This document shows, one piece after another, positions 1 to 64,000 of a DNA stretch of 64,000 nt; within the stretch, counting starts at the first letter, position 1; every line of letters starts with the position of its first letter. A program made the position numbers and the translations under genes. Under the pieces are notes generated by a model. The model worked only from the letters and a program-made list of their open reading frames with translations. It ran no database searches and was not told the DNA's origin. The DNA is from Pricia mediterranea (lineage in GTDB: Bacteria; Bacteroidota; Bacteroidia; Flavobacteriales; Flavobacteriaceae): positions 3,408,501-3,472,500 of the forward strand of contig NZ_JAVTTP010000001.1 in NCBI RefSeq assembly GCF_032248455.1. The letters run 5' to 3'.

Positions 1-54
1 CATTAAATAATGAACTCACGTTGGGGTACAAACATGAACCCAAGACGAATTCAA

Positions 55-1002
55 TTAAAAAAACCTAGGACGGCCAGGACGGCCGGAACCTCCATAGAAG
101 GTGTCTAACTCATAGCGCAACAAAATCTCGAACGATCCGTCATTGAACCGGGTACCGCCCAGCTCGGTGGTTTCTCGGTCATAGGCGAGGCCCAGGAGAA
201 GCTTGTCGTTGAGCTGGAATCCGAAGAGGGCGCTTACCGCCGCGTCCCACCGGTATGCCGCCCCTAGTTTGAACTTTTCGTTGAGCAAGAAGTTGGCCGA
301 GACATCGACCTGCAACGGCGCACCGTTTACGGCTTTGACCAATAGGGCCGGTTTAAATTTTAATCGTTGCGAGGGTTCGAAGATGTACCCGGTCATAAAG
401 TAGAAATTCAATCGTTCCTCGGCCAAAAAGGAGGTGCCCGAAGCCGAGTCGTCAAAATGTTTGGTGCTCAAAAAGTTGGGTATCGATAGCCCGGCATAGA
501 AATTTGTAGCATAATAATAGACTCCTGCCCCGAAGTTGGGCGAGAAGCGTTGGTCGATATTGGACAGGCCCACATTCGCGGCCTCGGCGTCATAGTTCGC
601 CAGTTTGTTGAAATCGACGTTCAATAGATGTCCCCCGGCCTTGACACCGAAGGATAATCGTTGTTCGCGGGAGAGTGTAATAGTATATGAAAAGACACCG
701 TCGAAAAAGGTTTCCTGATTGGTGCCGTTGCCGATTTCATCGTTGACGACCGATAGTCCAAGGCCCACCGTTTTAGAAACGGGACTATGTACGTTCAGGG
801 TCTGTGTTCTAGGCGCCCCGTCTAGCCCGAGCCACTGCGAGCGATGGAGGGCAGCGATGCTCAGCGCACCTCTTGAACCGGCATAGGCGGGATTGATCGC
901 TACCGTGTTATACATGTATTGGGTGTATTGGGCGTCTTGCTGGGCCACCAGTTCCGATACTGAAGCGATGGTACAGAAAAAGATCAAAAGGAGTTTTTTC
1001 AT
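55..1002 (-). CDS. PorP/SprF family type IX secretion membrane protein
   Basis: Outer-membrane beta-barrel-like protein of the PorP/SprF family, associated with type IX secretion and gliding motility in Bacteroidota. From the start chosen here (ATG whose complement lies at 1000-1002) the protein is about 315 residues. It opens with a Sec signal peptide (MKKLLLIFFCTIASVSELVAQ) followed directly by the family signature QYTQYMYN..AINPAYAGSR, and the rest alternates short amphipathic strands with a C-terminal aromatic end. An in-frame start 63 bases upstream would put 21 charged residues before the signal peptide, so the inner ATG is preferred. Such genes usually lie next to a very large adhesin with a gliding-type C-terminus; any such partner would lie left of the window. 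The family is sure; the exact secretion role is inferred. Confidence 0.9.
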   Translation of the reverse strand: MKKLLLIFFCTIASVSELVAQQDAQYTQYMYNTVAINPAYAGSRGALSIAALHRSQWLGLDGAPRTQTLNVHSPVSKTVGLGLSVVNDEIGNGTNQETFFDGVFSYTITLSREQRLSFGVKAGGHLLNVDFNKLANYDAEAANVGLSNIDQRFSPNFGAGVYYYATNFYAGLSIPNFLSTKHFDDSASGTSFLAEERLNFYFMTGYIFEPSQRLKFKPALLVKAVNGAPLQVDVSANFLLNEKFKLGAAYRWDAAVSALFGFQLNDKLLLGLAYDRETTELGGTRFNDGSFEILLRYELDTFYGGSGRPGRPRFF

Positions 1003-1363
1003 GGGATTTCTTTTATGGAATTTCCGACGGAGATACAACCCATTGGCTAAGATAAAGGTATCCATTTTTAGTTTTCCCTACTTTCTAGTGACTGTTTTGA
1101 AATCTGTCAATTATTTTTTATGCCAATTTTTGCGCGCCAACGCAGCTGCTGGCTCCTCTGCACAAGGCCAAATCATTGGCCTCGTGCTATCGGCCCCGTT
1201 AAAATTTTGGATCGTGGCTACGGCTATGCTCTAAAATTTTGCCTACAATGACATCAAAATAATCTATAAAAAATCCAATCACACAATTCACCACAGTGCC
1301 TTACCATAAACCTCGATAAGGGGATGGCTTCGAGTTGGAATCGGTGGAATAGTGACCAATAAT
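1003..1363. other. Intergenic region, no gene seen
   Basis: About 360 bases between two minus-strand genes without a credible coding frame. It holds the small palindrome GGCCAAATCATTGGCC near 1166-1181 and two copies of the self-complementary octamer AAAATTTT flanking roughly 25 bases near 1201-1240, which could form a weak hairpin. A -7-like box (TACCTTTA on the minus strand, about 1052-1059) lies in front of the porP-like gene. No RNA gene was recognised. Confidence 0.5.
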
Positions 1364-2782
1364 TTAAGATTTAGCGGTCAAGCCGATTTCCTTACCTTTT
1401 TTTAGCATAAATGTCCTCGCGGCCTCGTATTCGTTGGGAATTTCCCCTTCAAGGATGGCCTCTTTGATCGCTTCTTTTATAACCCCGATTTCCCGGGATG
1501 GTTTTATCCCGAAGGTCTCCATAATATCTTCCCCTGAAATGGGGGGCTGAAAGTTACGGACATGGTCGCGTTCCTCGACCTCCTCTATTTTCTGGCGTAC
1601 CAGCTTAAAGTTGTTCTTGTATTTTCGTTGTTTTCGTGGATTTTTTGTGGTGATGTCCGCCTCGCAGAGGGTCATCAAGGCGTCCACGTGGTCCCCGGCA
1701 TCGTGCACCAAACGCCTTACTGCAGAATCTGTGGCAAATTCTTCGGCGAGGACTTGGGGGCGGGAGCTCATCAGCACCATTTTTTGGACGAACTTCATTT
1801 TTTCGTTTAGGGGCATCCGCAACCGTTTGAAGAGTTTATAGACCATTTTGGAACCTACGAACTCGTGGGCATGAAACGTCCATCCTATTTTTTTGTGCCA
1901 TCGTTTGGTGGGGGCCTTGCCAATATCGTGCAACAATGCCGCCCACCGCAGCCAGAGGTCATCGGTGGTCTCGGCGATGTTGTCCACCACCTCTAGCGTA
2001 TGCCAGAAATTGTCTTTGTGGCGTTGGCCTTCTTTTTCCTCGATGCCCTGCAGGGCGACCAGTTCGGGTAAAATATAGGGCAGCAGTTCCGTCTTGTGCA
2101 GCAGGGCGAAACCTTTGGATGGCTTTTCACTGGCCAAGATCTTATGCAGTTCTTCGACGATTCGCTCTTTGGAAATGATTTCGATCCGCTCTTTGTGCTC
2201 GGTTATCGCTTGTAGGGATTTCAGTTCGATCTCGAAATTGAGCTGGGTCGCGAACCGGATGGCGCGCATCATCCGCAAGGGATCGTCGGAATAGGTAATC
2301 CCGGGTTCCAATGGGGTGCGGATAATTTGTCTTTCGAGGTCCGCCAGTCCTCCGAACGGATCCAACAGTTGGCCGAACGTCGCTTGGTTCAGAGAGATGG
2401 CCAAGGCGTTGATCGTGAAATCCCGACGCTTTTGGTCGTCTTCGAGGGTACCGTCTTCCACCGTGGGTTTGCGGCTGTTCCGGTCGTAGCTCTCCTTTCG
2501 GGCGCCGACGAACTCCAGTTCGATACCGTCGTGCTTCAGCATGGCAGTACCGAAGTTTTTAAAAACGGAGACCTTGGGTTGTCCCGGTAGTTTCGACGCC
2601 ACTTCTCTCGCCATCGCGATACCGTTTCCGATCGCCACGATATCGACGTCGTCGGGAGTGCCACGATTTAGGAGAAAGTCACGAACAAACCCACCGATGA
2701 CGTAGGTATCCACCCCGAGTTGGTCGGCCGCTTCGGTAACGGAGCGGAAAATTGGATTTTTTAAGGCTTCTTTAAGGTTCAA
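1364..2782 (-). CDS. cca: CCA tRNA nucleotidyltransferase with HD domain
   Basis: Adds or repairs the 3' CCA end of tRNAs. The 472-residue protein has the class II nucleotidyltransferase head: GGFVRD at residues 30-35, the metal-binding pair DDVD at 44-47, and RRDFTINA around 119-126, which precedes the nucleotide-selecting helix. A C-terminal HD domain follows (LLHDIGK around 283-289, then FHAHEFVG), as in flavobacterial CCA enzymes. Length and motifs match the family. It is separated from the next gene by about 180 bases of seven-base-periodic repeats, and no operon is evident. A poly(A) polymerase of the same superfamily is the only realistic alternative. Confidence 0.93.
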   Translation of the reverse strand: MNLKEALKNPIFRSVTEAADQLGVDTYVIGGFVRDFLLNRGTPDDVDIVAIGNGIAMAREVASKLPGQPKVSVFKNFGTAMLKHDGIELEFVGARKESYDRNSRKPTVEDGTLEDDQKRRDFTINALAISLNQATFGQLLDPFGGLADLERQIIRTPLEPGITYSDDPLRMMRAIRFATQLNFEIELKSLQAITEHKERIEIISKERIVEELHKILASEKPSKGFALLHKTELLPYILPELVALQGIEEKEGQRHKDNFWHTLEVVDNIAETTDDLWLRWAALLHDIGKAPTKRWHKKIGWTFHAHEFVGSKMVYKLFKRLRMPLNEKMKFVQKMVLMSSRPQVLAEEFATDSAVRRLVHDAGDHVDALMTLCEADITTKNPRKQRKYKNNFKLVRQKIEEVEERDHVRNFQPPISGEDIMETFGIKPSREIGVIKEAIKEAILEGEIPNEYEAARTFMLKKGKEIGLTAKS

Positions 2783-2790
2783 GACTTTTG

Positions 2791-2947
2791 GTTCAAGGTT
2801 TAAAGTTCAAGGTACAAAGTTTAAAGTCCAGTTCAGGGTTCAAGGTCCGCCAATAAAATTCCAAAACCCCAAGTACCAAATTCCCAGAACCGACGACCCA
2901 TATATCAAACATCCGACACCCGTCACCCGACTTCCAACACCCAAAAT
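2791..2947. repeat. Degenerate heptamer-period repeat tract
   Basis: Between cca and tsaC the sequence runs in units of seven bases. From 2791: GTTCAAG, GTTTAAA, GTTCAAG, GTACAAA, GTTTAAA, then a five-base slip, GTTCAGG, GTTCAAG. From about 2859 the units change to TTCCAAA, ACCCCAA, GTACCAA, ATTCCCA. From 2913 they are CCGACAC, CCGTCAC, CCGACTT, CCAACAC, CCAAAAT. The word drifts while the period stays at seven. This is directly visible; function is unknown. Confidence 0.8.
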
Positions 2948-2962
2948 CTTACGTCTAATGAT

Positions 2963-3532
2963 TCATTCCCGAATGATCTTTACCTTTCCATCATTAGCCA
3001 ACCTGATAATGGAGGAAGGTAGGGAATTCAGCTGTTCGGACTGCAAATTTACTACATAGTCTACTCCCCGTAAAATGGCTTCCGATATCTCTTGGAAGTC
3101 TCTGGGACTTGGCTCGCCGGAAACATTGGCAGAAGTCGAGACGATGGGTTTTCGGAATTTGTTGATCAAGTTGCGGCAGAACTTATCCGATGCCACGCGA
3201 ACGGCCAGGGTATCATCGGAAGCGATCAGATTTTTGGCCACGCCTTTTGGGGCGTCATAGATGATCGTGGTGGGTTTTGTGGATAGGTCCAATATATCGT
3301 ACGCCAGGTCTGGCACGTTTTCGACGTGTCTCTCCAGCATTGCATCATTGGCAACTAGGCAGATCAAGGCCTTCCGGTCATCGCGATTTTTTAAAGCGTA
3401 TACTTTTTGTACCGCCGCTTCATCGGTGGCGTCGCAACCGATACCCCAGACGGTATCGGTGGGGTAGAGGATTAGGCCTCCTTGTTGGAGAACTTTGAGA
3501 CAGGCATTAATTTCTTTGGCAAGATTTTTCAA
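2963..3532 (-). CDS. tsaC: L-threonylcarbamoyladenylate synthase (Sua5/YciO/YrdC)
   Basis: Makes threonylcarbamoyl-AMP from threonine, bicarbonate and ATP, the first step of the t6A37 modification of ANN-decoding tRNAs. The 189-residue protein is a single YrdC domain: the N-terminal GGLILYPTDTVWGIGCDA, the basic KNRDDRKA segment that binds the nucleotide, and the C-terminal STSANVSGEP loop. It lacks the extra Sua5 domain, so it is the short TsaC form. It is flanked on both sides by heptamer-type repeats. The YciO subgroup cannot be excluded, but the motifs favour the synthase. Confidence 0.9.
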   Translation of the reverse strand: MKNLAKEINACLKVLQQGGLILYPTDTVWGIGCDATDEAAVQKVYALKNRDDRKALICLVANDAMLERHVENVPDLAYDILDLSTKPTTIIYDAPKGVAKNLIASDDTLAVRVASDKFCRNLINKFRKPIVSTSANVSGEPSPRDFQEISEAILRGVDYVVNLQSEQLNSLPSSIIRLANDGKVKIIRE

Positions 3533-3560
3533 CTGTTGTACAAATTACTTTTTTTAAAAA

Positions 3561-3640
3561 ATTCCAAATTCCAAATTCCAAATTCCAAATTCCAGATTCC
3601 AGATTCCTTACAGATTCCAGATTCCAAATTCCAGATTCCA
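3561..3640. repeat. Tandem 7-bp repeat (ATTCCAA/ATTCCAG)n
   Basis: Roughly ten copies of a seven-base unit, ATTCCAA or ATTCCAG, with one irregular step near 3607-3613. The array ends about five bases before the stop codon of the minus-strand glycosyltransferase at 3646. It is a near-perfect tract, unlike the more diverged one at 2791-2947. It has no spacers, so it is not CRISPR. Confidence 0.9.
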
Positions 3641-3645
3641 CTTTT

Positions 3646-4431
3646 TTACTTTCCACCTTCACACTTCTCACTTCGCAACCGGGCCAATTCTTTATACCGG
3701 GCATGTACTCCCAAGGCGTTAAGATAGCAGATAATAATTCCCTTTTTACCATCTAAGATGCCCAGCCGAAAGATGTAGTGGTTGATAAATTTATAAAAAG
3801 GTCTGAACCAGAAATGGTAGAGGTTAGGGGAATAGTCCTTATCCAGTTCCTCGGAGGCCTTCATCTGGCCGTATTTTATCATCTTGCCCTTGTAGTCCTC
3901 ATAATTTTTATAGGAATAATGGATCAATTTGTTTTTAAGCGTCCCGGATTTTCCATTGATGACCAAGGTTTCGTGAACGATGCGTTCTTCGGAAAAATAG
4001 ACCTTACTCTTTCGGAACAGACGATAGTTTTTATCGCTCTGCCATCCGCTGAAATGCAAGACCTCGTCCTGGAACATAAAGGTGCGCAGAAAGTAATAGG
4101 CATTGGCCGGTGGTCTTTCGAGGTTGACCGTTTCGATGATTTCTTCTTTTAAAGGTTCGGTCACCCGCTCATCGGCGTCCAAGAACAGCACCCAATCGTG
4201 GGAAGCTTGATCAAGGGCGAACGATTTTTGGTCCGTAAAGTCCTTGAAGGGGCGCTGGATCAATTTTACATCGGGCCGGTGCCGGACCTTTTCCGCAGTC
4301 CCATCGGTGCTGAAGGAATCGACCACGATAATCTCATCGGCGAACGCTACATTGTCCAACACCGCATCGATATGGAATATCTCGTTGTAGGTAATCAACA
4401 AAGCCGTTATTTTTCGTTCGCTATTGCCCAT
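3646..4431 (-). CDS. Glycosyltransferase family 2 (WaaE/KdtX-like)
   Basis: Cytoplasmic GT2 enzyme of 261 residues that resembles the beta-1,4-glucosyltransferases of LPS core assembly (WaaE type). Visible are the nucleotide-binding start ALLITYNE, ADEIIVVDSFSTDGT, and the metal-binding FLDADE around residue 85; SGWQSDKNYRLFRK and GKSGTLK..LIHYSYK are diagnostic of this subfamily. It overlaps the next upstream gene (4421-5515) by 11 bases, so the two are probably co-transcribed. It is a close paralogue of the gene at 7989-8834, and the pair brackets three GT4-like genes. The sugar and acceptor are unknown. Its last codons (SEKCEGGK) merge into repeat-like sequence. Confidence 0.87.
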   Translation of the reverse strand: MGNSERKITALLITYNEIFHIDAVLDNVAFADEIIVVDSFSTDGTAEKVRHRPDVKLIQRPFKDFTDQKSFALDQASHDWVLFLDADERVTEPLKEEIIETVNLERPPANAYYFLRTFMFQDEVLHFSGWQSDKNYRLFRKSKVYFSEERIVHETLVINGKSGTLKNKLIHYSYKNYEDYKGKMIKYGQMKASEELDKDYSPNLYHFWFRPFYKFINHYIFRLGILDGKKGIIICYLNALGVHARYKELARLRSEKCEGGK

Positions 4432-5515
4432 GTACCAAGTAGTTTACGATTTTACCCTGAATCATTGCGCTATCGAAATTTTCTTTTATAAAAGCAGAAC
4501 CCCTACGGCCCATTTCTTCTCTTTGTTTGGGATGCTCGGCCAAGAACTGCACCTTGTCGGCGAAGGCGTTAACATTATCGACCGGGGTTAGAAAACCTGT
4601 ACTTCCGTCCCGTACAACTTCCGGGTTGCTGCTACAATCGAAGGCAACGATGGGTTTTTCGCACAGTGCTGCTTCGGCCAACACGTAACCAAAGCCCTCC
4701 CATAAACTGGAGAGTACAAAAATATCCCCGCTGCAGATCAGGTCCGGGGGATTGTCGATAAAGCCGGCAAAGGTCACCCGTTCTTGCACGTGAAGTTGTT
4801 CCACCAACCCCTGCAATTCGTCCCTTAGTCTTCCGGTGCCGCCTATTACGAGCATACATTTGATCTCCCTTCGTTGTAGTTCTGCCGCCAATGCGATCAG
4901 GAACCTCTGGTTTTTTTGGAATTCCAGCCGCCCCAGATTGCACAACACGATTTCATCGGCATCTTTCTTTTGGTATACCGGTCGTATCGGCCGCGCAAGA
5001 AACCCTTCGATATCTATGCCATTATAGATTACTTTTATCTTATTCTCAGGAAATAATCCCGGATTACGCGCCAAGACCGTCTTTTTGGTAGCCTCAGAAT
5101 TCGCCAGTACCTCTGTGACCACATGGCTGAAATAATAACGGTTCAAGAATGAATTTTTAATAGGGATGGCACTGCCCCTTCTATAGATTATCCGCTTTAA
5201 ACCTTCCCATCTAGCGGCCAGCCCCGCCAGTTTTAGGTCTCTCGACAGGTTCATTACGATCGTTCCAACGTTGTTCTCCCTCAGCAGGTACCTGACCGTG
5301 TTAATCTTGAAGGGACTAAAAAAACTGAGGTTGCCTACCTTGATACCGCGACAGGGGATACCCGTATTCGATAAACGTTTGAAAAGTTCACTTTTTTGAT
5401 GCACGATCGCCAAAACCGGATATCCCAGATCATGGAGGTGGGTGCAAACCTCCAGGTGCCATTTTTCGCCCCCTCCCCATGCAGTCGTGCTGTTAAAAAA
5501 GCATATCGTCTTCAT
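4421..5515 (-). CDS. Glycosyltransferase family 4
   Basis: A 364-residue GT-B-fold retaining glycosyltransferase. The N-terminus has the glycine-rich loop TTAWGGGEKWH typical of GT4 acceptor domains. The C-terminal half carries the family 1/4 core: VIGGTGRLRDEL, VTFAGFID, and the E(x7)E nucleotide-sugar motif in EGFGYVLAEAALCEKPIVA. It is soluble or peripheral at the inner membrane. Start and stop overlap both neighbours (11 bases downstream, 4 bases upstream), giving a tight three-gene unit with 3646-4431 and 5512-6627. It probably helps build a lipid-linked surface glycan or LPS core; the substrate cannot be told from sequence. Confidence 0.87.
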   Translation of the reverse strand: MKTICFFNSTTAWGGGEKWHLEVCTHLHDLGYPVLAIVHQKSELFKRLSNTGIPCRGIKVGNLSFFSPFKINTVRYLLRENNVGTIVMNLSRDLKLAGLAARWEGLKRIIYRRGSAIPIKNSFLNRYYFSHVVTEVLANSEATKKTVLARNPGLFPENKIKVIYNGIDIEGFLARPIRPVYQKKDADEIVLCNLGRLEFQKNQRFLIALAAELQRREIKCMLVIGGTGRLRDELQGLVEQLHVQERVTFAGFIDNPPDLICSGDIFVLSSLWEGFGYVLAEAALCEKPIVAFDCSSNPEVVRDGSTGFLTPVDNVNAFADKVQFLAEHPKQREEMGRRGSAFIKENFDSAMIQGKIVNYLVHGQ

Positions 5516-6627
5516 ACCAGGACCGATTTATAGACCTCGTAGAGATTGTGGGCCACACTCTCATCGGAAAACTTTTGCACGAACCGGTAGCCTTTTTCCT
5601 CAATATCCTTTCGCAATTCAGGATTTTCGAAAAGGCGACAGATTTCTTTTCTCAGCGCACCGACATCCAACGGATCGATGTAAACGGAATGGGGACCGCC
5701 CGCCTCGGGAAAACAGCCGCCCTTTGAGGTGATGACCGCTGTTTTGCTAAAAAGGGCCTCGATGATCGGAATGCCGAAGCCCTCGCAGATCGATGGGTAA
5801 CAAAAAACCGTGGCCATTTGATAGATGGCGGCAAGCTCGGTATCCCCCACATTCTTTAAAAAGGTTATCTGTGATTGCAGTTGGTTGTCCTCGATGTAGG
5901 CGTGGATTTTGTGGGCATATTTCTTTTCCGACCCGACCAAGATCAGGTGATGATCCGTTCCGTCAATGGCTTGGACCAAGGTGAAGGCGTTTTTGCGTTC
6001 TTGCAGGGTGCCTACGTTCAGTACGAAATTTTGGGGCAGGTCATATTTGCGCCGCACCTCTTCCTTAAATTCACCATCGTACTCCTTTTTATAGACGTCG
6101 TTACAGCCTTGGTATATCACCGTAACTTTCTCCGGGTCCACCCCCAGGTATTGCACGGCATCCCTTTTGGTCTGTTCGCTTATGGCAATTATTTTGTCGG
6201 AATTGGTGGCCGCGTACTGGAACTTTTTGGTATAAATAATTCGGTCAAAGAAGGAGTAAAAGTTAGGGTGGGTAAGAAATATAAGATCATGGACGGTCAC
6301 GACGGTTGCAATACCATGGTTTTTGAGTCCGGCTGGAAGCTCGCCCGTCAATCCGTGGAAAATATCCACTTTATCCTTGGCGATCTGCTTGGATACTGGA
6401 CCCAAGCGCCAGAGGGCCGAGAATTTCTTCCAAAACCAGCCCTTGGGGTATTTGATCAAAATATTTTTAAGGATGTCAAGTCGGTCAACGCTTGAAGGGG
6501 CCGTGTTGTAGAGTACGAACTTTTCGATGGGGGTGTAGCGGTGCAAGATACGGATGGCGTCCCTTCCGTAATTGCCTAGTCCCGTACTGTTGTGAAAGAT
6601 GCGTTTGGCGTCAAAACCGATTCTCAT
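5512..6627 (-). CDS. Glycosyltransferase family 4 (mannosyltransferase-like)
   Basis: A 371-residue GT4 enzyme. It starts MRIGFDAKRIFHNSTGLGNYGRD, the N-terminal pattern of the mannosyltransferase-like GT4 group. It contains VVTVHDLIFL, the donor-site region VLNVGTLQERKN, and the E(x7)E motif in EGFGIPIIEALF followed by SKGGCFPEAGG. It overlaps the following gene by four bases (ATGA-type coupling). It is probably first in the three-gene operon that runs leftward; a gap of 50 bases separates it from the next upstream gene, which may belong to the same transcript. Sugar specificity is not readable. Confidence 0.87.
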   Translation of the reverse strand: MRIGFDAKRIFHNSTGLGNYGRDAIRILHRYTPIEKFVLYNTAPSSVDRLDILKNILIKYPKGWFWKKFSALWRLGPVSKQIAKDKVDIFHGLTGELPAGLKNHGIATVVTVHDLIFLTHPNFYSFFDRIIYTKKFQYAATNSDKIIAISEQTKRDAVQYLGVDPEKVTVIYQGCNDVYKKEYDGEFKEEVRRKYDLPQNFVLNVGTLQERKNAFTLVQAIDGTDHHLILVGSEKKYAHKIHAYIEDNQLQSQITFLKNVGDTELAAIYQMATVFCYPSICEGFGIPIIEALFSKTAVITSKGGCFPEAGGPHSVYIDPLDVGALRKEICRLFENPELRKDIEEKGYRFVQKFSDESVAHNLYEVYKSVLV

Positions 6628-6677
6628 CGTCTTGTTTTTTGTAAGTGGTCAAAGATAGTGCAATTAGCGACTTTTGG

Positions 6678-7727
6678 TTATTCGTTTATAAAATCAATAT
6701 ACCGTTTTTGTTGAAAACGATAGCTCCATTTGGGATCGGCATAGGAAGCGGGAGAGGCCGTATTTTTGGTATCGATATCCGAAATGAGCTTTGGAAACGT
6801 TTCCGTATCGAAGAAAAGGGAATTTTCTTTCAAATCGGGAATGTCCTGAAAAAAGGTATGGCAAAGCAACGGTTTTTTATGGGCAAACGCCAAATTAAAG
6901 GTACCCGAAATTTTGTGTTCAAGGTACTCCTCCTTATGCGTCAGTAGAGGCATGATATAATCGCAAGCGGCGAGATAGGCGTGGTACTCCTCATTGGGAA
7001 TAAAAGAATGGAACATTTTAAAACGCTCCGATCGCCCTAAATCCTTGAGGCTATCATACAATCGTTTTCCGGCAGGATCAGTGGCATCTACTTTTCCTAG
7101 GATAAGGAACTTCACCCGTTTCAAATTTGGGATTGTCGCAAGGACATCGATCAGAAAATCATAGGCTCTTCGACCATAATCGATCCTGCCCGGGATGCCG
7201 ATCCAAATTTCGTTCTGTTTGTAGGTGGGTACAGGTTCGTACTTTGGGAAAAAGATGGGGTAAAAACTTTGGACTTCGATGGGATCAGCAGATGGATCGG
7301 TCGGTAGCAGCGCATCGTTCAGTACGAAGTATTTTTTGACTTTTTTGGATATCAGCCGCTGCGTCGAACTGCTATTTAGTTTTTTGGTATCGTGTAGTAT
7401 CCCTACACATCGGGTACTCACGAATCGGAGCAACTGGGACAGGTTGCGTAGCACGCTGTACGAGTGCGCTGTGTTGAAAACAAGGAGGTCGAACTTTCGG
7501 AGGATGCCGAACAACTGCCATTGACGTTGGAGTTTTGTAAAGAAGTCCGCTTTGTCAAAATCGATATAGACCAAATCGTCCGCCAGATTTTGATAGTCCT
7601 TAATCTGCGGGGCCAGAGCGGGATGCAATATCAGGGTCACCCGATGTCCAGCGTCCTTTAAAAAGCGGAGTTGGCTAAAGATACATTCCTCGTGCGATGT
7701 CCTTAGTTCTACGATAGCGGTTCTCAT
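6678..7727 (-). CDS. Glycosyltransferase-like protein (GT-B fold)
   Basis: A 349-residue protein in the glycan cluster. Its N-terminus (MRTAIVELRTSHEECIFSQ..FLKDAGHRVTLILHP) looks like a GT-B acceptor domain; the middle has GIPGRIDYGRRAYDFLI and KFLILGKVD, the usual start of a donor-binding domain; the end has the weak E-containing segment LEHKISGTFNLAFAHKKPLL. The canonical E(x7)E is not clear, so it is a divergent member, perhaps related to GT4 or GT1. It is followed by the three-gene glycosyltransferase unit after a 50-base gap. The assignment as glycosyltransferase is fairly safe, the family number is not. Confidence 0.72.
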   Translation of the reverse strand: MRTAIVELRTSHEECIFSQLRFLKDAGHRVTLILHPALAPQIKDYQNLADDLVYIDFDKADFFTKLQRQWQLFGILRKFDLLVFNTAHSYSVLRNLSQLLRFVSTRCVGILHDTKKLNSSSTQRLISKKVKKYFVLNDALLPTDPSADPIEVQSFYPIFFPKYEPVPTYKQNEIWIGIPGRIDYGRRAYDFLIDVLATIPNLKRVKFLILGKVDATDPAGKRLYDSLKDLGRSERFKMFHSFIPNEEYHAYLAACDYIMPLLTHKEEYLEHKISGTFNLAFAHKKPLLCHTFFQDIPDLKENSLFFDTETFPKLISDIDTKNTASPASYADPKWSYRFQQKRYIDFINE

Positions 7728-7988
7728 CCGTTGGTGTCAGCCCGCAAGATAATGGATTCTAATGGTTGTCAGAAACGGATTCTGACGATAGGGTCGAGAA
7801 CTTAGCGGTGCGGCTTTGAGCTCGAAATTGAGATAGCCTCGGATAGGGGCGTGCCGCCATTTGAACTAAAGAATGATGAAAATTGAAATACTTTTTAGAT
7901 GAGGAATTGAGCGCTAAGATGAGCACTTGGCTCCGGAAGTCCAGGGCTGTTGTGCGAAACGAGCCTTAGATGCAATAAGCGTAATACC

Positions 7989-8834
7989 CTATTCGCTTAC
8001 GGGGCTCAGGGCGGTAGGGGAGGTGGCCTCCCGGAGTTCTCCGGATCTTCGGCGTAGTAGGCGATATTCGCGATATCTTTCAAGATCGCTCAAGGCATTT
8101 AGATAGCAGACCGTGATGCCTTTTCTACCGTCTAAAATTCCCAAGCGGACGGTATAATTGTACAGAAATTTCCAAAAGGGGGCGAGCAACAGCTTTAGAA
8201 TTCCGGGTTGCTTCCCTCTTTCCTGATCTTGTTGAGCCTTTAACTGCCCGTAGCGTAGCATTTTACCCTTATAGTCCCCGTATTTCTTATAGGAATAATG
8301 CACCAATTTTTCTTTAAGGGTTCCCGATTTGCCGTCCACCTTTAGGCATTCGTGTACCCTACGTTCTTGACAGAATTTTACCTTACTTTTTCTAAACAAC
8401 CGGTAATTTTTGTCCGTCTGCCATCCACTGAACCGCAAATGCTCGTTTTTGAACATGAATTTTCTTCGGAACCAATACGCAACTTCAGGTTTGGTACTCC
8501 GCGTTGCCCGGATAATTTCCTCTCGCAAGTTGTTGGGAACCACTTCGTCTGCATCCAAAAACAGCACCCAATCGTTAGTGGCCTGTTTCATGGCATAGGA
8601 TTTCTGTTTTGTGAAATCTTGAAAGGGATGCTGGATGACCTTAACCTGTGGGAGGCCGGATAGATACTCGTAAGTACCGTCGGAGCTGTAGGAATCCACC
8701 ACAATAATTTCGTCGGCGAAGGCAACCGAGGCGACGCAGGGCTCGATGTACCCCATCTCATTGTAAGTGATAATTACCGCCGATATTTTCTGGGTGCTCC
8801 CTGTTTTCAAAACGCTTTGATATTTTTCCGACAT
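7989..8834 (-). CDS. Glycosyltransferase family 2 (WaaE/KdtX-like), paralogue
   Basis: A 281-residue GT2 enzyme that is clearly paralogous to the protein at 3646-4431. Shared blocks include ITYNE, FADEIIVVDS, DWVLFLDADE, FSGWQ(S/T)DKNYRLFRKSKV, DGKSGTLK and RLGILDG(K/R)KGI. It has about 14 extra residues before the conserved core and a longer C-terminal tail (LLRRRSGELREATSP). It is separated by about 260 bases from the next gene on each side, so it is likely transcribed alone. A second WaaE-like enzyme in one locus suggests successive additions of related sugars, or duplication followed by divergence. Confidence 0.86.
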   Translation of the reverse strand: MSEKYQSVLKTGSTQKISAVIITYNEMGYIEPCVASVAFADEIIVVDSYSSDGTYEYLSGLPQVKVIQHPFQDFTKQKSYAMKQATNDWVLFLDADEVVPNNLREEIIRATRSTKPEVAYWFRRKFMFKNEHLRFSGWQTDKNYRLFRKSKVKFCQERRVHECLKVDGKSGTLKEKLVHYSYKKYGDYKGKMLRYGQLKAQQDQERGKQPGILKLLLAPFWKFLYNYTVRLGILDGRKGITVCYLNALSDLERYREYRLLRRRSGELREATSPTALSPVSE

Positions 8835-9274
8835 ATCTGGAATAAACTATAACCGTAAAATAGCACTAAAATTGTATTAAAGGGAAGAATTCTTACAAAT
8901 CTGATAACTGGTTATGGAACAATTGAGATTTGGCAAACCCTACTCCTTATCCTCAAGGATGACCGAATTGACAAAAGGTTGCGTATATCTTTTTTAGGAT
9001 GAGTATCAAAGTTTAGGTAGGACCAAAAAAATATGTGGCTATTTGCGGTTTTTATGGCAGTTTTGCGCTAAGCTTGAAACGTTTCTTTCCATCTATCTAG
9101 GTATATTGCACTTTAAACCGGTCTAGTAGGCTAGCTCAAGATTCATTCCCGATAGAACTGGGCGCCGTCCGATTCGGTGCGAACGGGGGAGGGGCACGCT
9201 GACAAGGAAGGGGCCGGCTGGGGAACGTCCCGTGCCGACCACCAACTGATTATACGATCAAAACCATTTATAGG
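8835..9274. other. Intergenic region between divergent glycosyltransferase genes
   Basis: About 440 bases between the start of the minus-strand GT2 gene and the start of the plus-strand GT-D gene. It must contain both promoters. The left half is AT-rich, the last 130 bases are markedly GC-rich. I see no open frame with coding character, no RNA gene and no clear -7/-33 pair. Confidence 0.45.
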
Positions 9275-10150
9275 ATGAAACCCCTAAAATACTATTTCCA
9301 TACCCTTTTTTCTGCGCAAAGGGATACTACCGATGCCATCCGAACAAAGACCATTTTGGAGTCCTTCCATTTTCTGGTGGAGAAGCTCAAAACCCACGAG
9401 CGTCTGTTCTTTGTAAGGTTCGGGGATGGGGAATTCGTGACTTTGATGCAACAGGACCATCGGAACTACGTGTTCAATGAAAATCTGGAAAAGGAACTTG
9501 AAACCTCGTTTCGGATCGAGCACGAGGAGTACCTGATTGCCTGTCCCATCAATTATCCCTACGACGAGTTCCATGCCAAGGGCATCTACCGGCAGTTTTC
9601 TTGGCAGCAGGAAATGATCGAAGTGATGGAAGAAAGGGATTTCCCCCAAGATCTCGTCTTTGAAAATCCCTGTATCTTTCAGTGTTTAGGTGTTTTTAGA
9701 CCCAAGCTGCTCAAGCGTTTTTTAGACGATTTCGTCCGAAAGGAGAAGAAGATGTTCATCGGTTCGACCGAGAAAACGACTGCCGAAAAATTGTACGGTC
9801 CCATTGATTACTACGTTCAGATCCCCGCAAGAAACGCTTATGAGTCCATAGCGGACTGGTGGCCGGAGGTGGAGGGGAACGCGGGGAAAGTCGATTTGGT
9901 CATTCCCTCCGCGGGAAGTACCTCGAACGTCATTTCCGTAAGACTTTGGAACATGGGCGTACGCTGCAAGGTCATCGATTTCGGATCGATCGTTGACGCC
10001 GTCGCCGGCAAGACCTCCCGCAGCTGGATCCGTCTTCAGGGACATAAAGTACTGCAAGCCCTGCAGAATCCACCGGAACTTTCTTTTGCGGAACGCTTGA
10101 AGTTTTTACGCAAGGATATCAAGTTCTATTTCAGGAACCAAGTGATTTAA
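9275..10150 (+). CDS. GT-D-fold glycosyltransferase-like protein
   Basis: A 291-residue protein with the signature FVRFGDGEF near residue 46. The (R)xGDGE motif defines the GT-D fold (formerly DUF1792), known from streptococcal glycan transfer onto serine-rich proteins. Further conserved positions include LIACPINYP, FIGSTEKTTAEKLYG and the late segment DLVIPSAGSTSNVISVRLWNMG. It probably acts in the cytoplasm on a surface glycan together with the neighbouring GT2/GT4 enzymes, but it is on the opposite strand. The insertion sequence at 10276 lies about 125 bases downstream. Donor and acceptor are unknown. Confidence 0.7.
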   Translation: MKPLKYYFHTLFSAQRDTTDAIRTKTILESFHFLVEKLKTHERLFFVRFGDGEFVTLMQQDHRNYVFNENLEKELETSFRIEHEEYLIACPINYPYDEFHAKGIYRQFSWQQEMIEVMEERDFPQDLVFENPCIFQCLGVFRPKLLKRFLDDFVRKEKKMFIGSTEKTTAEKLYGPIDYYVQIPARNAYESIADWWPEVEGNAGKVDLVIPSAGSTSNVISVRLWNMGVRCKVIDFGSIVDAVAGKTSRSWIRLQGHKVLQALQNPPELSFAERLKFLRKDIKFYFRNQVI

Positions 10151-10214
10151 GAGACGCTATTTTTTTAAAAGCTTATTAGGAAGAACACCCAATCCATTTG
10201 AGATAACAATGCCC

Positions 10215-10234
10215 CGTCGAGCGCAGTCGAGACG
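10215..10234. repeat. Short palindromic repeat around GAGCGCAGTCGAGA
   Basis: The 20-base palindrome-like sequence CGTCGAGCGCAGTCGAGACG sits between the GT-D gene and the insertion sequence. The core (TCTCGACTGCGCTCGA on the other strand) is, to my knowledge, a frequent intergenic repeat in Bacteroidota genomes. Only one copy was noticed here. Confidence 0.5.
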
Positions 10235-10275
10235 TTTTGGCCTGATTTTCGACTGTACCGCGACTGTACTCGGTA

Positions 10276-10293
10276 GGGACATTCAGAAGTTAA
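10276..10293 (+). repeat. Left terminal inverted repeat of the IS
   Basis: GGGACATTCAGAAGTTAA, preceded by the target duplication TCGGTA at 10270-10275. It pairs with 11925-11942. Confidence 0.85.
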
Positions 10294-10339
10294 ATAACCT
10301 ATTGATTATCAGCGTAATAATCCGTATCTTAGAGTAAAC

Positions 10340-10382
10340 AAAACCCCGAGAATGAGTCGTTAGCTCGAAAAACGGGGTTTTT
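10340..10382 (+). terminator. Hairpin upstream of the transposase
   Basis: AAAACCCCG (10340-10348) can pair with CGGGGTTTT (10373-10381) and is followed by further T residues, 12 bases before the transposase ATG. It has the shape of a rho-independent terminator. Inside an IS such a structure usually blocks transcription entering from outside and so limits transposase expression. Confidence 0.65.
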
Positions 10383-10394
10383 ATCTAAGATGTT

Positions 10395-11753
10395 ATGTCC
10401 AAGATACGAAGAATCCGCGATTTCCAGCACACTTTTTCATTTTCCTCCCAACAGGAACAGTTGGGAGTTTTCTTTGACCGTTTTTTGGAATCCGATCTGG
10501 GCAAGATCTACCGGGCGGTGCCCTGGGACGACATGGTGGCGGCCCTCGGTGTGAAGGAGGCGAAAAAAGGCCCGAAGGCGATCTTCTCCCCCCGGGGCAA
10601 GGTCGCCCTGATGTTCCTCAAGCACTATGCGGATTGCTCCGACAGAAAACTTGTCGAAGGGCTCAACGGCAACCTGGACTGGCAGTTCTTCTGCGGCATC
10701 TATATCGGTGCCGATCGTCTGGAAAACTTCAAGATCGTGAGCGAGATACGGTCGGAACTGGGGGGAAAGCTCGACATCGACGCCCTGCAGAAGGCCCTCT
10801 ACGGACACTGGTCCCCGCACATGGGGGACAAGGGCTCCGTCACGATGGACGCCACCTGCTACGAGAGCAACATGCGGTACCCTACAAATGTAAAACTGCT
10901 CTGGGAATGTACCGACTGGCTGCACCGGCTGCTCAAAAAGGTATGCGGGGAAAAAAAGGTCGCCATGCCGCGCAGCAAGTACCTGAAATGGAAAAAGCGG
11001 TACGTGTCCTACAGCAAGATGAAGAGGAAGACCAAGAAGAAGCGGGATGCGCTGACCAGGGCCCTGCTCCTGCTGACCGAAAAGTTCTCGGCGGAACTGG
11101 ACCGTATGGAAGGGGAGCACGGCCTGGCGTTCACCGTGGACCAGTACGTGCGCAGGGCCGCGGCCAGGAAGGTACGGGAACAACAGTACGCCCTGTTCCA
11201 CCACGGCGTGCGGCCCGAGGGCCGCATCGTCAGCCTTGACAGGCCCTATGTCAGGCCGATCGTCAGGGGCAAGGAGAAAAAGCCGGTGGAGTTCGGTGCC
11301 AAGGTGCACAAGTTCCAGGTGGGCGGCATCGGCTTTATCGAGCACCTATCCTTCGACGCCTTCCACGAGGGGATACGCTTCCGCAAGACCGTCCTGGACG
11401 CGCAGGGCCTGACCCGTACCAAGGTCAAGATCGTAGGGGCCGATGCCATCTACGCGACCAACAAAAATCGGAAGTTCGCCACCGGGAACGGTATCCGTAC
11501 CGACTTCAAGCGCAAGGGAAGGGCCGGCAAACACGAGGGGCACCGTAAGAAACTGGCGGCGGCCATCACCAAGGAAAGGGCCGCCCGCCTGGAGGGCAGC
11601 TTCGGCAACGACAAGGAACACTACGGCCTCAAAAGAATAAGGGCCCGCACCAAGGCTACGGAGATCCTCTGGATATTTTTCGGCATCCACACCGCCAACG
11701 CCCTTGAGATCGGCAGGCGCATGGCCTCGGCCCGCCTGGCAAAAGCAGCCTGA
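10395..11753 (+). CDS. IS5/IS1182-type DDE transposase
   Basis: A 452-residue transposase of the IS4/IS5 superfamily. The likely catalytic triad is D152 (SVTMDATC), D350 (VGADAIYAT) and E400 (RLEGSFGNDKEHYGLKRIRAR); the last block is the usual IS5/IS1182 signature. The N-terminal 120 residues (FSPRGKVALMFLKHYADCSDRKLVEGLNG) match the DUF772-like DNA-binding region. A basic helix-rich insertion separates the first and second aspartates. The frame is uninterrupted, so the element could still be active. Codon use is very GC-rich compared with flanking genes. Confidence 0.92.
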   Translation: MSKIRRIRDFQHTFSFSSQQEQLGVFFDRFLESDLGKIYRAVPWDDMVAALGVKEAKKGPKAIFSPRGKVALMFLKHYADCSDRKLVEGLNGNLDWQFFCGIYIGADRLENFKIVSEIRSELGGKLDIDALQKALYGHWSPHMGDKGSVTMDATCYESNMRYPTNVKLLWECTDWLHRLLKKVCGEKKVAMPRSKYLKWKKRYVSYSKMKRKTKKKRDALTRALLLLTEKFSAELDRMEGEHGLAFTVDQYVRRAAARKVREQQYALFHHGVRPEGRIVSLDRPYVRPIVRGKEKKPVEFGAKVHKFQVGGIGFIEHLSFDAFHEGIRFRKTVLDAQGLTRTKVKIVGADAIYATNKNRKFATGNGIRTDFKRKGRAGKHEGHRKKLAAAITKERAARLEGSFGNDKEHYGLKRIRARTKATEILWIFFGIHTANALEIGRRMASARLAKAA

Positions 11754-11924
11754 GCCTCCAGCAGCCAGGAGGCCCGAGGGAGACCTATGTCCCGACGGGA
11801 CCGGAAGGGCCCGAAATCCGTCCTCCCGAACCGAAAAGACCTCAAAGGCGACACCGGAAATCGAAAATGCCGCCCGACCTCTACGGTCGAACGGCACCGA
11901 CTTTAAATTTTACCGAAAAAAGGG

Positions 11925-11942
11925 CTTACTCCTGAATATCCC
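11925..11942 (-). repeat. Right terminal inverted repeat of the IS
   Basis: Read on the minus strand as GGGATATTCAGGAGTAAG; 14 of 18 positions match the left end. It is followed by the second copy of the target duplication TCGGTA at 11943-11948. Confidence 0.85.
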
Positions 11943-11948
11943 TCGGTA

Positions 11949-12332
11949 GAGCCGCTCAAGGTGACTAAAACGCTCTTTAGGCTCCCAAGCCGACAAGCAT
12001 CTTTAACTATTATCCGGATTCGGCAATGCACTAACTTGTCAGATAAGAGGGAAGACTGTAGGACCTAGGACGTAAGACTTACGTCTAGGACTGGCCTGCC
12101 TGTGCTGAGCGCTCGTCTGAATGATAGCGTCGGGCAGGCAGCCGAAGTACTTGATGTGACATTTTTGATTCAAATAGATTGATGAGGTGTTCTTCGGGAC
12201 GAACGTTATTCTTTACTCCTTGATTGCTATTCCCAACATTACACCACCCCCGCCTACTTCCGCAGCAACACGCTCCGACCCGCCACCGTCCAAGCGTCTC
12301 TTTTCTTTTATCTTTTCTCTCTATTCTTAAAA
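11949..12332. other. Intergenic region with two hairpins, no gene
   Basis: About 380 bases between the IS and the end of dapD. It contains a near-perfect hairpin built on ACGTAAG-A-CTTACGT near 12069-12083, extended by partly matching flanks (CCTAGG / CTAGGA), and a second inverted pair GCCTGCCT (about 12096) / GGCAGGCA (about 12133). The last 100 bases before dapD's stop are pyrimidine-rich. No coding frame is convincing. Confidence 0.5.
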
Positions 12333-13148
12333 TTACACCGCCACATCATACTCCCGAAGCGCATCGTTGAGGGATGTTTTTTTGTTGGTGCTCTCTTTTC
12401 TGGTACCGATAATCAGGGCGCAAGGCACCTGAAACTCCCCCGCTGGGAAGTTCTTGGTGTAGCTGCCGGGGATAACTACGGAACGGGCCGGAACCCTCCC
12501 CTTGGTCTCTTTTGGGGTATCTCCCGTCACATCGATGATCTTGGTGGAGGCCGTCAGCACGACATTGGCCCCCAGCACTGCTTCTTGCTCCACGCGAACG
12601 CCCTCGACCACGATACATCGCGATCCGATAAAGGCGTTGTCCTCCACAATGACGGGAGCGGCCTGAAGGGGTTCGAGCACCCCGCCGATGCCTACCCCGC
12701 CGCTAAGGTGGACGTTCTTGCCAATTTGGGCGCAACTGCCCACCGTGGCCCAGGTATCGACCATCGTGCCCGCGTCAACATAGGCCCCGATGTTGACATA
12801 GCTGGGCATCAAAATGGTTCCCGATGAAATGTAAGCGCCGTGACGGGCGACCGCATGGGGCACGACCCGAATCCCTTTTTCCTTATATCCTGTTTTAAGG
12901 GGAATCTTATCGTGGTATTCAAATATGCCTGCCTCTAGGGTTTCCATTTTCTGAATCGGGAAATAGAGTACGACCCCTTTTTTCACCCATTCGTTGATCT
13001 GCCAACCATTTTCAGTCGGCTCGGCACAACGCAGTTCGCCCGCATCCAAACGGTCGATGACCTCCCGTATGGCATCTTGGGTGGTATTTTCCTTGAGGAG
13101 CTCGCGGTTGTCCCAAGCTTTTTCGATAATCTGTTTTATGTCGGACAT
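12333..13148 (-). CDS. dapD: Tetrahydrodipicolinate N-succinyltransferase
   Basis: Transfers succinyl from succinyl-CoA to tetrahydrodipicolinate in the lysine/meso-diaminopimelate pathway, feeding peptidoglycan synthesis. The 271-residue protein has the helical N-terminal domain, then a left-handed beta-helix of hexapeptide repeats from about residue 95 to 225 (VVPHAVARHGAYISSGTILM, VNIGAYVDAGTMVDTWATVG), and the C-terminal PARSVVIPGSYTKNFPAGEF characteristic of DapD. It is divergent from ruvX, with a -7 box on the minus strand at 13237-13244 and a leader carrying seven-base repeats. Confidence 0.96.
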   Translation of the reverse strand: MSDIKQIIEKAWDNRELLKENTTQDAIREVIDRLDAGELRCAEPTENGWQINEWVKKGVVLYFPIQKMETLEAGIFEYHDKIPLKTGYKEKGIRVVPHAVARHGAYISSGTILMPSYVNIGAYVDAGTMVDTWATVGSCAQIGKNVHLSGGVGIGGVLEPLQAAPVIVEDNAFIGSRCIVVEGVRVEQEAVLGANVVLTASTKIIDVTGDTPKETKGRVPARSVVIPGSYTKNFPAGEFQVPCALIIGTRKESTNKKTSLNDALREYDVAV

Positions 13149-13154
13149 TTTTTT

Positions 13155-13200
13155 GAGTTTATACGTTTGTTATGAGTTTATATGTTTATGAGTTGAGAAG
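13155..13200. repeat. Heptamer-period tract in the dapD leader
   Basis: Units GAGTTTA, TACGTTT, then after a slip GAGTTTA, TATGTTT, ATGAGTT. It lies between the dapD start and its likely promoter, so it would be part of the untranslated leader. It resembles a tract at 58546-58600 in front of lptB. Confidence 0.5.
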
Positions 13201-13236
13201 GGTTCCAAACCTAATCCTTACTACCTTATTTCGCCG

Positions 13237-13244
13237 CAAATATA
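13237..13244 (-). promoter_or_regulatory. -7 box of dapD promoter
   Basis: On the minus strand TATATTTG matches the Bacteroidota sigma-A -7 consensus TAnnTTTG exactly. It lies about 90 bases upstream of the dapD start. No good -33 TTTG was found at the usual spacing. Confidence 0.5.
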
Positions 13245-13297
13245 GCCTTCGGAATAGGATTTGCCGTTCAATTTTATACTTATAACAATTTATCGGT

Positions 13298-13305
13298 TAT
13301 TTTTG
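13298..13305 (+). promoter_or_regulatory. -7 box of ruvX-def promoter
   Basis: TATTTTTG matches TAnnTTTG and ends 16 bases before the GTG start of ruvX, which implies a very short leader, as is common in this phylum. It is back to back with the dapD promoter. Confidence 0.55.
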
Positions 13306-13321
13306 CCAAAAATATACTGAC

Positions 13322-13735
13322 GTGGGTAGGGTAGTGGCATTGGATTATGGTAAAAAACGAACGGGAATTGCCGTAACCGACCAGCTGCAGTTGATCGCTT
13401 CCGGACTTACCTCCGTGCCTACCAGTAATTTAATTGACTTTTTGAAAGCTTACGTCCAAGAAGAAAAAGTCGCGCAGTTTGTTGTGGGAGAACCGCGGCA
13501 AATGGACAATACGCCTTCCGAATCGGAAGCTTTGATCGCCCCGTTCTTAGTCAGGTTGAAAAAAGATTTTCCCAACATCCCTATTGCCCGCCATGACGAA
13601 CGCTTTACCTCAAAACTGGCGGTACGCAGTATGGTGGAGGGTGGAATGAAGAAAAAACAACGTAGAAACAAGGCCCTGATCGATGAAATTAGTGCGACCA
13701 TCATTCTACAGGATTATTTAAATACCACAAAATGA
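13322..13735 (+). CDS. ruvX: Holliday-junction-resolvase-like pre-16S rRNA nuclease
   Basis: YqgF/RuvX family RNase H-fold protein of 137 residues that processes the 5' end of 16S rRNA. Visible are VVALDYGKKRTGIAVTD near the N-terminus with the first catalytic Asp, FVVGEPRQ with the Glu, RHDERFTSKLA, and the C-terminal IDEISATIILQDYL. The start is GTG at 13322; no in-frame ATG exists upstream and the -7 box at 13298-13305 supports it. It overlaps the following def gene by four bases (ATGA), so the two are translationally coupled. Confidence 0.93.
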   Translation: MGRVVALDYGKKRTGIAVTDQLQLIASGLTSVPTSNLIDFLKAYVQEEKVAQFVVGEPRQMDNTPSESEALIAPFLVRLKKDFPNIPIARHDERFTSKLAVRSMVEGGMKKKQRRNKALIDEISATIILQDYLNTTK

Positions 13736-14322
13736 TATTACCTATTGTAGCGTACGGCGATCCGGTTTTGCGAAAAGTCTGTAAAGACGTGCCCGAAGAT
13801 TTTCCAAAGTTGAAGGAATTGGTCTCCAACATGTACGAAACCATGTATAACGCCAACGGAGTGGGCCTGGCGGCACCCCAGGTCGGATTGCCCATTCGGG
13901 TATTTGTAATCGATACCTCGCCCTTTGCCGATGACGACGATCTATCTCCCGAGGATCAAAAAGCGCTGAAAGGCTTTAAACAAACTTTTATCAATGCCCA
14001 TGTCGAAGAGGAGTCCGGTACCGAATGGGCCTTCAATGAAGGATGCCTCAGTATTCCGGAGATTCGGGAGGACATTAAACGTAAGGATACCCTCACCATC
14101 ACCTTTGTCGATACCGATTTTAAGGAACGTACCGAAACCTATGACGGACTCTTGGCGCGGGTCATCCAGCACGAGTACGATCACATCGAGGGCATTCTTT
14201 TCACCGATAAGCTATCCCCTTTGAAAAAGAGGATGCTAAAGGGAAAACTGACCAACATCTCAAAAGGCAAGATCGATGTCGAATACCGAATGCGGTTCCC
14301 AAAGCTTAAAAAAGCACGTTAA
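13732..14322 (+). CDS. def: Peptide deformylase
   Basis: Removes the formyl group from N-terminal methionine of nascent proteins. All three metal-site motifs are present: GVGLAAPQVG (residues about 43-52), EGCLSIP (about 103-109) and QHEYDH (about 144-149). The 196-residue length includes the acidic insertion DDDDLSPEDQKALKGFK between motifs 1 and 2, typical of Bacteroidota deformylases. It is second in the ruvX-def unit, followed after 63 bases by the DUF5606 gene. Confidence 0.96.
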   Translation: MILPIVAYGDPVLRKVCKDVPEDFPKLKELVSNMYETMYNANGVGLAAPQVGLPIRVFVIDTSPFADDDDLSPEDQKALKGFKQTFINAHVEEESGTEWAFNEGCLSIPEIREDIKRKDTLTITFVDTDFKERTETYDGLLARVIQHEYDHIEGILFTDKLSPLKKRMLKGKLTNISKGKIDVEYRMRFPKLKKAR

Positions 14323-14385
14323 AGCTCTGTGGTAATCCATTGAAAAATGCAATCTTTGCCCCATCCATGAACAAAAAAAGTTGAA

Positions 14386-14958
14386 ATGACGTTAGACAAG
14401 ATTTTATCCATCGGGGGAAGACCCGGTCTCTATAAATTGATTACCCAGACCCGTGGGGGCTTCGTCGCGGAATCCTTGCTCGACAACAAGCGGATTACCG
14501 TGAGCATGCGCAGCAACGTCAGTGTACTTTCTGAAATCGCAATCTATACCCTTGAGGAAGAGCTTCCTTTGCGAGAGGTTTTTCTAAAAATACAGGAAAA
14601 AGAGAACGGCGGTAAAACGGCCATCGGCCACAAGGAGGATAAAATCAAATTAGAGGAATATTTTTTCGAGGTGCTGCCCCATTACGACGAGGACCGCGTT
14701 TATGCCAGCGATATCAAAAAGGTGATCCAATGGTACAACATTTTACATGATAAGGGCATCACCGATTTTTCCGATCCGGAAGAAAAAGAAGCCGAAGGGG
14801 ATGCTGAGCAAAACAAGCCGCAGGAAAAGAAAGCCCAGGAATCTAAGCCTCAGGGAATGAAATCCTCCGAATCAAAACCGGCGGCCAGGAACACTCCCAA
14901 TCAAAAGTCCTCCGGCAAACAGACCGCCCAAAAGAATCCGGCCACTAGAAAGAAGTAA
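14386..14958 (+). CDS. DUF5606 domain protein
   Basis: A 190-residue protein with a conserved N-terminal domain (MTLDKILSIGGRPGLYKLI...GGFVAESL, to about residue 130) known as DUF5606 and confined to Bacteroidota as far as I know. A low-complexity tail of Lys, Gln, Glu and Ser follows (about 135-190). The function is unknown. It follows def in the same orientation, as is usual in flavobacteria; there the next gene is commonly mazG, which here lies 11.5 kb away at 26466. Confidence 0.85.
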   Translation: MTLDKILSIGGRPGLYKLITQTRGGFVAESLLDNKRITVSMRSNVSVLSEIAIYTLEEELPLREVFLKIQEKENGGKTAIGHKEDKIKLEEYFFEVLPHYDEDRVYASDIKKVIQWYNILHDKGITDFSDPEEKEAEGDAEQNKPQEKKAQESKPQGMKSSESKPAARNTPNQKSSGKQTAQKNPATRKK

Positions 14959-15023
14959 AATTTTGGCAAGTAGGGGCATAAGGGGCCGCCAATTTGCCAA
15001 TTTCCTGCAAGGTTTTACGATTT

Positions 15024-16637
15024 CTAATCCTTCTCGATTTCTTCGTAGGTATATTTACTTTTCTGCCAGTCGATCAATGGCGAGGGATAATATGTGACGT
15101 CCATTCGATCTAGGAAAGGGGCTTGGTTCGCCAACCTTTTCCTATAGTCCTCCCAGTCGCGATTTTCGGGGGTGGACCATCCCAATTCGGAATAGCCGAT
15201 GGCCCGGGGAAACGCCAAGTAGGAGATTTCGTCAAAATTTTCGATGGTCTCGGACCACAATGGCGCTTCGATGCCCAAGATGTTTTCCATAGGAATGCCT
15301 TCGTACGATTCAGGATTCCACACGTAGGCCGAATCCACTGGTACGTAGGCCGCCCAGTGCAGACCGTGTTTCGAAAGGCTATCGTACTGCATGTCCAGGT
15401 AGGCTTTCTTGGCAGGGGAAAGAATCATTTTCAATCCCTTTTTGACCGCTATCTGGGCGTTATCGCCACTGCTCCAATATTGGGGAATGGCGGTGGAATC
15501 GATATCCGCCGTGACGATTTCATCCCATCCGATCATGCGCTTCCCGTGCTTGTTCACGATTTTTTGCACTCTTTCCACGAAATAGTTGAAGTCCTCCTTT
15601 TTGGTCGCATGGCTTTCGTCGCCTCCGGCATGAAAATAAGGCCCGGGGGTCATTTCGGAAATTTCCCGTATTACGTCGTCGAGAAACGCGTAAACGGTAT
15701 CCTTTCGGGTATCGAAGGTGCTAAAGCCTACTTCTATTCCCTCGTAAGGCTCGACTTTTTTACCGTTGCCGTTCAGGAAGGGATAGGCCACCGAAGCGGC
15801 GTTCGTATGTCCGGGCATATCGACTTCGGGCACGATGGTGATATGGTGCTTGGCGGCATAGTCCACTATCTCCCTATAATCCTCCTGCGTATAAAAGCCA
15901 CCTTCCCCGCCGCCCACTTCGGTGCCGCCGCTGACCTCGGTCAGTTTGGGCCAAGATTTGATTTCGATACGCCAGCCCTGATCGTCCGTTAAATGTAAAT
16001 GCAGCACATTGTACTTGTAATAGGCCAGCAGGTCGATGTACCGTTTCACCTCCTCGACGCTGAAGAAATGCCGGGCCACATCGAGCATGGTACCCCGATA
16101 CTCAAAAACGGGATTGTCGATTATCTTTCCCGTGGGGATGGTCCACACCTTATATTCCGCCAAGGTATCATTGCTTTTTTCGGGAATGAGTTGTCTTATG
16201 GTCTGAACGCCCCGAAAGGCCCCTTCGGCCGTGTTGGAATTCAGTATCACCGAATCGGCTGTAATGTAGAGCTGGTAGGCTTCGGGTGCATCCAGTTCGA
16301 GGCTGTCCGACTGGTTGATATAGATAATACCTTCCCGATGGGGCACCTCCGCAACGTTCACGGGAATATCGAGGGAGGTTTTGGCATCTATTTTATCCGC
16401 CAAAAATTGGCCTACTTCGGGAAAACCGGAGGCGTTTTCAGAGGTATAGATGGCCGTAAACTCATCTAACGCGAATCCCCCATGGGTTGCGATAATTTTC
16501 ATCGGTTTGGGAATCATGTTTTCCAAGGCCAAATCCGTCTCGGGAAAATTCAGTACGCGTTTTTTTCTATCGTCCGCACAGGATAAAAATCCGACGAACA
16601 CGCAGCAGAAAAATAGGCTTTTGAGTAATAGTTTCAT
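15024..16637 (-). CDS. Beta-N-acetylhexosaminidase, GH20 lipoprotein
   Basis: Exo-acting beta-N-acetylhexosaminidase of 537 residues that releases terminal GlcNAc/GalNAc from chitooligosaccharides or glycoproteins. The N-terminus has a lipobox (FLSC at 17-20), so it is anchored in the periplasm or on the surface. The GH20b domain occupies about residues 40-175 and the TIM barrel starts at RGTMLDVARHFF. The catalytic pair is D340-E341 in FHAGGDESHAT. Other substrate-site segments include HLHLTDDQGWRIE and PEVDMPGHT. It is convergent with the DUF5606 gene and is the first of an accessory run of minus-strand hydrolases. Confidence 0.94.
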   Translation of the reverse strand: MKLLLKSLFFCCVFVGFLSCADDRKKRVLNFPETDLALENMIPKPMKIIATHGGFALDEFTAIYTSENASGFPEVGQFLADKIDAKTSLDIPVNVAEVPHREGIIYINQSDSLELDAPEAYQLYITADSVILNSNTAEGAFRGVQTIRQLIPEKSNDTLAEYKVWTIPTGKIIDNPVFEYRGTMLDVARHFFSVEEVKRYIDLLAYYKYNVLHLHLTDDQGWRIEIKSWPKLTEVSGGTEVGGGEGGFYTQEDYREIVDYAAKHHITIVPEVDMPGHTNAASVAYPFLNGNGKKVEPYEGIEVGFSTFDTRKDTVYAFLDDVIREISEMTPGPYFHAGGDESHATKKEDFNYFVERVQKIVNKHGKRMIGWDEIVTADIDSTAIPQYWSSGDNAQIAVKKGLKMILSPAKKAYLDMQYDSLSKHGLHWAAYVPVDSAYVWNPESYEGIPMENILGIEAPLWSETIENFDEISYLAFPRAIGYSELGWSTPENRDWEDYRKRLANQAPFLDRMDVTYYPSPLIDWQKSKYTYEEIEKD

Positions 16638-16682
16638 TTTTGTTCCGATTTAGTCTTTGTCGCTCAGTCCCCCGCCTAAGAA

Positions 16683-17330
16683 TCAATTCACAAAGGATTT
16701 GAGTACGTCGTACCAGATTTGATAGCCTTTTTGGTTCATGTGAAGTCCATCCTCTATAAAAATATCCTGCTTTACCTTGCTGCCGTCCAGCATGGGATGC
16801 CATACGTCGGCATATTCCACCAGCGGATGTGCGTTTGCCAAGCTTTCCAGTTTTTGGTTAAGACGCTTATATTTACCCTTGAGGTTCCACCGGGCAATAC
16901 TAGGTTTTGCAGCAATCAGTACGATCTGGACAGTGGAATCGTTTCTGTGGATGCTATTGATGATCTGTCGGATATCATTTCGGACCCGCTTCGGTTTTTT
17001 GCCCGCAAAAATATCGTTGTCCCCCTCGTAAATAAATACTTTTTCGGGATGAAAACGTAGGATGAGGTCATAGAGGTAGTGGGATAGGTCGGATGCCTCA
17101 GACCCCCCGAACCCGGTGTTTACGACTTGGTGCCCAGGAAAGCGGTCTTGAACGTCATGCCACATTCGGATGCTCGAACTCCCTGTAAAGACGATGGTTT
17201 CATCGGAAGTGCCGTATACCGTATCATATTTCTTTTGGATGGCTTCGACCTCCGTTTCAAACCGCAGCGCATCCTGTGCGTTCACTGATAAAATTGCTGA
17301 AAAAAAAAGAACAATTAACCTATATTTCAT
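16683..17330 (-). CDS. SGNH/GDSL-type hydrolase, secreted
   Basis: A 215-residue SGNH hydrolase, probably an acetyl or acyl esterase acting on carbohydrates. The start chosen (complement of ATG at 17328-17330) gives the signal peptide MKYRLIVLFFSAILSVNAQ; longer in-frame starts would place it inside. Block I is FTGSSSIRMW with the nucleophilic Ser, block II has the Gly in NTGFGGSEASDL, block III is YEGDNDIFAGKKP (Asn), and block V is DGLHMNQKGYQIW (catalytic Asp/His). It lies between the GH20 gene (45 bases) and an esterase (77 bases), probably one operon for glycan degradation. Confidence 0.88.
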   Translation of the reverse strand: MKYRLIVLFFSAILSVNAQDALRFETEVEAIQKKYDTVYGTSDETIVFTGSSSIRMWHDVQDRFPGHQVVNTGFGGSEASDLSHYLYDLILRFHPEKVFIYEGDNDIFAGKKPKRVRNDIRQIINSIHRNDSTVQIVLIAAKPSIARWNLKGKYKRLNQKLESLANAHPLVEYADVWHPMLDGSKVKQDIFIEDGLHMNQKGYQIWYDVLKSFVN

Positions 17331-17407
17331 GGGGGTATAAATTGCGGTACAAGTTAGCTTTTTATGCAGCATCGCCAAAGTAATCCCGAAAGCGCCTTTC
17401 GCAGTCC

Positions 17408-18289
17408 TTATTTCTCGCTCGTCGGAACGGTGATTTTTTGTGCTACGGACCAATCGTAGAAACGCTGTATCCAATTATCCGAGGGAAGGTCTTGGGGTTT
17501 CATCCCAAAGCCGTGGCCGCCTTTGGAGTACATGTGCAACGCGGGATAATGGCCGGCCTCGAGCCATGAGGAATAGAGTTCGATACTGCCCTTCGCCAGT
17601 CCCAATGGGTCGTCACTGGCACAGATAATCAGCATCGCGGGTGCGTTTTTTGGAGCCTCCTGCACCGGGTAGGCGGATGTCCACGGATAGACCGGTACGA
17701 TAAAATTAGGTCGATCGGCTTCCTCAAAATTATAGACAACGCCCATGGTGACCGCTCCGCCGGCAGAAAATCCCATAAAACCTATTTTTTCCGGATCGAT
17801 ATCAAAAGAATCGGCGTTTTCGCGCACATAGGAAATAGCTGAAAGTCCATCGGCCACGGATAATGGCATGACAGGGGACACGCGTTCCCCGATTCGGGCG
17901 GGATTAGTGGCTCCTTCATCGCTAATTTCCTTGACCCCGTCCTCTCCTGTGGGCACTAACCTGTATTTTAGCACGAAGGCCGTGATGCCTTTTTGGTTCA
18001 GCCATTTGGCCACATCGGTCCCCTCGCTTTCGATACTCAAGGCGTATAGTCCCCCTCCAGGTGCAACGATTACGGATGTCCCGTTGGGGGCGTCCGGACG
18101 AAATACCTCCATGGTCGGGACCGACACATTGGTCACCACCTCATTGTTCCATATCTCCGACCGGTATTGTTTTTCAGGATTCTCCCAGACCACGGCGTCC
18201 GATTTCTCATGGGGGACTTCAATAATTTCTTGGGCGGTAGCCATTTGGAAGAAAGCCATACAGGGAATGAGTACTATTAATTTTTTCAT
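17408..18289 (-). CDS. Alpha/beta hydrolase, acetyl-xylan-esterase-like
   Basis: A 293-residue secreted esterase of the BD-FAE/dienelactone-hydrolase type. A signal peptide (about residues 1-20, ending MATAQ) is followed by the oxyanion loop VAPGGGLYAL (75-84), the nucleophile elbow GFSAGG with S175, and the terminal histidine in SKGGHGFGM near 266. Such enzymes remove acetyl groups from polysaccharides and often work beside glycoside hydrolases, as here. The reading frame ends 77 bases before the SGNH gene. Confidence 0.87.
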   Translation of the reverse strand: MKKLIVLIPCMAFFQMATAQEIIEVPHEKSDAVVWENPEKQYRSEIWNNEVVTNVSVPTMEVFRPDAPNGTSVIVAPGGGLYALSIESEGTDVAKWLNQKGITAFVLKYRLVPTGEDGVKEISDEGATNPARIGERVSPVMPLSVADGLSAISYVRENADSFDIDPEKIGFMGFSAGGAVTMGVVYNFEEADRPNFIVPVYPWTSAYPVQEAPKNAPAMLIICASDDPLGLAKGSIELYSSWLEAGHYPALHMYSKGGHGFGMKPQDLPSDNWIQRFYDWSVAQKITVPTSEK

Positions 18290-18340
18290 AGTGAACTTTT
18301 AAAGGTTGTATTCAAATCAACTGATAGCATCAAAACTAGG

Positions 18341-19069
18341 TTAAATCCCTATCCACAGGTATACCCATGCAGCAAGAGCCCCTCCGATCAGTGGACCGAC
18401 AATAGGCACCCAGGCATAGTTCCAATCGCTGCTGCCCTTGCCCTTTAATGGAAGAATGGCATGCATGATACGGGGTCCTAGATCCCGTGCCGGATTGATG
18501 GCATAGCCGGTAGGGCCGCCGAGTCCGAAGCCTATCCCCATGACCAATAAGGCTACGGGAAGGGCGTCGAGCGCACCCAGCTTGATCGGCTCGTCGGAAA
18601 TCGTACCCCCGGCAATATAGAACACGCCGAAAACCAGTACAAAAGTGCCGATAGTCTCGGTGACCAAATTCCAAAAGGGACTGCGAATGGCAGGGACCGT
18701 AGAAAAAGTGACCAGCATCGCTTCCGGGTCCTGTTCCGTGGCCTCGTATTGCTTTTTATAGGTCAACCATACGAGCAGGTTGCCCATCATGCCGCCCATG
18801 ACTTGGGCCAGCATATATCCGGGCACCAACTCCCAAGGAAATTTTCCTGCGGTCGCAAGGCCCAAGGTCACTGCGGGGTTCAGGTGGGACCCGCTTACAT
18901 CTGCACTTACAAAGACCCCTACAAAGACCGCGATGCCCCAGGCTAGGGCAATCCCGGTCCACCCGGCATCCGAACCCTTGGTTCCTTTGAGTACAATGTT
19001 CGCGACGATACCGTTACCGAGGAGCAGCAACAGAGCGGTTCCAATAAACTCAAAAATATAAACGGTCAT
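18341..19069 (-). CDS. Aquaporin / glycerol facilitator (MIP family)
   Basis: A 242-residue six-helix membrane channel. Both half-helix motifs are present: NPA at 64-66 (SHLNPAVTLG) and NPA at 191-193 followed by Arg-Asp (AINPARDLGPR). Asp after the second NPAR is the mark of the glyceroporin (GlpF) branch, so glycerol or other small polyols are likely substrates besides water. It lies 51 bases upstream of the esterase on the same strand and may be in the same transcript. No glycerol kinase is nearby. Confidence 0.92.
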   Translation of the reverse strand: MTVYIFEFIGTALLLLLGNGIVANIVLKGTKGSDAGWTGIALAWGIAVFVGVFVSADVSGSHLNPAVTLGLATAGKFPWELVPGYMLAQVMGGMMGNLLVWLTYKKQYEATEQDPEAMLVTFSTVPAIRSPFWNLVTETIGTFVLVFGVFYIAGGTISDEPIKLGALDALPVALLVMGIGFGLGGPTGYAINPARDLGPRIMHAILPLKGKGSSDWNYAWVPIVGPLIGGALAAWVYLWIGI

Positions 19070-19192
19070 AGGTTTGGCTGATTAGTAGGGTCAAAAGGTA
19101 AATAAAATTTTGGAAAAATTCGACATCCACGTGTTGATCTTGCCCCGAAGTAGTTGACTCCGGCAGATCGAGATTCCTTTGTTGCGGGATAG

Positions 19193-19651
19193 TCACACTC
19201 CAAATTGGCGTAAATGGTGGTCGAGATGTTTAGAGAAGAGGGTATTCCATTCTTTATCCGTTAAAGGGCCAAAGGCATGGGAATCCTTACTGTTAAAATG
19301 TTCCGGGCCCAGTTTTTGAGTCCTTTCGATGTGCGCGATGAGCCGTTTCCTCTCAGTTTCAAAATTTCGTTCATCGGTAATCAGGAATTCAGGTGCGGTG
19401 CGGATGTTCTTTCTGTAAGGCTTTGGTCCGACCACTATTTTTTTTGCAAAAAGTTTGATCAGGAATTTCTTCAAACCTTTGGGTTTGGGGTGTTTGTCCG
19501 TGTAAACGAGTTCGTACGTCACATTGCAGTGCGCCAACATCTCGGCCACGTTCATTTTACCCCATAGGGGCTGGGTTTTGGGGGTCAAGTTCTTAATTCG
19601 GTCAATAGTTTCTTGAACCTCTTTTTCGTCGAATAGATTTTTCCAGGCCAT
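19193..19651 (-). CDS. DUF1569 / DinB-like protein
   Basis: A 152-residue cytoplasmic protein with the DUF1569 pattern: KMNVAEMLAHCN near residue 40 and the C-terminal DHHLRQFGV. The His residues are placed as in the DinB/YfiT four-helix metal-binding fold. The function is unknown; thiol or small-molecule transfer is a possibility. It is 120 bases from the aquaporin gene on the same strand. Confidence 0.82.
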   Translation of the reverse strand: MAWKNLFDEKEVQETIDRIKNLTPKTQPLWGKMNVAEMLAHCNVTYELVYTDKHPKPKGLKKFLIKLFAKKIVVGPKPYRKNIRTAPEFLITDERNFETERKRLIAHIERTQKLGPEHFNSKDSHAFGPLTDKEWNTLFSKHLDHHLRQFGV

Positions 19652-20106
19652 GATGTAAAAATAGTTCTTTTATAGCGACAGTCCGTAAAAATATACGGCA
19701 GTAGCAATTGTGGTTTACCCTGGTTTTGTGTAATCATGAAATTTGTCGACTTTCGGCTCTTGATCTTGTCTTCTCTTGTAGGGTTTACTCAGGGGCCACC
19801 TTTCCACGAAGGAATGCTCATTTATAGTTGCTATCTTTTTCATTCAATCTTCTCATCACCTCTTCCAATGAAAACGGCGGTTTTCTGCCGAAATAAGTAC
19901 TAATTCCTAAGGGTCCAGACCTGAAAAAGGGTACCGAGGATCGATCTAAACGCGGCAACGGAGCGGCCGTGTAAAGGCGGCCCCCTTCAACAAGCACTTC
20001 ACAATGGTGCCAATACCCATACTACATGCAAGAGCGGTCCGGTTTAGTTAACACGGCGTTCATTTTGAGCCTTACCGACCACACGAACGCGAGTTGTGCG
20101 CTGCAG
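19652..20106. other. Intergenic region, no gene seen
   Basis: About 450 bases without a convincing coding frame. The right part (19940-20100) is GC-rich and contains a small inverted pair GCGGCC / GGCGGCC. It borders the AT-richer amidohydrolase gene and may be a recombination scar, but no boundary repeat was found. Confidence 0.4.
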
Positions 20107-21543
20107 TTATTCGGCGGGAAACCTTCCGGTCAGTTCCCCCAGTATAAGATTTGGGTCATAGCCATACCCATTTTTAAATACGGTTTCAACGTTTCTAATA
20201 CTGTCGTTTATATTACCGGCAATAACTACAAAATCTGCTTTTTTGCCTTTCCCTATCGAGCCGATCTCATTATCGGAAAGAGCTTTTGCTCCATTGCTTG
20301 TCAAAATCTTAATAGCTTCTTCCGTGGTGAATCCAGCTTCCTTCAACAGTTCAAAGTTTCTTTGGTCCCCAAAACCAGGTAGAATGTGTCGGCCGGCATC
20401 GACCCCCGCTGTTAAATTGCCGCCCATTTTATAGAATTGATGTTCGAACTGCATTCTTTTCTTTAAGATTTGTTCTTTAGTGTCGTATCCTTTCTCGAGT
20501 TCATCAAAATTATTTCTTCGATTTTGATATTGGGATTTCAAAAACGGCGACATGATTTTCAGACTTCGTTCATCTGCAAAAGCTCGATCCGGCATACCGG
20601 ATTCATAAATTGCCAAGGTGGAAGTCATGAATACATTTTCATCTATCATCAATTGTTGAAGACGTTGTACTTTTTCACTTGAGACATCAAGGGTCTGTAA
20701 GTAATCCCAAGAGCCATTGCATTCGCCCAATGTCTTGTCTTCGCGAAAATCGCTCATACTGTTGAAACCATGCTCTATTCCGTCAATGCCCAATTTTGTC
20801 GCTTGCTCAAATGTTATGGAACATAAATGGCCGGTTACTTTCGCATTTTGATCATGTGCTTCTTGAATTATGGTTTTCAGGTCGTTCGGTTTAGTGTTGC
20901 GATAAACTTTGAACCACTTGACCCCTTTTACTGTCCAGTATTTAATAGTGTCTCTAATATGTTCTGCATTTCTGGGAATAATCATGTTTTGATTACCTCC
21001 TTTACCGGTAAAATAAGGCCCGCTTGTAATAATGTTCGGTCCAACGGCCTGTCCGGTTTTTATTTTTTCGGCCAGTTCAATTTCCTTTTCCGGTGAGGCC
21101 GAACCACAGGTTTGAATGGTCGTAACCCCTGATGCCAAGTAAAGTTTTGAAGCCTCGGCACCGATAAAAGGAAAATGTGGAATATGCAAGTGGTTGTGGA
21201 CGCCTACAATCCCGGGAATAATAGTTTTACCACTGAGGTCAACCAATTCAGCATCATTCGGTATTTCAATTTCAGAGCTTTCTCCGATCGAATGGAAGTA
21301 ACCATCAACTATAATGACCGTTTGATTTTCTTTGGCATCATTTCCCTTTCCGTCAAAGACTTTGACGTTTGCCAGGGCTGTTATTTTTGAACGATACTTT
21401 ACATACTTGAGTACGTTCTTATTGAGTGCTATTTGTTTGTTATTAAAACGGAAATCTAAGTTCTGAACGGTTGACTTTGGCTTAGAAGATTCTTCGCAAG
21501 CGATAAAGGTCACTAACAGGAATATGAATGTAAAATTTCGCAA
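20107..21543 (-). CDS. Amidohydrolase family lipoprotein
   Basis: A 478-residue metal-dependent hydrolase of the imidazolonepropionase/prolidase-like amidohydrolase group. The lipobox (FIAC, about 13-16) follows a short signal peptide. The first metal pair is in GVHNHLH (about 128-134), the carboxylate-Lys region near VKWFKVYR, later His in VTGHLC and EHGFNS, and the last Asp in TAGVDAGRH (about 390). The final domain, SIGKGKKADFVVI, is the usual beta-sandwich end. The gene is visibly AT-richer than its neighbours and borders a mobile-element graveyard, consistent with transfer. The substrate is unknown. Confidence 0.87.
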   Translation of the reverse strand: MRNFTFIFLLVTFIACEESSKPKSTVQNLDFRFNNKQIALNKNVLKYVKYRSKITALANVKVFDGKGNDAKENQTVIIVDGYFHSIGESSEIEIPNDAELVDLSGKTIIPGIVGVHNHLHIPHFPFIGAEASKLYLASGVTTIQTCGSASPEKEIELAEKIKTGQAVGPNIITSGPYFTGKGGNQNMIIPRNAEHIRDTIKYWTVKGVKWFKVYRNTKPNDLKTIIQEAHDQNAKVTGHLCSITFEQATKLGIDGIEHGFNSMSDFREDKTLGECNGSWDYLQTLDVSSEKVQRLQQLMIDENVFMTSTLAIYESGMPDRAFADERSLKIMSPFLKSQYQNRRNNFDELEKGYDTKEQILKKRMQFEHQFYKMGGNLTAGVDAGRHILPGFGDQRNFELLKEAGFTTEEAIKILTSNGAKALSDNEIGSIGKGKKADFVVIAGNINDSIRNVETVFKNGYGYDPNLILGELTGRFPAE

Positions 21544-21792
21544 TGAAGATTCTTTTTATATGCATAGAATGGAATTGAACAAGCGCAGTGCGGGGCCGTG
21601 GCATTTCTGGGTCCGATATCCGGATATTTTTACTGACGTCTTTGCAGGTCCGGTCCTGCGGGCCTGCCCGTCTTGCGCTTATTCGTTGTTGAACTAATCC
21701 CCGTACCTCGGAAGCTTTTAGCTACTTGTAAAAATACATTATCTTGATCGGTTCATAAAAACCTTACGAATGTGTATTCAAAAAAAACGGCG

Positions 21793-22222
21793 ACGATCTT
21801 GAAGACGGCCTCGGATCAGGTACCCGGATTTAAGGAACTTGTCCTGACCTTTGAAAGGAGCTTACCATCAACGGCAAGGCCACCGGCACCCTAAGGAACT
21901 ACCTGCGGTGTCTGGCTCACTTGGTGCTGCATTACAAATGTACTCCGGAGCTTTTCGGCGAAGAGCGGATAGACAACTACCTCCACCATTGCCAAAGCCT
22001 ATACGATACCCCTTCGGAGAACGTTTTTAAACATACCATCTTTGGGCTCCGCGCCGTCTACAAGGTGCTGGGGATGGATAGGAAGCGCATCGGGCTTCCA
22101 CAGATCAAAAGGCAGAAGGACCTTCCCTTGGTGCTCAGTAAAAGGGAGGTGCGGGAGCTGTTGATGGACCCAAAATACCTGAAGCACCGGTTGATGCTTG
22201 CCATGCTCTACGGTTGCGGGCT
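21793..22222 (+). pseudogene. Truncated tyrosine recombinase (IS91-linked type)
   Basis: N-terminal part of a tyrosine-type integrase of the sort that in Bacteroidota sits beside IS91-family transposases. Recognisable segments: FKELVLTFERS, then in another frame TINGKATGTLRNYLRCLAHLVLHY, ELFGEERIDNYLHH, VFKHTIFGLRAVYKVLG and LPLVLSKREVRELL..KYLKHRLMLAMLYGCGL. One frameshift lies around 21860-21880. The catalytic half after YGCGL(R) is missing: at about 22223 the sequence switches to antisense istA. It is therefore dead. Confidence 0.8.
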
Positions 22223-22225
22223 GCA

Positions 22226-22766
22226 CATACACATAGTGGCTGGCGGGCAAAATGGCCGCGAACACCTCTACGTACTTTATCTCGCCCGTTGTCCTGTCTA
22301 CTGTTCGGAGTTTTTTGCCCGTGTAGTCGACGAACACCTTATCACCGTAACGGTGGTTTATCTTTCCGCTCGTTTTGGTGCGCCTCGACCAACTGTTCAG
22401 GTGTTCGTTGAATTGGCTCGTACCGCAGCCGTCGGGATGTTTCGATATATACCATTTCCATAATATGAACTTGGTACAGCCCGTCTTTTTCAGTTCCTTG
22501 GCAAAATAGGAAAAATACGAGGACAGTACCTCGTACCTGTCGTCGTCGACCGTATCGGTCTCGGGGAAAAGTTTTGCCAGCTCCGCGTCGACCATTTCCC
22601 GAAGGGCTGACAGGGACACTCCCGATGCCGTTATCAGGCGCACATATTTATTGACCGTGTTGCGGTGGACGGACAGTATCCCGGATATTTCGCGGTTACT
22701 GGTCTTGCGTTCCTTGAGTCGGATAATCTGTTTTAGCTTCATCATCTCTATCGGTTTTCTGGCCAT
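22226..22766 (-). pseudogene. istA: IS21-family istA transposase, 5' fragment
   Basis: N-terminal third of an IstA transposase. A helix-turn-helix is seen at residues 10-40 (KTSNREISGILSVHRNTVNKY), and the DDE domain begins with the first Asp in VFVDYTGKKLRTVDR, followed by VEVFAAILPASHYVYVQ. There the similarity stops, at about 22226; the remaining transposase and istB are absent. In the reading continued past this point the residues belong to the antisense of the adjacent integrase fragment. The intact left end of the IS lies at 22829-22892. Confidence 0.82.
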
Positions 22767-22828
22767 CTATCTGGGTTTATCGTTAAACCTCCAAATAAAT
22801 GTCTCCGACAGAAATCAAATCTCGGACC

Positions 22829-22892
22829 GGCACATTTTGAATCGGCGCGGCGACCTTTTCGGATATCGGTCCCTGGCACATTTTGAATCGGT
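22829..22892 (-). repeat. IS21-type end with repeated terminal motif
   Basis: The motif GGCACATTTTGAATCGG occurs twice, at 22829-22845 and 22875-22891, 46 bases apart, just upstream of the istA fragment. Multiple subterminal repeats of this size are typical of IS21-family ends. The outer copy abuts the interrupted integrase, marking the insertion point. Confidence 0.7.
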
Positions 22893-24114
22893 GGTTTCCG
22901 GTTTTGCATGGCCCAATATTTCTTGTACATGGCGCAGGCCTACCCCGTTTCCCATGAGGTGGGTGGCGAACGAATGGCGTAAGGTGTGGGGCGTAACCCT
23001 CTTCTTGATGCCTGCACGTTCGCATGACCGTTTTAAAAATGCCCTGACGCTAGCGGCACTGTAACGGCTTCCAATCGGGCCTTCGACAAAATATTTCTTG
23101 GGGGCATAGGTGGAAAAGTAATTTTCGAACAATCGCAAAAAACTTTCGGCTAGTATGACGTTGCGGTCTTTTCTGCCTTTGGCATTCTTGACCAAGAGCT
23201 GTCTGCGGTCGATATCGATATGGTGGAGTTGCAGGCTTAAAACTTCTCTGATGCGCAGTCCGACGGAATAGGTGAGGACCAATATTGCCCTGTGCTTCAA
23301 GTTCTTGTGGCCCGTAGTAGCTCCAGTACTTCTTGCTGGCTTATTACTTCGGGGAGATAACTGCTTTTTTTCGGACGTTTAAGTTAAAATAGGGGCGTAC
23401 CGTGCTTTCGCTCAGTCGCAAGCCGCCCAGATAAGAGACGTAACCTCTTATAAGCGCTTTATTTTCATCGGATATGATACGACTTGTTTTCGAGGCTGTA
23501 CCTATTTTATGTTCGGACGCTTGCCTCCCGGTCGTTTTGCCTATCATTGTTTTTCGACCGGACATTTTCTGCTCTATGGCCTGCCCTTTGAACCCTCTCC
23601 CTCTCGTTTTCCGATGGGGATCCCGCCATTCGGCCGTATTTTGTTCAATCGCTTTCCGCTCGATTCATCTTTGGGTGAACGTTTGTTGTACGCTCCTCTG
23701 CAGCGCAATCATTTCCTGGCCCATATTATCGGGTTCGGCCGCTTGTCTCTGGTCGTTTTTCGGATAGGGAGCAGGCCTCTCCAGTGTTTTTTTGGGAGGG
23801 CATCTGTCGCTGGCTCGTCTGCCCCGGGTTCATTGGCCGCTCGCTCATTGTTCGCGTGGTCACTTTCCATTCGGGTGCTTTCTGCGCTGTCGTTTTCTCT
23901 TTTTGCAGCGCACGGTAGTCAACATACCAATTCTTTCTTCGCAAATGGGTATAGCGTGTTCCAATTTTCAGTGGTTAGCGGTACGTAGAATGATTTATGG
24001 GTCTGGCTCCATTTTACGGATAGTTTTTTCAGATGGAGCCGTACTTCATCGTCATAACCGAATCGGATGCCCATTTGCTGGACGCCCCCGGTGTTCGAAT
24101 TGGGTCAGGGTGAT
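22893..24114 (-). pseudogene. Decayed tyrosine recombinase interrupted by IS21
   Basis: Remains of a tyrosine integrase read right to left. N-terminal block: ITLTQFEHRG (about 24085-24114), then after a frameshift GIRFGYDDEVRLHLKKLSVKWSQTHKSFYVPL, then after another near 23940 WYVDYRALQKEK and a linker. Core-binding remnant: LIRGYVSYLGGLRLSESTVRPYF, followed by an internal deletion. Catalytic domain (from about 23335): VISQQEVLELLRAT, a one-base shift near 23310, KHRAILVLTYSVGLRIREVL (Arg), HTLRHSFATHLMGNGVGLRHVQEILGH (His-Arg-His). The tyrosine end after PETT is lost at the IS21 junction. At least three frameshifts, one deletion and one truncation show it is dead. Confidence 0.78.
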
Positions 24115-24206
24115 TCGTTATAAGCGGTTCTTCAAGGTGGTCGTACCCCGGCAGATAAGCCTAAAAGGTTTCGATCCTTTATTCTACAAGTGGTTGTTAT
24201 TCATGT

Positions 24207-25145
24207 TTATCGTACCCCATGTACTACCATTTCCAGCGTGTATACCGAATCCATGGCTGTGATGAACAGTGTTTTTTGATCGGGACCGGCGAAGGTGATA
24301 TTGGCGGTCCACGTTTCGGGAACGGGAATGTGCTGAATTTGATTTCCATACTTATCGAATACGGTGACACCGTCCCCGGTAAGATAGACGTTGCCCCGAT
24401 TGTCGATGGTCATCCCATCGGAACCCATTTCTGCATACAATTTCCTGCTGTACAGATTGCCATCGTCGCGAATATCGTATTCGTAGGTCTTTTTGGCGTC
24501 GATGTCCGAAACATAGAGCAGCTTGCCATCGGGAGAGCCGATGATGCCGTTGGGCTGTTCGAAATCGATATCTCCGACAACACGGGGGGTATCGGTCCCG
24601 GGAGCTAGGTAATAGACGCTCCGGGCTTCCTGTGGCGGCTCATTATGCGTCCACCAGCTGCGTTGGTAATAAGGGTCGGTAAAGTAGATGCCTCCCTTGC
24701 CATCGACCCAAAGGTCATTGGGCCCATTGAGCTTTTTTCCTTCGAAACCATCGGTCAGCACGGTCACATTTTTGTCGGGATCGATACGCCACAATTCGTT
24801 TTTTTCGTCCGCAGCGGATAAAAGGTTGCCCTCATCGTCAAAATAGAGTCCGTTTGAACGTCCCGCGGGTTTCATATACTCGGAAACGGAGTTATCGGAC
24901 GCATTCCATTTCATGATACGGTCGTTGGGCTGATCGGTAAAATAAACGTCCCCCTTGCTGTCAACGGCTGGTCCCTCGGTAAATTCGTAGTCGTCCGCTA
25001 CCAAGGTAAGCTCTGCCCCATCGGCGATAATTTTTTGGTCGGCCGTTTTTTGGGCTTTGCAGGCCCCGGCCAACAGAACAAGAGCCAGTGCGAATAGCTG
25101 TAGCGGTACGGTCAAAGAAGTTTTCATATTATTTTGGTCTTTCAT
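24207..25145 (-). CDS. SMP-30/gluconolactonase-like lipoprotein
   Basis: A 312-residue six-bladed propeller of the SMP-30/LRE group, usually a calcium-dependent sugar lactonase. The signal peptide with lipobox (LLAGAC) starts more naturally at the second Met (position 25127), six codons in. Metal-site segments include FTEGPAVDSKGDVYFTD (Glu), GRSNGLYFDDEGNLL, LNGPNDLWVDGKGGIYFTDP (Asn) and the late SDGMTIDNRGNVYLTG (Asp). It is 23 bases downstream of the TIM-barrel gene, probably the same transcript, suggesting oxidised-sugar metabolism. Confidence 0.88.
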   Translation of the reverse strand: MKDQNNMKTSLTVPLQLFALALVLLAGACKAQKTADQKIIADGAELTLVADDYEFTEGPAVDSKGDVYFTDQPNDRIMKWNASDNSVSEYMKPAGRSNGLYFDDEGNLLSAADEKNELWRIDPDKNVTVLTDGFEGKKLNGPNDLWVDGKGGIYFTDPYYQRSWWTHNEPPQEARSVYYLAPGTDTPRVVGDIDFEQPNGIIGSPDGKLLYVSDIDAKKTYEYDIRDDGNLYSRKLYAEMGSDGMTIDNRGNVYLTGDGVTVFDKYGNQIQHIPVPETWTANITFAGPDQKTLFITAMDSVYTLEMVVHGVR

Positions 25146-25168
25146 CGATTTTCGTTTTTAGTCGCCTT

Positions 25169-26005
25169 CTATCCCAACTCGCGCAAAAAAGACATATTTT
25201 CCTTCATACTTTCCGTAGGGTTTTTCGTGTACTCTTCCTGTTCAATATAGATATGTTTCACGCCCGATTCTTTTTGATGGGCCATCATGGCAGGGATATC
25301 CAGGCCTCCTTTTCCGAATTCAGTGCTTTCCTTTTTGTCCATATCCATATCTTTCAGGTGCCATAGGGGAAAGCGTCCCGGATACTTTGCAAAATAATCC
25401 AAGGGGTCTTTGCCGGCCACGACGACCCATCCCAGGTCGAGTTCCATGTGTACCAGGTCATCTTCCGTGTGGTCCATTAGCACGTCGAAAAGTACGGTTC
25501 CGTTTTCCGATTCGAATTCGTATTCGTGGTTGTGATAGCCGAATTTGAGTCCCAATTCCCGACAGGCTTCCCCGGCCTTGTTGAACTGGTCCGCCACCTT
25601 TTTGTAATTGTTCACCGTCTGGCCTTTGCTCGGCAACGAGGAGCAGATCACATAGTCCTGTCCCGATTCCACCGCTTGCTCCATTGTGTTCTGAAAATCG
25701 TCGTCAAGGGCGACGTGGCCGCTGGTCAGCTTCATCCCCAAATCTTCGCAGGCCGTTTTCATCTCCTTGGGCGAAAGTCCGTAATAAAGACCCTTGCCAC
25801 TCCGGGCGGATTCGATTTCCTTAAAACCGATGGCCGCAATTTTTTCCAGGGTCCCCAGGGCATCCGCGGCCATTTCATCTCGAAATGAATACAATTGTAC
25901 CCCGAATTTTTGGACGTTGTTGGGTTTGAAACTATAGGATGGCAGCAGCAGCGTTCCAAGGGCAAGGGCGCCGGACTGCCGTAAAAAAGTTCTACGTCTG
26001 TTCAT
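25169..26005 (-). CDS. Sugar phosphate isomerase/epimerase-like TIM barrel, exported
   Basis: A 278-residue AP-endonuclease-2-like TIM-barrel protein. The N-terminus RRRTFLRQSGALALGTLLLPS resembles a Tat-type export signal, common for this family in Bacteroidota; TatC is encoded at 58705. Metal-binding positions are suggested by IGFKEIESA (Glu), GYHNHEYEFE (His/Glu), MELDLGWVVVAGKDP (Asp) and IYIEQEE. It is likely an isomerase or epimerase of a keto-sugar. It forms a pair with the downstream SMP-30 gene. The substrate is unknown. Confidence 0.86.
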   Translation of the reverse strand: MNRRRTFLRQSGALALGTLLLPSYSFKPNNVQKFGVQLYSFRDEMAADALGTLEKIAAIGFKEIESARSGKGLYYGLSPKEMKTACEDLGMKLTSGHVALDDDFQNTMEQAVESGQDYVICSSLPSKGQTVNNYKKVADQFNKAGEACRELGLKFGYHNHEYEFESENGTVLFDVLMDHTEDDLVHMELDLGWVVVAGKDPLDYFAKYPGRFPLWHLKDMDMDKKESTEFGKGGLDIPAMMAHQKESGVKHIYIEQEEYTKNPTESMKENMSFLRELG

Positions 26006-26465
26006 AGTATGAAGGTTGAACGCATGAAGATAATGAAAAATAACGAACCTTTTGCTAGGCGGAAGCTTCGGAAATGACTGTAATGTATGTGTGGGAATTA
26101 CCTGTTGCTGAGTTATGGGAATGAATCAAGTATTTGGTAGAGGAATTACGTTTTTCAAGAAGGATTGGTACCTCTTTTTACTTAATGATCGAAAAAAGAC
26201 ATTGCAAAACTTGTACATTTATTTTGGACGGATGGGTACGAGTTTATTCTCTAGGAATGGGACTTTTTCGATACGGACAGTTGTAGAAATCCGATTTACA
26301 TTGAAAATGTGAGTCCGTAGTTCTTTGGATGGAGGATGGTTTTGTAGTGGAAATATTAAAAATATTGTAGGTTCTCCATCTTATAGCGTGGATTACTAAG
26401 GTTTGCGCAATTATGGGGCGGGAAGCGGAATAGATAATTACCTTTGCACAAATTTTTTGAATAGG
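26006..26465. other. Intergenic region before mazG
   Basis: About 460 bases between divergent genes, AT-rich in the right half. Short frames exist but none has coding character. It contains the mazG -7 box at 26439-26446. It marks the right edge of the 15-26 kb accessory block. Confidence 0.45.
26439..26446 (+). promoter_or_regulatory. -7 box of mazG promoter
   Basis: TACCTTTG fits TAnnTTTG and lies 20 bases before the ATG at 26466. It is downstream of the alternative TTG at 26403, which argues against that start. No -33 TTTG is visible at the standard spacing. Confidence 0.55.
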
Positions 26466-27251
26466 ATGAATTCCAGACAAACACAGTTAAAGGCGTTCGA
26501 CCGTCTGTTGACGATAATGGACGAGCTCCGTGCCCAATGCCCGTGGGATAAAAAGCAGACGATGCAAAGCCTGCGGCATCTGACCATCGAGGAGACCTAT
26601 GAATTGGGGGATGCGATATTGGACAATGATCTGGAGGAGGTCAAAAAGGAATTGGGCGACGTGTTGTTGCATATCGTTTTTTACGCCAAGATCGGTTCCG
26701 AAACCGACGATTTCGATATCGCCGATGTCTGCAACGACATCTGTGAAAAGCTGATCAATCGGCACCCCCACATCTATGGCGATGTAGAGGTCAAAGGTGA
26801 GGCCGATGTCAAGCGCAACTGGGAAAATATCAAGCTTCGGGAAGGGAAGAAGTCTGTATTGGAAGGCGTTCCAAAAGGACTCCCCGCGCTGGTAAAGGCC
26901 AACCGTATTCAGGAGAAGGTTACGGGTGTAGGCTTCGATTGGGAAAAACCCGAGCAGGTCTGGGAGAAGTTACAGGAAGAACTGCAGGAATTTGAAGCAG
27001 AGGTTACGGAAAGGGATTCGGGTAAAATGGAGGCGGAATTCGGGGATGTGCTATTTTCATTGGTCAACTACGCCCGGTTTCTAAATATCGACCCCGAAAA
27101 CGCCCTCGAACGCACCAACAAAAAATTCATTGGCCGTTTTCAATACTTGGAAGAAAAAGCCAAAGAACTTGGCAAACCGCTGGGGGACATGACGCTTGCG
27201 GAAATGGATGTCTTTTGGGAAGAGGCGAAGGGAGTTGGCAGGGGACAGTGA
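26466..27251 (+). CDS. mazG: Nucleoside triphosphate pyrophosphohydrolase
   Basis: Hydrolyses NTPs and dNTPs to monophosphates and pyrophosphate, cleaning damaged nucleotides. The 261-residue form has two tandem MazG domains. The first has CPWDKKQTMQSLRHLTIEETYELGDAI and KKELGDVLLHIVFYAKIG with the EExxE and ExxD metal ligands; the second has VGFDWEKPEQVWEKLQEELQEF and EAEFGDVLFSLVNYARF. ATG at 26466 was chosen because the promoter box lies between it and the upstream TTG. The stop codon TGA is part of the first unit of a heptamer-period repeat. In flavobacteria mazG commonly follows DUF5606, here displaced. Confidence 0.94.
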   Translation: MNSRQTQLKAFDRLLTIMDELRAQCPWDKKQTMQSLRHLTIEETYELGDAILDNDLEEVKKELGDVLLHIVFYAKIGSETDDFDIADVCNDICEKLINRHPHIYGDVEVKGEADVKRNWENIKLREGKKSVLEGVPKGLPALVKANRIQEKVTGVGFDWEKPEQVWEKLQEELQEFEAEVTERDSGKMEAEFGDVLFSLVNYARFLNIDPENALERTNKKFIGRFQYLEEKAKELGKPLGDMTLAEMDVFWEEAKGVGRGQ

Positions 27252-27345
27252 GCGATGGTCAGTGGCCAGTATGCAGTTGCTGTAGGCAGTGAACAGTGAG
27301 CGGTTTAGGGGGCAGTGACAGTGCGCGGTGTGCAGTCGGAAGTGT
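27246..27345. repeat. Heptamer-like CAGTGNN repeat tract
   Basis: From the last codon of mazG onward, units such as CAGTGAG, CAGTGGC, CAGTATG, CAGTGAA and CAGTGAG recur at about seven-base steps, with slips. The stop codon of mazG (CAG TGA) is formed by the first unit. No gene is present up to the MATE transporter at 27486. Confidence 0.65.
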
Positions 27346-27485
27346 GCAAATGACATAGCACTAAGACCAGAAAAAATATAAAAGAGCGCTAAGAACTTGA
27401 ACATAGAACAAAAAGCAGCAAAGAACACGGAGCTTCAAATTGACAGTCGCACGGGCAGCAATCCAATTGTTAGAATAACTTTCCC

Positions 27486-28871
27486 TTGAAAGCATACACC
27501 AAAGAATTCCGCTACAACATCAAGCTCGCCGTGCCCGTAATCCTGGGTATGTTGGGTCACACCTTTGTGCAGTTGGCGGACAATATCATGGTCGGGCAGT
27601 TGGGTACCGCCCAATTGGCCGCCGTATCGTTGGGCAACAGTTTTGTTTTTATCGCCATGTCGTTGGGTATCGGGTTTTCTACCGCGATTACGCCCCTGGT
27701 GGCGGAGGCGGACGGGGCCGGCAACCGCGCGGACGGGAAGAGCGCCCTAAAGCACGGTCTTCTGTTGTGCACCGTGCTGGGCCTGGCCCTTTTTGGGGTC
27801 ATTTTGCTGGCCAAGCCCCTGATGTATTTTATGGAACAGCCGCCCGAAGTGGTCGAACTGGCGATTCCCTATTTAGATCTTGTAGCTTTTTCGTTGGTGC
27901 CGCTAATCATATTTCAGGCTTTCAAACAGTTTTCAGAGGGACTCTCCCAGACGAAATATCCTATGTATGCGACCATCGTGGCCAACGTCATCAATATCGT
28001 ATTGAACTATTTACTGATTTTCGGCTCTTTCGGTTTTCCGAAAATGGGAATCGTTGGGGCGGCCATCGGCACCCTGACCGCGCGTGTTTTGATGGTCGCG
28101 TATCTTTGGTACCTGCTCAAGCGCAAGCAAAAGTTTCGATTTTACGTTACGGGATTTAACTTCAGGAAATTGGAACGAAAAGTAATCAAAAAGATTATTA
28201 GCCTTGGATTTCCATCGGCCTTGCAGATGTTTTTCGAGGTCGCCATTTTTACGTCCGCGGTCTGGATAAGCGGCGTATTGGGTAAAAATGCACAGGCTGC
28301 CAACCAGATTGCCCTGAACCTGAGCAGTATGACCTTTATGTTCGGAATGGGCCTTGGGGTAGCGGCCATGGTGCGGGTCGGCATCCAAAAGGGATTGCGG
28401 AATTTTAAGGAACTGCGACGTATTGCGAAGTCCATCTTCCTGTTGACCTTTTTGCTGGAAATCCTGTTCGCCGGGCTGTTTCTCATCGGTCGGCATTGGT
28501 TTCCGACCTTGTACCTCGATGTAGATGATTTGGTGAACATGGCGGACAATACCGAAGTGATTACCTTGGCGGCGGAACTGCTATTGGTAGCCGCCTTTTT
28601 CCAGATTTCCGATGGGGTGCAGGTGGTGGTGCTCGGCGCTTTAAGGGGACTCCAAGATGTTAAGATTCCCACTTTGATTACCTTTGTCGCCTATTGGGGC
28701 GTCGGTTTTCCGGTGATGTACTATCTCGGACTCAAGACCGATCTGGAAAGTACGGGTATTTGGATCGGCCTCTTGGCGGGCCTTACCGCTTCGGCCATTC
28801 TCTTGTATATTCGTTTCCATTACTTGACCGATAGGCTGATAGTGGAGAAGCGGTTGGAGATTGATGGATAG
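27486..28871 (+). CDS. MATE family efflux transporter
   Basis: A 461-residue, 12-helix multidrug/toxin exporter driven by Na+ or H+. It has the N-terminal pattern VPVILGMLGHTFVQLADNIMVGQLG, and the repeat-half match in GFPSALQMFFEVAIFTSAVWISG..AANQIALNL, as in NorM-like members. The start is TTG at 27486, needed to include the conserved YTKEFRYNIKLA helix; no upstream ATG is in frame. It follows mazG by 234 bases of repeats. The substrate is unknown. Confidence 0.92.
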   Translation: MKAYTKEFRYNIKLAVPVILGMLGHTFVQLADNIMVGQLGTAQLAAVSLGNSFVFIAMSLGIGFSTAITPLVAEADGAGNRADGKSALKHGLLLCTVLGLALFGVILLAKPLMYFMEQPPEVVELAIPYLDLVAFSLVPLIIFQAFKQFSEGLSQTKYPMYATIVANVINIVLNYLLIFGSFGFPKMGIVGAAIGTLTARVLMVAYLWYLLKRKQKFRFYVTGFNFRKLERKVIKKIISLGFPSALQMFFEVAIFTSAVWISGVLGKNAQAANQIALNLSSMTFMFGMGLGVAAMVRVGIQKGLRNFKELRRIAKSIFLLTFLLEILFAGLFLIGRHWFPTLYLDVDDLVNMADNTEVITLAAELLLVAAFFQISDGVQVVVLGALRGLQDVKIPTLITFVAYWGVGFPVMYYLGLKTDLESTGIWIGLLAGLTASAILLYIRFHYLTDRLIVEKRLEIDG

Positions 28872-28962
28872 GAAAGATAGTGGGTTAGTGAGCTAGTGGA
28901 TTACTGTGGTAGCGAACTAGTGTTCTATGATTCAATTATAGATTAAAACAAAAGATTTTTTT
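28872..28962. repeat. Short TAGTG-rich periodic tract
   Basis: Directly after the MATE stop, TAGTGGG, TAGTGAG, TAGTGGA and a later TAGTG follow at 7-8-base steps. It is another degenerate tract at a gene end, weaker than those at 31974 or 3561. Confidence 0.4.
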
Positions 28963-29190
28963 ATGGAGTTTCCGAAATTTCTGTTAGGTGACAATACCGA
29001 CTATCCGACCGCGATATTTGTGGTACATACCGAATACCCCAGGTTTATCATCAATTTGGAGAACGACGAGGTAGAATGGCTGGAAGATTTTTCAAGAGAG
29101 GATGAAAAGGAGCTGGAATCCGAGGCCGAAAGCTTGATCGAACAGGCGAACACCTTCTATGATCGGGAAGTTTCCCGTTACGAAGAATAG
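28963..29190 (+). CDS. Small acidic conserved hypothetical protein
   Basis: A 75-residue acidic cytoplasmic protein (MEFPKFLLGDNTDYPTAIFVVHTEYPRFIINLENDEVEWLEDF, split by a turn) ending in a Glu-rich helix. It has no signal peptide or membrane segment. It looks like a genuine gene: an ATG with an AT-rich upstream stretch, ordinary codon use, and no competing frame. Similar short proteins are, from memory, common in flavobacteria. The function is unknown. Confidence 0.72.
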   Translation: MEFPKFLLGDNTDYPTAIFVVHTEYPRFIINLENDEVEWLEDFSREDEKELESEAESLIEQANTFYDREVSRYEE

Positions 29191-29307
29191 TGCTGGCCTG
29201 ACTTTCTTGGTTTCGGCAAACTTGTCCCATTGCTTGAAAGGGGCCGATAGGATGTTTTTTTAACCTTTAAAAACTTTAGGAAGTCCTAATGGTTCGTCCT
29301 TAAAATC

Positions 29308-29352
29308 CATCTCCTTCGGGGGGGGGTAGCCCGATTTGAGCAAATTCTTTAG
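29308..29352 (+). repeat. Dispersed element, copy A (TAGCCCGATTTGAGCAA)
   Basis: A C-rich/G-rich potential hairpin (CATCTCCTTCGGGGGGGGG) directly followed by TAGCCCGATTTGAGCAAATT and CTTTA. A second copy in the same orientation lies at 34958-35008. It is between the small acidic gene and the PAP2 gene. Confidence 0.7.
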
Positions 29353-29379
29353 TTTGAACAATTCCAATATCGGTTCGAT

Positions 29380-29955
29380 ATGTTTGACATCCTACTTGAG
29401 TACGACAAAGAATTGTTTCTGTTCCTGAACCATTTAGGAAACGAAGCTTGGGACCCGTTCTGGCTCTTAATGACCGATAAGACGGGTTTTGTCAACTTGG
29501 GGGTCTATGCGCTGTTATTGTTTTTATCCTATAAAACGTTGGGGATCAAGAAGACGGTGGTTGCTGTGGTGACCGTAGTGATAATGATTGCCGCGACCGA
29601 TCAGTTGGCCAACCTTTTTAAGTACGGAGTGGAGCGACTCCGACCCTGTTATGATCAGGAGGTGGCGGAGGCCATGCGCCTGGTCAAAAGCCACTGTGGG
29701 GGCAAGTTCGGCTATTTTTCCGCTCATGCGGCCAACCATTTTGCGGTGGCGACTTTCTTCACTTTAATACTGAGGCATAAATTCCGTTACATCGGAATTT
29801 TCTTAATGGTCTGGGCGTTTCTGGTCGCCTATAGCCGTATCTATATCGGGGTACATTTTCCATTAGACGTGCTTTCCGGCGCGGTGATCGGCCTGATCAT
29901 AAGTGCCTTTTTTGTAAAGTTCTTTACCTTTATGCTCGTTAAATCTCCCAAATGA
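29380..29955 (+). CDS. PAP2 superfamily phosphatase
   Basis: A 191-residue integral membrane phosphatase of the PAP2/undecaprenyl-pyrophosphatase type. The three active-site motifs are KYGVERLRP (motif 1), FSAHAANHF (motif 2, Ser-Ala-His in place of the usual Ser-Gly-His) and YSRIYIGVHFPLDV (motif 3). Several membrane helices separate them. It overlaps the next gene by four bases, so it is coupled to a GT39 enzyme; a lipid-linked sugar substrate, such as recycling of a polyprenyl pyrophosphate, is a reasonable inference. Confidence 0.9.
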   Translation: MFDILLEYDKELFLFLNHLGNEAWDPFWLLMTDKTGFVNLGVYALLLFLSYKTLGIKKTVVAVVTVVIMIAATDQLANLFKYGVERLRPCYDQEVAEAMRLVKSHCGGKFGYFSAHAANHFAVATFFTLILRHKFRYIGIFLMVWAFLVAYSRIYIGVHFPLDVLSGAVIGLIISAFFVKFFTFMLVKSPK

Positions 29956-31610
29956 TTTCCAACGGCAGGTACTGGTTCTTTATAATCCTAATTGTACTGG
30001 TGTATATTGCCGGCACCTTCGTGACCTTGATGGAGAACGACTCCGCACAGTTCGCCGTTATGGCCATGCGGATGTACCAGGAAAACGATTTTATCAACCT
30101 TTTTAAAGGTTCCGAAGAATATCTTGACAAACCGCACATGCACTATTGGCTTGCCGCCCTGTCGTACAAGCTATTCGGACTCCACGATTGGGCCTACCGC
30201 ATTCCCGGCATTTTAGTTACCCTGTTGGGCGCCTACAGTTGCTTCGGCTTGGGAAGGTTACTTTATAATCTCGATACGGGAAAATTGGCTGCCCTCGTCT
30301 TTATGACCTCGCAGACCATTATGTTGTCCGTTATCGATGTCCGTACCGATGCCGTGCTTACCGGCTTTACCATCTTCGCCATTTGGCAGCTGGTCACCTA
30401 CATCGAAAATAGGTCTACCATCGCCATCATTCTGGGGGCTTTGGGCGCGGGACTTGCGTTCTCGACCAAGGGCCAGATTGCCCTTTTGGTCATCGGGATC
30501 GCGGTGCTGTGCCATCTGGCCTATACCCGCAAGTGGACCGCCTTGTTTCATTGGAAATTGCTGGTGGCGTTGCTCGTCTTTTCATTGGCCATTGCCCCGA
30601 TGCTCTATGCCTATTATCTGCAGTTCGATATGCATCCTGAAAAGATCATACGTGGCAGGGGCGACCGCAGCGGTATCTTTTTTATTTTTTGGGAACAGAG
30701 TTTCGAACGGCTCAGCGGCGAGGGGATGGGAACGAATAGTGGGGATTACTTTTTCTTTTTCCATACTTTTTTATGGGTTTTTCTCCCTTGGACGGTTTTG
30801 GGCCTTGCCGCCTTTGCATCTCGGATACGGACGTTGTTCAGACTGAAATTCGCCTACGACACCAAATACGAATTTTTGACCCTGGGGACCATAACCTTGT
30901 TTTTTCTGATCGCCAGTTTTTCACAGTTCAAACTGCCCCATTACCTGAACATTATCATTCCCCTGTTCTCGGTGCTGACGGCTGCCTATATCAATGGGCT
31001 GTACGTAGCGAACCGTATGAAACCGTTGAAAGTTCTATTGGGCTTTCAGTACTTTATTTTGGGTATTGTTTTTGTGGCCACGCTGTTCATATGTTTCTTC
31101 GTGTTTCCTTTTGCGCATATTTACGCGTCCATTTTGCTGGTAGCGCTATTACTGATTATCACTTATTTTTGTTTGAAACGGGAAGCCTATTATCTTAGGA
31201 TCATCACCCTTTCGGTTTATAGCTCCCTTTTATTGAATGCCGTTTTAAACCTGCATTTTTATCCCAATCTATTGACCTATCAGGCTGGTTCCGAGATGGG
31301 CGAGGTGGTCAGGGAAGAACAGATTCCAGTGGATAACATCTATAAGCTGGACGATTTCCATACCTGGTCCTTTGATTTTTACAACCAAAAACCGCTAGGC
31401 GTCTTTTCTTCCCAAAATTTGAAGCAAGAAGACAATGTTTGGCTATACGTCAGCGATGCCGAAATTCGGCAGCTCCGGGACCAAGGCTTCGATTGGGACC
31501 GCCAGTACACCAGGCCCCATTTCAGGATTACCCGCCTGAGCACTAAATTCCTCAACCCTGCCACCCGCAAAAGGACGCTGGACAATATGCATTTGATTCA
31601 TATTTATTAG
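29952..31610 (+). CDS. GT39-family (ArnT/PMT-like) membrane glycosyltransferase
   Basis: A 552-residue polytopic glycosyltransferase that uses polyprenyl-phosphate sugars on the periplasmic side. The first loop after helix 1 carries the catalytic acidic residues (VTLMENDSAQFAVMAMRM) and YLDKPHMHYWLAALSYKLFG, the typical ArnT/PMT pattern. About 10-12 membrane segments follow, then a soluble C-terminal domain of about 120 residues. It is coupled to the PAP2 gene by a four-base overlap and faces a flippase plus polyprenyl-phosphate glycosyltransferase pair across a repeat region, which may supply its donor. Confidence 0.9.
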   Translation: MISNGRYWFFIILIVLVYIAGTFVTLMENDSAQFAVMAMRMYQENDFINLFKGSEEYLDKPHMHYWLAALSYKLFGLHDWAYRIPGILVTLLGAYSCFGLGRLLYNLDTGKLAALVFMTSQTIMLSVIDVRTDAVLTGFTIFAIWQLVTYIENRSTIAIILGALGAGLAFSTKGQIALLVIGIAVLCHLAYTRKWTALFHWKLLVALLVFSLAIAPMLYAYYLQFDMHPEKIIRGRGDRSGIFFIFWEQSFERLSGEGMGTNSGDYFFFFHTFLWVFLPWTVLGLAAFASRIRTLFRLKFAYDTKYEFLTLGTITLFFLIASFSQFKLPHYLNIIIPLFSVLTAAYINGLYVANRMKPLKVLLGFQYFILGIVFVATLFICFFVFPFAHIYASILLVALLLIITYFCLKREAYYLRIITLSVYSSLLLNAVLNLHFYPNLLTYQAGSEMGEVVREEQIPVDNIYKLDDFHTWSFDFYNQKPLGVFSSQNLKQEDNVWLYVSDAEIRQLRDQGFDWDRQYTRPHFRITRLSTKFLNPATRKRTLDNMHLIHIY

Positions 31611-31717
31611 GAGAACTAAAGAGTAAGGAACAGAGACAAGAGATAAGGGACAAAGAAAAGAACTAAGGCTCTTAGTCGGGCCTGTGACCCGTGATTGCGA
31701 ACTCTGATCAGCGATTT

Positions 31718-31973
31718 GAATTCAGGCGCTAGCCGTGCCCCTAGTTTCTAAAATTATGCTCATTTCAACCTTGTCTCCCGCCAACGACCAGTTCTCAACA
31801 TCAGACACAAATTTTCAAGTTCAGATTCAGGTGCAAGCCTTGCCCAAGTTCCCAGAATTTCGTTCTTTTTAATCCGGTCGCCTGCAACGACCAGTTCTCG
31901 CCTCAAGCACAAATTTTCAAGTTCAAATCCAGGGGCTAGCTTTGTCCAAAGTTTCCCGATTTTCGTTTATTTT
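31718..31973. repeat. Imperfect ~105-bp tandem repeat, about 2.5 copies
   Basis: Unit 1 starts near 31718, unit 2 near 31823 and a partial unit 3 near 31925. Each starts with a TTCAGG-like word, and contains CTAGCC or CAAGCC, CAACGACCAGTTCTC, and ends ACAAATTTTCAAGTTCA. The period is about 102-105 bases. The third unit runs directly into the ACGCCTA heptamer array. It lies between two convergent genes. Confidence 0.82.
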
Positions 31974-32064
31974 ACGCCTAACGCCTAACGCCTAACGCCT
32001 AACGCCTAACGCCCAACGCCCAACGCCCAACGCCCAACGCCCAACGCCCAACGCCTAATGTCTA
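31974..32064. repeat. Heptamer array (ACGCCTA/ACGCCCA), 13 copies
   Basis: Five copies of ACGCCTA, six of ACGCCCA, one ACGCCTA and one ATGTCTA follow each other without gaps. The array continues into the minus-strand gene: the last codons and stop of the flippase-like protein (stop at 32055-32057) lie inside it. It is the clearest of the seven-base arrays in this window. Confidence 0.95.
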
Positions 32065-32927
32065 ACGACTCCCAACTCCGGTTTCCGAAAGTGAAAATAA
32101 ATTCCTAAAAACGAAACAAGGGCGGTAATCAAAAAAAAAGCCATGCTGATTCCGATGGAGGTATCCTGGTCCAGTCCCAACCAAAGGGCACCGTAGTAGA
32201 ATGTGACCTCGCGACTGCCTATCCCTCCTATGGTCAGGGGCACCACCGAAACAATCGAGGATATCAAGAACACAAAAAGGTAGGCCGGTATTTGGTCCGA
32301 TATGGACAAGGCGGATAGAATACAGTACAGACTAGCAAGCTGTAGGCCCTGTACCAGTGCCGAATACCCGACCGACTTCCAAAATATGGGAAACACATAT
32401 CCGAAAAAGCGTTTGTTCAACCCCCAAAACACGAAAATTCCCACTACTATGGCCACTCCGAATACGATGCGATAGTCGCCCAACACCGAGTCGTCAAGCC
32501 CCATGGCCAACGTGCAGGCGAAGACAAAGAGCAACAACATTCCGCTTAATCGGTCGAGGAGCAGGACGGACACTACCTTTTTGGTACGCACCTCGAACTT
32601 TTTCCGGATCAGATAGCCTTTGTAGGCATCCCCCCCGATTCCCCCGGGCAGGAACAGATTGTAGAACATCCCGAGCAGGTAAAGCTTTAGGTTGCTATTT
32701 TGGGTCAACGGGATGCCGAGCTGATGAAAGTAGAGATTGAGCCGAAAGGCAGAAAGGACTTTTGAGCCTACGAAGAACAGCAGCGCCAGTCCCAAGAAGT
32801 TCGGCCGGGATTTTCGAAGGATACTCCAGACTTCCCCGAAATCGACCTTGGTGAACACAAAATAGACCAGAACCAGGCTGACGACGATTTTGAGCAGGGC
32901 TATGCCTTGTTTACGCCACTTCGCCAC
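32055..32927 (-). CDS. Flippase-like membrane protein (LPG synthase TM-domain family)
   Basis: A 290-residue protein of the UPF0104/lysylphosphatidylglycerol-synthetase transmembrane family, with about eight membrane helices. Typical segments are PGGIGGDAYKGYLIRKK and VSVLLLDRLSGMLLL near the first third and VPLTIGGIGSREVTF late. In glycan gene clusters such proteins are proposed lipid or lipid-sugar flippases. It overlaps the following glycosyltransferase gene by 17 bases, so they are coupled. The last residues (VVRH and stop) are encoded by heptamer repeat units, so the C-terminus may have been altered by the repeat. Confidence 0.87.
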   Translation of the reverse strand: MAKWRKQGIALLKIVVSLVLVYFVFTKVDFGEVWSILRKSRPNFLGLALLFFVGSKVLSAFRLNLYFHQLGIPLTQNSNLKLYLLGMFYNLFLPGGIGGDAYKGYLIRKKFEVRTKKVVSVLLLDRLSGMLLLFVFACTLAMGLDDSVLGDYRIVFGVAIVVGIFVFWGLNKRFFGYVFPIFWKSVGYSALVQGLQLASLYCILSALSISDQIPAYLFVFLISSIVSVVPLTIGGIGSREVTFYYGALWLGLDQDTSIGISMAFFLITALVSFLGIYFHFRKPELGVVRH

Positions 32928-33870
32928 CGATGGATATTTTTTTGATGCGGTACGGTCTTTTTTGTTGCGATTCGTAGTAGGTGCGGATCAATAGCTCCAT
33001 GACGATACCGATAGTAAACAGTTGAACCCCGGCCAAAATGAACATCAACCCAAAAATCAGCAAGGGACGGGTACCGATATCCTCCCCGAATCCGAATTTT
33101 ACGATGAGCAGGTAGATATTGATCAGAATTCCGATGATGATCAAAAAGAATCCGAAAATACCGAAGAGGTGAATGGGCCTCTGGAAATACTTGCGGATAA
33201 AGAGCAGGAGCATCATGTCCGCCACGACCTTGAACACGCGCTCGAGTCCGTATTTCGACACCCCGGAATGTCGGGCATGGTGTTTGACGGGCACCTGCTT
33301 GATCTGGGCCCCTTCCAAATGGGCGAGAAGGGTGATAAAGCGGTGCATTTCCCCGTAGAGGTTTAGGTCTTTAGCTACTTCTCTCTTGAATACTTTTAGC
33401 GCGCAGCCATTGTCCTTGATATCCAGCCGGGTCACGCGTCGGACTAAAAAATTGGCGATTTTAGAGGGAATCTTTTTCCCGAGGGAGTCTTGCCGTTTTT
33501 GGCGGATTCCGGTAACGACGTCGTATTCATCGGTGACCGCAAATTCCAGCATTTTCGGGATATCGCTAGGGTCGTTCTGCAGGTCCCCGTCCATTGTAAT
33601 GAGATACTCCCCTTCTGCATAATCGATTCCCGCGGCTAGGGCCAGGCTCTGTCCGTAGTTCTTTTTTAGGGCGATGAGGTGCACGCGGTTATCGTTCATT
33701 CCGTTGACGACCGAGCGGGTCGCATCTTCCGAAAAATCATCGACATAGACAATCTGGTATTCGTAACCTTTCAGCGCCTCATGGATCTGTTGTGTCAAGG
33801 GCAAAACGTTATCGGCCTCGTTATAAAGCGGGATGACTAGGGAGAGTAGGGAGGAGGTTACGGGATGCAT
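32911..33870 (-). CDS. Polyprenyl-phosphate glycosyltransferase (GT2, DPM1/ArnC-like)
   Basis: A 319-residue GT2 enzyme with the DPM1-like core: SLVIPLYNEADNVLPL, YVDDFSEDAT, ITMDGDLQNDP with the metal-binding DxD, and GIRQKRQDS. The C-terminal 90 residues contain two membrane helices (LFGIFGFFLIIIGILINIYL and a second), as in ArnC/GtrB enzymes that load a sugar onto undecaprenyl phosphate. Its product is a plausible donor for the GT39 enzyme at 29952, with the coupled flippase-like protein moving it across the membrane. The sugar is unknown. Confidence 0.92.
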   Translation of the reverse strand: MHPVTSSLLSLVIPLYNEADNVLPLTQQIHEALKGYEYQIVYVDDFSEDATRSVVNGMNDNRVHLIALKKNYGQSLALAAGIDYAEGEYLITMDGDLQNDPSDIPKMLEFAVTDEYDVVTGIRQKRQDSLGKKIPSKIANFLVRRVTRLDIKDNGCALKVFKREVAKDLNLYGEMHRFITLLAHLEGAQIKQVPVKHHARHSGVSKYGLERVFKVVADMMLLLFIRKYFQRPIHLFGIFGFFLIIIGILINIYLLIVKFGFGEDIGTRPLLIFGLMFILAGVQLFTIGIVMELLIRTYYESQQKRPYRIKKISIGGEVA

Positions 33871-33896
33871 GTGCTGGATATCGGTTTATGGCAAAT

Positions 33897-34940
33897 TTAG
33901 CTTTTGTTTTTAAACCTACCTATCAATTGTTCGGCGGCTTGGAACGGCCAGAGGGTACCGGCCATCACTTGGGCTTCAAATTTCTTTATAACGGGTCGTA
34001 CGGCCTCGCTCTGAAAAAATTCCGATTTTAGGCGTTCCCCGATCGTTTCGAAAAGCCAATTTCTGTTTTGCTGTTTGCGTTTTTCTTTGAAATGGCCCGT
34101 TTTCCTGGTTTGTTCGATGTAGGTTCGGATCATCTCCCATACCGCTTCGATACCGGTATTCTCGGTGGCGGAACAGGTCATCGTTTTCGGGGTCCATCCG
34201 TTTGGTTTGGGGGGATAGAGATGAAGTGCCTTTTTAAATTCCTTGGCGGCTGCCTCCGCCCTTTTGATATTATCTCCGTCCGCCTTATTGATCACTATCG
34301 CATCGGCCATTTCGACAATGCCCCTTTTAATGCCCTGCAGCTCATCGCCCGCGCCGGACAGTTTTAGCAATAGGAAAAAATCCACCATCCCGTGAACTGC
34401 CGTTTCGCTCTGCCCGACCCCTACGGTCTCTATAAGCACGATGTTATAGCCCGCTGCCTCGCAGAGGAGGGTGGACTCCCGGGTTTTGCGTGCCACCCCG
34501 CCCAGAAGTTCCCCTGAGGGCGAGGGCCGGATAAAGGCGCGCGGATTTTTTACCAGGGCTTCCATTCTGGTCTTGTCCCCCATAATACTGCCCTTGCTCT
34601 GGCTGCTGGTCGGGTCCACCGCCAATACTGCCACCCGGTTTCCCTGCTCGGTGAGAAGTCCCCCCAGCGTTTCGATAAACGTACTTTTCCCCACCCCGGG
34701 CACCCCGGTAATACCAATGCGGATACTCTCTTTTTTTTGGGATAGGCATTTTTGGAGGACGTTATTAGCTATTTGGTGATGGTCGTCCCGGTTGCTTTCG
34801 ATTAAAGTTATGGCCTTGCCCAAAGCTGCGGTATCTCCTTTTAGGATGCCTTCCACCAAGTCGTCTGCTGAAGGGGAAGGCTGTTTTTTGCCTTGCCCTT
34901 TAGGTGTTCGCTTTCCCCGAATATGGTTGTCCGTTTCCAA
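33897..34940 (-). CDS. meaB: Methylmalonyl-CoA mutase-associated GTPase MeaB
   Basis: A 347-residue G3E-family GTPase that protects and reloads B12-dependent methylmalonyl-CoA mutase. The P-loop is GVPGVGKST, followed by AVLAVDPTSSQSKGSIMGDKTRM (switch region diagnostic for MeaB/ArgK), VLIETVGVGQSE (Walker B/switch II), and NKADGDN (base recognition). The C-terminal dimerisation region is present. The mutase genes are not in the window, but the PduO adenosyltransferase at 51773 supplies the matching cofactor. It lies just downstream of a polyprenyl-phosphate glycosyltransferase gene's start, with a 26-base gap. Confidence 0.94.
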   Translation of the reverse strand: METDNHIRGKRTPKGQGKKQPSPSADDLVEGILKGDTAALGKAITLIESNRDDHHQIANNVLQKCLSQKKESIRIGITGVPGVGKSTFIETLGGLLTEQGNRVAVLAVDPTSSQSKGSIMGDKTRMEALVKNPRAFIRPSPSGELLGGVARKTRESTLLCEAAGYNIVLIETVGVGQSETAVHGMVDFFLLLKLSGAGDELQGIKRGIVEMADAIVINKADGDNIKRAEAAAKEFKKALHLYPPKPNGWTPKTMTCSATENTGIEAVWEMIRTYIEQTRKTGHFKEKRKQQNRNWLFETIGERLKSEFFQSEAVRPVIKKFEAQVMAGTLWPFQAAEQLIGRFKNKS

Positions 34941-34957
34941 TTTTAGTTCATCTTAAA

Positions 34958-35008
34958 AAACCCACCTCCTCAGGGGGTGGTTAGCCCGATTTGAGCAATT
35001 TCTTTACT
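34958..35008 (+). repeat. Dispersed element, copy B (TTAGCCCGATTTGAGCAA)
   Basis: The hairpin CCACCTCCTCAGGGGGTGG is followed by TTAGCCCGATTTGAGCAA, TTTC and TTTACT. It matches copy A at 29308-29352 over the whole TAGCCCGATTTGAGCAA core and in having a C-rich/G-rich hairpin just before it. Confidence 0.72.
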
Positions 35009-35510
35009 CTTTTATCGCTACTTTTCGAATGCCTTTTCCCACATCTTGCAGTTTAATCCCCAAGCGCCCGGCACTTCGCTGCGTGTGCCTGTGAATCAAA
35101 AATCACACTCAGCACCTCACATGTCGTACCTTCGACCCAGCTCCTTCAGCTACAAACTTTTCTCTTCGCACTTCGCACTTCACACTTGGCACCTAACAAT
35201 TGGTGCCTCCCCAACTCCCCGGACTACAAACCTTTTCACCTCCACTTCAAACGACCGCCTCCGCAACGTACACCCGCATCAAACCACACCACCACCCCGC
35301 AAAGCATCACACCGCAGCCCCAATAATTTTTACTTAATACTAAGTACTAAGTACTCAATACCCATTATCCCACGCTCACAAATTACGGAATACTTTCTCC
35401 TTTTTGCCCACATCATCCTTTTCACATAATTTTAATAGTCGATTTTAGCTTTTTCAAGGGTACGGAACTATCTTCGGAAAGATTCCAAAAAACACTAAAA
35501 ATTCTAAACG
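35009..35510. other. Intergenic region with heptamer tracts, no gene
   Basis: About 500 bases between meaB and the organic-hydroperoxide gene. At 35164-35198 the units CTTCGCA, CTTCGCA, CTTCACA, CTTGGCA, CCTAACA occur; at 35331-35365 TACTTAA, TACTAAG, TACTAAG, TACTCAA, TACCCAT. The middle part is C-rich on this strand. A -7-like TATCTTCG near 35469 may serve the next gene. Confidence 0.7.
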
Positions 35511-35939
35511 ATGAAAACAATTTTTAAGACCAAAGCCACAAATACGGGTGGTAGGGACGGACATGTAAAAAGCAAGGACGGCGCTATCGATATGGATATC
35601 AAGATGCCGGACGCCGACGGTAAAACGGATGGAAAGTCCACCAACCCCGAGCAGCTTTTTGCCGCGGCTTACGCCACCTGTTTTGCCGGAGCCCTACAAG
35701 CGGTCGCAGGGGAGCACGGTGTAGAGGATCTGGGCGATTTCAAGGTCACGGCTACGGTAAACTTTAACAAGGATGAGGACGGGTTTTTTGTCGGGGTCAC
35801 CTTGGATTGCCTGCTACCCACGGTGGATACAGAAACGGGTGAAAAATTGGTCAATGCCGCGCATGAAATTTGCCCTTATAGCAAGGCCACACGAGACAAC
35901 ATTACCGTAAAATTAAATCTGTTGGTAGAGGAGGTGTGA
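35511..35939 (+). CDS. ohr: Organic hydroperoxide resistance protein (OsmC/Ohr)
   Basis: A 142-residue thiol peroxidase that reduces organic hydroperoxides with the help of lipoylated proteins. The two redox cysteines are in ATCFAGAL (about residue 61) and HEICPYSKAT (about 122), the Ohr spacing. NPEQLFAAAYATCF is the family signature. It is transcribed alone and followed by a terminator at 36001. No OhrR regulator is adjacent. Confidence 0.93.
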   Translation: MKTIFKTKATNTGGRDGHVKSKDGAIDMDIKMPDADGKTDGKSTNPEQLFAAAYATCFAGALQAVAGEHGVEDLGDFKVTATVNFNKDEDGFFVGVTLDCLLPTVDTETGEKLVNAAHEICPYSKATRDNITVKLNLLVEEV

Positions 35940-36000
35940 TCAGCGCCTAGTTCGAAAAGCGCCCCTTCTAGTTCCAATAGCATCCCTCTAAAAGTCAACA

Positions 36001-36033
36001 GCCATCCATTCAATCGATAGGATGGCTTTTCTT
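36001..36033 (+). terminator. Terminator after ohr
   Basis: GCCATCC (36001-36007) pairs with GGATGGC (36020-36026) and is followed by TTTTCTT, about 60 bases after the ohr stop. Confidence 0.8.
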
Positions 36034-36191
36034 ATGGGTTTCGCATCTAAGCATCCAAAATTTTTTCCGCCTTTAGCTACCTTAGTGTTTCTTCCTTTCG
36101 TTTATGGTACAATTGCATAGCCTCCGTTTTGTTCACGGGAAATAACAATCGGACCAAGCTATAAATTCCGTGTACGTCTATCATCCCCCTC

Positions 36192-36881
36192 TCAATGCGC
36201 CTCTTCCTTTAAGTAGTCGGAAAAGTTCGCCTTAAATCGGTTTAACCTCGGGACGGAAACGTTCGTTATGTACGAGTTGTTGGGGTTCTTACGTTCGTAG
36301 TCTTGGTGATAGTCCTCCGCCTCGTAGAATTTACTCAAAGCGGTCACCTCCGTGGTAATAGGTTCCCCCTGATAAACCTTTTGTTCTTTCAGGGCCTTGA
36401 TGTATCCCTCGATAATTTCCTTTTCGCGATCGTTTTGGTAGAATGCGATGGATCTATATTGTGGTCCTCGATCCGGCCCCTGCCGATTGAGGGTGGTCGG
36501 ATCGTGCGAACCGAAGAAAACCTGAACCAACGCGGTAAAGGAGATGACCTCAGGATCGTAATATACCTTGACCGCTTCGGCGTGATCCGTGCGACCACCG
36601 GCCACCTGTTCGTAGGTGGGATTTGCCTGGGAGCCCCCGGCGTAGCCTGAAACGACTTCCTTGACTCCTTTTACACTTTCAAAAATAGCTTCTACACACC
36701 AGAAACAGCCGCTCGCGAAATAAGCGGTCTCTAACTTATCCAATTCCTGGGCGGTGGGATTTTGGATGTGATTGGCCGTGTCCTTTTCCGAAGAAGCGGC
36801 TTTGTTTTTTTTGGGACTGGATTGGCAGGAATAGGTCAGCGCCAAAGCAAGAACTAATATCGTATTTCCGAATATTTTCAT
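36192..36881 (-). CDS. msrA: Peptide-methionine (S)-S-oxide reductase, lipoprotein
   Basis: Repairs oxidised methionine (S epimer) in envelope proteins. A signal peptide with lipobox (TYSC, about residue 19) puts the enzyme in the periplasm. The catalytic cysteine is in YFASGCFWCVEAIFESVKGV (broken after the first Cys here for reference), followed by GYAGG and the NPTYEQV..GRTDHAEAV and FFGSHDPTTLNRQGPDRGPQYRS segments. The 229 residues are a single MsrA domain without a fused MsrB. It is convergent with ohr, another oxidative-stress gene. Confidence 0.94.
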   Translation of the reverse strand: MKIFGNTILVLALALTYSCQSSPKKNKAASSEKDTANHIQNPTAQELDKLETAYFASGCFWCVEAIFESVKGVKEVVSGYAGGSQANPTYEQVAGGRTDHAEAVKVYYDPEVISFTALVQVFFGSHDPTTLNRQGPDRGPQYRSIAFYQNDREKEIIEGYIKALKEQKVYQGEPITTEVTALSKFYEAEDYHQDYERKNPNNSYITNVSVPRLNRFKANFSDYLKEEAH

Positions 36882-36933
36882 AGCTGCGTTTTTGTTTTAA
36901 TGTACGAAAAATTTCTGGGAAGGTTCAAAAAAA

Positions 36934-36965
36934 AAGACTGTCCGAAATTTTCCGGACAGTCTTGC
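36934..36965. terminator. Strong hairpin between msrA and the malectin gene
   Basis: AAGACTGTCCG (36934-36944) pairs perfectly with CGGACAGTCTT (36953-36963). On the minus strand the stem lies just downstream of the malectin-lipoprotein stop at 37007 and is followed by a long T run, so it is that gene's terminator. Confidence 0.88.
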
Positions 36966-37006
36966 CAAAATTTAAAAGGATGCTTATCTGTTCAGCAAAT
37001 CCTAAA

Positions 37007-38326
37007 TTACATATCACCGACAGTTCCGGTACCGAATACCTCGATGCCCGAGATCTTCGGTTTGTTGACACTGGCCTCAAAGGTAATGTTCAGTACGCCG
37101 TCGGTCACTTCGATATCGTACATTCTTGAACTGGCCGTAGCAGGATTTACGTCCTTTACGAGGTCGTAACCCGCAAATATCTGAGTGTCTTCCATGCTGA
37201 CGTTGAAGATACGTTTTCCAATGTCACCTTCAAACCCTTCTGGGTTTTCAAGACCCCAGTAAATCTCGGCAAAATACAGCTTGACGGTATAGGTGCCGTT
37301 GGTCACGGGAATGTTATACGAGAACGGGCCTCTAATGCTGGTTCCGTCCTTCGTAATCCGCTCCGTCAGGTAAAGCGAGTCACTTTCGGTACCGGCTATG
37401 TCGGTCACGTTCGGGTTCGTATAGGCTACGGTGTTCTCCGTATCGAAATACTGGTCCGCCAAGAAAACCTTCCCGTCCAAGGTAACTTCCGGTCCTCCGC
37501 TATTAATTCGGATTAAGGAAGGACCTTGTATCTCTGCTTCGGGAGTTTGCTGAACCCCTTCAATCGCCGGGTTGGCATCCTCGGGGTTGAAAGTGATGTC
37601 CGTGGTGCTGGTAATCGCAACTCCGTCCAAAGCTCCTGAAATCGTTACGTTCTCCTGCACGCTATTCTCGAAAATTGCGGTATATGTACCATCCTCGTTA
37701 TCAACAACGCCCGCATCGGTAAGGGTCGCTGACCCGGTAGCGGTCAAGGTGACGGTTCCACCGGAAACAGCTAAAAGAATGCCATCGGCATCGGCGAGCT
37801 GTACGGTCACTTCGGCTGTTGATACCCCATTTTCGTTTGTCGGGGCGGTAGACGTTAAAGTCGTATTTTCATTGGTCGGGTCCGGATCACCGGCTACGAT
37901 CGCAGCGGCCTCGAAGACAATCTCTGCCTTGTCCGTGATAGCCTTTCCGTCCAATGCCCCTGAAATAGTAACGGTTTCGGCAACGGTATTGGTGACCGTT
38001 GCGGAGTAGCTGCCATTTTTATTGTCGGTCACATCCGATACATTGGCCGAACCTGTGGCGGTCAAGACTACCTTCCCGGCACTGTTGGCAATGGGTTTCC
38101 CGTCGGTGTCGGCAATTTTTACGGTCACTTTCGAGGTTGCGGTGCCGTCGGCAGTTACTGGCGATTCGGCGGTAATCGTGGTGTTCGGATTCGCAGGGTC
38201 CGGCGTAGCAACTACCACCGGAGGTTCGTCGCCCCCGTCATCGCTACTGCATGCGGCGGGTAGCATCGCAAATGAGGCGATCAACGATGCAAACAGAAAA
38301 TACCTTTTAAAAAATTTGAGCTTCAT
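37007..38326 (-). CDS. Surface lipoprotein with Ig-like repeats and malectin domain
   Basis: A 439-residue lipoprotein (lipobox AAC at about residue 26, then SSDDGGDEPP spacer). Two invasin-type Ig-like domains follow, about 40-135 and 140-245; both contain TATGSA, DNxxGxYxA and VTISGALDG, so they are internal duplicates. The C-terminal 150 residues (IRINSGGPEVTLDGKVFLADQYF, then YTVKLYFAEIYW) are a malectin-like carbohydrate-binding domain. It is probably a cell-surface glycan-binding protein. It is single, with its own terminator. The ligand is unknown. Confidence 0.88.
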   Translation of the reverse strand: MKLKFFKRYFLFASLIASFAMLPAACSSDDGGDEPPVVVATPDPANPNTTITAESPVTADGTATSKVTVKIADTDGKPIANSAGKVVLTATGSANVSDVTDNKNGSYSATVTNTVAETVTISGALDGKAITDKAEIVFEAAAIVAGDPDPTNENTTLTSTAPTNENGVSTAEVTVQLADADGILLAVSGGTVTLTATGSATLTDAGVVDNEDGTYTAIFENSVQENVTISGALDGVAITSTTDITFNPEDANPAIEGVQQTPEAEIQGPSLIRINSGGPEVTLDGKVFLADQYFDTENTVAYTNPNVTDIAGTESDSLYLTERITKDGTSIRGPFSYNIPVTNGTYTVKLYFAEIYWGLENPEGFEGDIGKRIFNVSMEDTQIFAGYDLVKDVNPATASSRMYDIEVTDGVLNITFEASVNKPKISGIEVFGTGTVGDM

Positions 38327-38803
38327 AATCTGTACATTTATAATTAATAATTCAATTTACATTTATCCGAAATTACGGGTCAAAACTATTCAAAAGACTT
38401 GCTACTATCAATTTTTATGTCATTTTATCGATGAAATGACGATCTTTACGATAAGGGTATCGACATCTATTTGTAAGAAAAGTTTTAACTCTAAGAAAGC
38501 GCAAGGTATAGAACCGGATGGAATAAACCGAGTTCTTTTCGTCTGATTTTTGTCTGTTTTGGTGTTTTCTTCCCCATAAAAATCATTTTTTCGGGAAACA
38601 TGAGTTTCGCCCCCGCCGTGTCGATGAATTGACCTACCATAAACCGGAATAGTAACAGTCGAGTCCTCTTTTACCCTACTTTACCCTGCGGTTCATCCGG
38701 TTTTTAACGCTTTATCGAAAATTTATACCCTTCACCGAAAATTACCTAGTAAAAATTCATAGGTGGCGTTAGTAAGATGTAATCGGTTTTAAAATTGTGG
38801 ACT
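38327..38803. other. Intergenic region between divergent genes
   Basis: About 475 AT-rich bases. It includes the hairpin TCATTT-TATCGATG-AAATGA near 38418-38437 and repeated CCGAAAATT/CGAAAATTT words near 38715-38745. It should hold the promoters of the malectin lipoprotein and the small secreted protein, but no TAnnTTTG box is clear. Confidence 0.4.
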
Positions 38804-39061
38804 ATGAGATGCATCTTGACTTTGGTAACCTTAACGGTATTTAGTTTTAACGTAACCGCCATGGTCGACCCGGCACAAGAGAACAATCGCAACAACCAAA
38901 CCGATGAACGAATCTTCAAACGGCCCGTTGTGTCCACTTCATTTGATAGAATTTCGCCTACCGCAAGTACCGGAACCACCATCCTTTATAAAATGAGGGA
39001 TAATATTATCCGCCGGGAGCTTTCTTTTACCTTAGGAAAAAAATGGATGAAATGGGCGTAA
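38804..39061 (+). CDS. Small secreted protein, LYK/RVKK C-terminal family (member 1)
   Basis: An 85-residue protein with a signal peptide (MRCILTLVTLTVFSFNVTA) and a variable Asn/Thr/Ser-rich middle. The last 25 residues, from LYKMRDNIIRRELSF to the final WA, line up without gaps with the ends of the proteins at 43553 and 44331. The ATG at 38804 is preferred over a TTG nine bases earlier because it starts directly at the hydrophobic segment. No cysteines remain after the signal. It is convergent with tesA. The function is unknown. Confidence 0.72.
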   Translation: MRCILTLVTLTVFSFNVTAMVDPAQENNRNNQTDERIFKRPVVSTSFDRISPTASTGTTILYKMRDNIIRRELSFTLGKKWMKWA

Positions 39062-39108
39062 ACGATGAACGCCCTAGATGTAGCATTCGCTTTTAGGATG
39101 GCTTTTTA

Positions 39109-39819
39109 TTACTGTAATAATACCCTTTCTTCTTGAATGACGTCCTTTAAAACCTCCCAAACATTGTCCCTTACTATTTTTTGTCCCGCTGCAGTAGGGT
39201 GGATGCCATCGTCTTGATTGAGATCGGGACGCCCGGCTACCCCTTCCAATAAAAACGGAATTAACGGGATGTCGTTCTTTTTTGCCAGCTCGGGAAAAAT
39301 CTGTCGAAAATCATCGGTATATTGTTGACCCATGTTCGGAGGGATCTGCATACCCGCCAGTATAATCTCCGTATCGGGATTTTTGAGTCGTACTTTATCG
39401 ATGATGGCCTGCAGGTTGTTTCTGGTTTCCGTAATGGGAATACCGCGGAGCCCGTCGTTAGCCCCCAGCTCCAAAACAAAAATATCCACATCTTGGTTCA
39501 GTACCCAATCCAACCGGTTGAGTCCCCCCGAAGTGGTTTCCCCGCTCAGGCCGGAATTGATGGCGACGTAGTTTAGGCCCAGGGAATCCAACCGGTTCTG
39601 TATCAAGGCCGGAAACGCTTCTTCGGTATCGAGCCCATACCCCGCCGTGAGGCTATTGCCATAGAAAAGAATGGTTTTTTCTTCTGATGTTATAGCGGCC
39701 CTAGTGACGGCGTCGGGGGTTCGGGCGGGTTTCGGTTCAGTATTCTTTTTCGGGCCTTCCCCGCAGGAGAAGATCAAGAGCACAATTAAAATATAACGAA
39801 ACTTTAAGATGTTCTGCAT
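39109..39819 (-). CDS. tesA: TesA-like SGNH arylesterase/lysophospholipase, lipoprotein
   Basis: A 236-residue SGNH hydrolase of the TesA (thioesterase I/lysophospholipase L1) group. The lipobox is FSC at about residue 19. Block I is FYGNSLTAGYGL (nucleophilic Ser), block II SGLSGETTSGG, block III LELGANDGLRG (Asn), block V DDGIHPTAAGQ (Asp/His). It is divergent from ybbA-ybbP; the same three genes are neighbours in E. coli, so the arrangement is ancient and suggests a shared task in lipid or lipoprotein handling. Confidence 0.92.
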   Translation of the reverse strand: MQNILKFRYILIVLLIFSCGEGPKKNTEPKPARTPDAVTRAAITSEEKTILFYGNSLTAGYGLDTEEAFPALIQNRLDSLGLNYVAINSGLSGETTSGGLNRLDWVLNQDVDIFVLELGANDGLRGIPITETRNNLQAIIDKVRLKNPDTEIILAGMQIPPNMGQQYTDDFRQIFPELAKKNDIPLIPFLLEGVAGRPDLNQDDGIHPTAAGQKIVRDNVWEVLKDVIQEERVLLQ

Positions 39820-39910
39820 AGTTGTAAGGTCTTAGAATAGGAATCATTTGCCTATTTTTCCGTCTCCGTAAACCTAACAACCGGCGGGCACAAAAAAATC
39901 ACGCAATTTT

Positions 39911-40600
39911 ATGGCAAAGATATTAAACGTTAGCCATCTGACGAAGCGCTATATTAGTGGAACTAAAGAGCTGACGGTGCTAAATGATATTACCTTCGAT
40001 ATCGAAGAGGGGGAAACATTCGCTATTGTAGGCCCTTCCGGTAGCGGAAAGACTACGTTATTGGGACTCTGTGCCGGTCTTGACCGACCGGATGCCGGAT
40101 CGGTAGAGCTCTGCGGTACGGACCTGGCATCATTGAACGAAGACGAGCGCGCTGCGTTGCGCAACCGGGAGGTCGGCTTTATTTTTCAGAACTTTCAGCT
40201 GCTACCCACGCTGACCGCCCTTGAAAACGTAATCGTGCCCTTGGAATTACAGGGTTTTAAAAGTCCCACCCGGTCCGGACAGGACTTGCTGGACAAGGTA
40301 GGACTGGCGGACCGGTTCCATCATTACCCCTCCCAGCTTTCGGGGGGCGAACAGCAACGGGTGGCCTTGGCCAGGGCATTTTCAAGTAACCCTTCCATAT
40401 TATTCGCCGATGAGCCTACGGGGAATCTCGACGAGGAGACCGGCGAAAAGGTGGTGAAACTGCTGTTCGAACTGAACCAGGAGGCCGGTACCACCTTGGT
40501 CATTGTTTCCCACGACCTTGAACTGGCCCGGAGAAACCAGCGCATTCTCCGGTTGAAGGGCGGAAAAGTAATCGCTAACGAAAGTACGGTACCGCTGTGA
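39911..40600 (+). CDS. ybbA: ABC transporter ATP-binding protein YbbA
   Basis: A 229-residue ATPase of the LolD/MacB type. Walker A is GPSGSGKTT (about 40-48), the Q loop FIFQNFQLLPTLTALENV, signature LSGGEQQRVALARAF, Walker B ILFADEPTGNLDEETG and the switch His in VSHDLE. It powers the FtsX-type permease that follows; start and stop overlap (GTGA at 40597-40600). Confidence 0.94.
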   Translation: MAKILNVSHLTKRYISGTKELTVLNDITFDIEEGETFAIVGPSGSGKTTLLGLCAGLDRPDAGSVELCGTDLASLNEDERAALRNREVGFIFQNFQLLPTLTALENVIVPLELQGFKSPTRSGQDLLDKVGLADRFHHYPSQLSGGEQQRVALARAFSSNPSILFADEPTGNLDEETGEKVVKLLFELNQEAGTTLVIVSHDLELARRNQRILRLKGGKVIANESTVPL

Positions 40601-43152
40601 AAAACGACAAGGGCAATCCGACCAAGACCAATTTTAATTGGCTGCTCAAAATGGCGTGGCGTGACGGCAAGGCCAGTGGAACACGTCTGCTACTGTTCAT
40701 GGCCTCGATCATTCTGGGCATCGCCGCGGTGGTCTCCATCCAATCCTTCAGTGAAAATTTAAAGGACAATATCGCCCTTCAGTCAAAAGCCTTGATGGGG
40801 GCGGATTTTATCATCGACAGCAGGCAACCTCCCAATGAAAGGGTACTGCAGATTATCGATTCGCTGGGCGGTGCGGATGCCAAGAGCGTCGGATTTCCAT
40901 CCATGGCGGTCTTCCCCAAGACCCGAAATACCAAATTGGTCAACGTGAAGGGCATCGAAGGCGGTTTTCCTTTTTACGGGGAGCTTGAAACCGACCCGGT
41001 AACGGCAGCTACCGATTATCAACAGGCGGGAGAAGTCCTGGTCGATGCGACCCTGATGATGCAATTCGGACTCAGGCCGGGGGATTCCGTCTCGATCGGG
41101 GAAATAACCCTGCCTATTGCCGGCCGTTTGGTTTCCGCCCCGGGAAGCACGGGCGTATCGGCCTCGGTCGCGCCGCCTGTACTGATTCCCTACCGCTTTA
41201 TCGAGGCAACGGGACTTATACAGACCGGAAGCCGGATTCGATACGACTTTTATTTTGTGGCGGGACCGGGACAGGACCTAGAGGCGCTGGACGAAAAGGT
41301 AGATCCGTTGCTCGATGCCCAAAATGCGGACCTCGATACGCATACTTCTACCGGTGAGCGCTTGGGCCGCCGTTACGAAAACTTTGGCAAATTCCTGAAC
41401 CTCGTCGCCTTTATTGCCCTTTTGTTGGGCTGTGTGGGTATCGCCAGTTCCGTACATATCTATATTAAGGAGAAACTGCAGTCCGTCGCCGTACTCAAAT
41501 GCATCGGGGCCAGCCGCAAACAAAGTTTCTTGATCTACCTGATCCAGATTGCCGGCATGGGCCTGATCGGTGGCCTTATCGGTACCGGGGTCGGATTGCT
41601 CGTGCAACAATCCTTTCCCTTATTGCTTCAGGGCTTTTTGCCTTTTGAGGTCCAAATTACCTTGACCGTGGCCCCGATCATCATGGGGCTGTTACTCGGA
41701 GTGTTCATGTCGGTACTGTTCGCCCTCTCGCCCCTGTTGAGCACTTGGTACGTATCGCCGCTGCAGGTCTTGCGTATCCAGGAAAACGTACCCCGAAAGT
41801 CGAGGAGGGCCAATGTATTGATAATGTCCGCCATCCTCCTGTTCGTATTTCTATTTTCGTATTGGTTGGTCGACAGTTGGAAGTACGCGCTATCGTTCGC
41901 AGCAGGCATATTGGTGGTCTTTATGCTGTTGGGCGGGGTTGCCGATCTCTTTATGAAAGGGATAAAAAAATACTTCCCGACTTCGTGGGGCTTTACCGCC
42001 CGACAAAGTCTACTGAATCTTTTTCGGCCCAACAATCAGACCTTGGTCCTGATCCTGGCCATCGGGGTAGGTACGTTTCTCATCAGTACGCTGTATTTCT
42101 CCAAGGATATCCTACTGGCAAAAACGACCTTGGAAGCCAATGACGAAGCCCCCAACCTGATTTTGTTGGATGTGCAGACCGAACAACAGGAAGCCGCAGT
42201 TGCCCGCATTACCGAAAAGGGATTGCCCCTGCTGAACAACATTCCGATCGTTACCATGCGGATGCATAAAATAAAGGACCGTACGGTAAACGAGATTCGA
42301 TCGGATACCACTTCGACCATTAACGGATGGATATTGAACCACGAGTTTCGGGTCACCTACCGCGATTCGCTGATTGATTCCGAAAGCTTGGAAGCGGGAA
42401 ATTGGCCTGTGGAATCCCAGGGGGAAGGCGTCGTGCCGGTATCCCTCTCCGATAACGTGGCGCGTGACGCCGGGGTCGAAGTAGGGGATAGGCTTGTTTT
42501 CAACGTACAGGGCATGTTAATGGAAACCGAAGTGGCCAGTATCCGCGAGGTGGACTGGGGGCGGATGCAATTGAATTTCTCCGTACTCTTTCCGAGCGGT
42601 GTGCTGGAAGATGCCCCTCAATTCCGGGTTTTGACCACCTATACACCCAATGAAAGCACATCGGCCGGCCTGCAGCGGGAATTGGTACAGGAATTCCCGA
42701 CCGTGTCCATTTTAGATTTACGGCAACTGTTATCTGTTGTCGATGACATTCTGGATAAAATTTCGTGGGTCATCAACTTTATGGCCTTCTTCAGCATCCT
42801 GACCGGAATCATCGTGTTGATCGGTTCGGTACGCACCAGCAAGTATCAACGTATTAAGGAGAGTGTACTGCTTAGGACCTTAGGGGCGAAAAGTGGACAA
42901 ATCCTAAAGATTACCGCGTTGGAATATGGTTATCTAGGCATCTTGGGAAGCACTACAGGTGTGTTACTCTCCCTGATCGGGAGCCAGTTATTGGCCCTCT
43001 TCGTTTTTGAAACTGCCTTTGTGCCTTCGTGGGTGCCTTTATTGATCGTGCTTCCCGGTATTACGATGCTCGTGCTCGCCATCGGGCTGCTCAACAGCCG
43101 TGGAGTGCTGAACAGTCCACCTTTGGAAGTACTGCGAAAGGAAGGGGTATAG
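40597..43152 (+). CDS. ybbP: FtsX-type ABC transporter permease YbbP
   Basis: An 851-residue permease with a GTG start overlapping the ybbA stop. It has one N-terminal helix, a periplasmic domain (about 50-265), three helices with an FtsX domain (about 270-400), two extra helices in the middle, a second periplasmic domain (about 500-700) and a final FtsX triple helix (about 715-850). This duplicated layout is that of YbbP/LolC-like mechanotransmission exporters. With YbbA and the divergent TesA it probably works on lipids or lipophilic substrates. Confidence 0.92.
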   Translation: MKNDKGNPTKTNFNWLLKMAWRDGKASGTRLLLFMASIILGIAAVVSIQSFSENLKDNIALQSKALMGADFIIDSRQPPNERVLQIIDSLGGADAKSVGFPSMAVFPKTRNTKLVNVKGIEGGFPFYGELETDPVTAATDYQQAGEVLVDATLMMQFGLRPGDSVSIGEITLPIAGRLVSAPGSTGVSASVAPPVLIPYRFIEATGLIQTGSRIRYDFYFVAGPGQDLEALDEKVDPLLDAQNADLDTHTSTGERLGRRYENFGKFLNLVAFIALLLGCVGIASSVHIYIKEKLQSVAVLKCIGASRKQSFLIYLIQIAGMGLIGGLIGTGVGLLVQQSFPLLLQGFLPFEVQITLTVAPIIMGLLLGVFMSVLFALSPLLSTWYVSPLQVLRIQENVPRKSRRANVLIMSAILLFVFLFSYWLVDSWKYALSFAAGILVVFMLLGGVADLFMKGIKKYFPTSWGFTARQSLLNLFRPNNQTLVLILAIGVGTFLISTLYFSKDILLAKTTLEANDEAPNLILLDVQTEQQEAAVARITEKGLPLLNNIPIVTMRMHKIKDRTVNEIRSDTTSTINGWILNHEFRVTYRDSLIDSESLEAGNWPVESQGEGVVPVSLSDNVARDAGVEVGDRLVFNVQGMLMETEVASIREVDWGRMQLNFSVLFPSGVLEDAPQFRVLTTYTPNESTSAGLQRELVQEFPTVSILDLRQLLSVVDDILDKISWVINFMAFFSILTGIIVLIGSVRTSKYQRIKESVLLRTLGAKSGQILKITALEYGYLGILGSTTGVLLSLIGSQLLALFVFETAFVPSWVPLLIVLPGITMLVLAIGLLNSRGVLNSPPLEVLRKEGV

Positions 43153-43172
43153 AAACTACTATCCCCAAAATC

Positions 43173-43346
43173 TCAATCCCTCTTGATCAAGCCGACCCCC
43201 GAAAAAAAGAAAATAGCGCCCAAAACCCCGTAAACGATCAGCATCTTGGTCGTACCGGAATCATTGGAAAAGAGGATTGCTGTGTAAATAAGACCGCCGA
43301 TGCCAAGAACGGTGAGAATAGTGCCGAAAATTTTCTTTAAATCCAT
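43173..43346 (-). CDS. Small two-helix membrane protein
   Basis: A 57-residue protein starting MDLKKIFGTILTVLGIGGLIY, with two membrane helices separated by SNDSGTTKM and a short charged end (LIKRD). The ATG at 43346 was chosen because the 13 residues before it in the longer frame precede the conserved Lys-rich start. It is convergent with ybbP. Similar small proteins are, from memory, common in flavobacteria; the function is unknown. Confidence 0.7.
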   Translation of the reverse strand: MDLKKIFGTILTVLGIGGLIYTAILFSNDSGTTKMLIVYGVLGAIFFFSGVGLIKRD

Positions 43347-43468
43347 GGCGCCAAAAATAAGAAAAATCCCAATATCCCCCGACAAAATGCACGCTGTTTC
43401 GGTAACAGGTATTTCGACCTGAATCCGTTCAACGGCACTTTTAGACCCTTGGGCGGAAGTGCTGTCGA

Positions 43469-43552
43469 TTAACGAAAATCAAGTGTTCTTCAGCGACTTA
43501 CACCCCTGTCAAACAACATGTACCGCGTTCTATTTATATAAAAACGCAAGTC
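43469..43552 (+). promoter_or_regulatory. Upstream region shared by small secreted genes 2 and 3 (copy 1)
   Basis: The 84 bases before member 2 resemble the 86 bases before member 3 (44245-44330): TTAA.CGAAAA, GTTCTTCAGCG versus GGTTTTCAGCG, CGTTCTATTTATA versus CGTTATATTTATA, and AAACGCAA just before the ATG, at matching distances. TATTTATA may be a -7 element; the rest may bind a shared regulator. Confidence 0.55.
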
Positions 43553-43792
43553 ATGAAAACCATCGCTACTTTAATTATCGCTCTTTTTTTCGGAATTACC
43601 GCCCAAGCCAATACAGCCTCTAAAACAGTTAAAGTCGAAACTTTAGAAACCTCAGTTGTTAGCGAAATCAACATTGAAGAAAATGTTACGGAATTAACTA
43701 GCGAAATCGCCCGCTTGTACAAGCGAAGTAATACGCGGGTCAAAAAAGAACTTGGTTTTTACACCAAAGCGAACCGGGCCAAGATGGCGTAA
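43553..43792 (+). CDS. Small secreted protein, LYK/RVKK C-terminal family (member 2)
   Basis: A 79-residue protein with a signal peptide (MKTIATLIIALFFGITAQA), an acidic Val/Glu-rich middle of about 35 residues and the 25-residue C-terminus beginning LYKRSNTRVKKELGF and ending in MA. The mature part has no cysteine or aromatic-rich core, so it is probably not a stable fold by itself. It lies upstream of member 3 and near two membrane histidine kinases. The function is unknown. Confidence 0.78.
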   Translation: MKTIATLIIALFFGITAQANTASKTVKVETLETSVVSEINIEENVTELTSEIARLYKRSNTRVKKELGFYTKANRAKMA

Positions 43793-44330
43793 AAAGATTA
43801 CCGAGCACAGTTGGTTCCCCATTGAACTACTTAAAGTGAAATACTCAAATTATTTTAAGCTTCTACCTTTCAAAAAAAGCTTTTAGGCTTCCTTAGCCTT
43901 ACCATCACAACAATACCACCGCGCTCACCACAACGCCAGGTACTTTCTCTAACACACATCCAACTCTTGCACCAAAAGGCCATCGGCACTTTCCACGCCG
44001 ACCGCTTGCTCCACCGAGTCATTTTTTCCCTCTGACACTGACCCCTCTTTACACCGATATGATTTTCCCATTCAAATTTTTGGCGTCCCTTCAGTTGCCC
44101 GGGCTTTAGCTTGGGTCGATAACGAACAGTAGCCAACCGCTTTTCGGAACAAACATCCGTCTAAAGACATATTCCGTCGATGACCGGGGCAAATTGTACA
44201 ATGCGTTAATCGAATATTTTTACCGCTGGACGTCGTTTTTCCCCTTAATCGAAAAACATTGGTTTTCAGCGGGTAATCTCAAATTTCCAAGTTATTCCCC
44301 GTTATATTTATAGTATCTAAACGCAACGCC
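43793..44330. other. Intergenic region between small secreted genes 2 and 3
   Basis: About 540 bases. The first 100 are AT-rich; 43890-44120 is C-rich on this strand with short frames on the other strand that lack coding character (many Trp, Arg and Cys). The last 86 bases form the shared upstream region of member 3. No terminator is obvious. Confidence 0.45.
44245..44330 (+). promoter_or_regulatory. Upstream region shared by small secreted genes 2 and 3 (copy 2)
   Basis: This is the counterpart of 43469-43552: GAAAAACATTGGTTTTCAGCGG, cut here into GAAAAACATT and GGTTTTCAGCG, then CGTTATATTTATA and AAACGCAACGCC before the ATG. The similar spacing suggests common regulation or a gene duplication that included the promoter. 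Confidence 0.55.
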
Positions 44331-44585
44331 ATGAAATCTTTTCTAACCTTGATTCTAGTGCTAACCTTCGGAGCCTCGACTCAGGCAAATACGCAAACCT
44401 ATGTTAAAACTAACAGTATTGAAATGGGTTTTGTTTTGGATAATAGCGCTGACCATGCTGAATGTCCTTCGAAAATTGTGGTTAGCTCCGAAAGTGGGGT
44501 AGCCCGTTTGTATAAGTTTCAAAACGCCCGAGTAAAAAAAGCCCTTTCCTTCACTGCGAGACCTTCTAAGCAGCATTGGGCATGA
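44331..44585 (+). CDS. Small secreted protein, LYK/RVKK C-terminal family (member 3)
   Basis: An 84-residue protein with a signal peptide (MKSFLTLILVLTFGASTQA), a diverged middle and the 25-residue C-terminus beginning LYKFQNARVKKALSF and ending in HWA. The residue pair Ala-Arg directly before LYK is shared with member 2. Its stop lies 43 bases from the end of a convergent histidine kinase gene. The function is unknown. Confidence 0.78.
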   Translation: MKSFLTLILVLTFGASTQANTQTYVKTNSIEMGFVLDNSADHAECPSKIVVSSESGVARLYKFQNARVKKALSFTARPSKQHWA

Positions 44586-44627
44586 TTTTAAAATCGTAAA
44601 TACTACAAAACTGAAATCCTCGTCAGG

Positions 44628-45842
44628 CTACGATCTCATAGAACTATGGTTTCGTACCATTTTGAACGTAATGGTATAATGGGTGCCGTCTCTGGTAAAA
44701 TCACGGATAATGGTTCCCTGTAGCTGACGAACGAGGTTATGGATCAATTTTAGGCCCAAGGATTTTGAATTTTTGTGGGTAACCGATTCGGAAAAACCAA
44801 TACCATTATCTCCGATATACAAGATATATTCATCGGAATCGCCCTTCTGTAAATGAATGTAGATTTTCTTTTTGCTCCTCTCCTGTATGCCGAATTTAAG
44901 GGAATTGGTTATGCTCTCATTGATCAAAAGGCCAAGGGGAATGGCCGTGTCTATGTTCAGTTGTACCTCGGGGATATCGATTTCTAGGGTGATATCGTTT
45001 TTCGTATCCTTTACGGATTGTATCAAATGTTCTGCTAGTTCTTGAACATAGCTACGAAAATCAATGTTCGTAAGGTCTTGGCGCATGTATAGTTTTTTGT
45101 GTACCATGGCCATTGAAATGACCCGGTTCTGGCTGCTTTTTAAAAATCGCTGAACCTCTTGGTCCCCACTATTGCGCGATTGTAGGCTCAACAGGCTTGA
45201 AATGGTCTGTAGGTTATTTTTGACTCGGTGATGTACCTCTTTGATCAAGGTTCTCTTTTCGTTGATTTTTTCCTCAAGTTTACTTTTGGTCTTGTATAGA
45301 TCGTTGTGGGCGTGCAACAAGTTCTTCCCAAAAACGCCCCCGAGGAGATAAATTGAAAAAAGTACGCTGATCAGTGCGAATACGTTTCTTGATTTTTCTG
45401 GTATCACATTAACACCAAAATTAAAATCGGCGATACTTTGCAAATAAATTATAAGAATGATCAGCAGGCTGAGGTTGAGGTAAAGATTTCCGTAGGCTCG
45501 GGTAGTTACATAGCCAGCTACTATGACTAAAACCAAAACGAAAATAAAGGGACTGTTGATGCCTCCACTGTACAATGTTATAATACAGGCTCCGGTCAAG
45601 GTCATTATCGATACGATATTGTAGGTTAGGGCGAGACTGCGGTGGTAGTTATAGATTAAGACGTTGATGAGGTTCAAAATGCCGAACGTGAGGAATACGT
45701 ATGGAATGACGTGCTTAATATTCAATACGTAGAAACAAATTCCGGAAAATAGAAAGGAAAAAAGCGAACTGATGTAATGGATCTTTATTACCAGACGTGC
45801 CTTCTCCCGAAGACTTTCTTCCAGATGTAGATTCTTGGGCAT
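44628..45842 (-). CDS. Membrane sensor histidine kinase (HisKA_2/HWE-like), paralogue 1
   Basis: A 404-residue kinase with about six N-terminal membrane helices (residues 20-185, including SGGINSPFIFVLVLVIVAGY), a short coiled linker (LYKTKSKLEEKINEKRTL), the HisKA_2 dimerisation region with phospho-accepting His in KEVHHRVKNNLQTISSLL, and an HATPase_c domain: N box in LLINESITNSLKFG, G1 box in IGDNGIGF. There is no receiver domain or response regulator nearby. The input is membrane-embedded with no large periplasmic domain. It is about half identical to the kinase at 46085-47299 and convergent with the small secreted gene 3. Confidence 0.88.
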   Translation of the reverse strand: MPKNLHLEESLREKARLVIKIHYISSLFSFLFSGICFYVLNIKHVIPYVFLTFGILNLINVLIYNYHRSLALTYNIVSIMTLTGACIITLYSGGINSPFIFVLVLVIVAGYVTTRAYGNLYLNLSLLIILIIYLQSIADFNFGVNVIPEKSRNVFALISVLFSIYLLGGVFGKNLLHAHNDLYKTKSKLEEKINEKRTLIKEVHHRVKNNLQTISSLLSLQSRNSGDQEVQRFLKSSQNRVISMAMVHKKLYMRQDLTNIDFRSYVQELAEHLIQSVKDTKNDITLEIDIPEVQLNIDTAIPLGLLINESITNSLKFGIQERSKKKIYIHLQKGDSDEYILYIGDNGIGFSESVTHKNSKSLGLKLIHNLVRQLQGTIIRDFTRDGTHYTITFKMVRNHSSMRS

Positions 45843-46029
45843 AATGTTTTTTTTTGGTTCAAGAATACTATTAAAATGGTTTGCACTTTTAAAAATGTAC
45901 CCAAAGCCACCTGAATACCTCTATTCCGATTTGTTCTTTTTTCGACTGTTTTATAGTCGGTCGCATTACACATAGGGTAGGTTCTTCTACTACGACGAAA
46001 CCTGTTTTAGACACTAATTCTCTTAAGTA

Positions 46030-46076
46030 ACATGGCATCATCGCCATTGAGATCATTCGATTCGGCGTCCCTTTTA
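46030..46076 (-). pseudogene. Remnant of a third histidine kinase copy
   Basis: On the minus strand the segment encodes NRMISMAMM, matching NRVISMAMV of paralogue 1 and NRVASMAMI of paralogue 2 at the same place in the DHp domain. Base similarity to paralogue 1 extends over about 47 bases, including the flanking TTTTAAAAAT. The surrounding frame is broken. It suggests that a third tandem copy was once present between the two kinases. Confidence 0.4.
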
Positions 46077-46084
46077 AAAATAAT

Positions 46085-47299
46085 TTAGTCTCCGATAGTC
46101 CGATGCCTATCGACGTCCAAGAAAACAACTTGATAGTGCGTTCCTTGGTCCGAAGTCTTAAGTTGTACCGAACCTCTGAGTTGTCGGGCCAGATTATGGA
46201 TAAGTTTAAGTCCCAATGATTTTTTGTTCTTGTTCAGTTCAGGAGAAAAACCGATACCATCGTCCTTTATACTCAAAACATAGGCATTTTCAGCATCCCC
46301 TATTTTTAGGCTGATATCTATCTGACCGTTGGCATTGTCCAAAAAACCATACTTAAGAGAATTTGTCACCGCTTCGTTTATGAGAAGTCCCAGCGGAATT
46401 GCAGTGTCTATACAGAGGTGTACCTCGACCATATTCAAATTTATGCCGATATTTTTATCCTTATTGTCCGTGGAAGTGATGAGGTAGTTGGTCAACTCTT
46501 GCACATACGGGCGAAACTCGATTTTTGAAAGGTCATGACGAACGTAAAGCATTTCGTGAATCATTGCCATGGAGGCCACGCGGTTCTGACTGCTATTGAT
46601 CAATTCCCCGATTTTTTCATTGGTCGAGTTTTTCGCCTGTAGGTTCAATAGACTTGAAACGGTCTGTAAATTGTTTTTTACTCGGTGGTGCACTTCCCTG
46701 AGCAGCACTTCTTTTTCGGCAATACGACGTTCTAATTCCGCTTTGGATTTAACCAGGGCATCGTGGGACCGTACAAGGGACTTCCCAAAAACACCACCGA
46801 CAAGATATACGGCGAACAATAGGGATATAAGGCTGAAATGCGGTCGCGATTCGGCCGGCACTTCATTGACGATGAAAGGGATCTGGGCCTCACCTACGAT
46901 AAAAATTAAGAGTACGGCCAGCATTGCGGCGTTCAGATAAACGGTGCCAAAGATGCGGGCGCCCGCATAGCCTCCCAACACAATTACGCCCAGAATAAAG
47001 ATAAACGGACTGTTAATGCCTCCGCTAAAGAGTATAACGCTTATGGCAGCTAGAAGGGATATCACGCCGGACAGCAGGGCGGTAGCCTTTAGATTGCCGT
47101 GCTTCTTGAGAAGAGTGATGTTGGAGAGGTTCAGGAGACAATAGGAAAAGCATACCATCGGAACGACCCCGAGAATGCCTAAGGGATACAGGCAAAATAG
47201 TCCAAATATCGCCGTCAAGGCCGATGAGACGTAAACAAATCGATACATCAACCGGGTCTGGTCATCCGTTTTGTAAGGGATTTTAATCGATTTTGCCAT
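46085..47299 (-). CDS. Membrane sensor histidine kinase (HisKA_2/HWE-like), paralogue 2
   Basis: A 404-residue kinase built like paralogue 1: six membrane helices with the shared SGGINSPFIF motif, the phospho-accepting His in REVHHRVKNNLQTVSSLL, N box in LLINEAVTNSLKYG, and G1 box in IKDDGIGF. The ATG at 47299 is preferred to one 36 bases upstream because the extra residues are not shared with the paralogue. Two adjacent kinases of this type with no response regulator suggest they signal to a distant partner or sense related ligands. Confidence 0.88.
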   Translation of the reverse strand: MAKSIKIPYKTDDQTRLMYRFVYVSSALTAIFGLFCLYPLGILGVVPMVCFSYCLLNLSNITLLKKHGNLKATALLSGVISLLAAISVILFSGGINSPFIFILGVIVLGGYAGARIFGTVYLNAAMLAVLLIFIVGEAQIPFIVNEVPAESRPHFSLISLLFAVYLVGGVFGKSLVRSHDALVKSKAELERRIAEKEVLLREVHHRVKNNLQTVSSLLNLQAKNSTNEKIGELINSSQNRVASMAMIHEMLYVRHDLSKIEFRPYVQELTNYLITSTDNKDKNIGINLNMVEVHLCIDTAIPLGLLINEAVTNSLKYGFLDNANGQIDISLKIGDAENAYVLSIKDDGIGFSPELNKNKKSLGLKLIHNLARQLRGSVQLKTSDQGTHYQVVFLDVDRHRTIGD

Positions 47300-47451
47300 G
47301 CGTTTTTCGATAAGACCATGCGGGAACGCATCCAAGGCGCGGATTTCTACCTCCCATTTCGATAAAGTACGTTAATTCTAAGGATAAATTGAAATTTTAT
47401 GATGAATTTTCTTGTTCAAGAAATGTCAAAGCTTCAGAAAGTCCTTACAAA

Positions 47452-47485
47452 AAAACGGCAGCCCATCATTGGGCTGCCGTTTTAG
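47452..47485. terminator. Bidirectional terminator between kinase 2 and secA
   Basis: AAAACGGCAGCCCA pairs perfectly with TGGGCTGCCGTTTT over a four-base loop, with A/T runs on both sides. It lies 20 bases beyond the minus-strand secA stop, so it ends the secA transcript. Confidence 0.9.
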
Positions 47486-47506
47486 TAGGTCTTTATATTG
47501 GAACGG

Positions 47507-50500
47507 TTAATCTTCTGTCATTACCCATTCTCCGCGTCCGATCAAAGGTTCGGCCTGTTTGTATTTTAAGGTCTTACTTTCCCCGGACAGTACGTTTTTA
47601 ATGGTGACGCGTTCGTTACGCCCTATTTTAGGCCGTTCACGAACAATGGTCTCCGTAACCTGAGGGCGTTGACCTTGAGCCTGCTGTCCTGCTGCGCGAT
47701 TCTGTGCGGCACGCTCGTCGCTATTTGGAATTTCCTCCTTGCTGGTCTGCAATTCCTGCTTGGGCCGACGTATGTTGCGTTCTTCCTGAATGTCGCTAGG
47801 GCTACCGCTGGGCAGCTCCCCCTTGAACAAAAAGGACACTACCTCTTTATTCACCTTGTCGATCATGACCTTAAAGAGTTCAAAGGCCTCGAACTTGTAG
47901 ATCAGCAGCGGATCTTTCTGTTCGTGTACTGCCAGTTGAACGGACTGTTTGAGCTCGTCCATTTTTCGTAAATGGGTCTTCCACGAATCGTCGATTATGG
48001 CCAAAGTGATATTCTTTTCGAAATCGGTAACCAATTCCTTTCCATCGCTTTCGTAAGCTCTCTGAAGATCGGTGACGACATTCAAGGTCTTTACGCCGTC
48101 GGTAAAGGGCACCACGATCCGTTCGAATTTGTTGGCGTTGTCTTCGTACACTTTCTTGATAACGGGAAAAGCGGTAGCGGCGTTACGCTCCATCTTTTCC
48201 TGATATTGTCTGTAAATGTCCCCATAAATCTTGGTCGCGATATCGCGTACGCCCAATCTTGTAAATTCCGCTTCTTCGATCGGGGAGGTCACGGAGAAAT
48301 ACTTGATCAGTTCGAATTCAAAATTCTTGTAGTCGTTGGCGGCTTTATTGGTTTCAGCGATATTTTCACAGGTGTCGTAAACCATGTTGGCAATATCTAC
48401 CTTTAGACGATCACCTTGCAGGGCATGCCGTCTTCTCTTATAGACGACCTCCCGTTGTGCGTTCATCACGTCATCGTATTCCAAGAGTCGTTTTCTCACC
48501 CCGAAGTTATTCTCTTCCACCTTTTTCTGGGCGCGTTCTATGGATTTTGTCATCATGGAATGTTGAATGACCTCCCCTTCTTCCAAGCCCATCTTGTCCA
48601 TCATCTTGGCCACACGGTCAGAGCCAAAAAGCCGCATCAAGTTATCCTCGAGGGATACGTAGAACTGCGAGCTTCCCGGGTCTCCCTGACGGCCGGAACG
48701 TCCGCGTAGCTGTCTATCTACCCGGCGGGAGTCATGCCGTTCGGTACCCACGATGGCGAGACCGCCTGCCTTTTTGACTTCGTCGGAGAGTTTGATATCC
48801 GTACCACGACCGGCCATGTTGGTGGCAATCGTCACGATTCCCGATTTACCGGCTTCCGCAACGACATCGGCTTCCTTTTTGTGGAGTTTGGCGTTCAGCA
48901 CGTTGTGGGGCACCTTTCGTATGTTCAGCATCCGTGATAAAAGCTCCGAGATTTCAACCGAGGTCGTACCGATCAACACGGGTCTCCCGGCTTGCGACAG
49001 CTCGGTCACCTGATCGATAATGGCATTGTACTTTTCGCGTTTGGTCTTGTAGATCAAATCGTTCCTATCGTCCCGGGCAATCGGCCGGTTCGTCGGAATT
49101 TCCATGACGTCCAACTTGTAAATCTCCCATAATTCCCCGGCTTCGGTAACCGCCGTACCTGTCATCCCGGCCAGCTTGTTGTACATTCTAAAGTAGTTCT
49201 GCAGGGTAACCGTAGCGAAGGTCTGGGTGAGGGCTTCGATCTTCACGTCTTCTTTCGCTTCTATGGCCTGGTGCAGGCCATCTGAATAGCGCCGCCCGTC
49301 CATAATACGACCGGTCTGTTCGTCTACGATCATCACCTTATTGTCCATCACGACATACTCCACGTCCTTCTCAAAGAGCGCATAGGCTTTCAACAATTGA
49401 CTCATGGTATGGATTCGCTCGCTCTTCACCCCGAAATCCCTAAATAGCTCGTCCTTCAGTTCGGCCTCTTTCTCAATTTCGAGATTTTGACTCTCGATTT
49501 TGGCTATTTCGGAACCGATATCGGGCATCACGAAAAAATCACGGTTTTGTTCCCCCGAAATATAATCGACTCCCTTGTCGGTAAGTTCGATCTGGTTATT
49601 TTTTTCATCGATGACAAAGAGCAGATCTTCATCAACCTTGGGCATTTCGCGGTTGTTGTCCTGCATGTAGAAATTCTCGGTCTTTTGCAAAATCTGCTTG
49701 ACCCCTTCCTCACTCAGGAACTTGATCAAGGCCTTATTTTTGGGCAGACCGCGATGTACCCTTAACAGTAAAAACCCACCTTGTTTCGTATCGCCCTCGG
49801 CAATCAATTTTTTGGCTTCGGCTAGAACGCCGGTCAAATGTTGGCGCTGTTTCTTTACAATATCCGCTACTTTCGGCTTCAGCTCCATGAATTCGTGACG
49901 GTCTCCTTCGGGTACCGGTCCCGATATAATCAGGGGCGTACGCGCATCGTCTACCAAAACGGAATCGACCTCATCGACGATGGCGTAATGGTGGGGCCGT
50001 TGGACGATATCTTGAGGTTTGTGCGCCATATTATCACGCAGATAGTCAAAACCGAACTCGTTGTTCGTGCCGTAAGTGATGTCGGCGTTGTAAGCGGCCC
50101 TTCGCCCTGCGGAATTGGGACGGTGGTGGTCGATACAGTCCACCGAAAGCCCGTGGAACTGGAAAATCGGGGCCATCCAGGCGCTGTCCCTTTTGGCTAA
50201 ATAATCGTTCACCGTAACCAAATGCGAGCCCTTGCCCGCCAGGGCGTTCAGGTATAGGGGAAGCGTAGCTACCAAGGTCTTTCCTTCACCGGTTTGCATT
50301 TCGGCAATTTTCCCTTGGTGCATGGCAATACCACCGATCAACTGTACATCGTAGTGGACCATGTCCCAAGTGACTTCCTTGCCGGCGGCGTCCCAGGAAT
50401 TTTTCCAGATAGCCAAATCTTCATCGAGAGTGACGTAATCTTTGGTGCCGGAGAGTTCCCGATCATATTCCGTGGCAGTTACGGTGAGGGTGTCGTTGTG

Positions 50501-50872
50501 GGCGAAGCGTTTTGCCGTTTCCTTGACCACGGCAAAGGCGACTGGCAGGATCTCGTTCAAAGTGTCTTCCGTGATTTTATAGGCCTCTTCCTTGAGCCTG
50601 TCGATTTCAGTATATATCTCCTCGTTTTTATCGATATCGTTGGATGTTTTCACCTCTTCCTCCAAAGTTTTGATCTGTTGGGTGATTTCACTGATATCTT
50701 CGGCAATTTTCAATTTGAAGGTTTTGGTCTTTTCGCGCAGCTCGTCATTGCTCAACGGTTCTAGCTGCTCCTCGAAAGACTTGATCTGGTCTACCATCGG
50801 CTGTAGGGCCTTGACATCTTTTTTGGATTTATCGCCTACGAATATTTTAAGAACAGAATTTAAAAGACTCAT
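47507..50872 (-). CDS. secA: Preprotein translocase ATPase SecA
   Basis: Motor of the Sec export channel, 1121 residues. NBD1 contains the Walker A in MQTGEGKTLVATLPLYLNAL and the DEAD-type DEVDSVLVDDARTPLI; NBD2 has TNMAGRGTDIKL and GTERHDSRRVDRQLRGRSGRQGDPG (two separate pieces of the family signature). The protein carries the insertion of about 100 residues in NBD1 seen in Bacteroidota (around 345-450). The C-terminal zinc-binding tail of E. coli SecA is absent; the protein ends in a Bacteroidota-type IGRNERVTIKN..GRGEWVMTED segment. Confidence 0.97.
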   Translation of the reverse strand: MSLLNSVLKIFVGDKSKKDVKALQPMVDQIKSFEEQLEPLSNDELREKTKTFKLKIAEDISEITQQIKTLEEEVKTSNDIDKNEEIYTEIDRLKEEAYKITEDTLNEILPVAFAVVKETAKRFAHNDTLTVTATEYDRELSGTKDYVTLDEDLAIWKNSWDAAGKEVTWDMVHYDVQLIGGIAMHQGKIAEMQTGEGKTLVATLPLYLNALAGKGSHLVTVNDYLAKRDSAWMAPIFQFHGLSVDCIDHHRPNSAGRRAAYNADITYGTNNEFGFDYLRDNMAHKPQDIVQRPHHYAIVDEVDSVLVDDARTPLIISGPVPEGDRHEFMELKPKVADIVKKQRQHLTGVLAEAKKLIAEGDTKQGGFLLLRVHRGLPKNKALIKFLSEEGVKQILQKTENFYMQDNNREMPKVDEDLLFVIDEKNNQIELTDKGVDYISGEQNRDFFVMPDIGSEIAKIESQNLEIEKEAELKDELFRDFGVKSERIHTMSQLLKAYALFEKDVEYVVMDNKVMIVDEQTGRIMDGRRYSDGLHQAIEAKEDVKIEALTQTFATVTLQNYFRMYNKLAGMTGTAVTEAGELWEIYKLDVMEIPTNRPIARDDRNDLIYKTKREKYNAIIDQVTELSQAGRPVLIGTTSVEISELLSRMLNIRKVPHNVLNAKLHKKEADVVAEAGKSGIVTIATNMAGRGTDIKLSDEVKKAGGLAIVGTERHDSRRVDRQLRGRSGRQGDPGSSQFYVSLEDNLMRLFGSDRVAKMMDKMGLEEGEVIQHSMMTKSIERAQKKVEENNFGVRKRLLEYDDVMNAQREVVYKRRRHALQGDRLKVDIANMVYDTCENIAETNKAANDYKNFEFELIKYFSVTSPIEEAEFTRLGVRDIATKIYGDIYRQYQEKMERNAATAFPVIKKVYEDNANKFERIVVPFTDGVKTLNVVTDLQRAYESDGKELVTDFEKNITLAIIDDSWKTHLRKMDELKQSVQLAVHEQKDPLLIYKFEAFELFKVMIDKVNKEVVSFLFKGELPSGSPSDIQEERNIRRPKQELQTSKEEIPNSDERAAQNRAAGQQAQGQRPQVTETIVRERPKIGRNERVTIKNVLSGESKTLKYKQAEPLIGRGEWVMTED

Positions 50873-51340
50873 ATTATGTTTATTAGGTTTTGGCCGCCTT
50901 GAGGGTTGTTAGAGGATGAATTGACGGCGGAACAAAATTTTATTATTGTAGTTGCTTAAAGGCAACAAAAGTTATTCCAACATACGAATTTTCGGAAGAA
51001 CTGTTGTTTATCTGACAAATTTACATAAAGTATAGGGCTAAATCTCTCGTTTTTCCTGCTAATATCAAACTTAAGGCTTGCAGAAAACATGGGTTTACAT
51101 GAAGTTCACGATCACCGGGTACAAACTTTGCAAACTTGACGCCTGCAAAAAAACAGAGGTTGCCATGTGCAACAGTCGGCAGGGCGGAAATTTACCGTAA
51201 TAGTCCCTCACATTGGCCTTCGACGCGGCATTTTCGCTGAGGTGGATACCGGTGTTGGTTTCGGCCCCGGAGACGACTTGAGGTCTTGGTATCGATATCT
51301 ACTTTGTTTCACAGCTCTATCTCAAAACGGTTTTTTCCAT
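50873..51340. other. Intergenic region upstream of secA
   Basis: About 470 bases without a gene. It is AT-rich next to secA and contains TTG at the -33 position and a TAAAATTTTG near-match to the -7 box on the minus strand about 60-95 bases before the secA start. Short frames are not credible as genes. Confidence 0.4.
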
Positions 51341-51369
51341 AAAAAAAGCCCCGCAAAGGGACTTTTTCC
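51341..51369 (-). terminator. Terminator after the DUF2795 gene
   Basis: On the minus strand AAAAAGTCCC-TTTGC-GGGGCTTTTT forms a ten-base stem with T run, 25 bases beyond the stop of the DUF2795 gene. Confidence 0.75.
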
Positions 51370-51392
51370 TAGAAATCGTAAAATGTCGTATA

Positions 51393-51617
51393 TCAATATT
51401 CGTCCTCGTTCCAAAGATAATCCTCTTCGGTTGGATAATCGGGCCAGATTTCTTCGATAGATTCGTAAACCTCTCCGCCTTCCTCTTCCATAGATTGTAG
51501 GTTTTCAACTACTTCCAATGGAGCACCTGTACGAATGGAGTAATCGATCAATTCGTCTTTGGTGGCCGGCCAGGGTGCATCGCTTAAGTACGATGCCAGT
51601 TCTAATGTCCAATACAT
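51393..51617 (-). CDS. DUF2795 small acidic protein
   Basis: A 74-residue soluble acidic protein. It starts MYWTLELASYLSDAPWPATKDELIDYSIRTG (given in two parts in the family description: LxxYLxDxPWPATKxELIxYA) and ends in a Glu/Asp/Trp-rich tail. The DUF2795 family is widespread in Bacteroidota and of unknown function. It has its own promoter (51645-51652) and terminator, so it is a separate unit that may be abundantly expressed. Confidence 0.85.
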   Translation of the reverse strand: MYWTLELASYLSDAPWPATKDELIDYSIRTGAPLEVVENLQSMEEEGGEVYESIEEIWPDYPTEEDYLWNEDEY

Positions 51618-51644
51618 GCTAAAGGTATGATTTTAATTTTTTGC

Positions 51645-51675
51645 AAAAGTAATTTTTAAAAGCACACAGGCAAGT
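51645..51675 (-). promoter_or_regulatory. Promoter of the DUF2795 gene
   Basis: On the minus strand the -7 box TACTTTTG (51645-51652) is preceded, after 19 bases, by TTG, which fits the Bacteroidota -33/-7 layout. The start codon follows about 27 bases downstream. Confidence 0.65.
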
Positions 51676-51772
51676 AAAATTGACGCTTTCTGCTAAAAAT
51701 TGTTATTATAATAATTCGATAACGGAGAAATAATCAAATTATTGGAGAAAACCAAAAAACAATCGGGGATTT

Positions 51773-52354
51773 TTAAGTTTCATTCTCCTTGTTAGGTATC
51801 CATTCAATCTCTTCCGCTTGTAGATTTTGGGTCAATTTCCGTGCCAGTACGAACATGTAGTCCGAAAGTCGGTTGAGATAGATCAGCACTCTGGCGTCAA
51901 AGGGGGCATTCCCATGAAGCAGCGTGCACATACGCTCTGCCCTTCTACACACGGTACGGGCAATGTGACAGTATGACACGCTTGGATGTCCGCCGGGTAG
52001 AATGAAATGATTCATTTGTGGCAGAGAGGCTTCCATATCATCGATTTCATCTTCCAAAAATTGGATAGCGGCCTCATCGATTTCAGGAATGTCCAAACGC
52101 TTCTTCCCGTTTTTCAGCACCACTTTATCTGGGTCTGTTGCCAAAATGGCCCCTATCGTGAACAGTTTTTTCTGGATACGCTTCAATATGTCCTTGAAAT
52201 GGACATCGATGTTTTGGTCCCGGACCAGTCCAAGCCACGAGTTCAGTTCGTCAACGCTGCCATAACTTTCGATGCGGATATGGTGTTTCTTGACGCGCGT
52301 ACCGCCAATGAGCCCGGTAGTGCCGTCATCACCGGTCTTAGTATAGATTTTCAT
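51773..52354 (-). CDS. ATP:cob(I)alamin adenosyltransferase, PduO type
   Basis: Makes adenosylcobalamin from cob(I)alamin and ATP. The 193-residue protein has the ATP-binding N-terminus KIYTKTGDDGTTGLIGGTRV, the YGSVDELNSWLGL segment, and the C-terminal CRRAERMCTLL and YLNRLSDYMFVLAR motifs that define the PduO class. The cofactor serves methylmalonyl-CoA mutase, whose chaperone MeaB is encoded at 33897. Confidence 0.94.
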   Translation of the reverse strand: MKIYTKTGDDGTTGLIGGTRVKKHHIRIESYGSVDELNSWLGLVRDQNIDVHFKDILKRIQKKLFTIGAILATDPDKVVLKNGKKRLDIPEIDEAAIQFLEDEIDDMEASLPQMNHFILPGGHPSVSYCHIARTVCRRAERMCTLLHGNAPFDARVLIYLNRLSDYMFVLARKLTQNLQAEEIEWIPNKENET

Positions 52355-52555
52355 GCGTTCAAATCTTTTCGATTATTTAAAAGTTAATCAATTGAAAAAT
52401 GGAGAGCGCACATGTTACCCCTACGCTCTTGCATCAACAATTTTAAACATCACCTTTGGTGAAGAAATTTTTAAAATTTGTCAATGTCCTTCTATAAAAG
52501 AAATTTAGGGGTTTATACTCTAGCACGGTTGAAAGCGTGCTGTTGCTGCGATATT

Positions 52556-52702
52556 CTACTCCCTGTTCTCGTCACGGCGTTTGTAGTCTTCCATAAACTT
52601 GCGGTCTTTGCGCCGGTTCGCACGTCTTTTACTTGAAAAGGTGATATAAAGATAGATTACGAATAGTATTCCTAAAACGGCATAGATTGTATACTTGTCC
52701 AT
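52556..52702 (-). CDS. Short single-helix membrane protein, 48 residues
   Basis: Reading from the ATG at 52702: MDKYTIYAVLGILFVIYLYI, then a very basic tail (FSSKRRANRRKDRKFMEDYKRR ending DENRE; written in pieces). It is one N-terminal membrane helix with a positively charged cytoplasmic end. The gene is only 147 bases. Support is its clean membrane/basic architecture and its place between two genes on the same strand (17 bases from the methyltransferase-like gene's stop). The function is unknown. Confidence 0.65.
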   Translation of the reverse strand: MDKYTIYAVLGILFVIYLYITFSSKRRANRRKDRKFMEDYKRRDENRE

Positions 52703-52719
52703 AGCTTAAAGTTACAAAA

Positions 52720-53229
52720 TCAAATTCGAATCTGGAAATGTTCCTCGGCCTGTTCTCTTCTAAAAAACGCAGCTGCGCAATGAAAAAGGTCCACGGTAAT
52801 CCTTATCTGGTGGTCGGTCTTGATTCTTTTCCAGGTCGCTCGATGATCAGCATTGCTGCGTATGCCGAATATCAGCATCATACAGTCATTATGTATTTTG
52901 TTTTCCTCGGATGGATTTCCCAATAGCTTTTCCGCTCTTAAGGGGTCGGCATAGATGATGTCGTAAGGTCCGCCGCATAAAAGTACCGACGGAAATTCAT
53001 GTTGGATTGTTTTTCGAAGCTTGTTTTTATCGGGGGGAAGCCAAACGCGTTTTGGTTTAAAATAGGCGATGCTTTTCAAGAGGATGTCCTCCGATTTCGC
53101 TCCACCGTATCCCGGCTGGGCATAAAGGCATTTCGTGACATAGGCATAGATGAAGGGGGAGTGTACACCGTGTTGGTTGGTGGCGGTAAAAAGGAATTTT
53201 AGGTATCGTAGCAGGTTTTGCACACTCAA
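52720..53229 (-). CDS. Shrunken SAM-methyltransferase-like protein
   Basis: A 169-residue protein whose two ends match a flavobacterial class I methyltransferase family of about 240 residues: HGVHSPFIYAYVTKCLY at the N-terminus, YDIIYADP (motif like DLIYFD) and DLFHCAAAFFRREQAEEHFQIRI (last part split from VDLF) at the C-terminus. The middle with the SAM-binding glycine loop (normally LEIGTSLG-like) is replaced by RVWLPPDKNKLRK, and about 70 residues are missing. It is probably not an active methyltransferase, or a specialised variant. The frame is intact. Confidence 0.6.
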   Translation of the reverse strand: MSVQNLLRYLKFLFTATNQHGVHSPFIYAYVTKCLYAQPGYGGAKSEDILLKSIAYFKPKRVWLPPDKNKLRKTIQHEFPSVLLCGGPYDIIYADPLRAEKLLGNPSEENKIHNDCMMLIFGIRSNADHRATWKRIKTDHQIRITVDLFHCAAAFFRREQAEEHFQIRI

Positions 53230-53523
53230 AGGTTAAAGGATAGTACAACGCGACCAAAATACGACGGATGAAGCCTAGGGCTATGCCGTAAAATCAATAA
53301 TTTTTGAGCGCTGTCGGCTTTAGGAAAGCTTCGCGCACGGTGAAAAGACGGAAAGAGCAAGCACGAAAGACAAGTAAATGTTACGGAACGTCCCAAAAAG
53401 CGATGTCTGAAACCTCTTTTTCCGTCTTTGTGTCCTTGTTCTATTTTCCTTTTGACTTTTAGTCCAATTAGTTAACAAAATTGTTACATGTAAATGATGG
53501 CAGAAGAAAATTCAGAAACCCTG
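53230..53523. other. Intergenic region, no gene seen
   Basis: About 290 bases between minus-strand genes. A short plus-strand start (MMAEENSETLLF) runs into the ABC-F gene antisense and is not believed. No RNA or hairpin of note. Confidence 0.4.
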
Positions 53524-55404
53524 TTATTCCTCAAGTTTTGCGGAAAGTTCGAACCAGCGTTCCGTCTTATCATCGATTTCATCCACTATCTCCTGCAGGG
53601 CAATGGAAAGCCGGTCGATATCCTCACCGGATAGATCGGGGTTCGCGAACTCTTGTTGCGCCTTCGTTTTCTTCTTTTCAAGTTTATGTATGTCCTTTTC
53701 CAGATTTTTATGCTCTTTTTTTTCCTGATAGGTGAGGGGGGCCTTGTTTTCAATGGATGTTGCGGTGGTATCCGCCTCCGCAGGACCCCTGCTCACGGAA
53801 CTCTCTTTTCGCTTTTCAATGATCTTGCTATCCTCGTAGGCGCGGTAATCGGAATAGTTGCCGGGGAAATCCTCCACCACGGCATTCCCCCGAAATACAA
53901 AGAGGTGGTCGACGATCTTGTCCATAAAATAGCGGTCGTGGGAGACAACGATCAGACATCCCGGAAAATCCAACAAAAAACTCTCCAGTACATTCAGTGC
54001 CACGATATCAAGGTCGTTGGTGGGTTCGTCCAAGATGAGAAAATTCGGATTTTGGATGAGCACCGTGCACAGGTACAGCCGCTTGCGTTCCCCGCCGCTC
54101 AACTTGTCCACAAAATCGTACTGTTTCTTACGGTCGAAAAGAAAGCGTTCGAGCAGTTGCTGGGCCGAAATCTGGCGTCCCTTTTTTAGCGGGATAAAGT
54201 CCCCGAAGTCGCGGATGACATCGATTACTTTTTGACCTTTCTTTATTTTGATGCCCGCCTGGGTGTAGTATCCGAATTTGATGGTATCTCCCACCACCAC
54301 CTTGCCGGCATCGGGCTGTACGGCACCGGTCAAAATATTAAGGAAGGTCGATTTGCCCGTGCCGTTCTTGCCGATGATGCCGACGCGCTCGCCTTTGGTA
54401 AATGTGTAGTCGAACTGATCTAAAATCGGTTTGTCCGGGTAGGATTTCGAGATTTTGTGCAGTTCAAGGATCTTACTGCCGACCCGTTCCATGTTGATTT
54501 CCAACTGTACCTCGTGCTCCTTGCGCCGCTGGCCGGCCTTGGCCTTGATCTCCTGAAAATCGTCGATACGCGATTTGGACTTCGTAGTGCGCGCCTTGGG
54601 CTGTTTGCGCATCCAGGAGAGCTCTTTTTTAAAAAGCTGTTCCGATTTTTGCTGCTCGGCGGCCTCCTGTTCCAACCGGGCTTCCTTTTTCTCCAAATAA
54701 TAGCTGTAATTGCCTTTGTATGGATACAGCTGCCCGTTTTCGAGCTCAAGGATCTCGTTGCAGACCCGTTCCAAGAAAAACCGATCGTGGGTGACCATGA
54801 ACAGCGTCATGTTCTCTTTGGCAAAATAGGCCTCCAACCATTCGATCATCTCAAGGTCAAGGTGGTTGGTCGGCTCATCGAGTACCAACAGGTCCGGTTT
54901 GTTGATCAGGGCGTTGGCCAGGGCCAGCCGTTTTTTTTGTCCCCCTGAAAGCTTTCCTACCTTGGCGTTGAGGTCTTCTAGCCTAAGTTTGAAAAGAACC
55001 TGTTTGTAGAGGGTCTCGAAATCCCAGGCATTAAATCGTTCCATCGCCTCGAAGGCGGACTGGTAGGCATCGGCGTTCTCGGGATTTTCCAAGGCCTTTT
55101 CATAGCGGTGGATGACGCTTAAAATTTCGTTGTCCGATGCAAAAATCGTTTCCTCCACGCTCAGCTTTGGGTCCAAATCGGGTTCTTGCTCCAAAAAAGA
55201 CATGCGGATGCTTTTGCGGTAATTGACCTGCCCGCTATCCGGGGTATCGGCCCCCGAAAGAATGTTGAGAATGGAAGTCTTGCCCGTACCGTTCTTGGCG
55301 ATCAGGGCAATTTTTTGGTCCTTGTTGATACCGAAGGAAAGGTCTTCGAACAACACCAGTTCCCCGTATGATTTGGATATATTTTCTACCGAAACAAGAT
55401 TCAT
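53524..55404 (-). CDS. ABC-F family ATPase (Uup-like)
   Basis: A 626-residue soluble protein with two ABC domains and no membrane part. The first has Walker A AKNGTGKTS, signature LSGGQKKRLALANAL and DEPTNHLD; the second has GKNGTGKST, LSGGERKRLYLCTVL and DEPTNDLD. A linker of about 80 residues and a C-terminal coiled coil (LEKDIHKLEKKKTKAQQEF) match the Uup subgroup, which acts on the ribosome or branched DNA. It is transcribed alone. Confidence 0.93.
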   Translation of the reverse strand: MNLVSVENISKSYGELVLFEDLSFGINKDQKIALIAKNGTGKTSILNILSGADTPDSGQVNYRKSIRMSFLEQEPDLDPKLSVEETIFASDNEILSVIHRYEKALENPENADAYQSAFEAMERFNAWDFETLYKQVLFKLRLEDLNAKVGKLSGGQKKRLALANALINKPDLLVLDEPTNHLDLEMIEWLEAYFAKENMTLFMVTHDRFFLERVCNEILELENGQLYPYKGNYSYYLEKKEARLEQEAAEQQKSEQLFKKELSWMRKQPKARTTKSKSRIDDFQEIKAKAGQRRKEHEVQLEINMERVGSKILELHKISKSYPDKPILDQFDYTFTKGERVGIIGKNGTGKSTFLNILTGAVQPDAGKVVVGDTIKFGYYTQAGIKIKKGQKVIDVIRDFGDFIPLKKGRQISAQQLLERFLFDRKKQYDFVDKLSGGERKRLYLCTVLIQNPNFLILDEPTNDLDIVALNVLESFLLDFPGCLIVVSHDRYFMDKIVDHLFVFRGNAVVEDFPGNYSDYRAYEDSKIIEKRKESSVSRGPAEADTTATSIENKAPLTYQEKKEHKNLEKDIHKLEKKKTKAQQEFANPDLSGEDIDRLSIALQEIVDEIDDKTERWFELSAKLEE

Positions 55405-55623
55405 ATCATGGCTTGATTATAGAACTCGTTTTGAGTTCATAATTAAATTGCTATCCCCTAAGGGTATCAAATTTATGTGTTTTTTGTACCTCGCGTTTCT
55501 TGTATCTCCTTGGACCGTGCACCGAGGTAATTCATTTAACCTTTGTAATCAACTCTGGTTCTCAAGTTGTAGCTGAAACCCTGAGTTTCGTACTCAATCG
55601 ACCTTGTCCTATCTTAGCCGGTC

Positions 55624-56802
55624 TCATTGGATTTTCGGACTTTGGTACGACCAAAATAAAAAGAAATACCGAATCGCCAGGGCCAACCCTACCAGTAGCA
55701 ATAGCGGCGAGAAAACTTGTACCCCGAACAGCCATAACAACAAGGTGATGAGTATCAGGGCCAATAAGAACAACGCGTACTTCGCGACCCAGGTCGGTCC
55801 CCTTTTTCGCGCCGTGACAAAGGCGATTACCAGATTGGCCGGAAACGCCCATAAGATATTAAAGTTGCCCGCCGTGGCGGTATGATCGGTGAAAAACCAA
55901 AGAAAAATGATGACGCATCCGATCGTGCCGGTCACGAAGAACAACAGGAAATCGAGCCATCGCCGTCGGGTGTTGTATTTCACGTCGAGAAAAGTCATGA
56001 GGACAATAAGGATCAGAACTATCGATAACCAGAAGGCGGGGGACAGAAAAAACGGAGGGCGGCTATTCAGGGAATCGAAGTCCAGCACCACCTCCGTCTC
56101 GGCAGTAATGCGTTTCGTGCCAAGTTGCGCGCTACCTAATTGTTTCATCACGTATTCCGGTAAGAACATATGTTCTTTAGGGGTGGCCATATCGTCTATG
56201 ACCGATCCCAAGGCCAGGTCTATGCCGAAACCGGACCAGGAGTTTTTTGGTACGTTTTGATGGATGAGCTGCCGGTGGGTGTACAGTTCGTCAAGATAGT
56301 TTTCGTCGAGCTGGAGCTTGTCCCCATATACGTCCTTGAGCACGTCCCAGATTTTTGTAGCGCAGTTGTTATAGAAAAAGTCGTATTTATAGTCCCTGTT
56401 CCCCGGCAGATAATTGGTTTCCAAAAATTCGAACAGAGCCTGTCGCTGGTCGAGGCTCAAGTCGAGAACCTGTTGTTTTACCCAACGCTTTTCCTGTTCG
56501 TATCCCATTAAGAAATAGGGGTAGCGTTGTCGGGACAGGGTGTAATTCAATTTGCCCCGGGCGAACTTGGTATAAAAATTCGGGGTGGTAAAATCAAAGG
56601 TTCCATAATTATAGATAGCGTCGATGTCCATGCTCGGGTCTTCGACGTGAATGGCGCTATGGCCAAAAGAGGAATAGAGTTCGCTACCCGACCCAGCGGT
56701 AAGCACACTGATTTTGGAGAGTGGCGAAAGATCGACGTCCTGCGCCTGGCCGATCAAGGTGCCGAGAATAAAAAGTAGTATGTAAATTCTTTTCAATGGC
56801 AT
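55624..56802 (-). CDS. DUF4105 membrane protein
   Basis: A 392-residue protein with a signal peptide, a periplasmic DUF4105 domain (about residues 22-240), and four to five membrane helices at the C-terminus. DUF4105 is NlpC/P60-like: the probable catalytic Cys is in FFYNNCATKIWD and the His in YSSFGHSAIHV. It may cleave peptide or lipid links at the envelope. It is divergent from pssA by about 100 bases; a near-match to the -7 box (GATATTTG) lies at 56829-56836. Confidence 0.85.
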   Translation of the reverse strand: MPLKRIYILLFILGTLIGQAQDVDLSPLSKISVLTAGSGSELYSSFGHSAIHVEDPSMDIDAIYNYGTFDFTTPNFYTKFARGKLNYTLSRQRYPYFLMGYEQEKRWVKQQVLDLSLDQRQALFEFLETNYLPGNRDYKYDFFYNNCATKIWDVLKDVYGDKLQLDENYLDELYTHRQLIHQNVPKNSWSGFGIDLALGSVIDDMATPKEHMFLPEYVMKQLGSAQLGTKRITAETEVVLDFDSLNSRPPFFLSPAFWLSIVLILIVLMTFLDVKYNTRRRWLDFLLFFVTGTIGCVIIFLWFFTDHTATAGNFNILWAFPANLVIAFVTARKRGPTWVAKYALFLLALILITLLLWLFGVQVFSPLLLLVGLALAIRYFFLFWSYQSPKIQ

Positions 56803-56898
56803 GGTAAAGTAGCGGGAATTTTACAGGACAAATATCCGAATAAATTACGGGCTGACGCGATTGAGGGGAATTTGTATTATTTTTACGAATAATTTCGC

Positions 56899-57657
56899 AT
56901 GAAAAAACATATTCCCAACCTCATTACCCTGCTCAACGTTTTCTGTGGCTGTGTGGCCACAGTGTTCGCCGTTTTGAACCAATTGGAACTTGCCGCCTTC
57001 TTCGTCTTTTTGGGAATATTCTTCGATTTCTTCGACGGCCTCGCAGCAAGGGCCCTTAACGTCAAAAGTGAACTGGGACTGCAGCTAGACTCTCTGGCGG
57101 ATGTTATTACCAGCGGTTTGGTGCCGGGGGTCGTGATGTTTCAACTCCTGGGGATGTCCATGACGGGCGGCTGGAACGCCGGCGATGGTTTGGGTGCTGG
57201 CGGCTCCGAGTATGTATGGTCCCTTTTCCGCGACCCGCTGCCGTTACTTGGATTTCTGATAACGCTCTCCTCTGCCTACCGTTTGGCGAAATTCAATATC
57301 GACGAGAACCAGTCCGACTCCTTCATCGGCTTGCCCACTCCTGCGAACGCGCTGTTTATCCTTTCCCTGCCCCTTATATTACTCTATCAGAACAACGATT
57401 ATTTAAATATGATCATCCTCGACCCGTGGTTTTTGATAGGAATCACCCTCTTAAGCACATATTTGCTGAACGCCAGAATAGCGCTATTCGCGCTTAAGTT
57501 CGAGAATTGGGGGTTTAAGGACAACGCTTTGCGCTATATCTTCATCATCATAAGCTTGGTGTTGTTGGTTACCTTGCAGTTTATGGCGGTACCGATGATC
57601 ATAGTATTTTACGTTCTCGCTTCGGTAATCGCGAATATGAAAGTTCAAGGGAATTGA
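56899..57657 (+). CDS. pssA: CDP-diacylglycerol-serine O-phosphatidyltransferase
   Basis: Makes phosphatidylserine, the precursor of phosphatidylethanolamine. The 252-residue membrane protein has the CDP-alcohol phosphotransferase motif DG(x2)AR(x8)G(x3)D(x3)D, seen as DGLAAR, then GLQLDSLAD around residues 47-70. About seven to eight membrane helices. The N-terminal KKHIPNLITLLNVFCGC is typical of PssA of Bacteroidota. It is a single gene divergent from the DUF4105 gene. Confidence 0.93.
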   Translation: MKKHIPNLITLLNVFCGCVATVFAVLNQLELAAFFVFLGIFFDFFDGLAARALNVKSELGLQLDSLADVITSGLVPGVVMFQLLGMSMTGGWNAGDGLGAGGSEYVWSLFRDPLPLLGFLITLSSAYRLAKFNIDENQSDSFIGLPTPANALFILSLPLILLYQNNDYLNMIILDPWFLIGITLLSTYLLNARIALFALKFENWGFKDNALRYIFIIISLVLLVTLQFMAVPMIIVFYVLASVIANMKVQGN

Positions 57658-57804
57658 CCGAATTGTCGTGTAGAATTTTGCAATTGGGGTGCTGCAGGTA
57701 CCATGAATTGTCAGCTGAAGTCGAAAATGCTGCCTAGCGTTTTTCCAGGCCAATACATTGCTCGTTTAAAATTGAGATATATTTTTTGGAAGTGGGCACA
57801 CCCT

Positions 57805-58545
57805 TTAAAAATCCAAGCGTTTTTTCCGCAGTTCGAAATTCTTGCCCAAGTACACTTTCCGCACCATCTCATCGGCTGCCAGGTCTTCGGGAATACCCGA
57901 TTTTAAAATGCCGCCTTCGAACATGAGGTAAGAGCGTTCGGTGATGGCCAGGGTTTCCTGCACGTTGTGGTCCGTGATAAGAATGCCGATGTTCTTGTTT
58001 TTTAACTGGGCCACGATACGTTGGATGTCCTCTACCGCAACGGGGTCGACCCCGGCAAAAGGTTCGTCCAACAGAATGAACTTGGGATCGGTAGCCAGGG
58101 CCCGGGCGATTTCAGTACGCCGGCGTTCGCCCCCGGAAAGCAGATCTCCCCGGCTTTTCCGGATATGGCCGAGACCGAACTCCTCGATCAGTTCCTCCAT
58201 TTTCATCAATTGCTCCTTTTTGCTGAGGTCGGTAAGCTGCAGCACGCTCAAAATGTTCTTTTCGATGCTCAGCTTCCGGAACACCGAGGCTTCCTGGGCC
58301 AAATATCCGATACCGTTCTGCGCCCTCTTGTACATGGGAAATTTGGTGATGTCGGTCCCATCCAGAAAAATCTTTCCGCCGTTGGGCTTGATCAGACCCA
58401 CAATCATGTAGAAGGAAGTGGTCTTTCCCGCACCATTGGGACCCAGGAGGCCAATAATCTCCCCCTGATTGACTTCCAAAGAAATTCCCTTCACGACCTT
58501 CCGGCCCCGGTAGGATTTCATGATATTTTCGGCTCTTAATTTCAA
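57805..58545 (-). CDS. lptB: LPS export ABC transporter ATPase LptB
   Basis: The ATPase that drives LPS extraction from the inner membrane (LptB2FG). The 246-residue protein has Walker [10 protein letters not shown], the Q-loop region [14 protein letters not shown] (the EAS/FR motif is characteristic of LptB), signature [16 protein letters not shown], Walker [20 protein letters not shown] and the switch His in ITDHNV. It is next to tatC on the same strand; the permeases LptF/LptG are elsewhere. Confidence 0.95.
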
Positions 58546-58704
58546 GTTTATGAGTTTATGTGGTTATAGGTTAATGTTGTAATGCTTTGTAGGTTGTAAA
58601 TGATATCATTCTTAATTTACCGTCAACTGATCACTTTTTACTTATCACTTATCACCGCAACTGCAACTGCCACTAAAACCCCTACTGCCACTAACCGCAA
58701 GCGC
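58546..58704. repeat. Heptamer-like tracts between lptB and tatC
   Basis: AGTTTAT, GAGTTTA, TGTGGTT, ATAGGTT, AATGTTG follow the lptB start at about seven-base steps. Near 58655-58690, GCAACTG, CAACTGC, CACTAAA and CTACTGC, CACTAAC recur. It lies between the tatC stop and the lptB start. Confidence 0.45.
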
Positions 58705-59559
58705 TCACTGTTTTTTCATCGCCTTCCCTTGGGCCCGACGTTCCTTTTTGGCTTCCCGTCTCAAGACTACCTTCGAAATATAGATACTGACCTGATAGAG
58801 TACAATTACCGGTACGGCGACAATAATTTGGCTGGTGACATCGGGGGGCGTGATGACCGCCGATAAGATCAGCACGATGACCAGGGCGATCTTACGATAC
58901 TTCTTCAGGATTTCGGGGGTGACGATACCTACTTTGGTCAAGAAATAGATTATGATCGGGAGTTCAAAAAGTATCCCACAGGCGATAACGGCGCTTCGTA
59001 CCGTGCTGATGTACGAGCCGATGTCAAACTCGTTGAGTACCTGCTCGCTGACCTGATAGGTGCCCAAAAAGTTGATGGACAGGGGGGCGACCACGTAGTA
59101 CCCGAACAGTACGCCCATAAAGAACAACAGCGAAGCAATCACGATAAACCCGCGGGAATGCTTGCGTTCGTTGGGATGCAAGCCAGGGCTGATGAACTTC
59201 CACAGCTCCCAAAGTACATAGGGGAAACCTACGATGAAACCCACCCATATGGCCGTCCAAATATCCGCGGAGAACTGTCCCCCCATCGTACGGCTCTGAA
59301 TGGTAAAAGGCAGCTCGTCTTTGCAAAAGTCGGAATCGAAGCCCAAGGAAGTCGCAATATTACAGAACAACCTGTAAGTGGGGAAATCCATGTCCTTCGG
59401 ACCGAAAATAATAACATCGAAAACGAATCCGCTGAAAACAAAGGCGACGCATCCGATGAGGACCACCGCCAACACCGAGCGAATCAAATGCCAGCGCAGT
59501 TCTTCCAAATGATCGAGGAACGACATTTCGTCGGGGGACTTCGTAGTGCTGTTTGCCAT
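58705..59559 (-). CDS. tatC: Sec-independent translocase subunit TatC
   Basis: Receptor for twin-arginine signal peptides, 284 residues with six membrane helices. Family signatures: MSFLDHLEELRWHLIRS at the N-terminus (the HLxELR motif), FIVGFPYVLWELWKFISPGLHPNERK (in two pieces), and ASLLFFMGVLFGYYVVAP..NFLGTY. The C-terminus is basic. A TatA partner is not in the window. It lies between lptB and kdsD on the same strand. Confidence 0.95.
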   Translation of the reverse strand: MANSTTKSPDEMSFLDHLEELRWHLIRSVLAVVLIGCVAFVFSGFVFDVIIFGPKDMDFPTYRLFCNIATSLGFDSDFCKDELPFTIQSRTMGGQFSADIWTAIWVGFIVGFPYVLWELWKFISPGLHPNERKHSRGFIVIASLLFFMGVLFGYYVVAPLSINFLGTYQVSEQVLNEFDIGSYISTVRSAVIACGILFELPIIIYFLTKVGIVTPEILKKYRKIALVIVLILSAVITPPDVTSQIIVAVPVIVLYQVSIYISKVVLRREAKKERRAQGKAMKKQ

Positions 59560-59738
59560 AGGGACTTTAACTAATTATCCGTTTAATTGTTGTTCTAAAA
59601 TCTGTCGATCATCTTTTCCTCTGCGTCCGGCTTCCGAATTTTATCACGTCCGGTTGTCGGGGTGTTTTCTTTTCGTCCTTCAATCCTTTTGTCCTTCCGT
59701 CCTACAGATTTACTGACTACTTCTGATCCTATCCTCCA

Positions 59739-60704
59739 CTAGAGTATCCCTTCATTGATCAGATTGTGCAAATGTACGACTCCGACATATTTTTTTCCGC
59801 TTACGCCCAATAATTGTGAAATGCCGTTGGCCTGCATGAGCTCCAAAGCTTCTACGGCCAGCACGTCTATGGGAACGGTCTTGGGGTTCGAGGTCATGAT
59901 ATCCCTTGCGATGAGACCACTGATATTGTCATATCTGTTTAGCATCCTGCGGATGTCTCCGTCGGTTATAATCCCCAAGATCTCATCGTGTTCGGTCACA
60001 GCCGTAGCACCGAGCATCTTTTCCGAAATCTCTACGATGACCTGTTTGACAGGGGTGTCACTGTTTACCTCCGGTTTTTGATTGTTGCCTACAATATCGG
60101 AGACCCTGAGATATAGGCGTTTGCCCAAGGCACCACCGGGATGGTACTTGGCAAAATCGGTGCTGCTGAATCCCTTGATCTCCAATAAACAGATGGCCAA
60201 GGCATCGCCCATGACCAATTGCGCGGTCGTACTGGTAGTAGGGGCCAGGTTATTGGGGCAGGCCTCCTTCTCCACAAAGGTGTTGAGTACGAAATCTGCC
60301 TGTTGCCCCAGATACGAATCGACATTCCCGGTCATGCCGATCAATTTGTTCTTCCCCCGTTTGATCAAGGGAACCAGCATCTTGATTTCCGGCGTGCTCC
60401 CACTTTTGGAGATGCAGATTACCACATCATCCTTTAGAATCGTGCCGAGGTCGCCGTGAATGGCGTCACCGGCATGCATGAAAATGGCCGGCGTACCGGT
60501 TGAATTCAGGGTGGCGGCGATTTTAGTGGCTATAATGGCGCTTTTACCGATACCGGAAACGATAATCCTTCCCTTTGTGGCAACGATACAGTTTACCGCA
60601 TCGACGAACCCATCGTCCAACAGGGTCGATAGATGTTCGATTGAGGCACTTTCTGCCGCAATGGTTTTTTTGGCTGTAGCAAGAATGCTCTGGGAGTCGA
60701 TCAA
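59739..60704 (-). CDS. kdsD: D-arabinose 5-phosphate isomerase (KpsF/GutQ)
   Basis: Converts ribulose 5-phosphate to arabinose 5-phosphate, the first step to Kdo in LPS. The 321-residue protein has a SIS domain (about 30-170) with GIGKSAIIATKIAATLNSTGTPA and ISKSGSTPEI, and a pair of CBS domains (about 205-320) with TDGDIRRML. The start is TTG at 60704; the frame stays open upstream but no ATG or GTG is seen that fits the family. It is divergent from recQ, and followed by tatC after about 180 bases. Confidence 0.92.
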   Translation of the reverse strand: MIDSQSILATAKKTIAAESASIEHLSTLLDDGFVDAVNCIVATKGRIIVSGIGKSAIIATKIAATLNSTGTPAIFMHAGDAIHGDLGTILKDDVVICISKSGSTPEIKMLVPLIKRGKNKLIGMTGNVDSYLGQQADFVLNTFVEKEACPNNLAPTTSTTAQLVMGDALAICLLEIKGFSSTDFAKYHPGGALGKRLYLRVSDIVGNNQKPEVNSDTPVKQVIVEISEKMLGATAVTEHDEILGIITDGDIRRMLNRYDNISGLIARDIMTSNPKTVPIDVLAVEALELMQANGISQLLGVSGKKYVGVVHLHNLINEGIL

Positions 60705-60934
60705 ATCTCTGGAAATATTAAGGGATAGTTTCCTAAAACTATCAAAAAAATAAAATAAATATAAAAGTTTATCCTATCTTTAAATGTTGTCGTAAATTTT
60801 TTCCATCACAAAATTACGTAATCAATTCCAAGAGATCGGTAATTTCCACATTTAGATAGAAATTAATTATGGATACGTCATTGGTCGACCAACCAAAAAT
60901 ACTTATCTTAATCCGCTGATTATTAGTAATAACA

Positions 60935-63145
60935 ATGACAAAAGAAACTACGCCGTTGAACAAGACGGACTTACATAAATCCCTAAAAAAATACTTCGGT
61001 TTCTCCGAGTTTAAGGGCCTTCAAGAAAACGTTATTTCAAGTATCGTACAAGGACACAACACCTTTGCCATCATGCCGACCGGTGGGGGTAAATCGCTGT
61101 GCTATCAACTTCCGGCCCTGATTCAGGAAGGTACGGCCATTGTCGTATCACCTTTAATCGCCTTGATGAAAAACCAGGTCGATGCCATCCGCGGTATTTC
61201 TTCACAGCGGGGAATCGCACACGTACTGAATTCCTCCCTCACCAAAAGCGAAATTAGAGAGGTAAAACAGGACATCAGCGACGGCATAACCAAATTACTC
61301 TACGTGGCGCCAGAGTCCCTGACCAAGGAAGACTATGTGGAATTTTTAAAATCGGTTAAACTTTCGTTCACCGCTATCGATGAGGCGCATTGTATTTCGG
61401 AATGGGGCCATGATTTTCGGCCGGAATACCGTAACCTTCGGTCTATTGTGGACCGGCTAGATCCCGACATGCCCATCATCGCATTGACCGCGACCGCTAC
61501 CCCGAAGGTGCAGGAAGATATTCTAAAAAACTTAGGGATTCCCGATGCAAATACGTTTAAGGCCTCGTTCAACCGTCCCAATCTATTTTATGAGGTCCGT
61601 CCCAAGACCGCTGATGTGGATACGGATATCATTCGTTTCGTCAAGAAGAATGCGGGAAAATCGGGTATTATCTACTGTTTGAGCAGAAAACGCGTAGAAC
61701 AATTGGCCCAGATTTTACAGGTCAATGGAATAAGCGCTGTACCCTATCATGCCGGTTTCGACGCCAAGACCCGATCTAAATATCAGGATATGTTCTTGAT
61801 GGAGGATGTCGATGTGGTAGTCGCCACAATCGCTTTTGGAATGGGAATCGATAAACCCGATGTGCGTTTTGTAATCCATAACGACATCCCTAAAAGTATC
61901 GAAAGCTATTATCAGGAGACCGGTCGTGCCGGAAGGGACGGGGGCGAGGGCCACTGTCTGGCGTTTTATGCCTATAAGGATATTGAAAAGTTGGAAAAGT
62001 TCATCGCCAATAAGCCCGTTGCCGAACAGGAAATCGGCAATGCGTTGCTCCAAGAGGTGGTGGCCTATGCGGAAACCTCGATGAGCCGCCGCAAATTCAT
62101 GCTGCACTATTTCGGGGAGGAATTCGACGGGATTAACGGGGATGGGGCGGATATGGACGACAACGTACGAAATCCCAAAGAAAAACAAGAGGCTAAGGAC
62201 GAGGTCGTAAAATTGATCAGAGCGGTCAAGGAAACCAGCGAAAAGTTTAAGTCCAAAGAAATCGTAAAGACCCTCACCGGCAAGGTCAACGCACTGGTGT
62301 CTTCCCACAAGGCCGATGAGAAACCAGTTTTCGGTATCGGTGCGGATAAGGACAAGAACTATTGGATGGCCTTGATACGTCAGGTGCTGGTGGCCGGCCT
62401 CTTGCGAAAAGAAATAGAGCAGTACGGCATTCTACGGGTTACCGAAAAGGGAAAGGCCTTTTTGGAAAATCCCGGGTCGTTCATGATGACCAGGGACCAC
62501 ACGTACAGTGAGGAGAAGGTCGATGATATATCGAGTTCCGCCAAATCGGGCGTTACCGATGAAAAGCTTTTGAACCAACTCAAGGATCTCCGGCGGGCCC
62601 AAGCCAAGAAACTGGGCGTGCCCCCATTCGTGATTTTTCAGGACCCCTCCTTGGAAGATATGGCAATGAAATATCCCATCGACAAAGATGAACTGACCAA
62701 TATTCATGGGGTAGGGGAAGGAAAGGCCAGAAAATACGGGAAACCATTTATCACGTTTATAGCCGATTATGTCGAGGAAAACGATATCATTAGGCCCGAT
62801 GACCTAGTGGTCAAGAGTACGGGCGCCAATTCGGCGCTGAAGCTGTACATCATACAGAACGTGGACAGAAAGCTTCCGCTGACCGACATTGCCTCCTCAA
62901 AGGGAATCAACATGCCCGAGTTGATCCAAGAAATGGAACAGATCGTGTATAGCGGTACAAAGCTGAATTTGGACTATTGGGTCAACGAAGAGTTGGACGA
63001 GGATCAGCAGGAAGAAATCCACGAGTACTTTCTGGAGGCCGAAACCGACGATATCGATGAGGCCATGGAAGAATTCGACGGGGATTACGAAGACGATGAA
63101 CTTCGATTGTACCGGCTGAAATTCATCAGTGAGGTAGCGAACTGA
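60935..63145 (+). CDS. recQ: ATP-dependent DNA helicase RecQ
   Basis: A 736-residue 3'-5' helicase. Helicase motifs: Walker A MPTGGGKSLCYQLPA, motif II AIDEAHCISEWGHDFRPEY, ALTATATP, and motif VI QETGRAGRDG. The RQC region follows, then an HRDC domain (about 530-605, LLNQLKDLRRAQAKKLGVPPF). The zinc-binding cysteines normally between helicase and RQC are missing: ETSMSRRKFMLHYFGEEF is followed by INGDGADMDDNVRNP where CGNCDNC-like residues are expected. A long acidic C-terminal tail ends the protein. It is divergent from kdsD. Confidence 0.94.
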   Translation: MTKETTPLNKTDLHKSLKKYFGFSEFKGLQENVISSIVQGHNTFAIMPTGGGKSLCYQLPALIQEGTAIVVSPLIALMKNQVDAIRGISSQRGIAHVLNSSLTKSEIREVKQDISDGITKLLYVAPESLTKEDYVEFLKSVKLSFTAIDEAHCISEWGHDFRPEYRNLRSIVDRLDPDMPIIALTATATPKVQEDILKNLGIPDANTFKASFNRPNLFYEVRPKTADVDTDIIRFVKKNAGKSGIIYCLSRKRVEQLAQILQVNGISAVPYHAGFDAKTRSKYQDMFLMEDVDVVVATIAFGMGIDKPDVRFVIHNDIPKSIESYYQETGRAGRDGGEGHCLAFYAYKDIEKLEKFIANKPVAEQEIGNALLQEVVAYAETSMSRRKFMLHYFGEEFDGINGDGADMDDNVRNPKEKQEAKDEVVKLIRAVKETSEKFKSKEIVKTLTGKVNALVSSHKADEKPVFGIGADKDKNYWMALIRQVLVAGLLRKEIEQYGILRVTEKGKAFLENPGSFMMTRDHTYSEEKVDDISSSAKSGVTDEKLLNQLKDLRRAQAKKLGVPPFVIFQDPSLEDMAMKYPIDKDELTNIHGVGEGKARKYGKPFITFIADYVEENDIIRPDDLVVKSTGANSALKLYIIQNVDRKLPLTDIASSKGINMPELIQEMEQIVYSGTKLNLDYWVNEELDEDQQEEIHEYFLEAETDDIDEAMEEFDGDYEDDELRLYRLKFISEVAN

Positions 63146-63146
63146 T

Positions 63147-64000
63147 CTACACTACGGCACGCTGCAAAAGTTCCAAGGTCATCATTTGGGTATTCAGGGT
63201 TGCATTGATTCCGATCGGAAAGGTGAAATTATTTTCCACATGCCCAAAGCTCATGCCGTAAACCGCCGGTATATTCAAAGGCCGCAGTCTATCCATGAGA
63301 ACTTCTTTTAAAGTAAACGATTCGGGGTTGGTAGAGGCGTTGCACCCTGCACTGACCCCGAAGGCGATTCCGGCAGCTTTGGTAAACGTATCGCCCTCGA
63401 TCAGTTGGGTCAGCATACGGTCGATGCGATAGGGTGCCTCCTCTACATCTTCCAGACAGACGATGGCGTCGGTCAAGTCGATTTCATGCGGGGTACCGAT
63501 CAGGGCGTTGACCAAGGTAAGGCTGCCCCCGACCAATTTTCCCGTGGCCGTCCCCGGGGTGATGGTATACCGTTCGTACTCGGGATCGGTTCTCAGGGCA
63601 TAGTCCGACAACTCGACATTTTCTATCAAGTAATTCTTCTTTGGGCGCATCACGACGTTCCGCAACTGCTTCATACTGTAGGGGTCGTTTAAGGTACTGC
63701 CGACGGGGCCGTGAAAGCCTACAAGTCCCGTTTCCTGATAGATAGCGTTCAAAAGGGCGGTAACATCGCTAAAACCGATCAGCGCCTTCGGATTTTCCCT
63801 GATATTTTCGTAATCGATCATGGGCAGAATGCGGGTGCACCCATAGCCGCCCCGGGCGCAGAGAATCCCGTCGATATCAGGGTTGGCGAACATCTCGTTC
63901 AGGTCCGCCACCCGTTCCGAATCCGTATTACTAAAATAACCGAAGTTGCCAATAATGCGTTCGGTATGGTAGGGTTTGAACCCCATGGTTCTTAGTGCTT
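63147..64000 (-). CDS. ldcA: LD-carboxypeptidase (peptidase S66), 5' end beyond window
   Basis: Cleaves the terminal D-alanine from murein tetrapeptides during cell-wall recycling, in the cytoplasm. The catalytic triad of the S66 family is present: Ser in GFSDVTAL, Glu in CLEDVEEAPYRID and His in SFGHVENNFTFPIG. GILCARGGYGCTRILP is the other conserved block. The frame is open to the window edge and about 20-40 N-terminal residues (the family's GDTIAIVAPA start) are missing, so the ATG at 63986 is internal. It is convergent with recQ, with a one-base gap between the two stop codons. Confidence 0.9.
   Translation of the reverse strand, partial: ALRTMGFKPYHTERIIGNFGYFSNTDSERVADLNEMFANPDIDGILCARGGYGCTRILPMIDYENIRENPKALIGFSDVTALLNAIYQETGLVGFHGPVGSTLNDPYSMKQLRNVVMRPKKNYLIENVELSDYALRTDPEYERYTITPGTATGKLVGGSLTLVNALIGTPHEIDLTDAIVCLEDVEEAPYRIDRMLTQLIEGDTFTKAAGIAFGVSAGCNASTNPESFTLKEVLMDRLRPLNIPAVYGMSFGHVENNFTFPIGINATLNTQMMTLELLQRAVV

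What the first reader, a model, noticed from the sequence alone, without database searches (positions are those of the whole stretch)
43553..47299. Small secreted proteins beside two multi-pass histidine kinases: candidate peptide-sensing module
Two members of the family lie next to two paralogous kinases, with 43 bases between member 3 and kinase 1. Both kinases have about six membrane helices and no large periplasmic sensor, the architecture used for membrane-embedded ligands such as signalling peptides in AgrC/ComP-type receptors. The basic/aromatic C-terminus could be the ligand. Pairing is inferred from proximity only; the genes are convergent, and member 1 is 5 kb away.
Basis: inference. 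Interest (0 to 1): 0.55.

Follow-up and report, generated by a model that had tools for sequence, protein, structure and literature searches.

The report
Secreted cationic peptides beside membrane kinases
A group of marine bacteria carries small secreted, strongly positively charged peptides with their own shared control switch beside two membrane sensor proteins, and some viruses of such bacteria carry copies of the peptide, so this may be an unrecognised bacterial signalling or defence peptide system.

Summary
In detail: three related small secreted proteins (38804-39058, 43553-43789, 44331-44582, +) and two paralogous 6-TM HisKA_2 kinases (44631-45842, 46088-47299, -); no others of either family turned up in this genome. 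The proposed co-occurrence test, run on 397 Flavobacteriaceae genomes: 69 have both, 2 peptides only, 7 kinase only, 319 neither. Where both lie in one fetched stretch they are on opposite strands, 66 of 66. Much of this is one secA-kinase-peptide-msrA locus inherited by one clade, so it is weaker than the p-value suggests.

New here: (1) the precursor is signal peptide, acidic spacer and a fixed 27-residue C-terminus of mean charge +8.6; (2) nearly all these genes share a ~180-bp promoter element with half-site pairs 20-21 bp apart, the spacing of LytTR regulators; the kinases lack it; (3) kinases shortened to 2 TM (at least 4 changes on the tree) keep peptide neighbours in 10 of 11 loci, against an AgrC-like receptor; (4) unrelated phages of Maribacter and Cellulophaga encode the peptide.

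Best reading: a kinase-linked effector-peptide module; 'ligand of the kinase' remains unproven.

The parts
38804..39058 (+). small secreted protein, member 1 (type with ILYKMKxNIIRRELSF C-terminus)
   Evidence: same position (between msrA/malectin-like gene and tesA) in L060, L062, L064
38978..39058 (+). member 1: 27-residue cationic C-terminal segment
38665..38783 (+). promoter element of member 1 (partial)
   Evidence: model R1, E 2.4e-8
43377..43552 (+). promoter element of member 2: three pairs of half-sites CG[AG]TAAAnTG
   Evidence: model R1, E 4.8e-28; its own upstream region is in the model alignment A5
43553..43789 (+). small secreted protein, member 2
43709..43789 (+). member 2: 27-residue cationic C-terminal segment ARLYKRSNTRVKKELGFYTKANRAKMA
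44156..44326 (+). promoter element of member 3
   Evidence: model R1, E 9.1e-18; its own upstream region is in A5
44331..44582 (+). small secreted protein, member 3
44502..44582 (+). member 3: 27-residue cationic C-terminal segment ARLYKFQNARVKKALSFTARPSKQHWA
44631..45842 (-). kinase 1: six-TM HisKA_2/HATPase_c sensor kinase, 404 aa
46088..47299 (-). kinase 2: paralogue, 46% identical, 404 aa
47507..50872 (-). secA: conserved flank of the kinases
   Evidence: in 72 of 77 kinase stretches a secA was found, always on the kinases' strand; kinase within 1 kb in 59
39109..43152 (.). tesA (-), ybbA and ybbP (+): genes inserted between members 1 and 2; a YbbP relative is in 36 of 77 kinase stretches
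   Evidence: gene names given by eye from the translations
36192..36881 (-). msrA: conserved far flank
   Evidence: present in 48 of 77 kinase stretches; name given by eye

Best explanation
This is a conserved module in which one to several secreted effector peptides are made from dedicated promoters and are tied to one to three membrane-embedded HisKA_2 kinases in a secA-to-msrA locus of one Flavobacteriaceae clade. Shown by sequence: the precursor layout (signal peptide, acidic variable spacer, fixed 27-residue cationic C-terminus), the shared promoter element that travels with peptide genes even to distant places, the co-occurrence with the kinases, and peptide homologues in phages. Inferred: the kinases, which have no sensory domain outside the membrane, sense a membrane or envelope condition and act through an unlinked response regulator, probably of LytTR type, on the 21-bp-spaced boxes to switch the peptide genes on. 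The released 27-mer then acts outside the inner membrane as an autonomous signal or envelope-active agent. It may feed back on the kinases, but that is not required. Phages carry the peptide because it acts in trans on hosts.
For: Co-occurrence 69/2/7/319 in 397 genomes; by genus 41/1/4/191. Opposite strands in 66 of 66. Promoter element: 160 of 176 hits in 85 stretches lie at peptide genes, none at kinases; in the own genome only the three peptide genes plus one relic have E below 1e-7. The element is also upstream of copies far from the kinases (L061, L063, L071, L277). Box spacing is 21 or 20 bp in 110 of 141 counted pairs. HisKA_2 kinases 3347-5305 of L317 and 3145-5181 of L318 stand next to LytTR regulators. 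Fixed 27-mer in 140 of 144 members, mean charge +8.6, spacer -3.2. Mature part predicted unstructured. Phage homologues in three phage lineages plus one metagenomic viral contig. In-locus kinases without peptide genes (G404, G281, G248) have end branches of 0.80, 1.39 and 0.98 against a median of 0.14, as if constraint were relaxed.
Against: No kinase promoter carries the element, no regulator gene is in the locus, and no regulator was identified: the candidate orphan LytTR gene is nearly family-wide (321 of 397) and does not follow the system. Two genomes have peptides without a detected kinase, and G228 and G083 keep promoter elements. Kinase-only genomes exist. Synteny with secA and msrA is conserved as a block, so adjacency may be mere inheritance. 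Leaderless phage versions do not fit a purely extracellular action unless release is by lysis. G160 and G175 also have long kinase branches although they keep peptides.
Confidence: 0.45

Rival explanations
1. Peptide autoinduction: the secreted 27-mer is the ligand of the neighbouring kinases, which through a LytTR regulator switch on the peptide genes.
For: Co-occurrence and co-localisation; kinases without periplasmic domain; LytTR-like spacing of the promoter boxes, as in agr/sil-type circuits (passages in PMC2766830; PMC4227749); phages carrying the peptide, which has precedents in quorum-sensing parts on phages (passages in PMC7790227); weak kinase-peptide co-variation.
Against: TM3-TM6 lost repeatedly while peptides stay; peptide unusually conserved between genera; partial correlation only borderline, p about 0.05, and 0.15 in the subset with an MsrA control; peptide genes without a detected kinase in G228 and G083.
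Confidence: 0.25
2. Linked by descent only: peptide genes and kinases happen to lie in one conserved secA-msrA block inherited by one clade, with no functional tie.
For: secA and msrA are conserved flanks. The peptide/kinase genomes look like one clade: their orphan LytTR gene also scores higher than elsewhere. Many genomes carry further peptide copies outside the locus.
Against: Within that clade (orphan LytTR best E of 1e-80 or better, a post hoc cut) presence is still associated: 69/2/5/7, p 6e-6. The intervening genes turn over (tesA-ybbAP present in about half) while kinases and peptides stay. Both are absent together from most other genomes.
Confidence: 0.2
3. Antimicrobial or competition peptide: the 27-mer is a cationic membrane-active agent against other bacteria, and phages carry it to help lysis or to exclude rivals.
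For: SP plus acidic spacer plus strongly basic C-terminus is the general layout of many antimicrobial precursors (recalled, not tested); mean charge +8.6; tandem near-identical copies; phage copies, some leaderless and so released only at lysis.
Against: No immunity or processing gene was recognised by eye in the loci read; strong conservation of individual positions between genera is more than charge alone needs; the nearly invariant Y, N, L and F suggest a specific partner.
Confidence: 0.15
4. Secretion-monitoring arrest peptides (SecM/VemP-like), suggested by the secA neighbour, the signal peptide and the fixed C-terminus.
For: Signal peptide, conserved C-terminus at the very end and proximity to secA.
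Against: Arrest peptides act in cis on a co-transcribed downstream gene (recalled); here peptide genes lie on the strand opposite to the kinases in 66 of 66, and the kinases are on secA's strand in 72 of 72.
Confidence: 0.03

Closest known systems
AgrC/AgrD/AgrA and ComP/ComX-type peptide circuits (Gram-positive quorum sensing)
   Same: Short secreted peptide genes beside a six-TM kinase without extracytoplasmic domain (AgrC description: passages of PMC8534201); promoter repeats with the 21-bp period of LytTR regulators (PMC2766830).
   Different: HisKA_2 kinases; Sec signal peptide and a 27-residue linear cationic C-terminus instead of a processed cyclic or lipidated peptide; no processing gene recognised and no regulator in the locus; convergent genes; kinases can lose TM3-TM6; the peptide is conserved across genera.
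Intramembrane-sensing kinases (DesK, BceS, LiaS type)
   Same: No extracytoplasmic sensor domain; two-TM forms exist among the relatives (concept from passages of PMC8534201). In the window an ABC transporter of the YbbAP type lies in the locus.
   Different: HisKA_2 catalytic class; the transporter was not found in 41 of 77 kinase stretches; the peptide family belongs to this locus type.
HisKA_2 blue-light kinases (EL346 and relatives)
   Same: Catalytic half aligns to 4r39 (E 8e-19 by sequence; Foldseek E 9e-10).
   Different: No LOV domain; six-TM N-terminus without a Pfam match.
Phage-carried quorum-sensing parts (phiCDHM1 agr genes, arbitrium AimP)
   Same: Phages carry a peptide gene; for phiCDHM1 one homologous to the host's (precedents: passages of PMC7790227).
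   Different: Here only the peptide is seen, in two phage types with and in two without a signal peptide, in phages of Flavobacteriaceae and one metagenomic viral contig; no receptor gene was sought beyond the nearby annotations.

Membership tests
AgrC/ComP-type (HPK10) peptide receptor | about six TM helices, no extracytoplasmic domain | tested here: inconclusive
   Kinase 1 six segments; kinase 2 five by hydropathy; 11 of 98 relatives in the tree have two
AgrC/ComP-type (HPK10) peptide receptor | HPK10-class catalytic half (GHKL/HATPase_c_5, no HisKA_2) (definition recalled) | tested here: not met
   HisKA_2 E 5e-30 and 2e-27; HATPase_c_5 only E 0.86 for kinase 2
AgrC/ComP-type (HPK10) peptide receptor | regulator encoded beside the kinase | tested here: not met
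   No regulator among the translations read by eye at 36-64 kb; none of the genome's 17 LytTR matches lies in the window
AgrC/ComP-type (HPK10) peptide receptor | direct binding of the peptide | not testable with these tools
   needs binding or reporter assay
HisKA_2 histidine kinases | HisKA_2 dimerisation domain with conserved His plus HATPase_c above curated cut-off | tested here: met
   (103.9 and 95.4 bits, cut-off 22.3); VHHRVKNNLQ invariant in 17 kinases
Intramembrane-sensing kinases | TM bundle with short loops, no periplasmic domain | tested here: met
LytTR-controlled promoter | direct repeats with 21-bp period (9 bp + 12 bp spacer) | tested here: met
   21 or 20 bp in 110 of 141 counted pairs over 158 upstream regions; definition in PMC2766830 passages
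LytTR-controlled promoter | match to the LytTR half-site consensus (recalled: [TA][AC][CA]GTTN[AG][TG]) | tested here: inconclusive
   Only the inverted pair resembles it, by eye on the consensus
LytTR-controlled promoter | binding by a LytTR regulator | not testable with these tools
   17 LytTR matches in the genome, at least three of the genes without a recognised kinase neighbour
Known protein family for the small proteins | match above curated cut-off in Pfam or NCBIfam | tested here: not met
   25 members scanned: best Pfam E 0.0085, best NCBIfam E 0.016; phrog_26162 matches 15 of 25 weakly, best E 3e-4
SecM/VemP arrest peptides | peptide gene upstream of and co-directional with the controlled gene (recalled) | tested here: not met
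   opposite strand to the kinases in 66 of 66; kinases on secA's strand in 72 of 72

The most novel reading that the evidence does not exclude
A peptide language of a Gram-negative clade that its phages have learned: secreted cationic 27-mers are sensed through membrane-embedded HisKA_2 kinases (TM1-TM2 being enough), a LytTR regulator autoinduces the peptide genes through six 21-bp-spaced boxes, and at least three unrelated phage lineages of Maribacter and Cellulophaga carry the signal, some without signal peptide so that it is released only at lysis, to steer or warn neighbouring cells.
Probability: 0.18. Interest if true: 0.92.

Novelty: new variant of a known kind. Interest (0 to 1): 0.68.

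Why it matters
Peptide-kinase signalling circuits are best known from Gram-positive bacteria. A conserved peptide family with its own promoter code, linked to sensor kinases across about 40 genera of marine Flavobacteriaceae and picked up by phages of such bacteria, would give a tractable peptide system in an important group of polysaccharide degraders, and a direct way to ask why lytic phages carry a host peptide. Even if the kinase link falls, the 27-mer family has no entry in Pfam or NCBIfam, and its occurrence in phages calls for an explanation.

Tried and rejected
Kinase as 6-TM receptor of the peptide: weakened, because TM3-TM6 are lost repeatedly while peptide genes stay. Co-evolution by distance matrices corrected with SecA: only borderline (p 0.05 for the whole proteins over 49 loci; p 0.15 in the 33 loci that also allow an MsrA control; the kinase-MsrA control pair itself gave p 0.03), so not used as support.

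Orphan LytTR gene (L314:3247-3957) as the partner regulator by co-occurrence: present at E 1e-40 or better in 321 of 397 genomes, so the test cannot decide. Promoter element as a marker of hidden peptides in kinase-only genomes: nothing convincing in G404, G281, G248, G103, G313, G302, G086 (best E 3.6e-5, partial, no suitable ORF). Structure of the small protein: mean pLDDT 60, no fold, so not searched further. Foldseek of kinase 1 finds kinase structures, with the catalytic half of EL346 best; nothing specific to the TM part was seen. Inverted repeat just before the start codon: arms of 7 or more in 49 of 156 against 2% of shuffles, but my chimera control was cut off-centre, so not decided. 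Arrest peptide: rejected by gene direction. Plasmids: no hit with one member as query. Signal-peptide-derived pheromone: considered because the signal peptide is unusually conserved (55% mean identity between genomes), not testable here.

Rows dropped before counts: the 32 of 103 genomes with peptide E between 1e-8 and 1e-3 were counted as negative, and three kinase hits (G094, G231, G377; open frames of 641-693 aa, no match to the N-terminal part) were removed; with all 79 kinase hits kept the table is 69/2/10/316, p 1e-63. The first-look filter scored only 13 (peptide) or 4 (kinase) candidates per genome, so misses are possible. The within-clade table 69/2/5/7 uses a post hoc clade cut read by eye. 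In one search members with E above 1e-15 or odd length were left out (144 of 161 kept). The tree leaves out the five outgroup kinases of G103, G313, G302 and G086.


Full report
OBSERVATION. The small proteins have a signal peptide (judged by eye) and a shared C-terminus. The kinases are 404 aa, 46% identical, with HisKA_2 and HATPase_c. In the own genome (4.57 Mb, 3 contigs) the small-protein profile finds only these three genes with E below 0.1, and the kinase profile only these two over their full length; five others match in the catalytic half only.

CO-OCCURRENCE. In 60 relatives, strong peptide hits (E 4.6e-14 or better) occur in 9 genomes and full-length kinases in the same 9 (E 1e-60 or better). 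With richer profiles (A3: 25 peptides; A4: 17 kinases) in 397 Flavobacteriaceae genomes, 103 have a peptide match at E 1e-3, 71 of them below 1e-8, and 79 have a kinase match at E 1e-60. After removing three kinases of another build: both 69, peptide only 2 (G083, G228), kinase only 7, neither 319; by genus 41/1/4/191. These p-values ignore descent. The carriers look like one clade, because an unrelated marker (an orphan LytTR gene) also scores best in them; inside that clade the table is 69/2/5/7, p 6e-6, with a post hoc cut. Among 296 genomes of the phylum, 9 had any hit at E 1e-3 and the only strong hits (5 genomes) were in this family. Named carriers of the kinase, many with peptide genes in the stretch, include Maribacter, Arenibacter, Muricauda/Allomuricauda, Robiginitalea, Zeaxanthinibacter and Eudoraea.

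THE LOCUS. I looked at stretches of up to 20 kb around kinases of 77 genomes (own window included). A peptide gene lies in the same stretch in 66 of 77, always on the strand opposite to the kinases (66 of 66; median distance 4.2 kb, below 1 kb in 23). Of the other 11, G076 and G329 have the kinase on a short contig or at its end, G216 and G160 have peptide promoters about 15-20 kb from the kinase, and G404, G281, G248, G103, G313, G302 and G086 have no peptide gene found. secA was found in 72 stretches, always on the kinases' strand; msrA is in 48, a YbbP relative in 36. The order secA, kinase(s), peptide(s), msrA is therefore an inherited block with turnover inside it, and adjacency alone is modest evidence. 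Peptide copies also sit far away, for example L061, L063, L071 and L277.

THE PEPTIDE. From 161 members in 68 genomes, 144 were compared by region. Mean identity between genomes is 55% in the first 20 residues, 28% in the spacer and 63% in the C-terminus. The spacer is 22-40 residues (median 32), mean charge -3.2; the C-terminus is exactly 27 residues in 140 of 144, mean charge +8.6. Consensus ARLYKFKNSRVKKALSFTTKRNKAKLA, with Y 98%, N 94%, L 97%, F 99%, T 95%, K 95% at the key columns of 141 sequences. Cysteine is almost absent (2 of 144). Codons differ freely where residues agree, so the conservation is of protein. AlphaFold gives no confident fold.

THE PROMOTER. Nearly all these genes share an upstream element. 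Its consensus has three pairs of half-sites around CG: a forward pair CGATAAA..CA / CGATAAG.TG, an inverted pair ACGTTTATCG / ACACTTTATC, and a forward pair CCGAAAAAT / AGCGA, each 20-21 bp apart. In 85 stretches nhmmer gave 176 hits at E 0.01; 160 are at peptide genes, none at kinases, two strong ones are orphans (one with a decayed 70-aa secreted ORF), and the other 14 are partial, weak matches, several of them reverse-strand matches inside the same promoters. A sequence model of 54 elements finds in the own genome members 2, 3 and 1 (E 4.8e-28, 9.1e-18, 2.4e-8; all three regions are in the model) and one relic without ORF on contig 2 (E 6.4e-8); the next is E 0.036. The 21-bp period is that given for LytTR regulators (9-bp repeats and 12-bp spacer; passages of PMC2766830). 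Two HisKA_2 kinases of this genome that resemble kinases 1 and 2 in the catalytic half stand beside LytTR regulators, but the closest one (L326) stands beside a single-domain receiver and a LuxR-like gene (gene names by eye). The regulator of this system is unknown.

THE KINASES. A tree of 98 catalytic domains shows the two-TM form (about 290-306 aa, TM1-TM2 retained) needing 5 changes, at least 4 forced by supported branches (direction of change not shown). Ten of these 11 loci keep peptide genes. The four-helix part with the SGGINSPFIF motif is thus dispensable for the association. In-locus kinases without peptide genes are on long branches. The kinases of G103, G313, G302 and G086 form a separate outgroup at another locus. 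Partial Mantel tests are borderline.

PHAGES. tblastn of three members against 50,697 phage records gives, at E below 0.01, only Maribacter phages Molly and Colly. Their 65-aa protein (identical in Molly_1 and Colly_1) has a signal peptide, a short spacer and EVARLYKFKNSRIKKALNFETKK; the host promoter element was not found in the two fetched stretches. Weak hits (E 0.8 and 5) in Cellulophaga phages proved to be an unannotated 71-aa ORF with a signal-peptide-like start ending RVYRRKYSRIRYELSFKVKTITKLC (phiST, phi13:1) and an annotated 50-aa leaderless protein ending STARVYKRKNSKVKDALSFKIRGKSKLA (phi38:1, Calle). Scored with the family profile as if among 20 million ORFs (my estimate), E is 8.5e-13, 0.0037 and 1.5e-5; scores are 58, 27 and 35 bits against a best of 9.5-12.8 bits in 2000 shuffles per protein. 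With the 27-mer profile alone the phiST ORF is not significant (E 16). A 42-kb metagenomic viral contig encodes a 37-aa protein that is little more than the 27-mer. Whether Cellulophaga or M. forsetii itself carries host copies was not tested. The phage paper (PMC8776804, passages) does not mention the gene in the passages seen.

INTERPRETATION. The distribution, the dedicated promoter and the phage copies argue for an autonomous effector peptide; the kinases are its most likely sensory partner. Direction (kinase controls peptide, or peptide acts on kinase) is open. I favour kinase control of the peptide genes at 0.45, because the kinases vary in their TM part while the promoter is highly conserved, and give the ligand reading 0.25.

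LITERATURE. Searches (open-licence PubMed Central only) listed no paper on this family; subscription papers were not searched. Papers used were seen as passages only: PMC8534201, PMC2766830, PMC4227749, PMC7790227, PMC8776804, PMC10352776.

Noticed in passing
L282:1501-1659 (own genome contig 2, 12682-12840, -): A copy of the peptide-gene promoter element (E 6.4e-8) without any peptide ORF behind it, near a gene that looks like a Gfo/Idh/MocA oxidoreductase: probably a relic of a moved copy.
   Followed up: partly
43173-43385 (-): A 70-aa membrane protein (MDLKKIFGTILTVLGIGGLIYTAILF...) between ybbP and member 2 is 88% identical over 56 residues in three congeners; unexplained.
   Followed up: no
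L364:2122-2319; L365:2501-2698; L370:581-796; L369:629-781; L371:629-781; L375:2989-3102: Phages of Maribacter and Cellulophaga and one metagenomic viral contig encode homologues of the small secreted proteins; the phiST/phi13:1 ORF is not annotated and the phi38:1/Calle and metagenomic versions lack a signal peptide.
   Followed up: yes
L068:1152-2347 (G021): One of the kinases in G021 is split into two ORFs, a decaying paralogue beside an intact one.
   Followed up: no
L069:8803-12937, L070:6683-10804: In some genera a pair that looks (by eye) like a secreted zinc carboxypeptidase and an amidohydrolase sits between the kinase and the peptide genes; possible peptide processing, not tested.
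   Followed up: no
L142:3500-4326, L146:3408-4286, L136:2673-2924: Maribacter genomes carry a further peptide subtype (MKSIILLTALFF...NNRIIKALKFSTKLN) on the kinases' strand and about 6-7 kb before them, unlike the in-locus members counted.
   Followed up: no
L314:2307-3960 (own genome 63.3-65.0 kb): Two tandem LytTR regulators without a recognised kinase neighbour, and a third at L313:2588-3280 beside ribosomal-protein genes: candidate partners for kinases without a regulator.
   Followed up: partly
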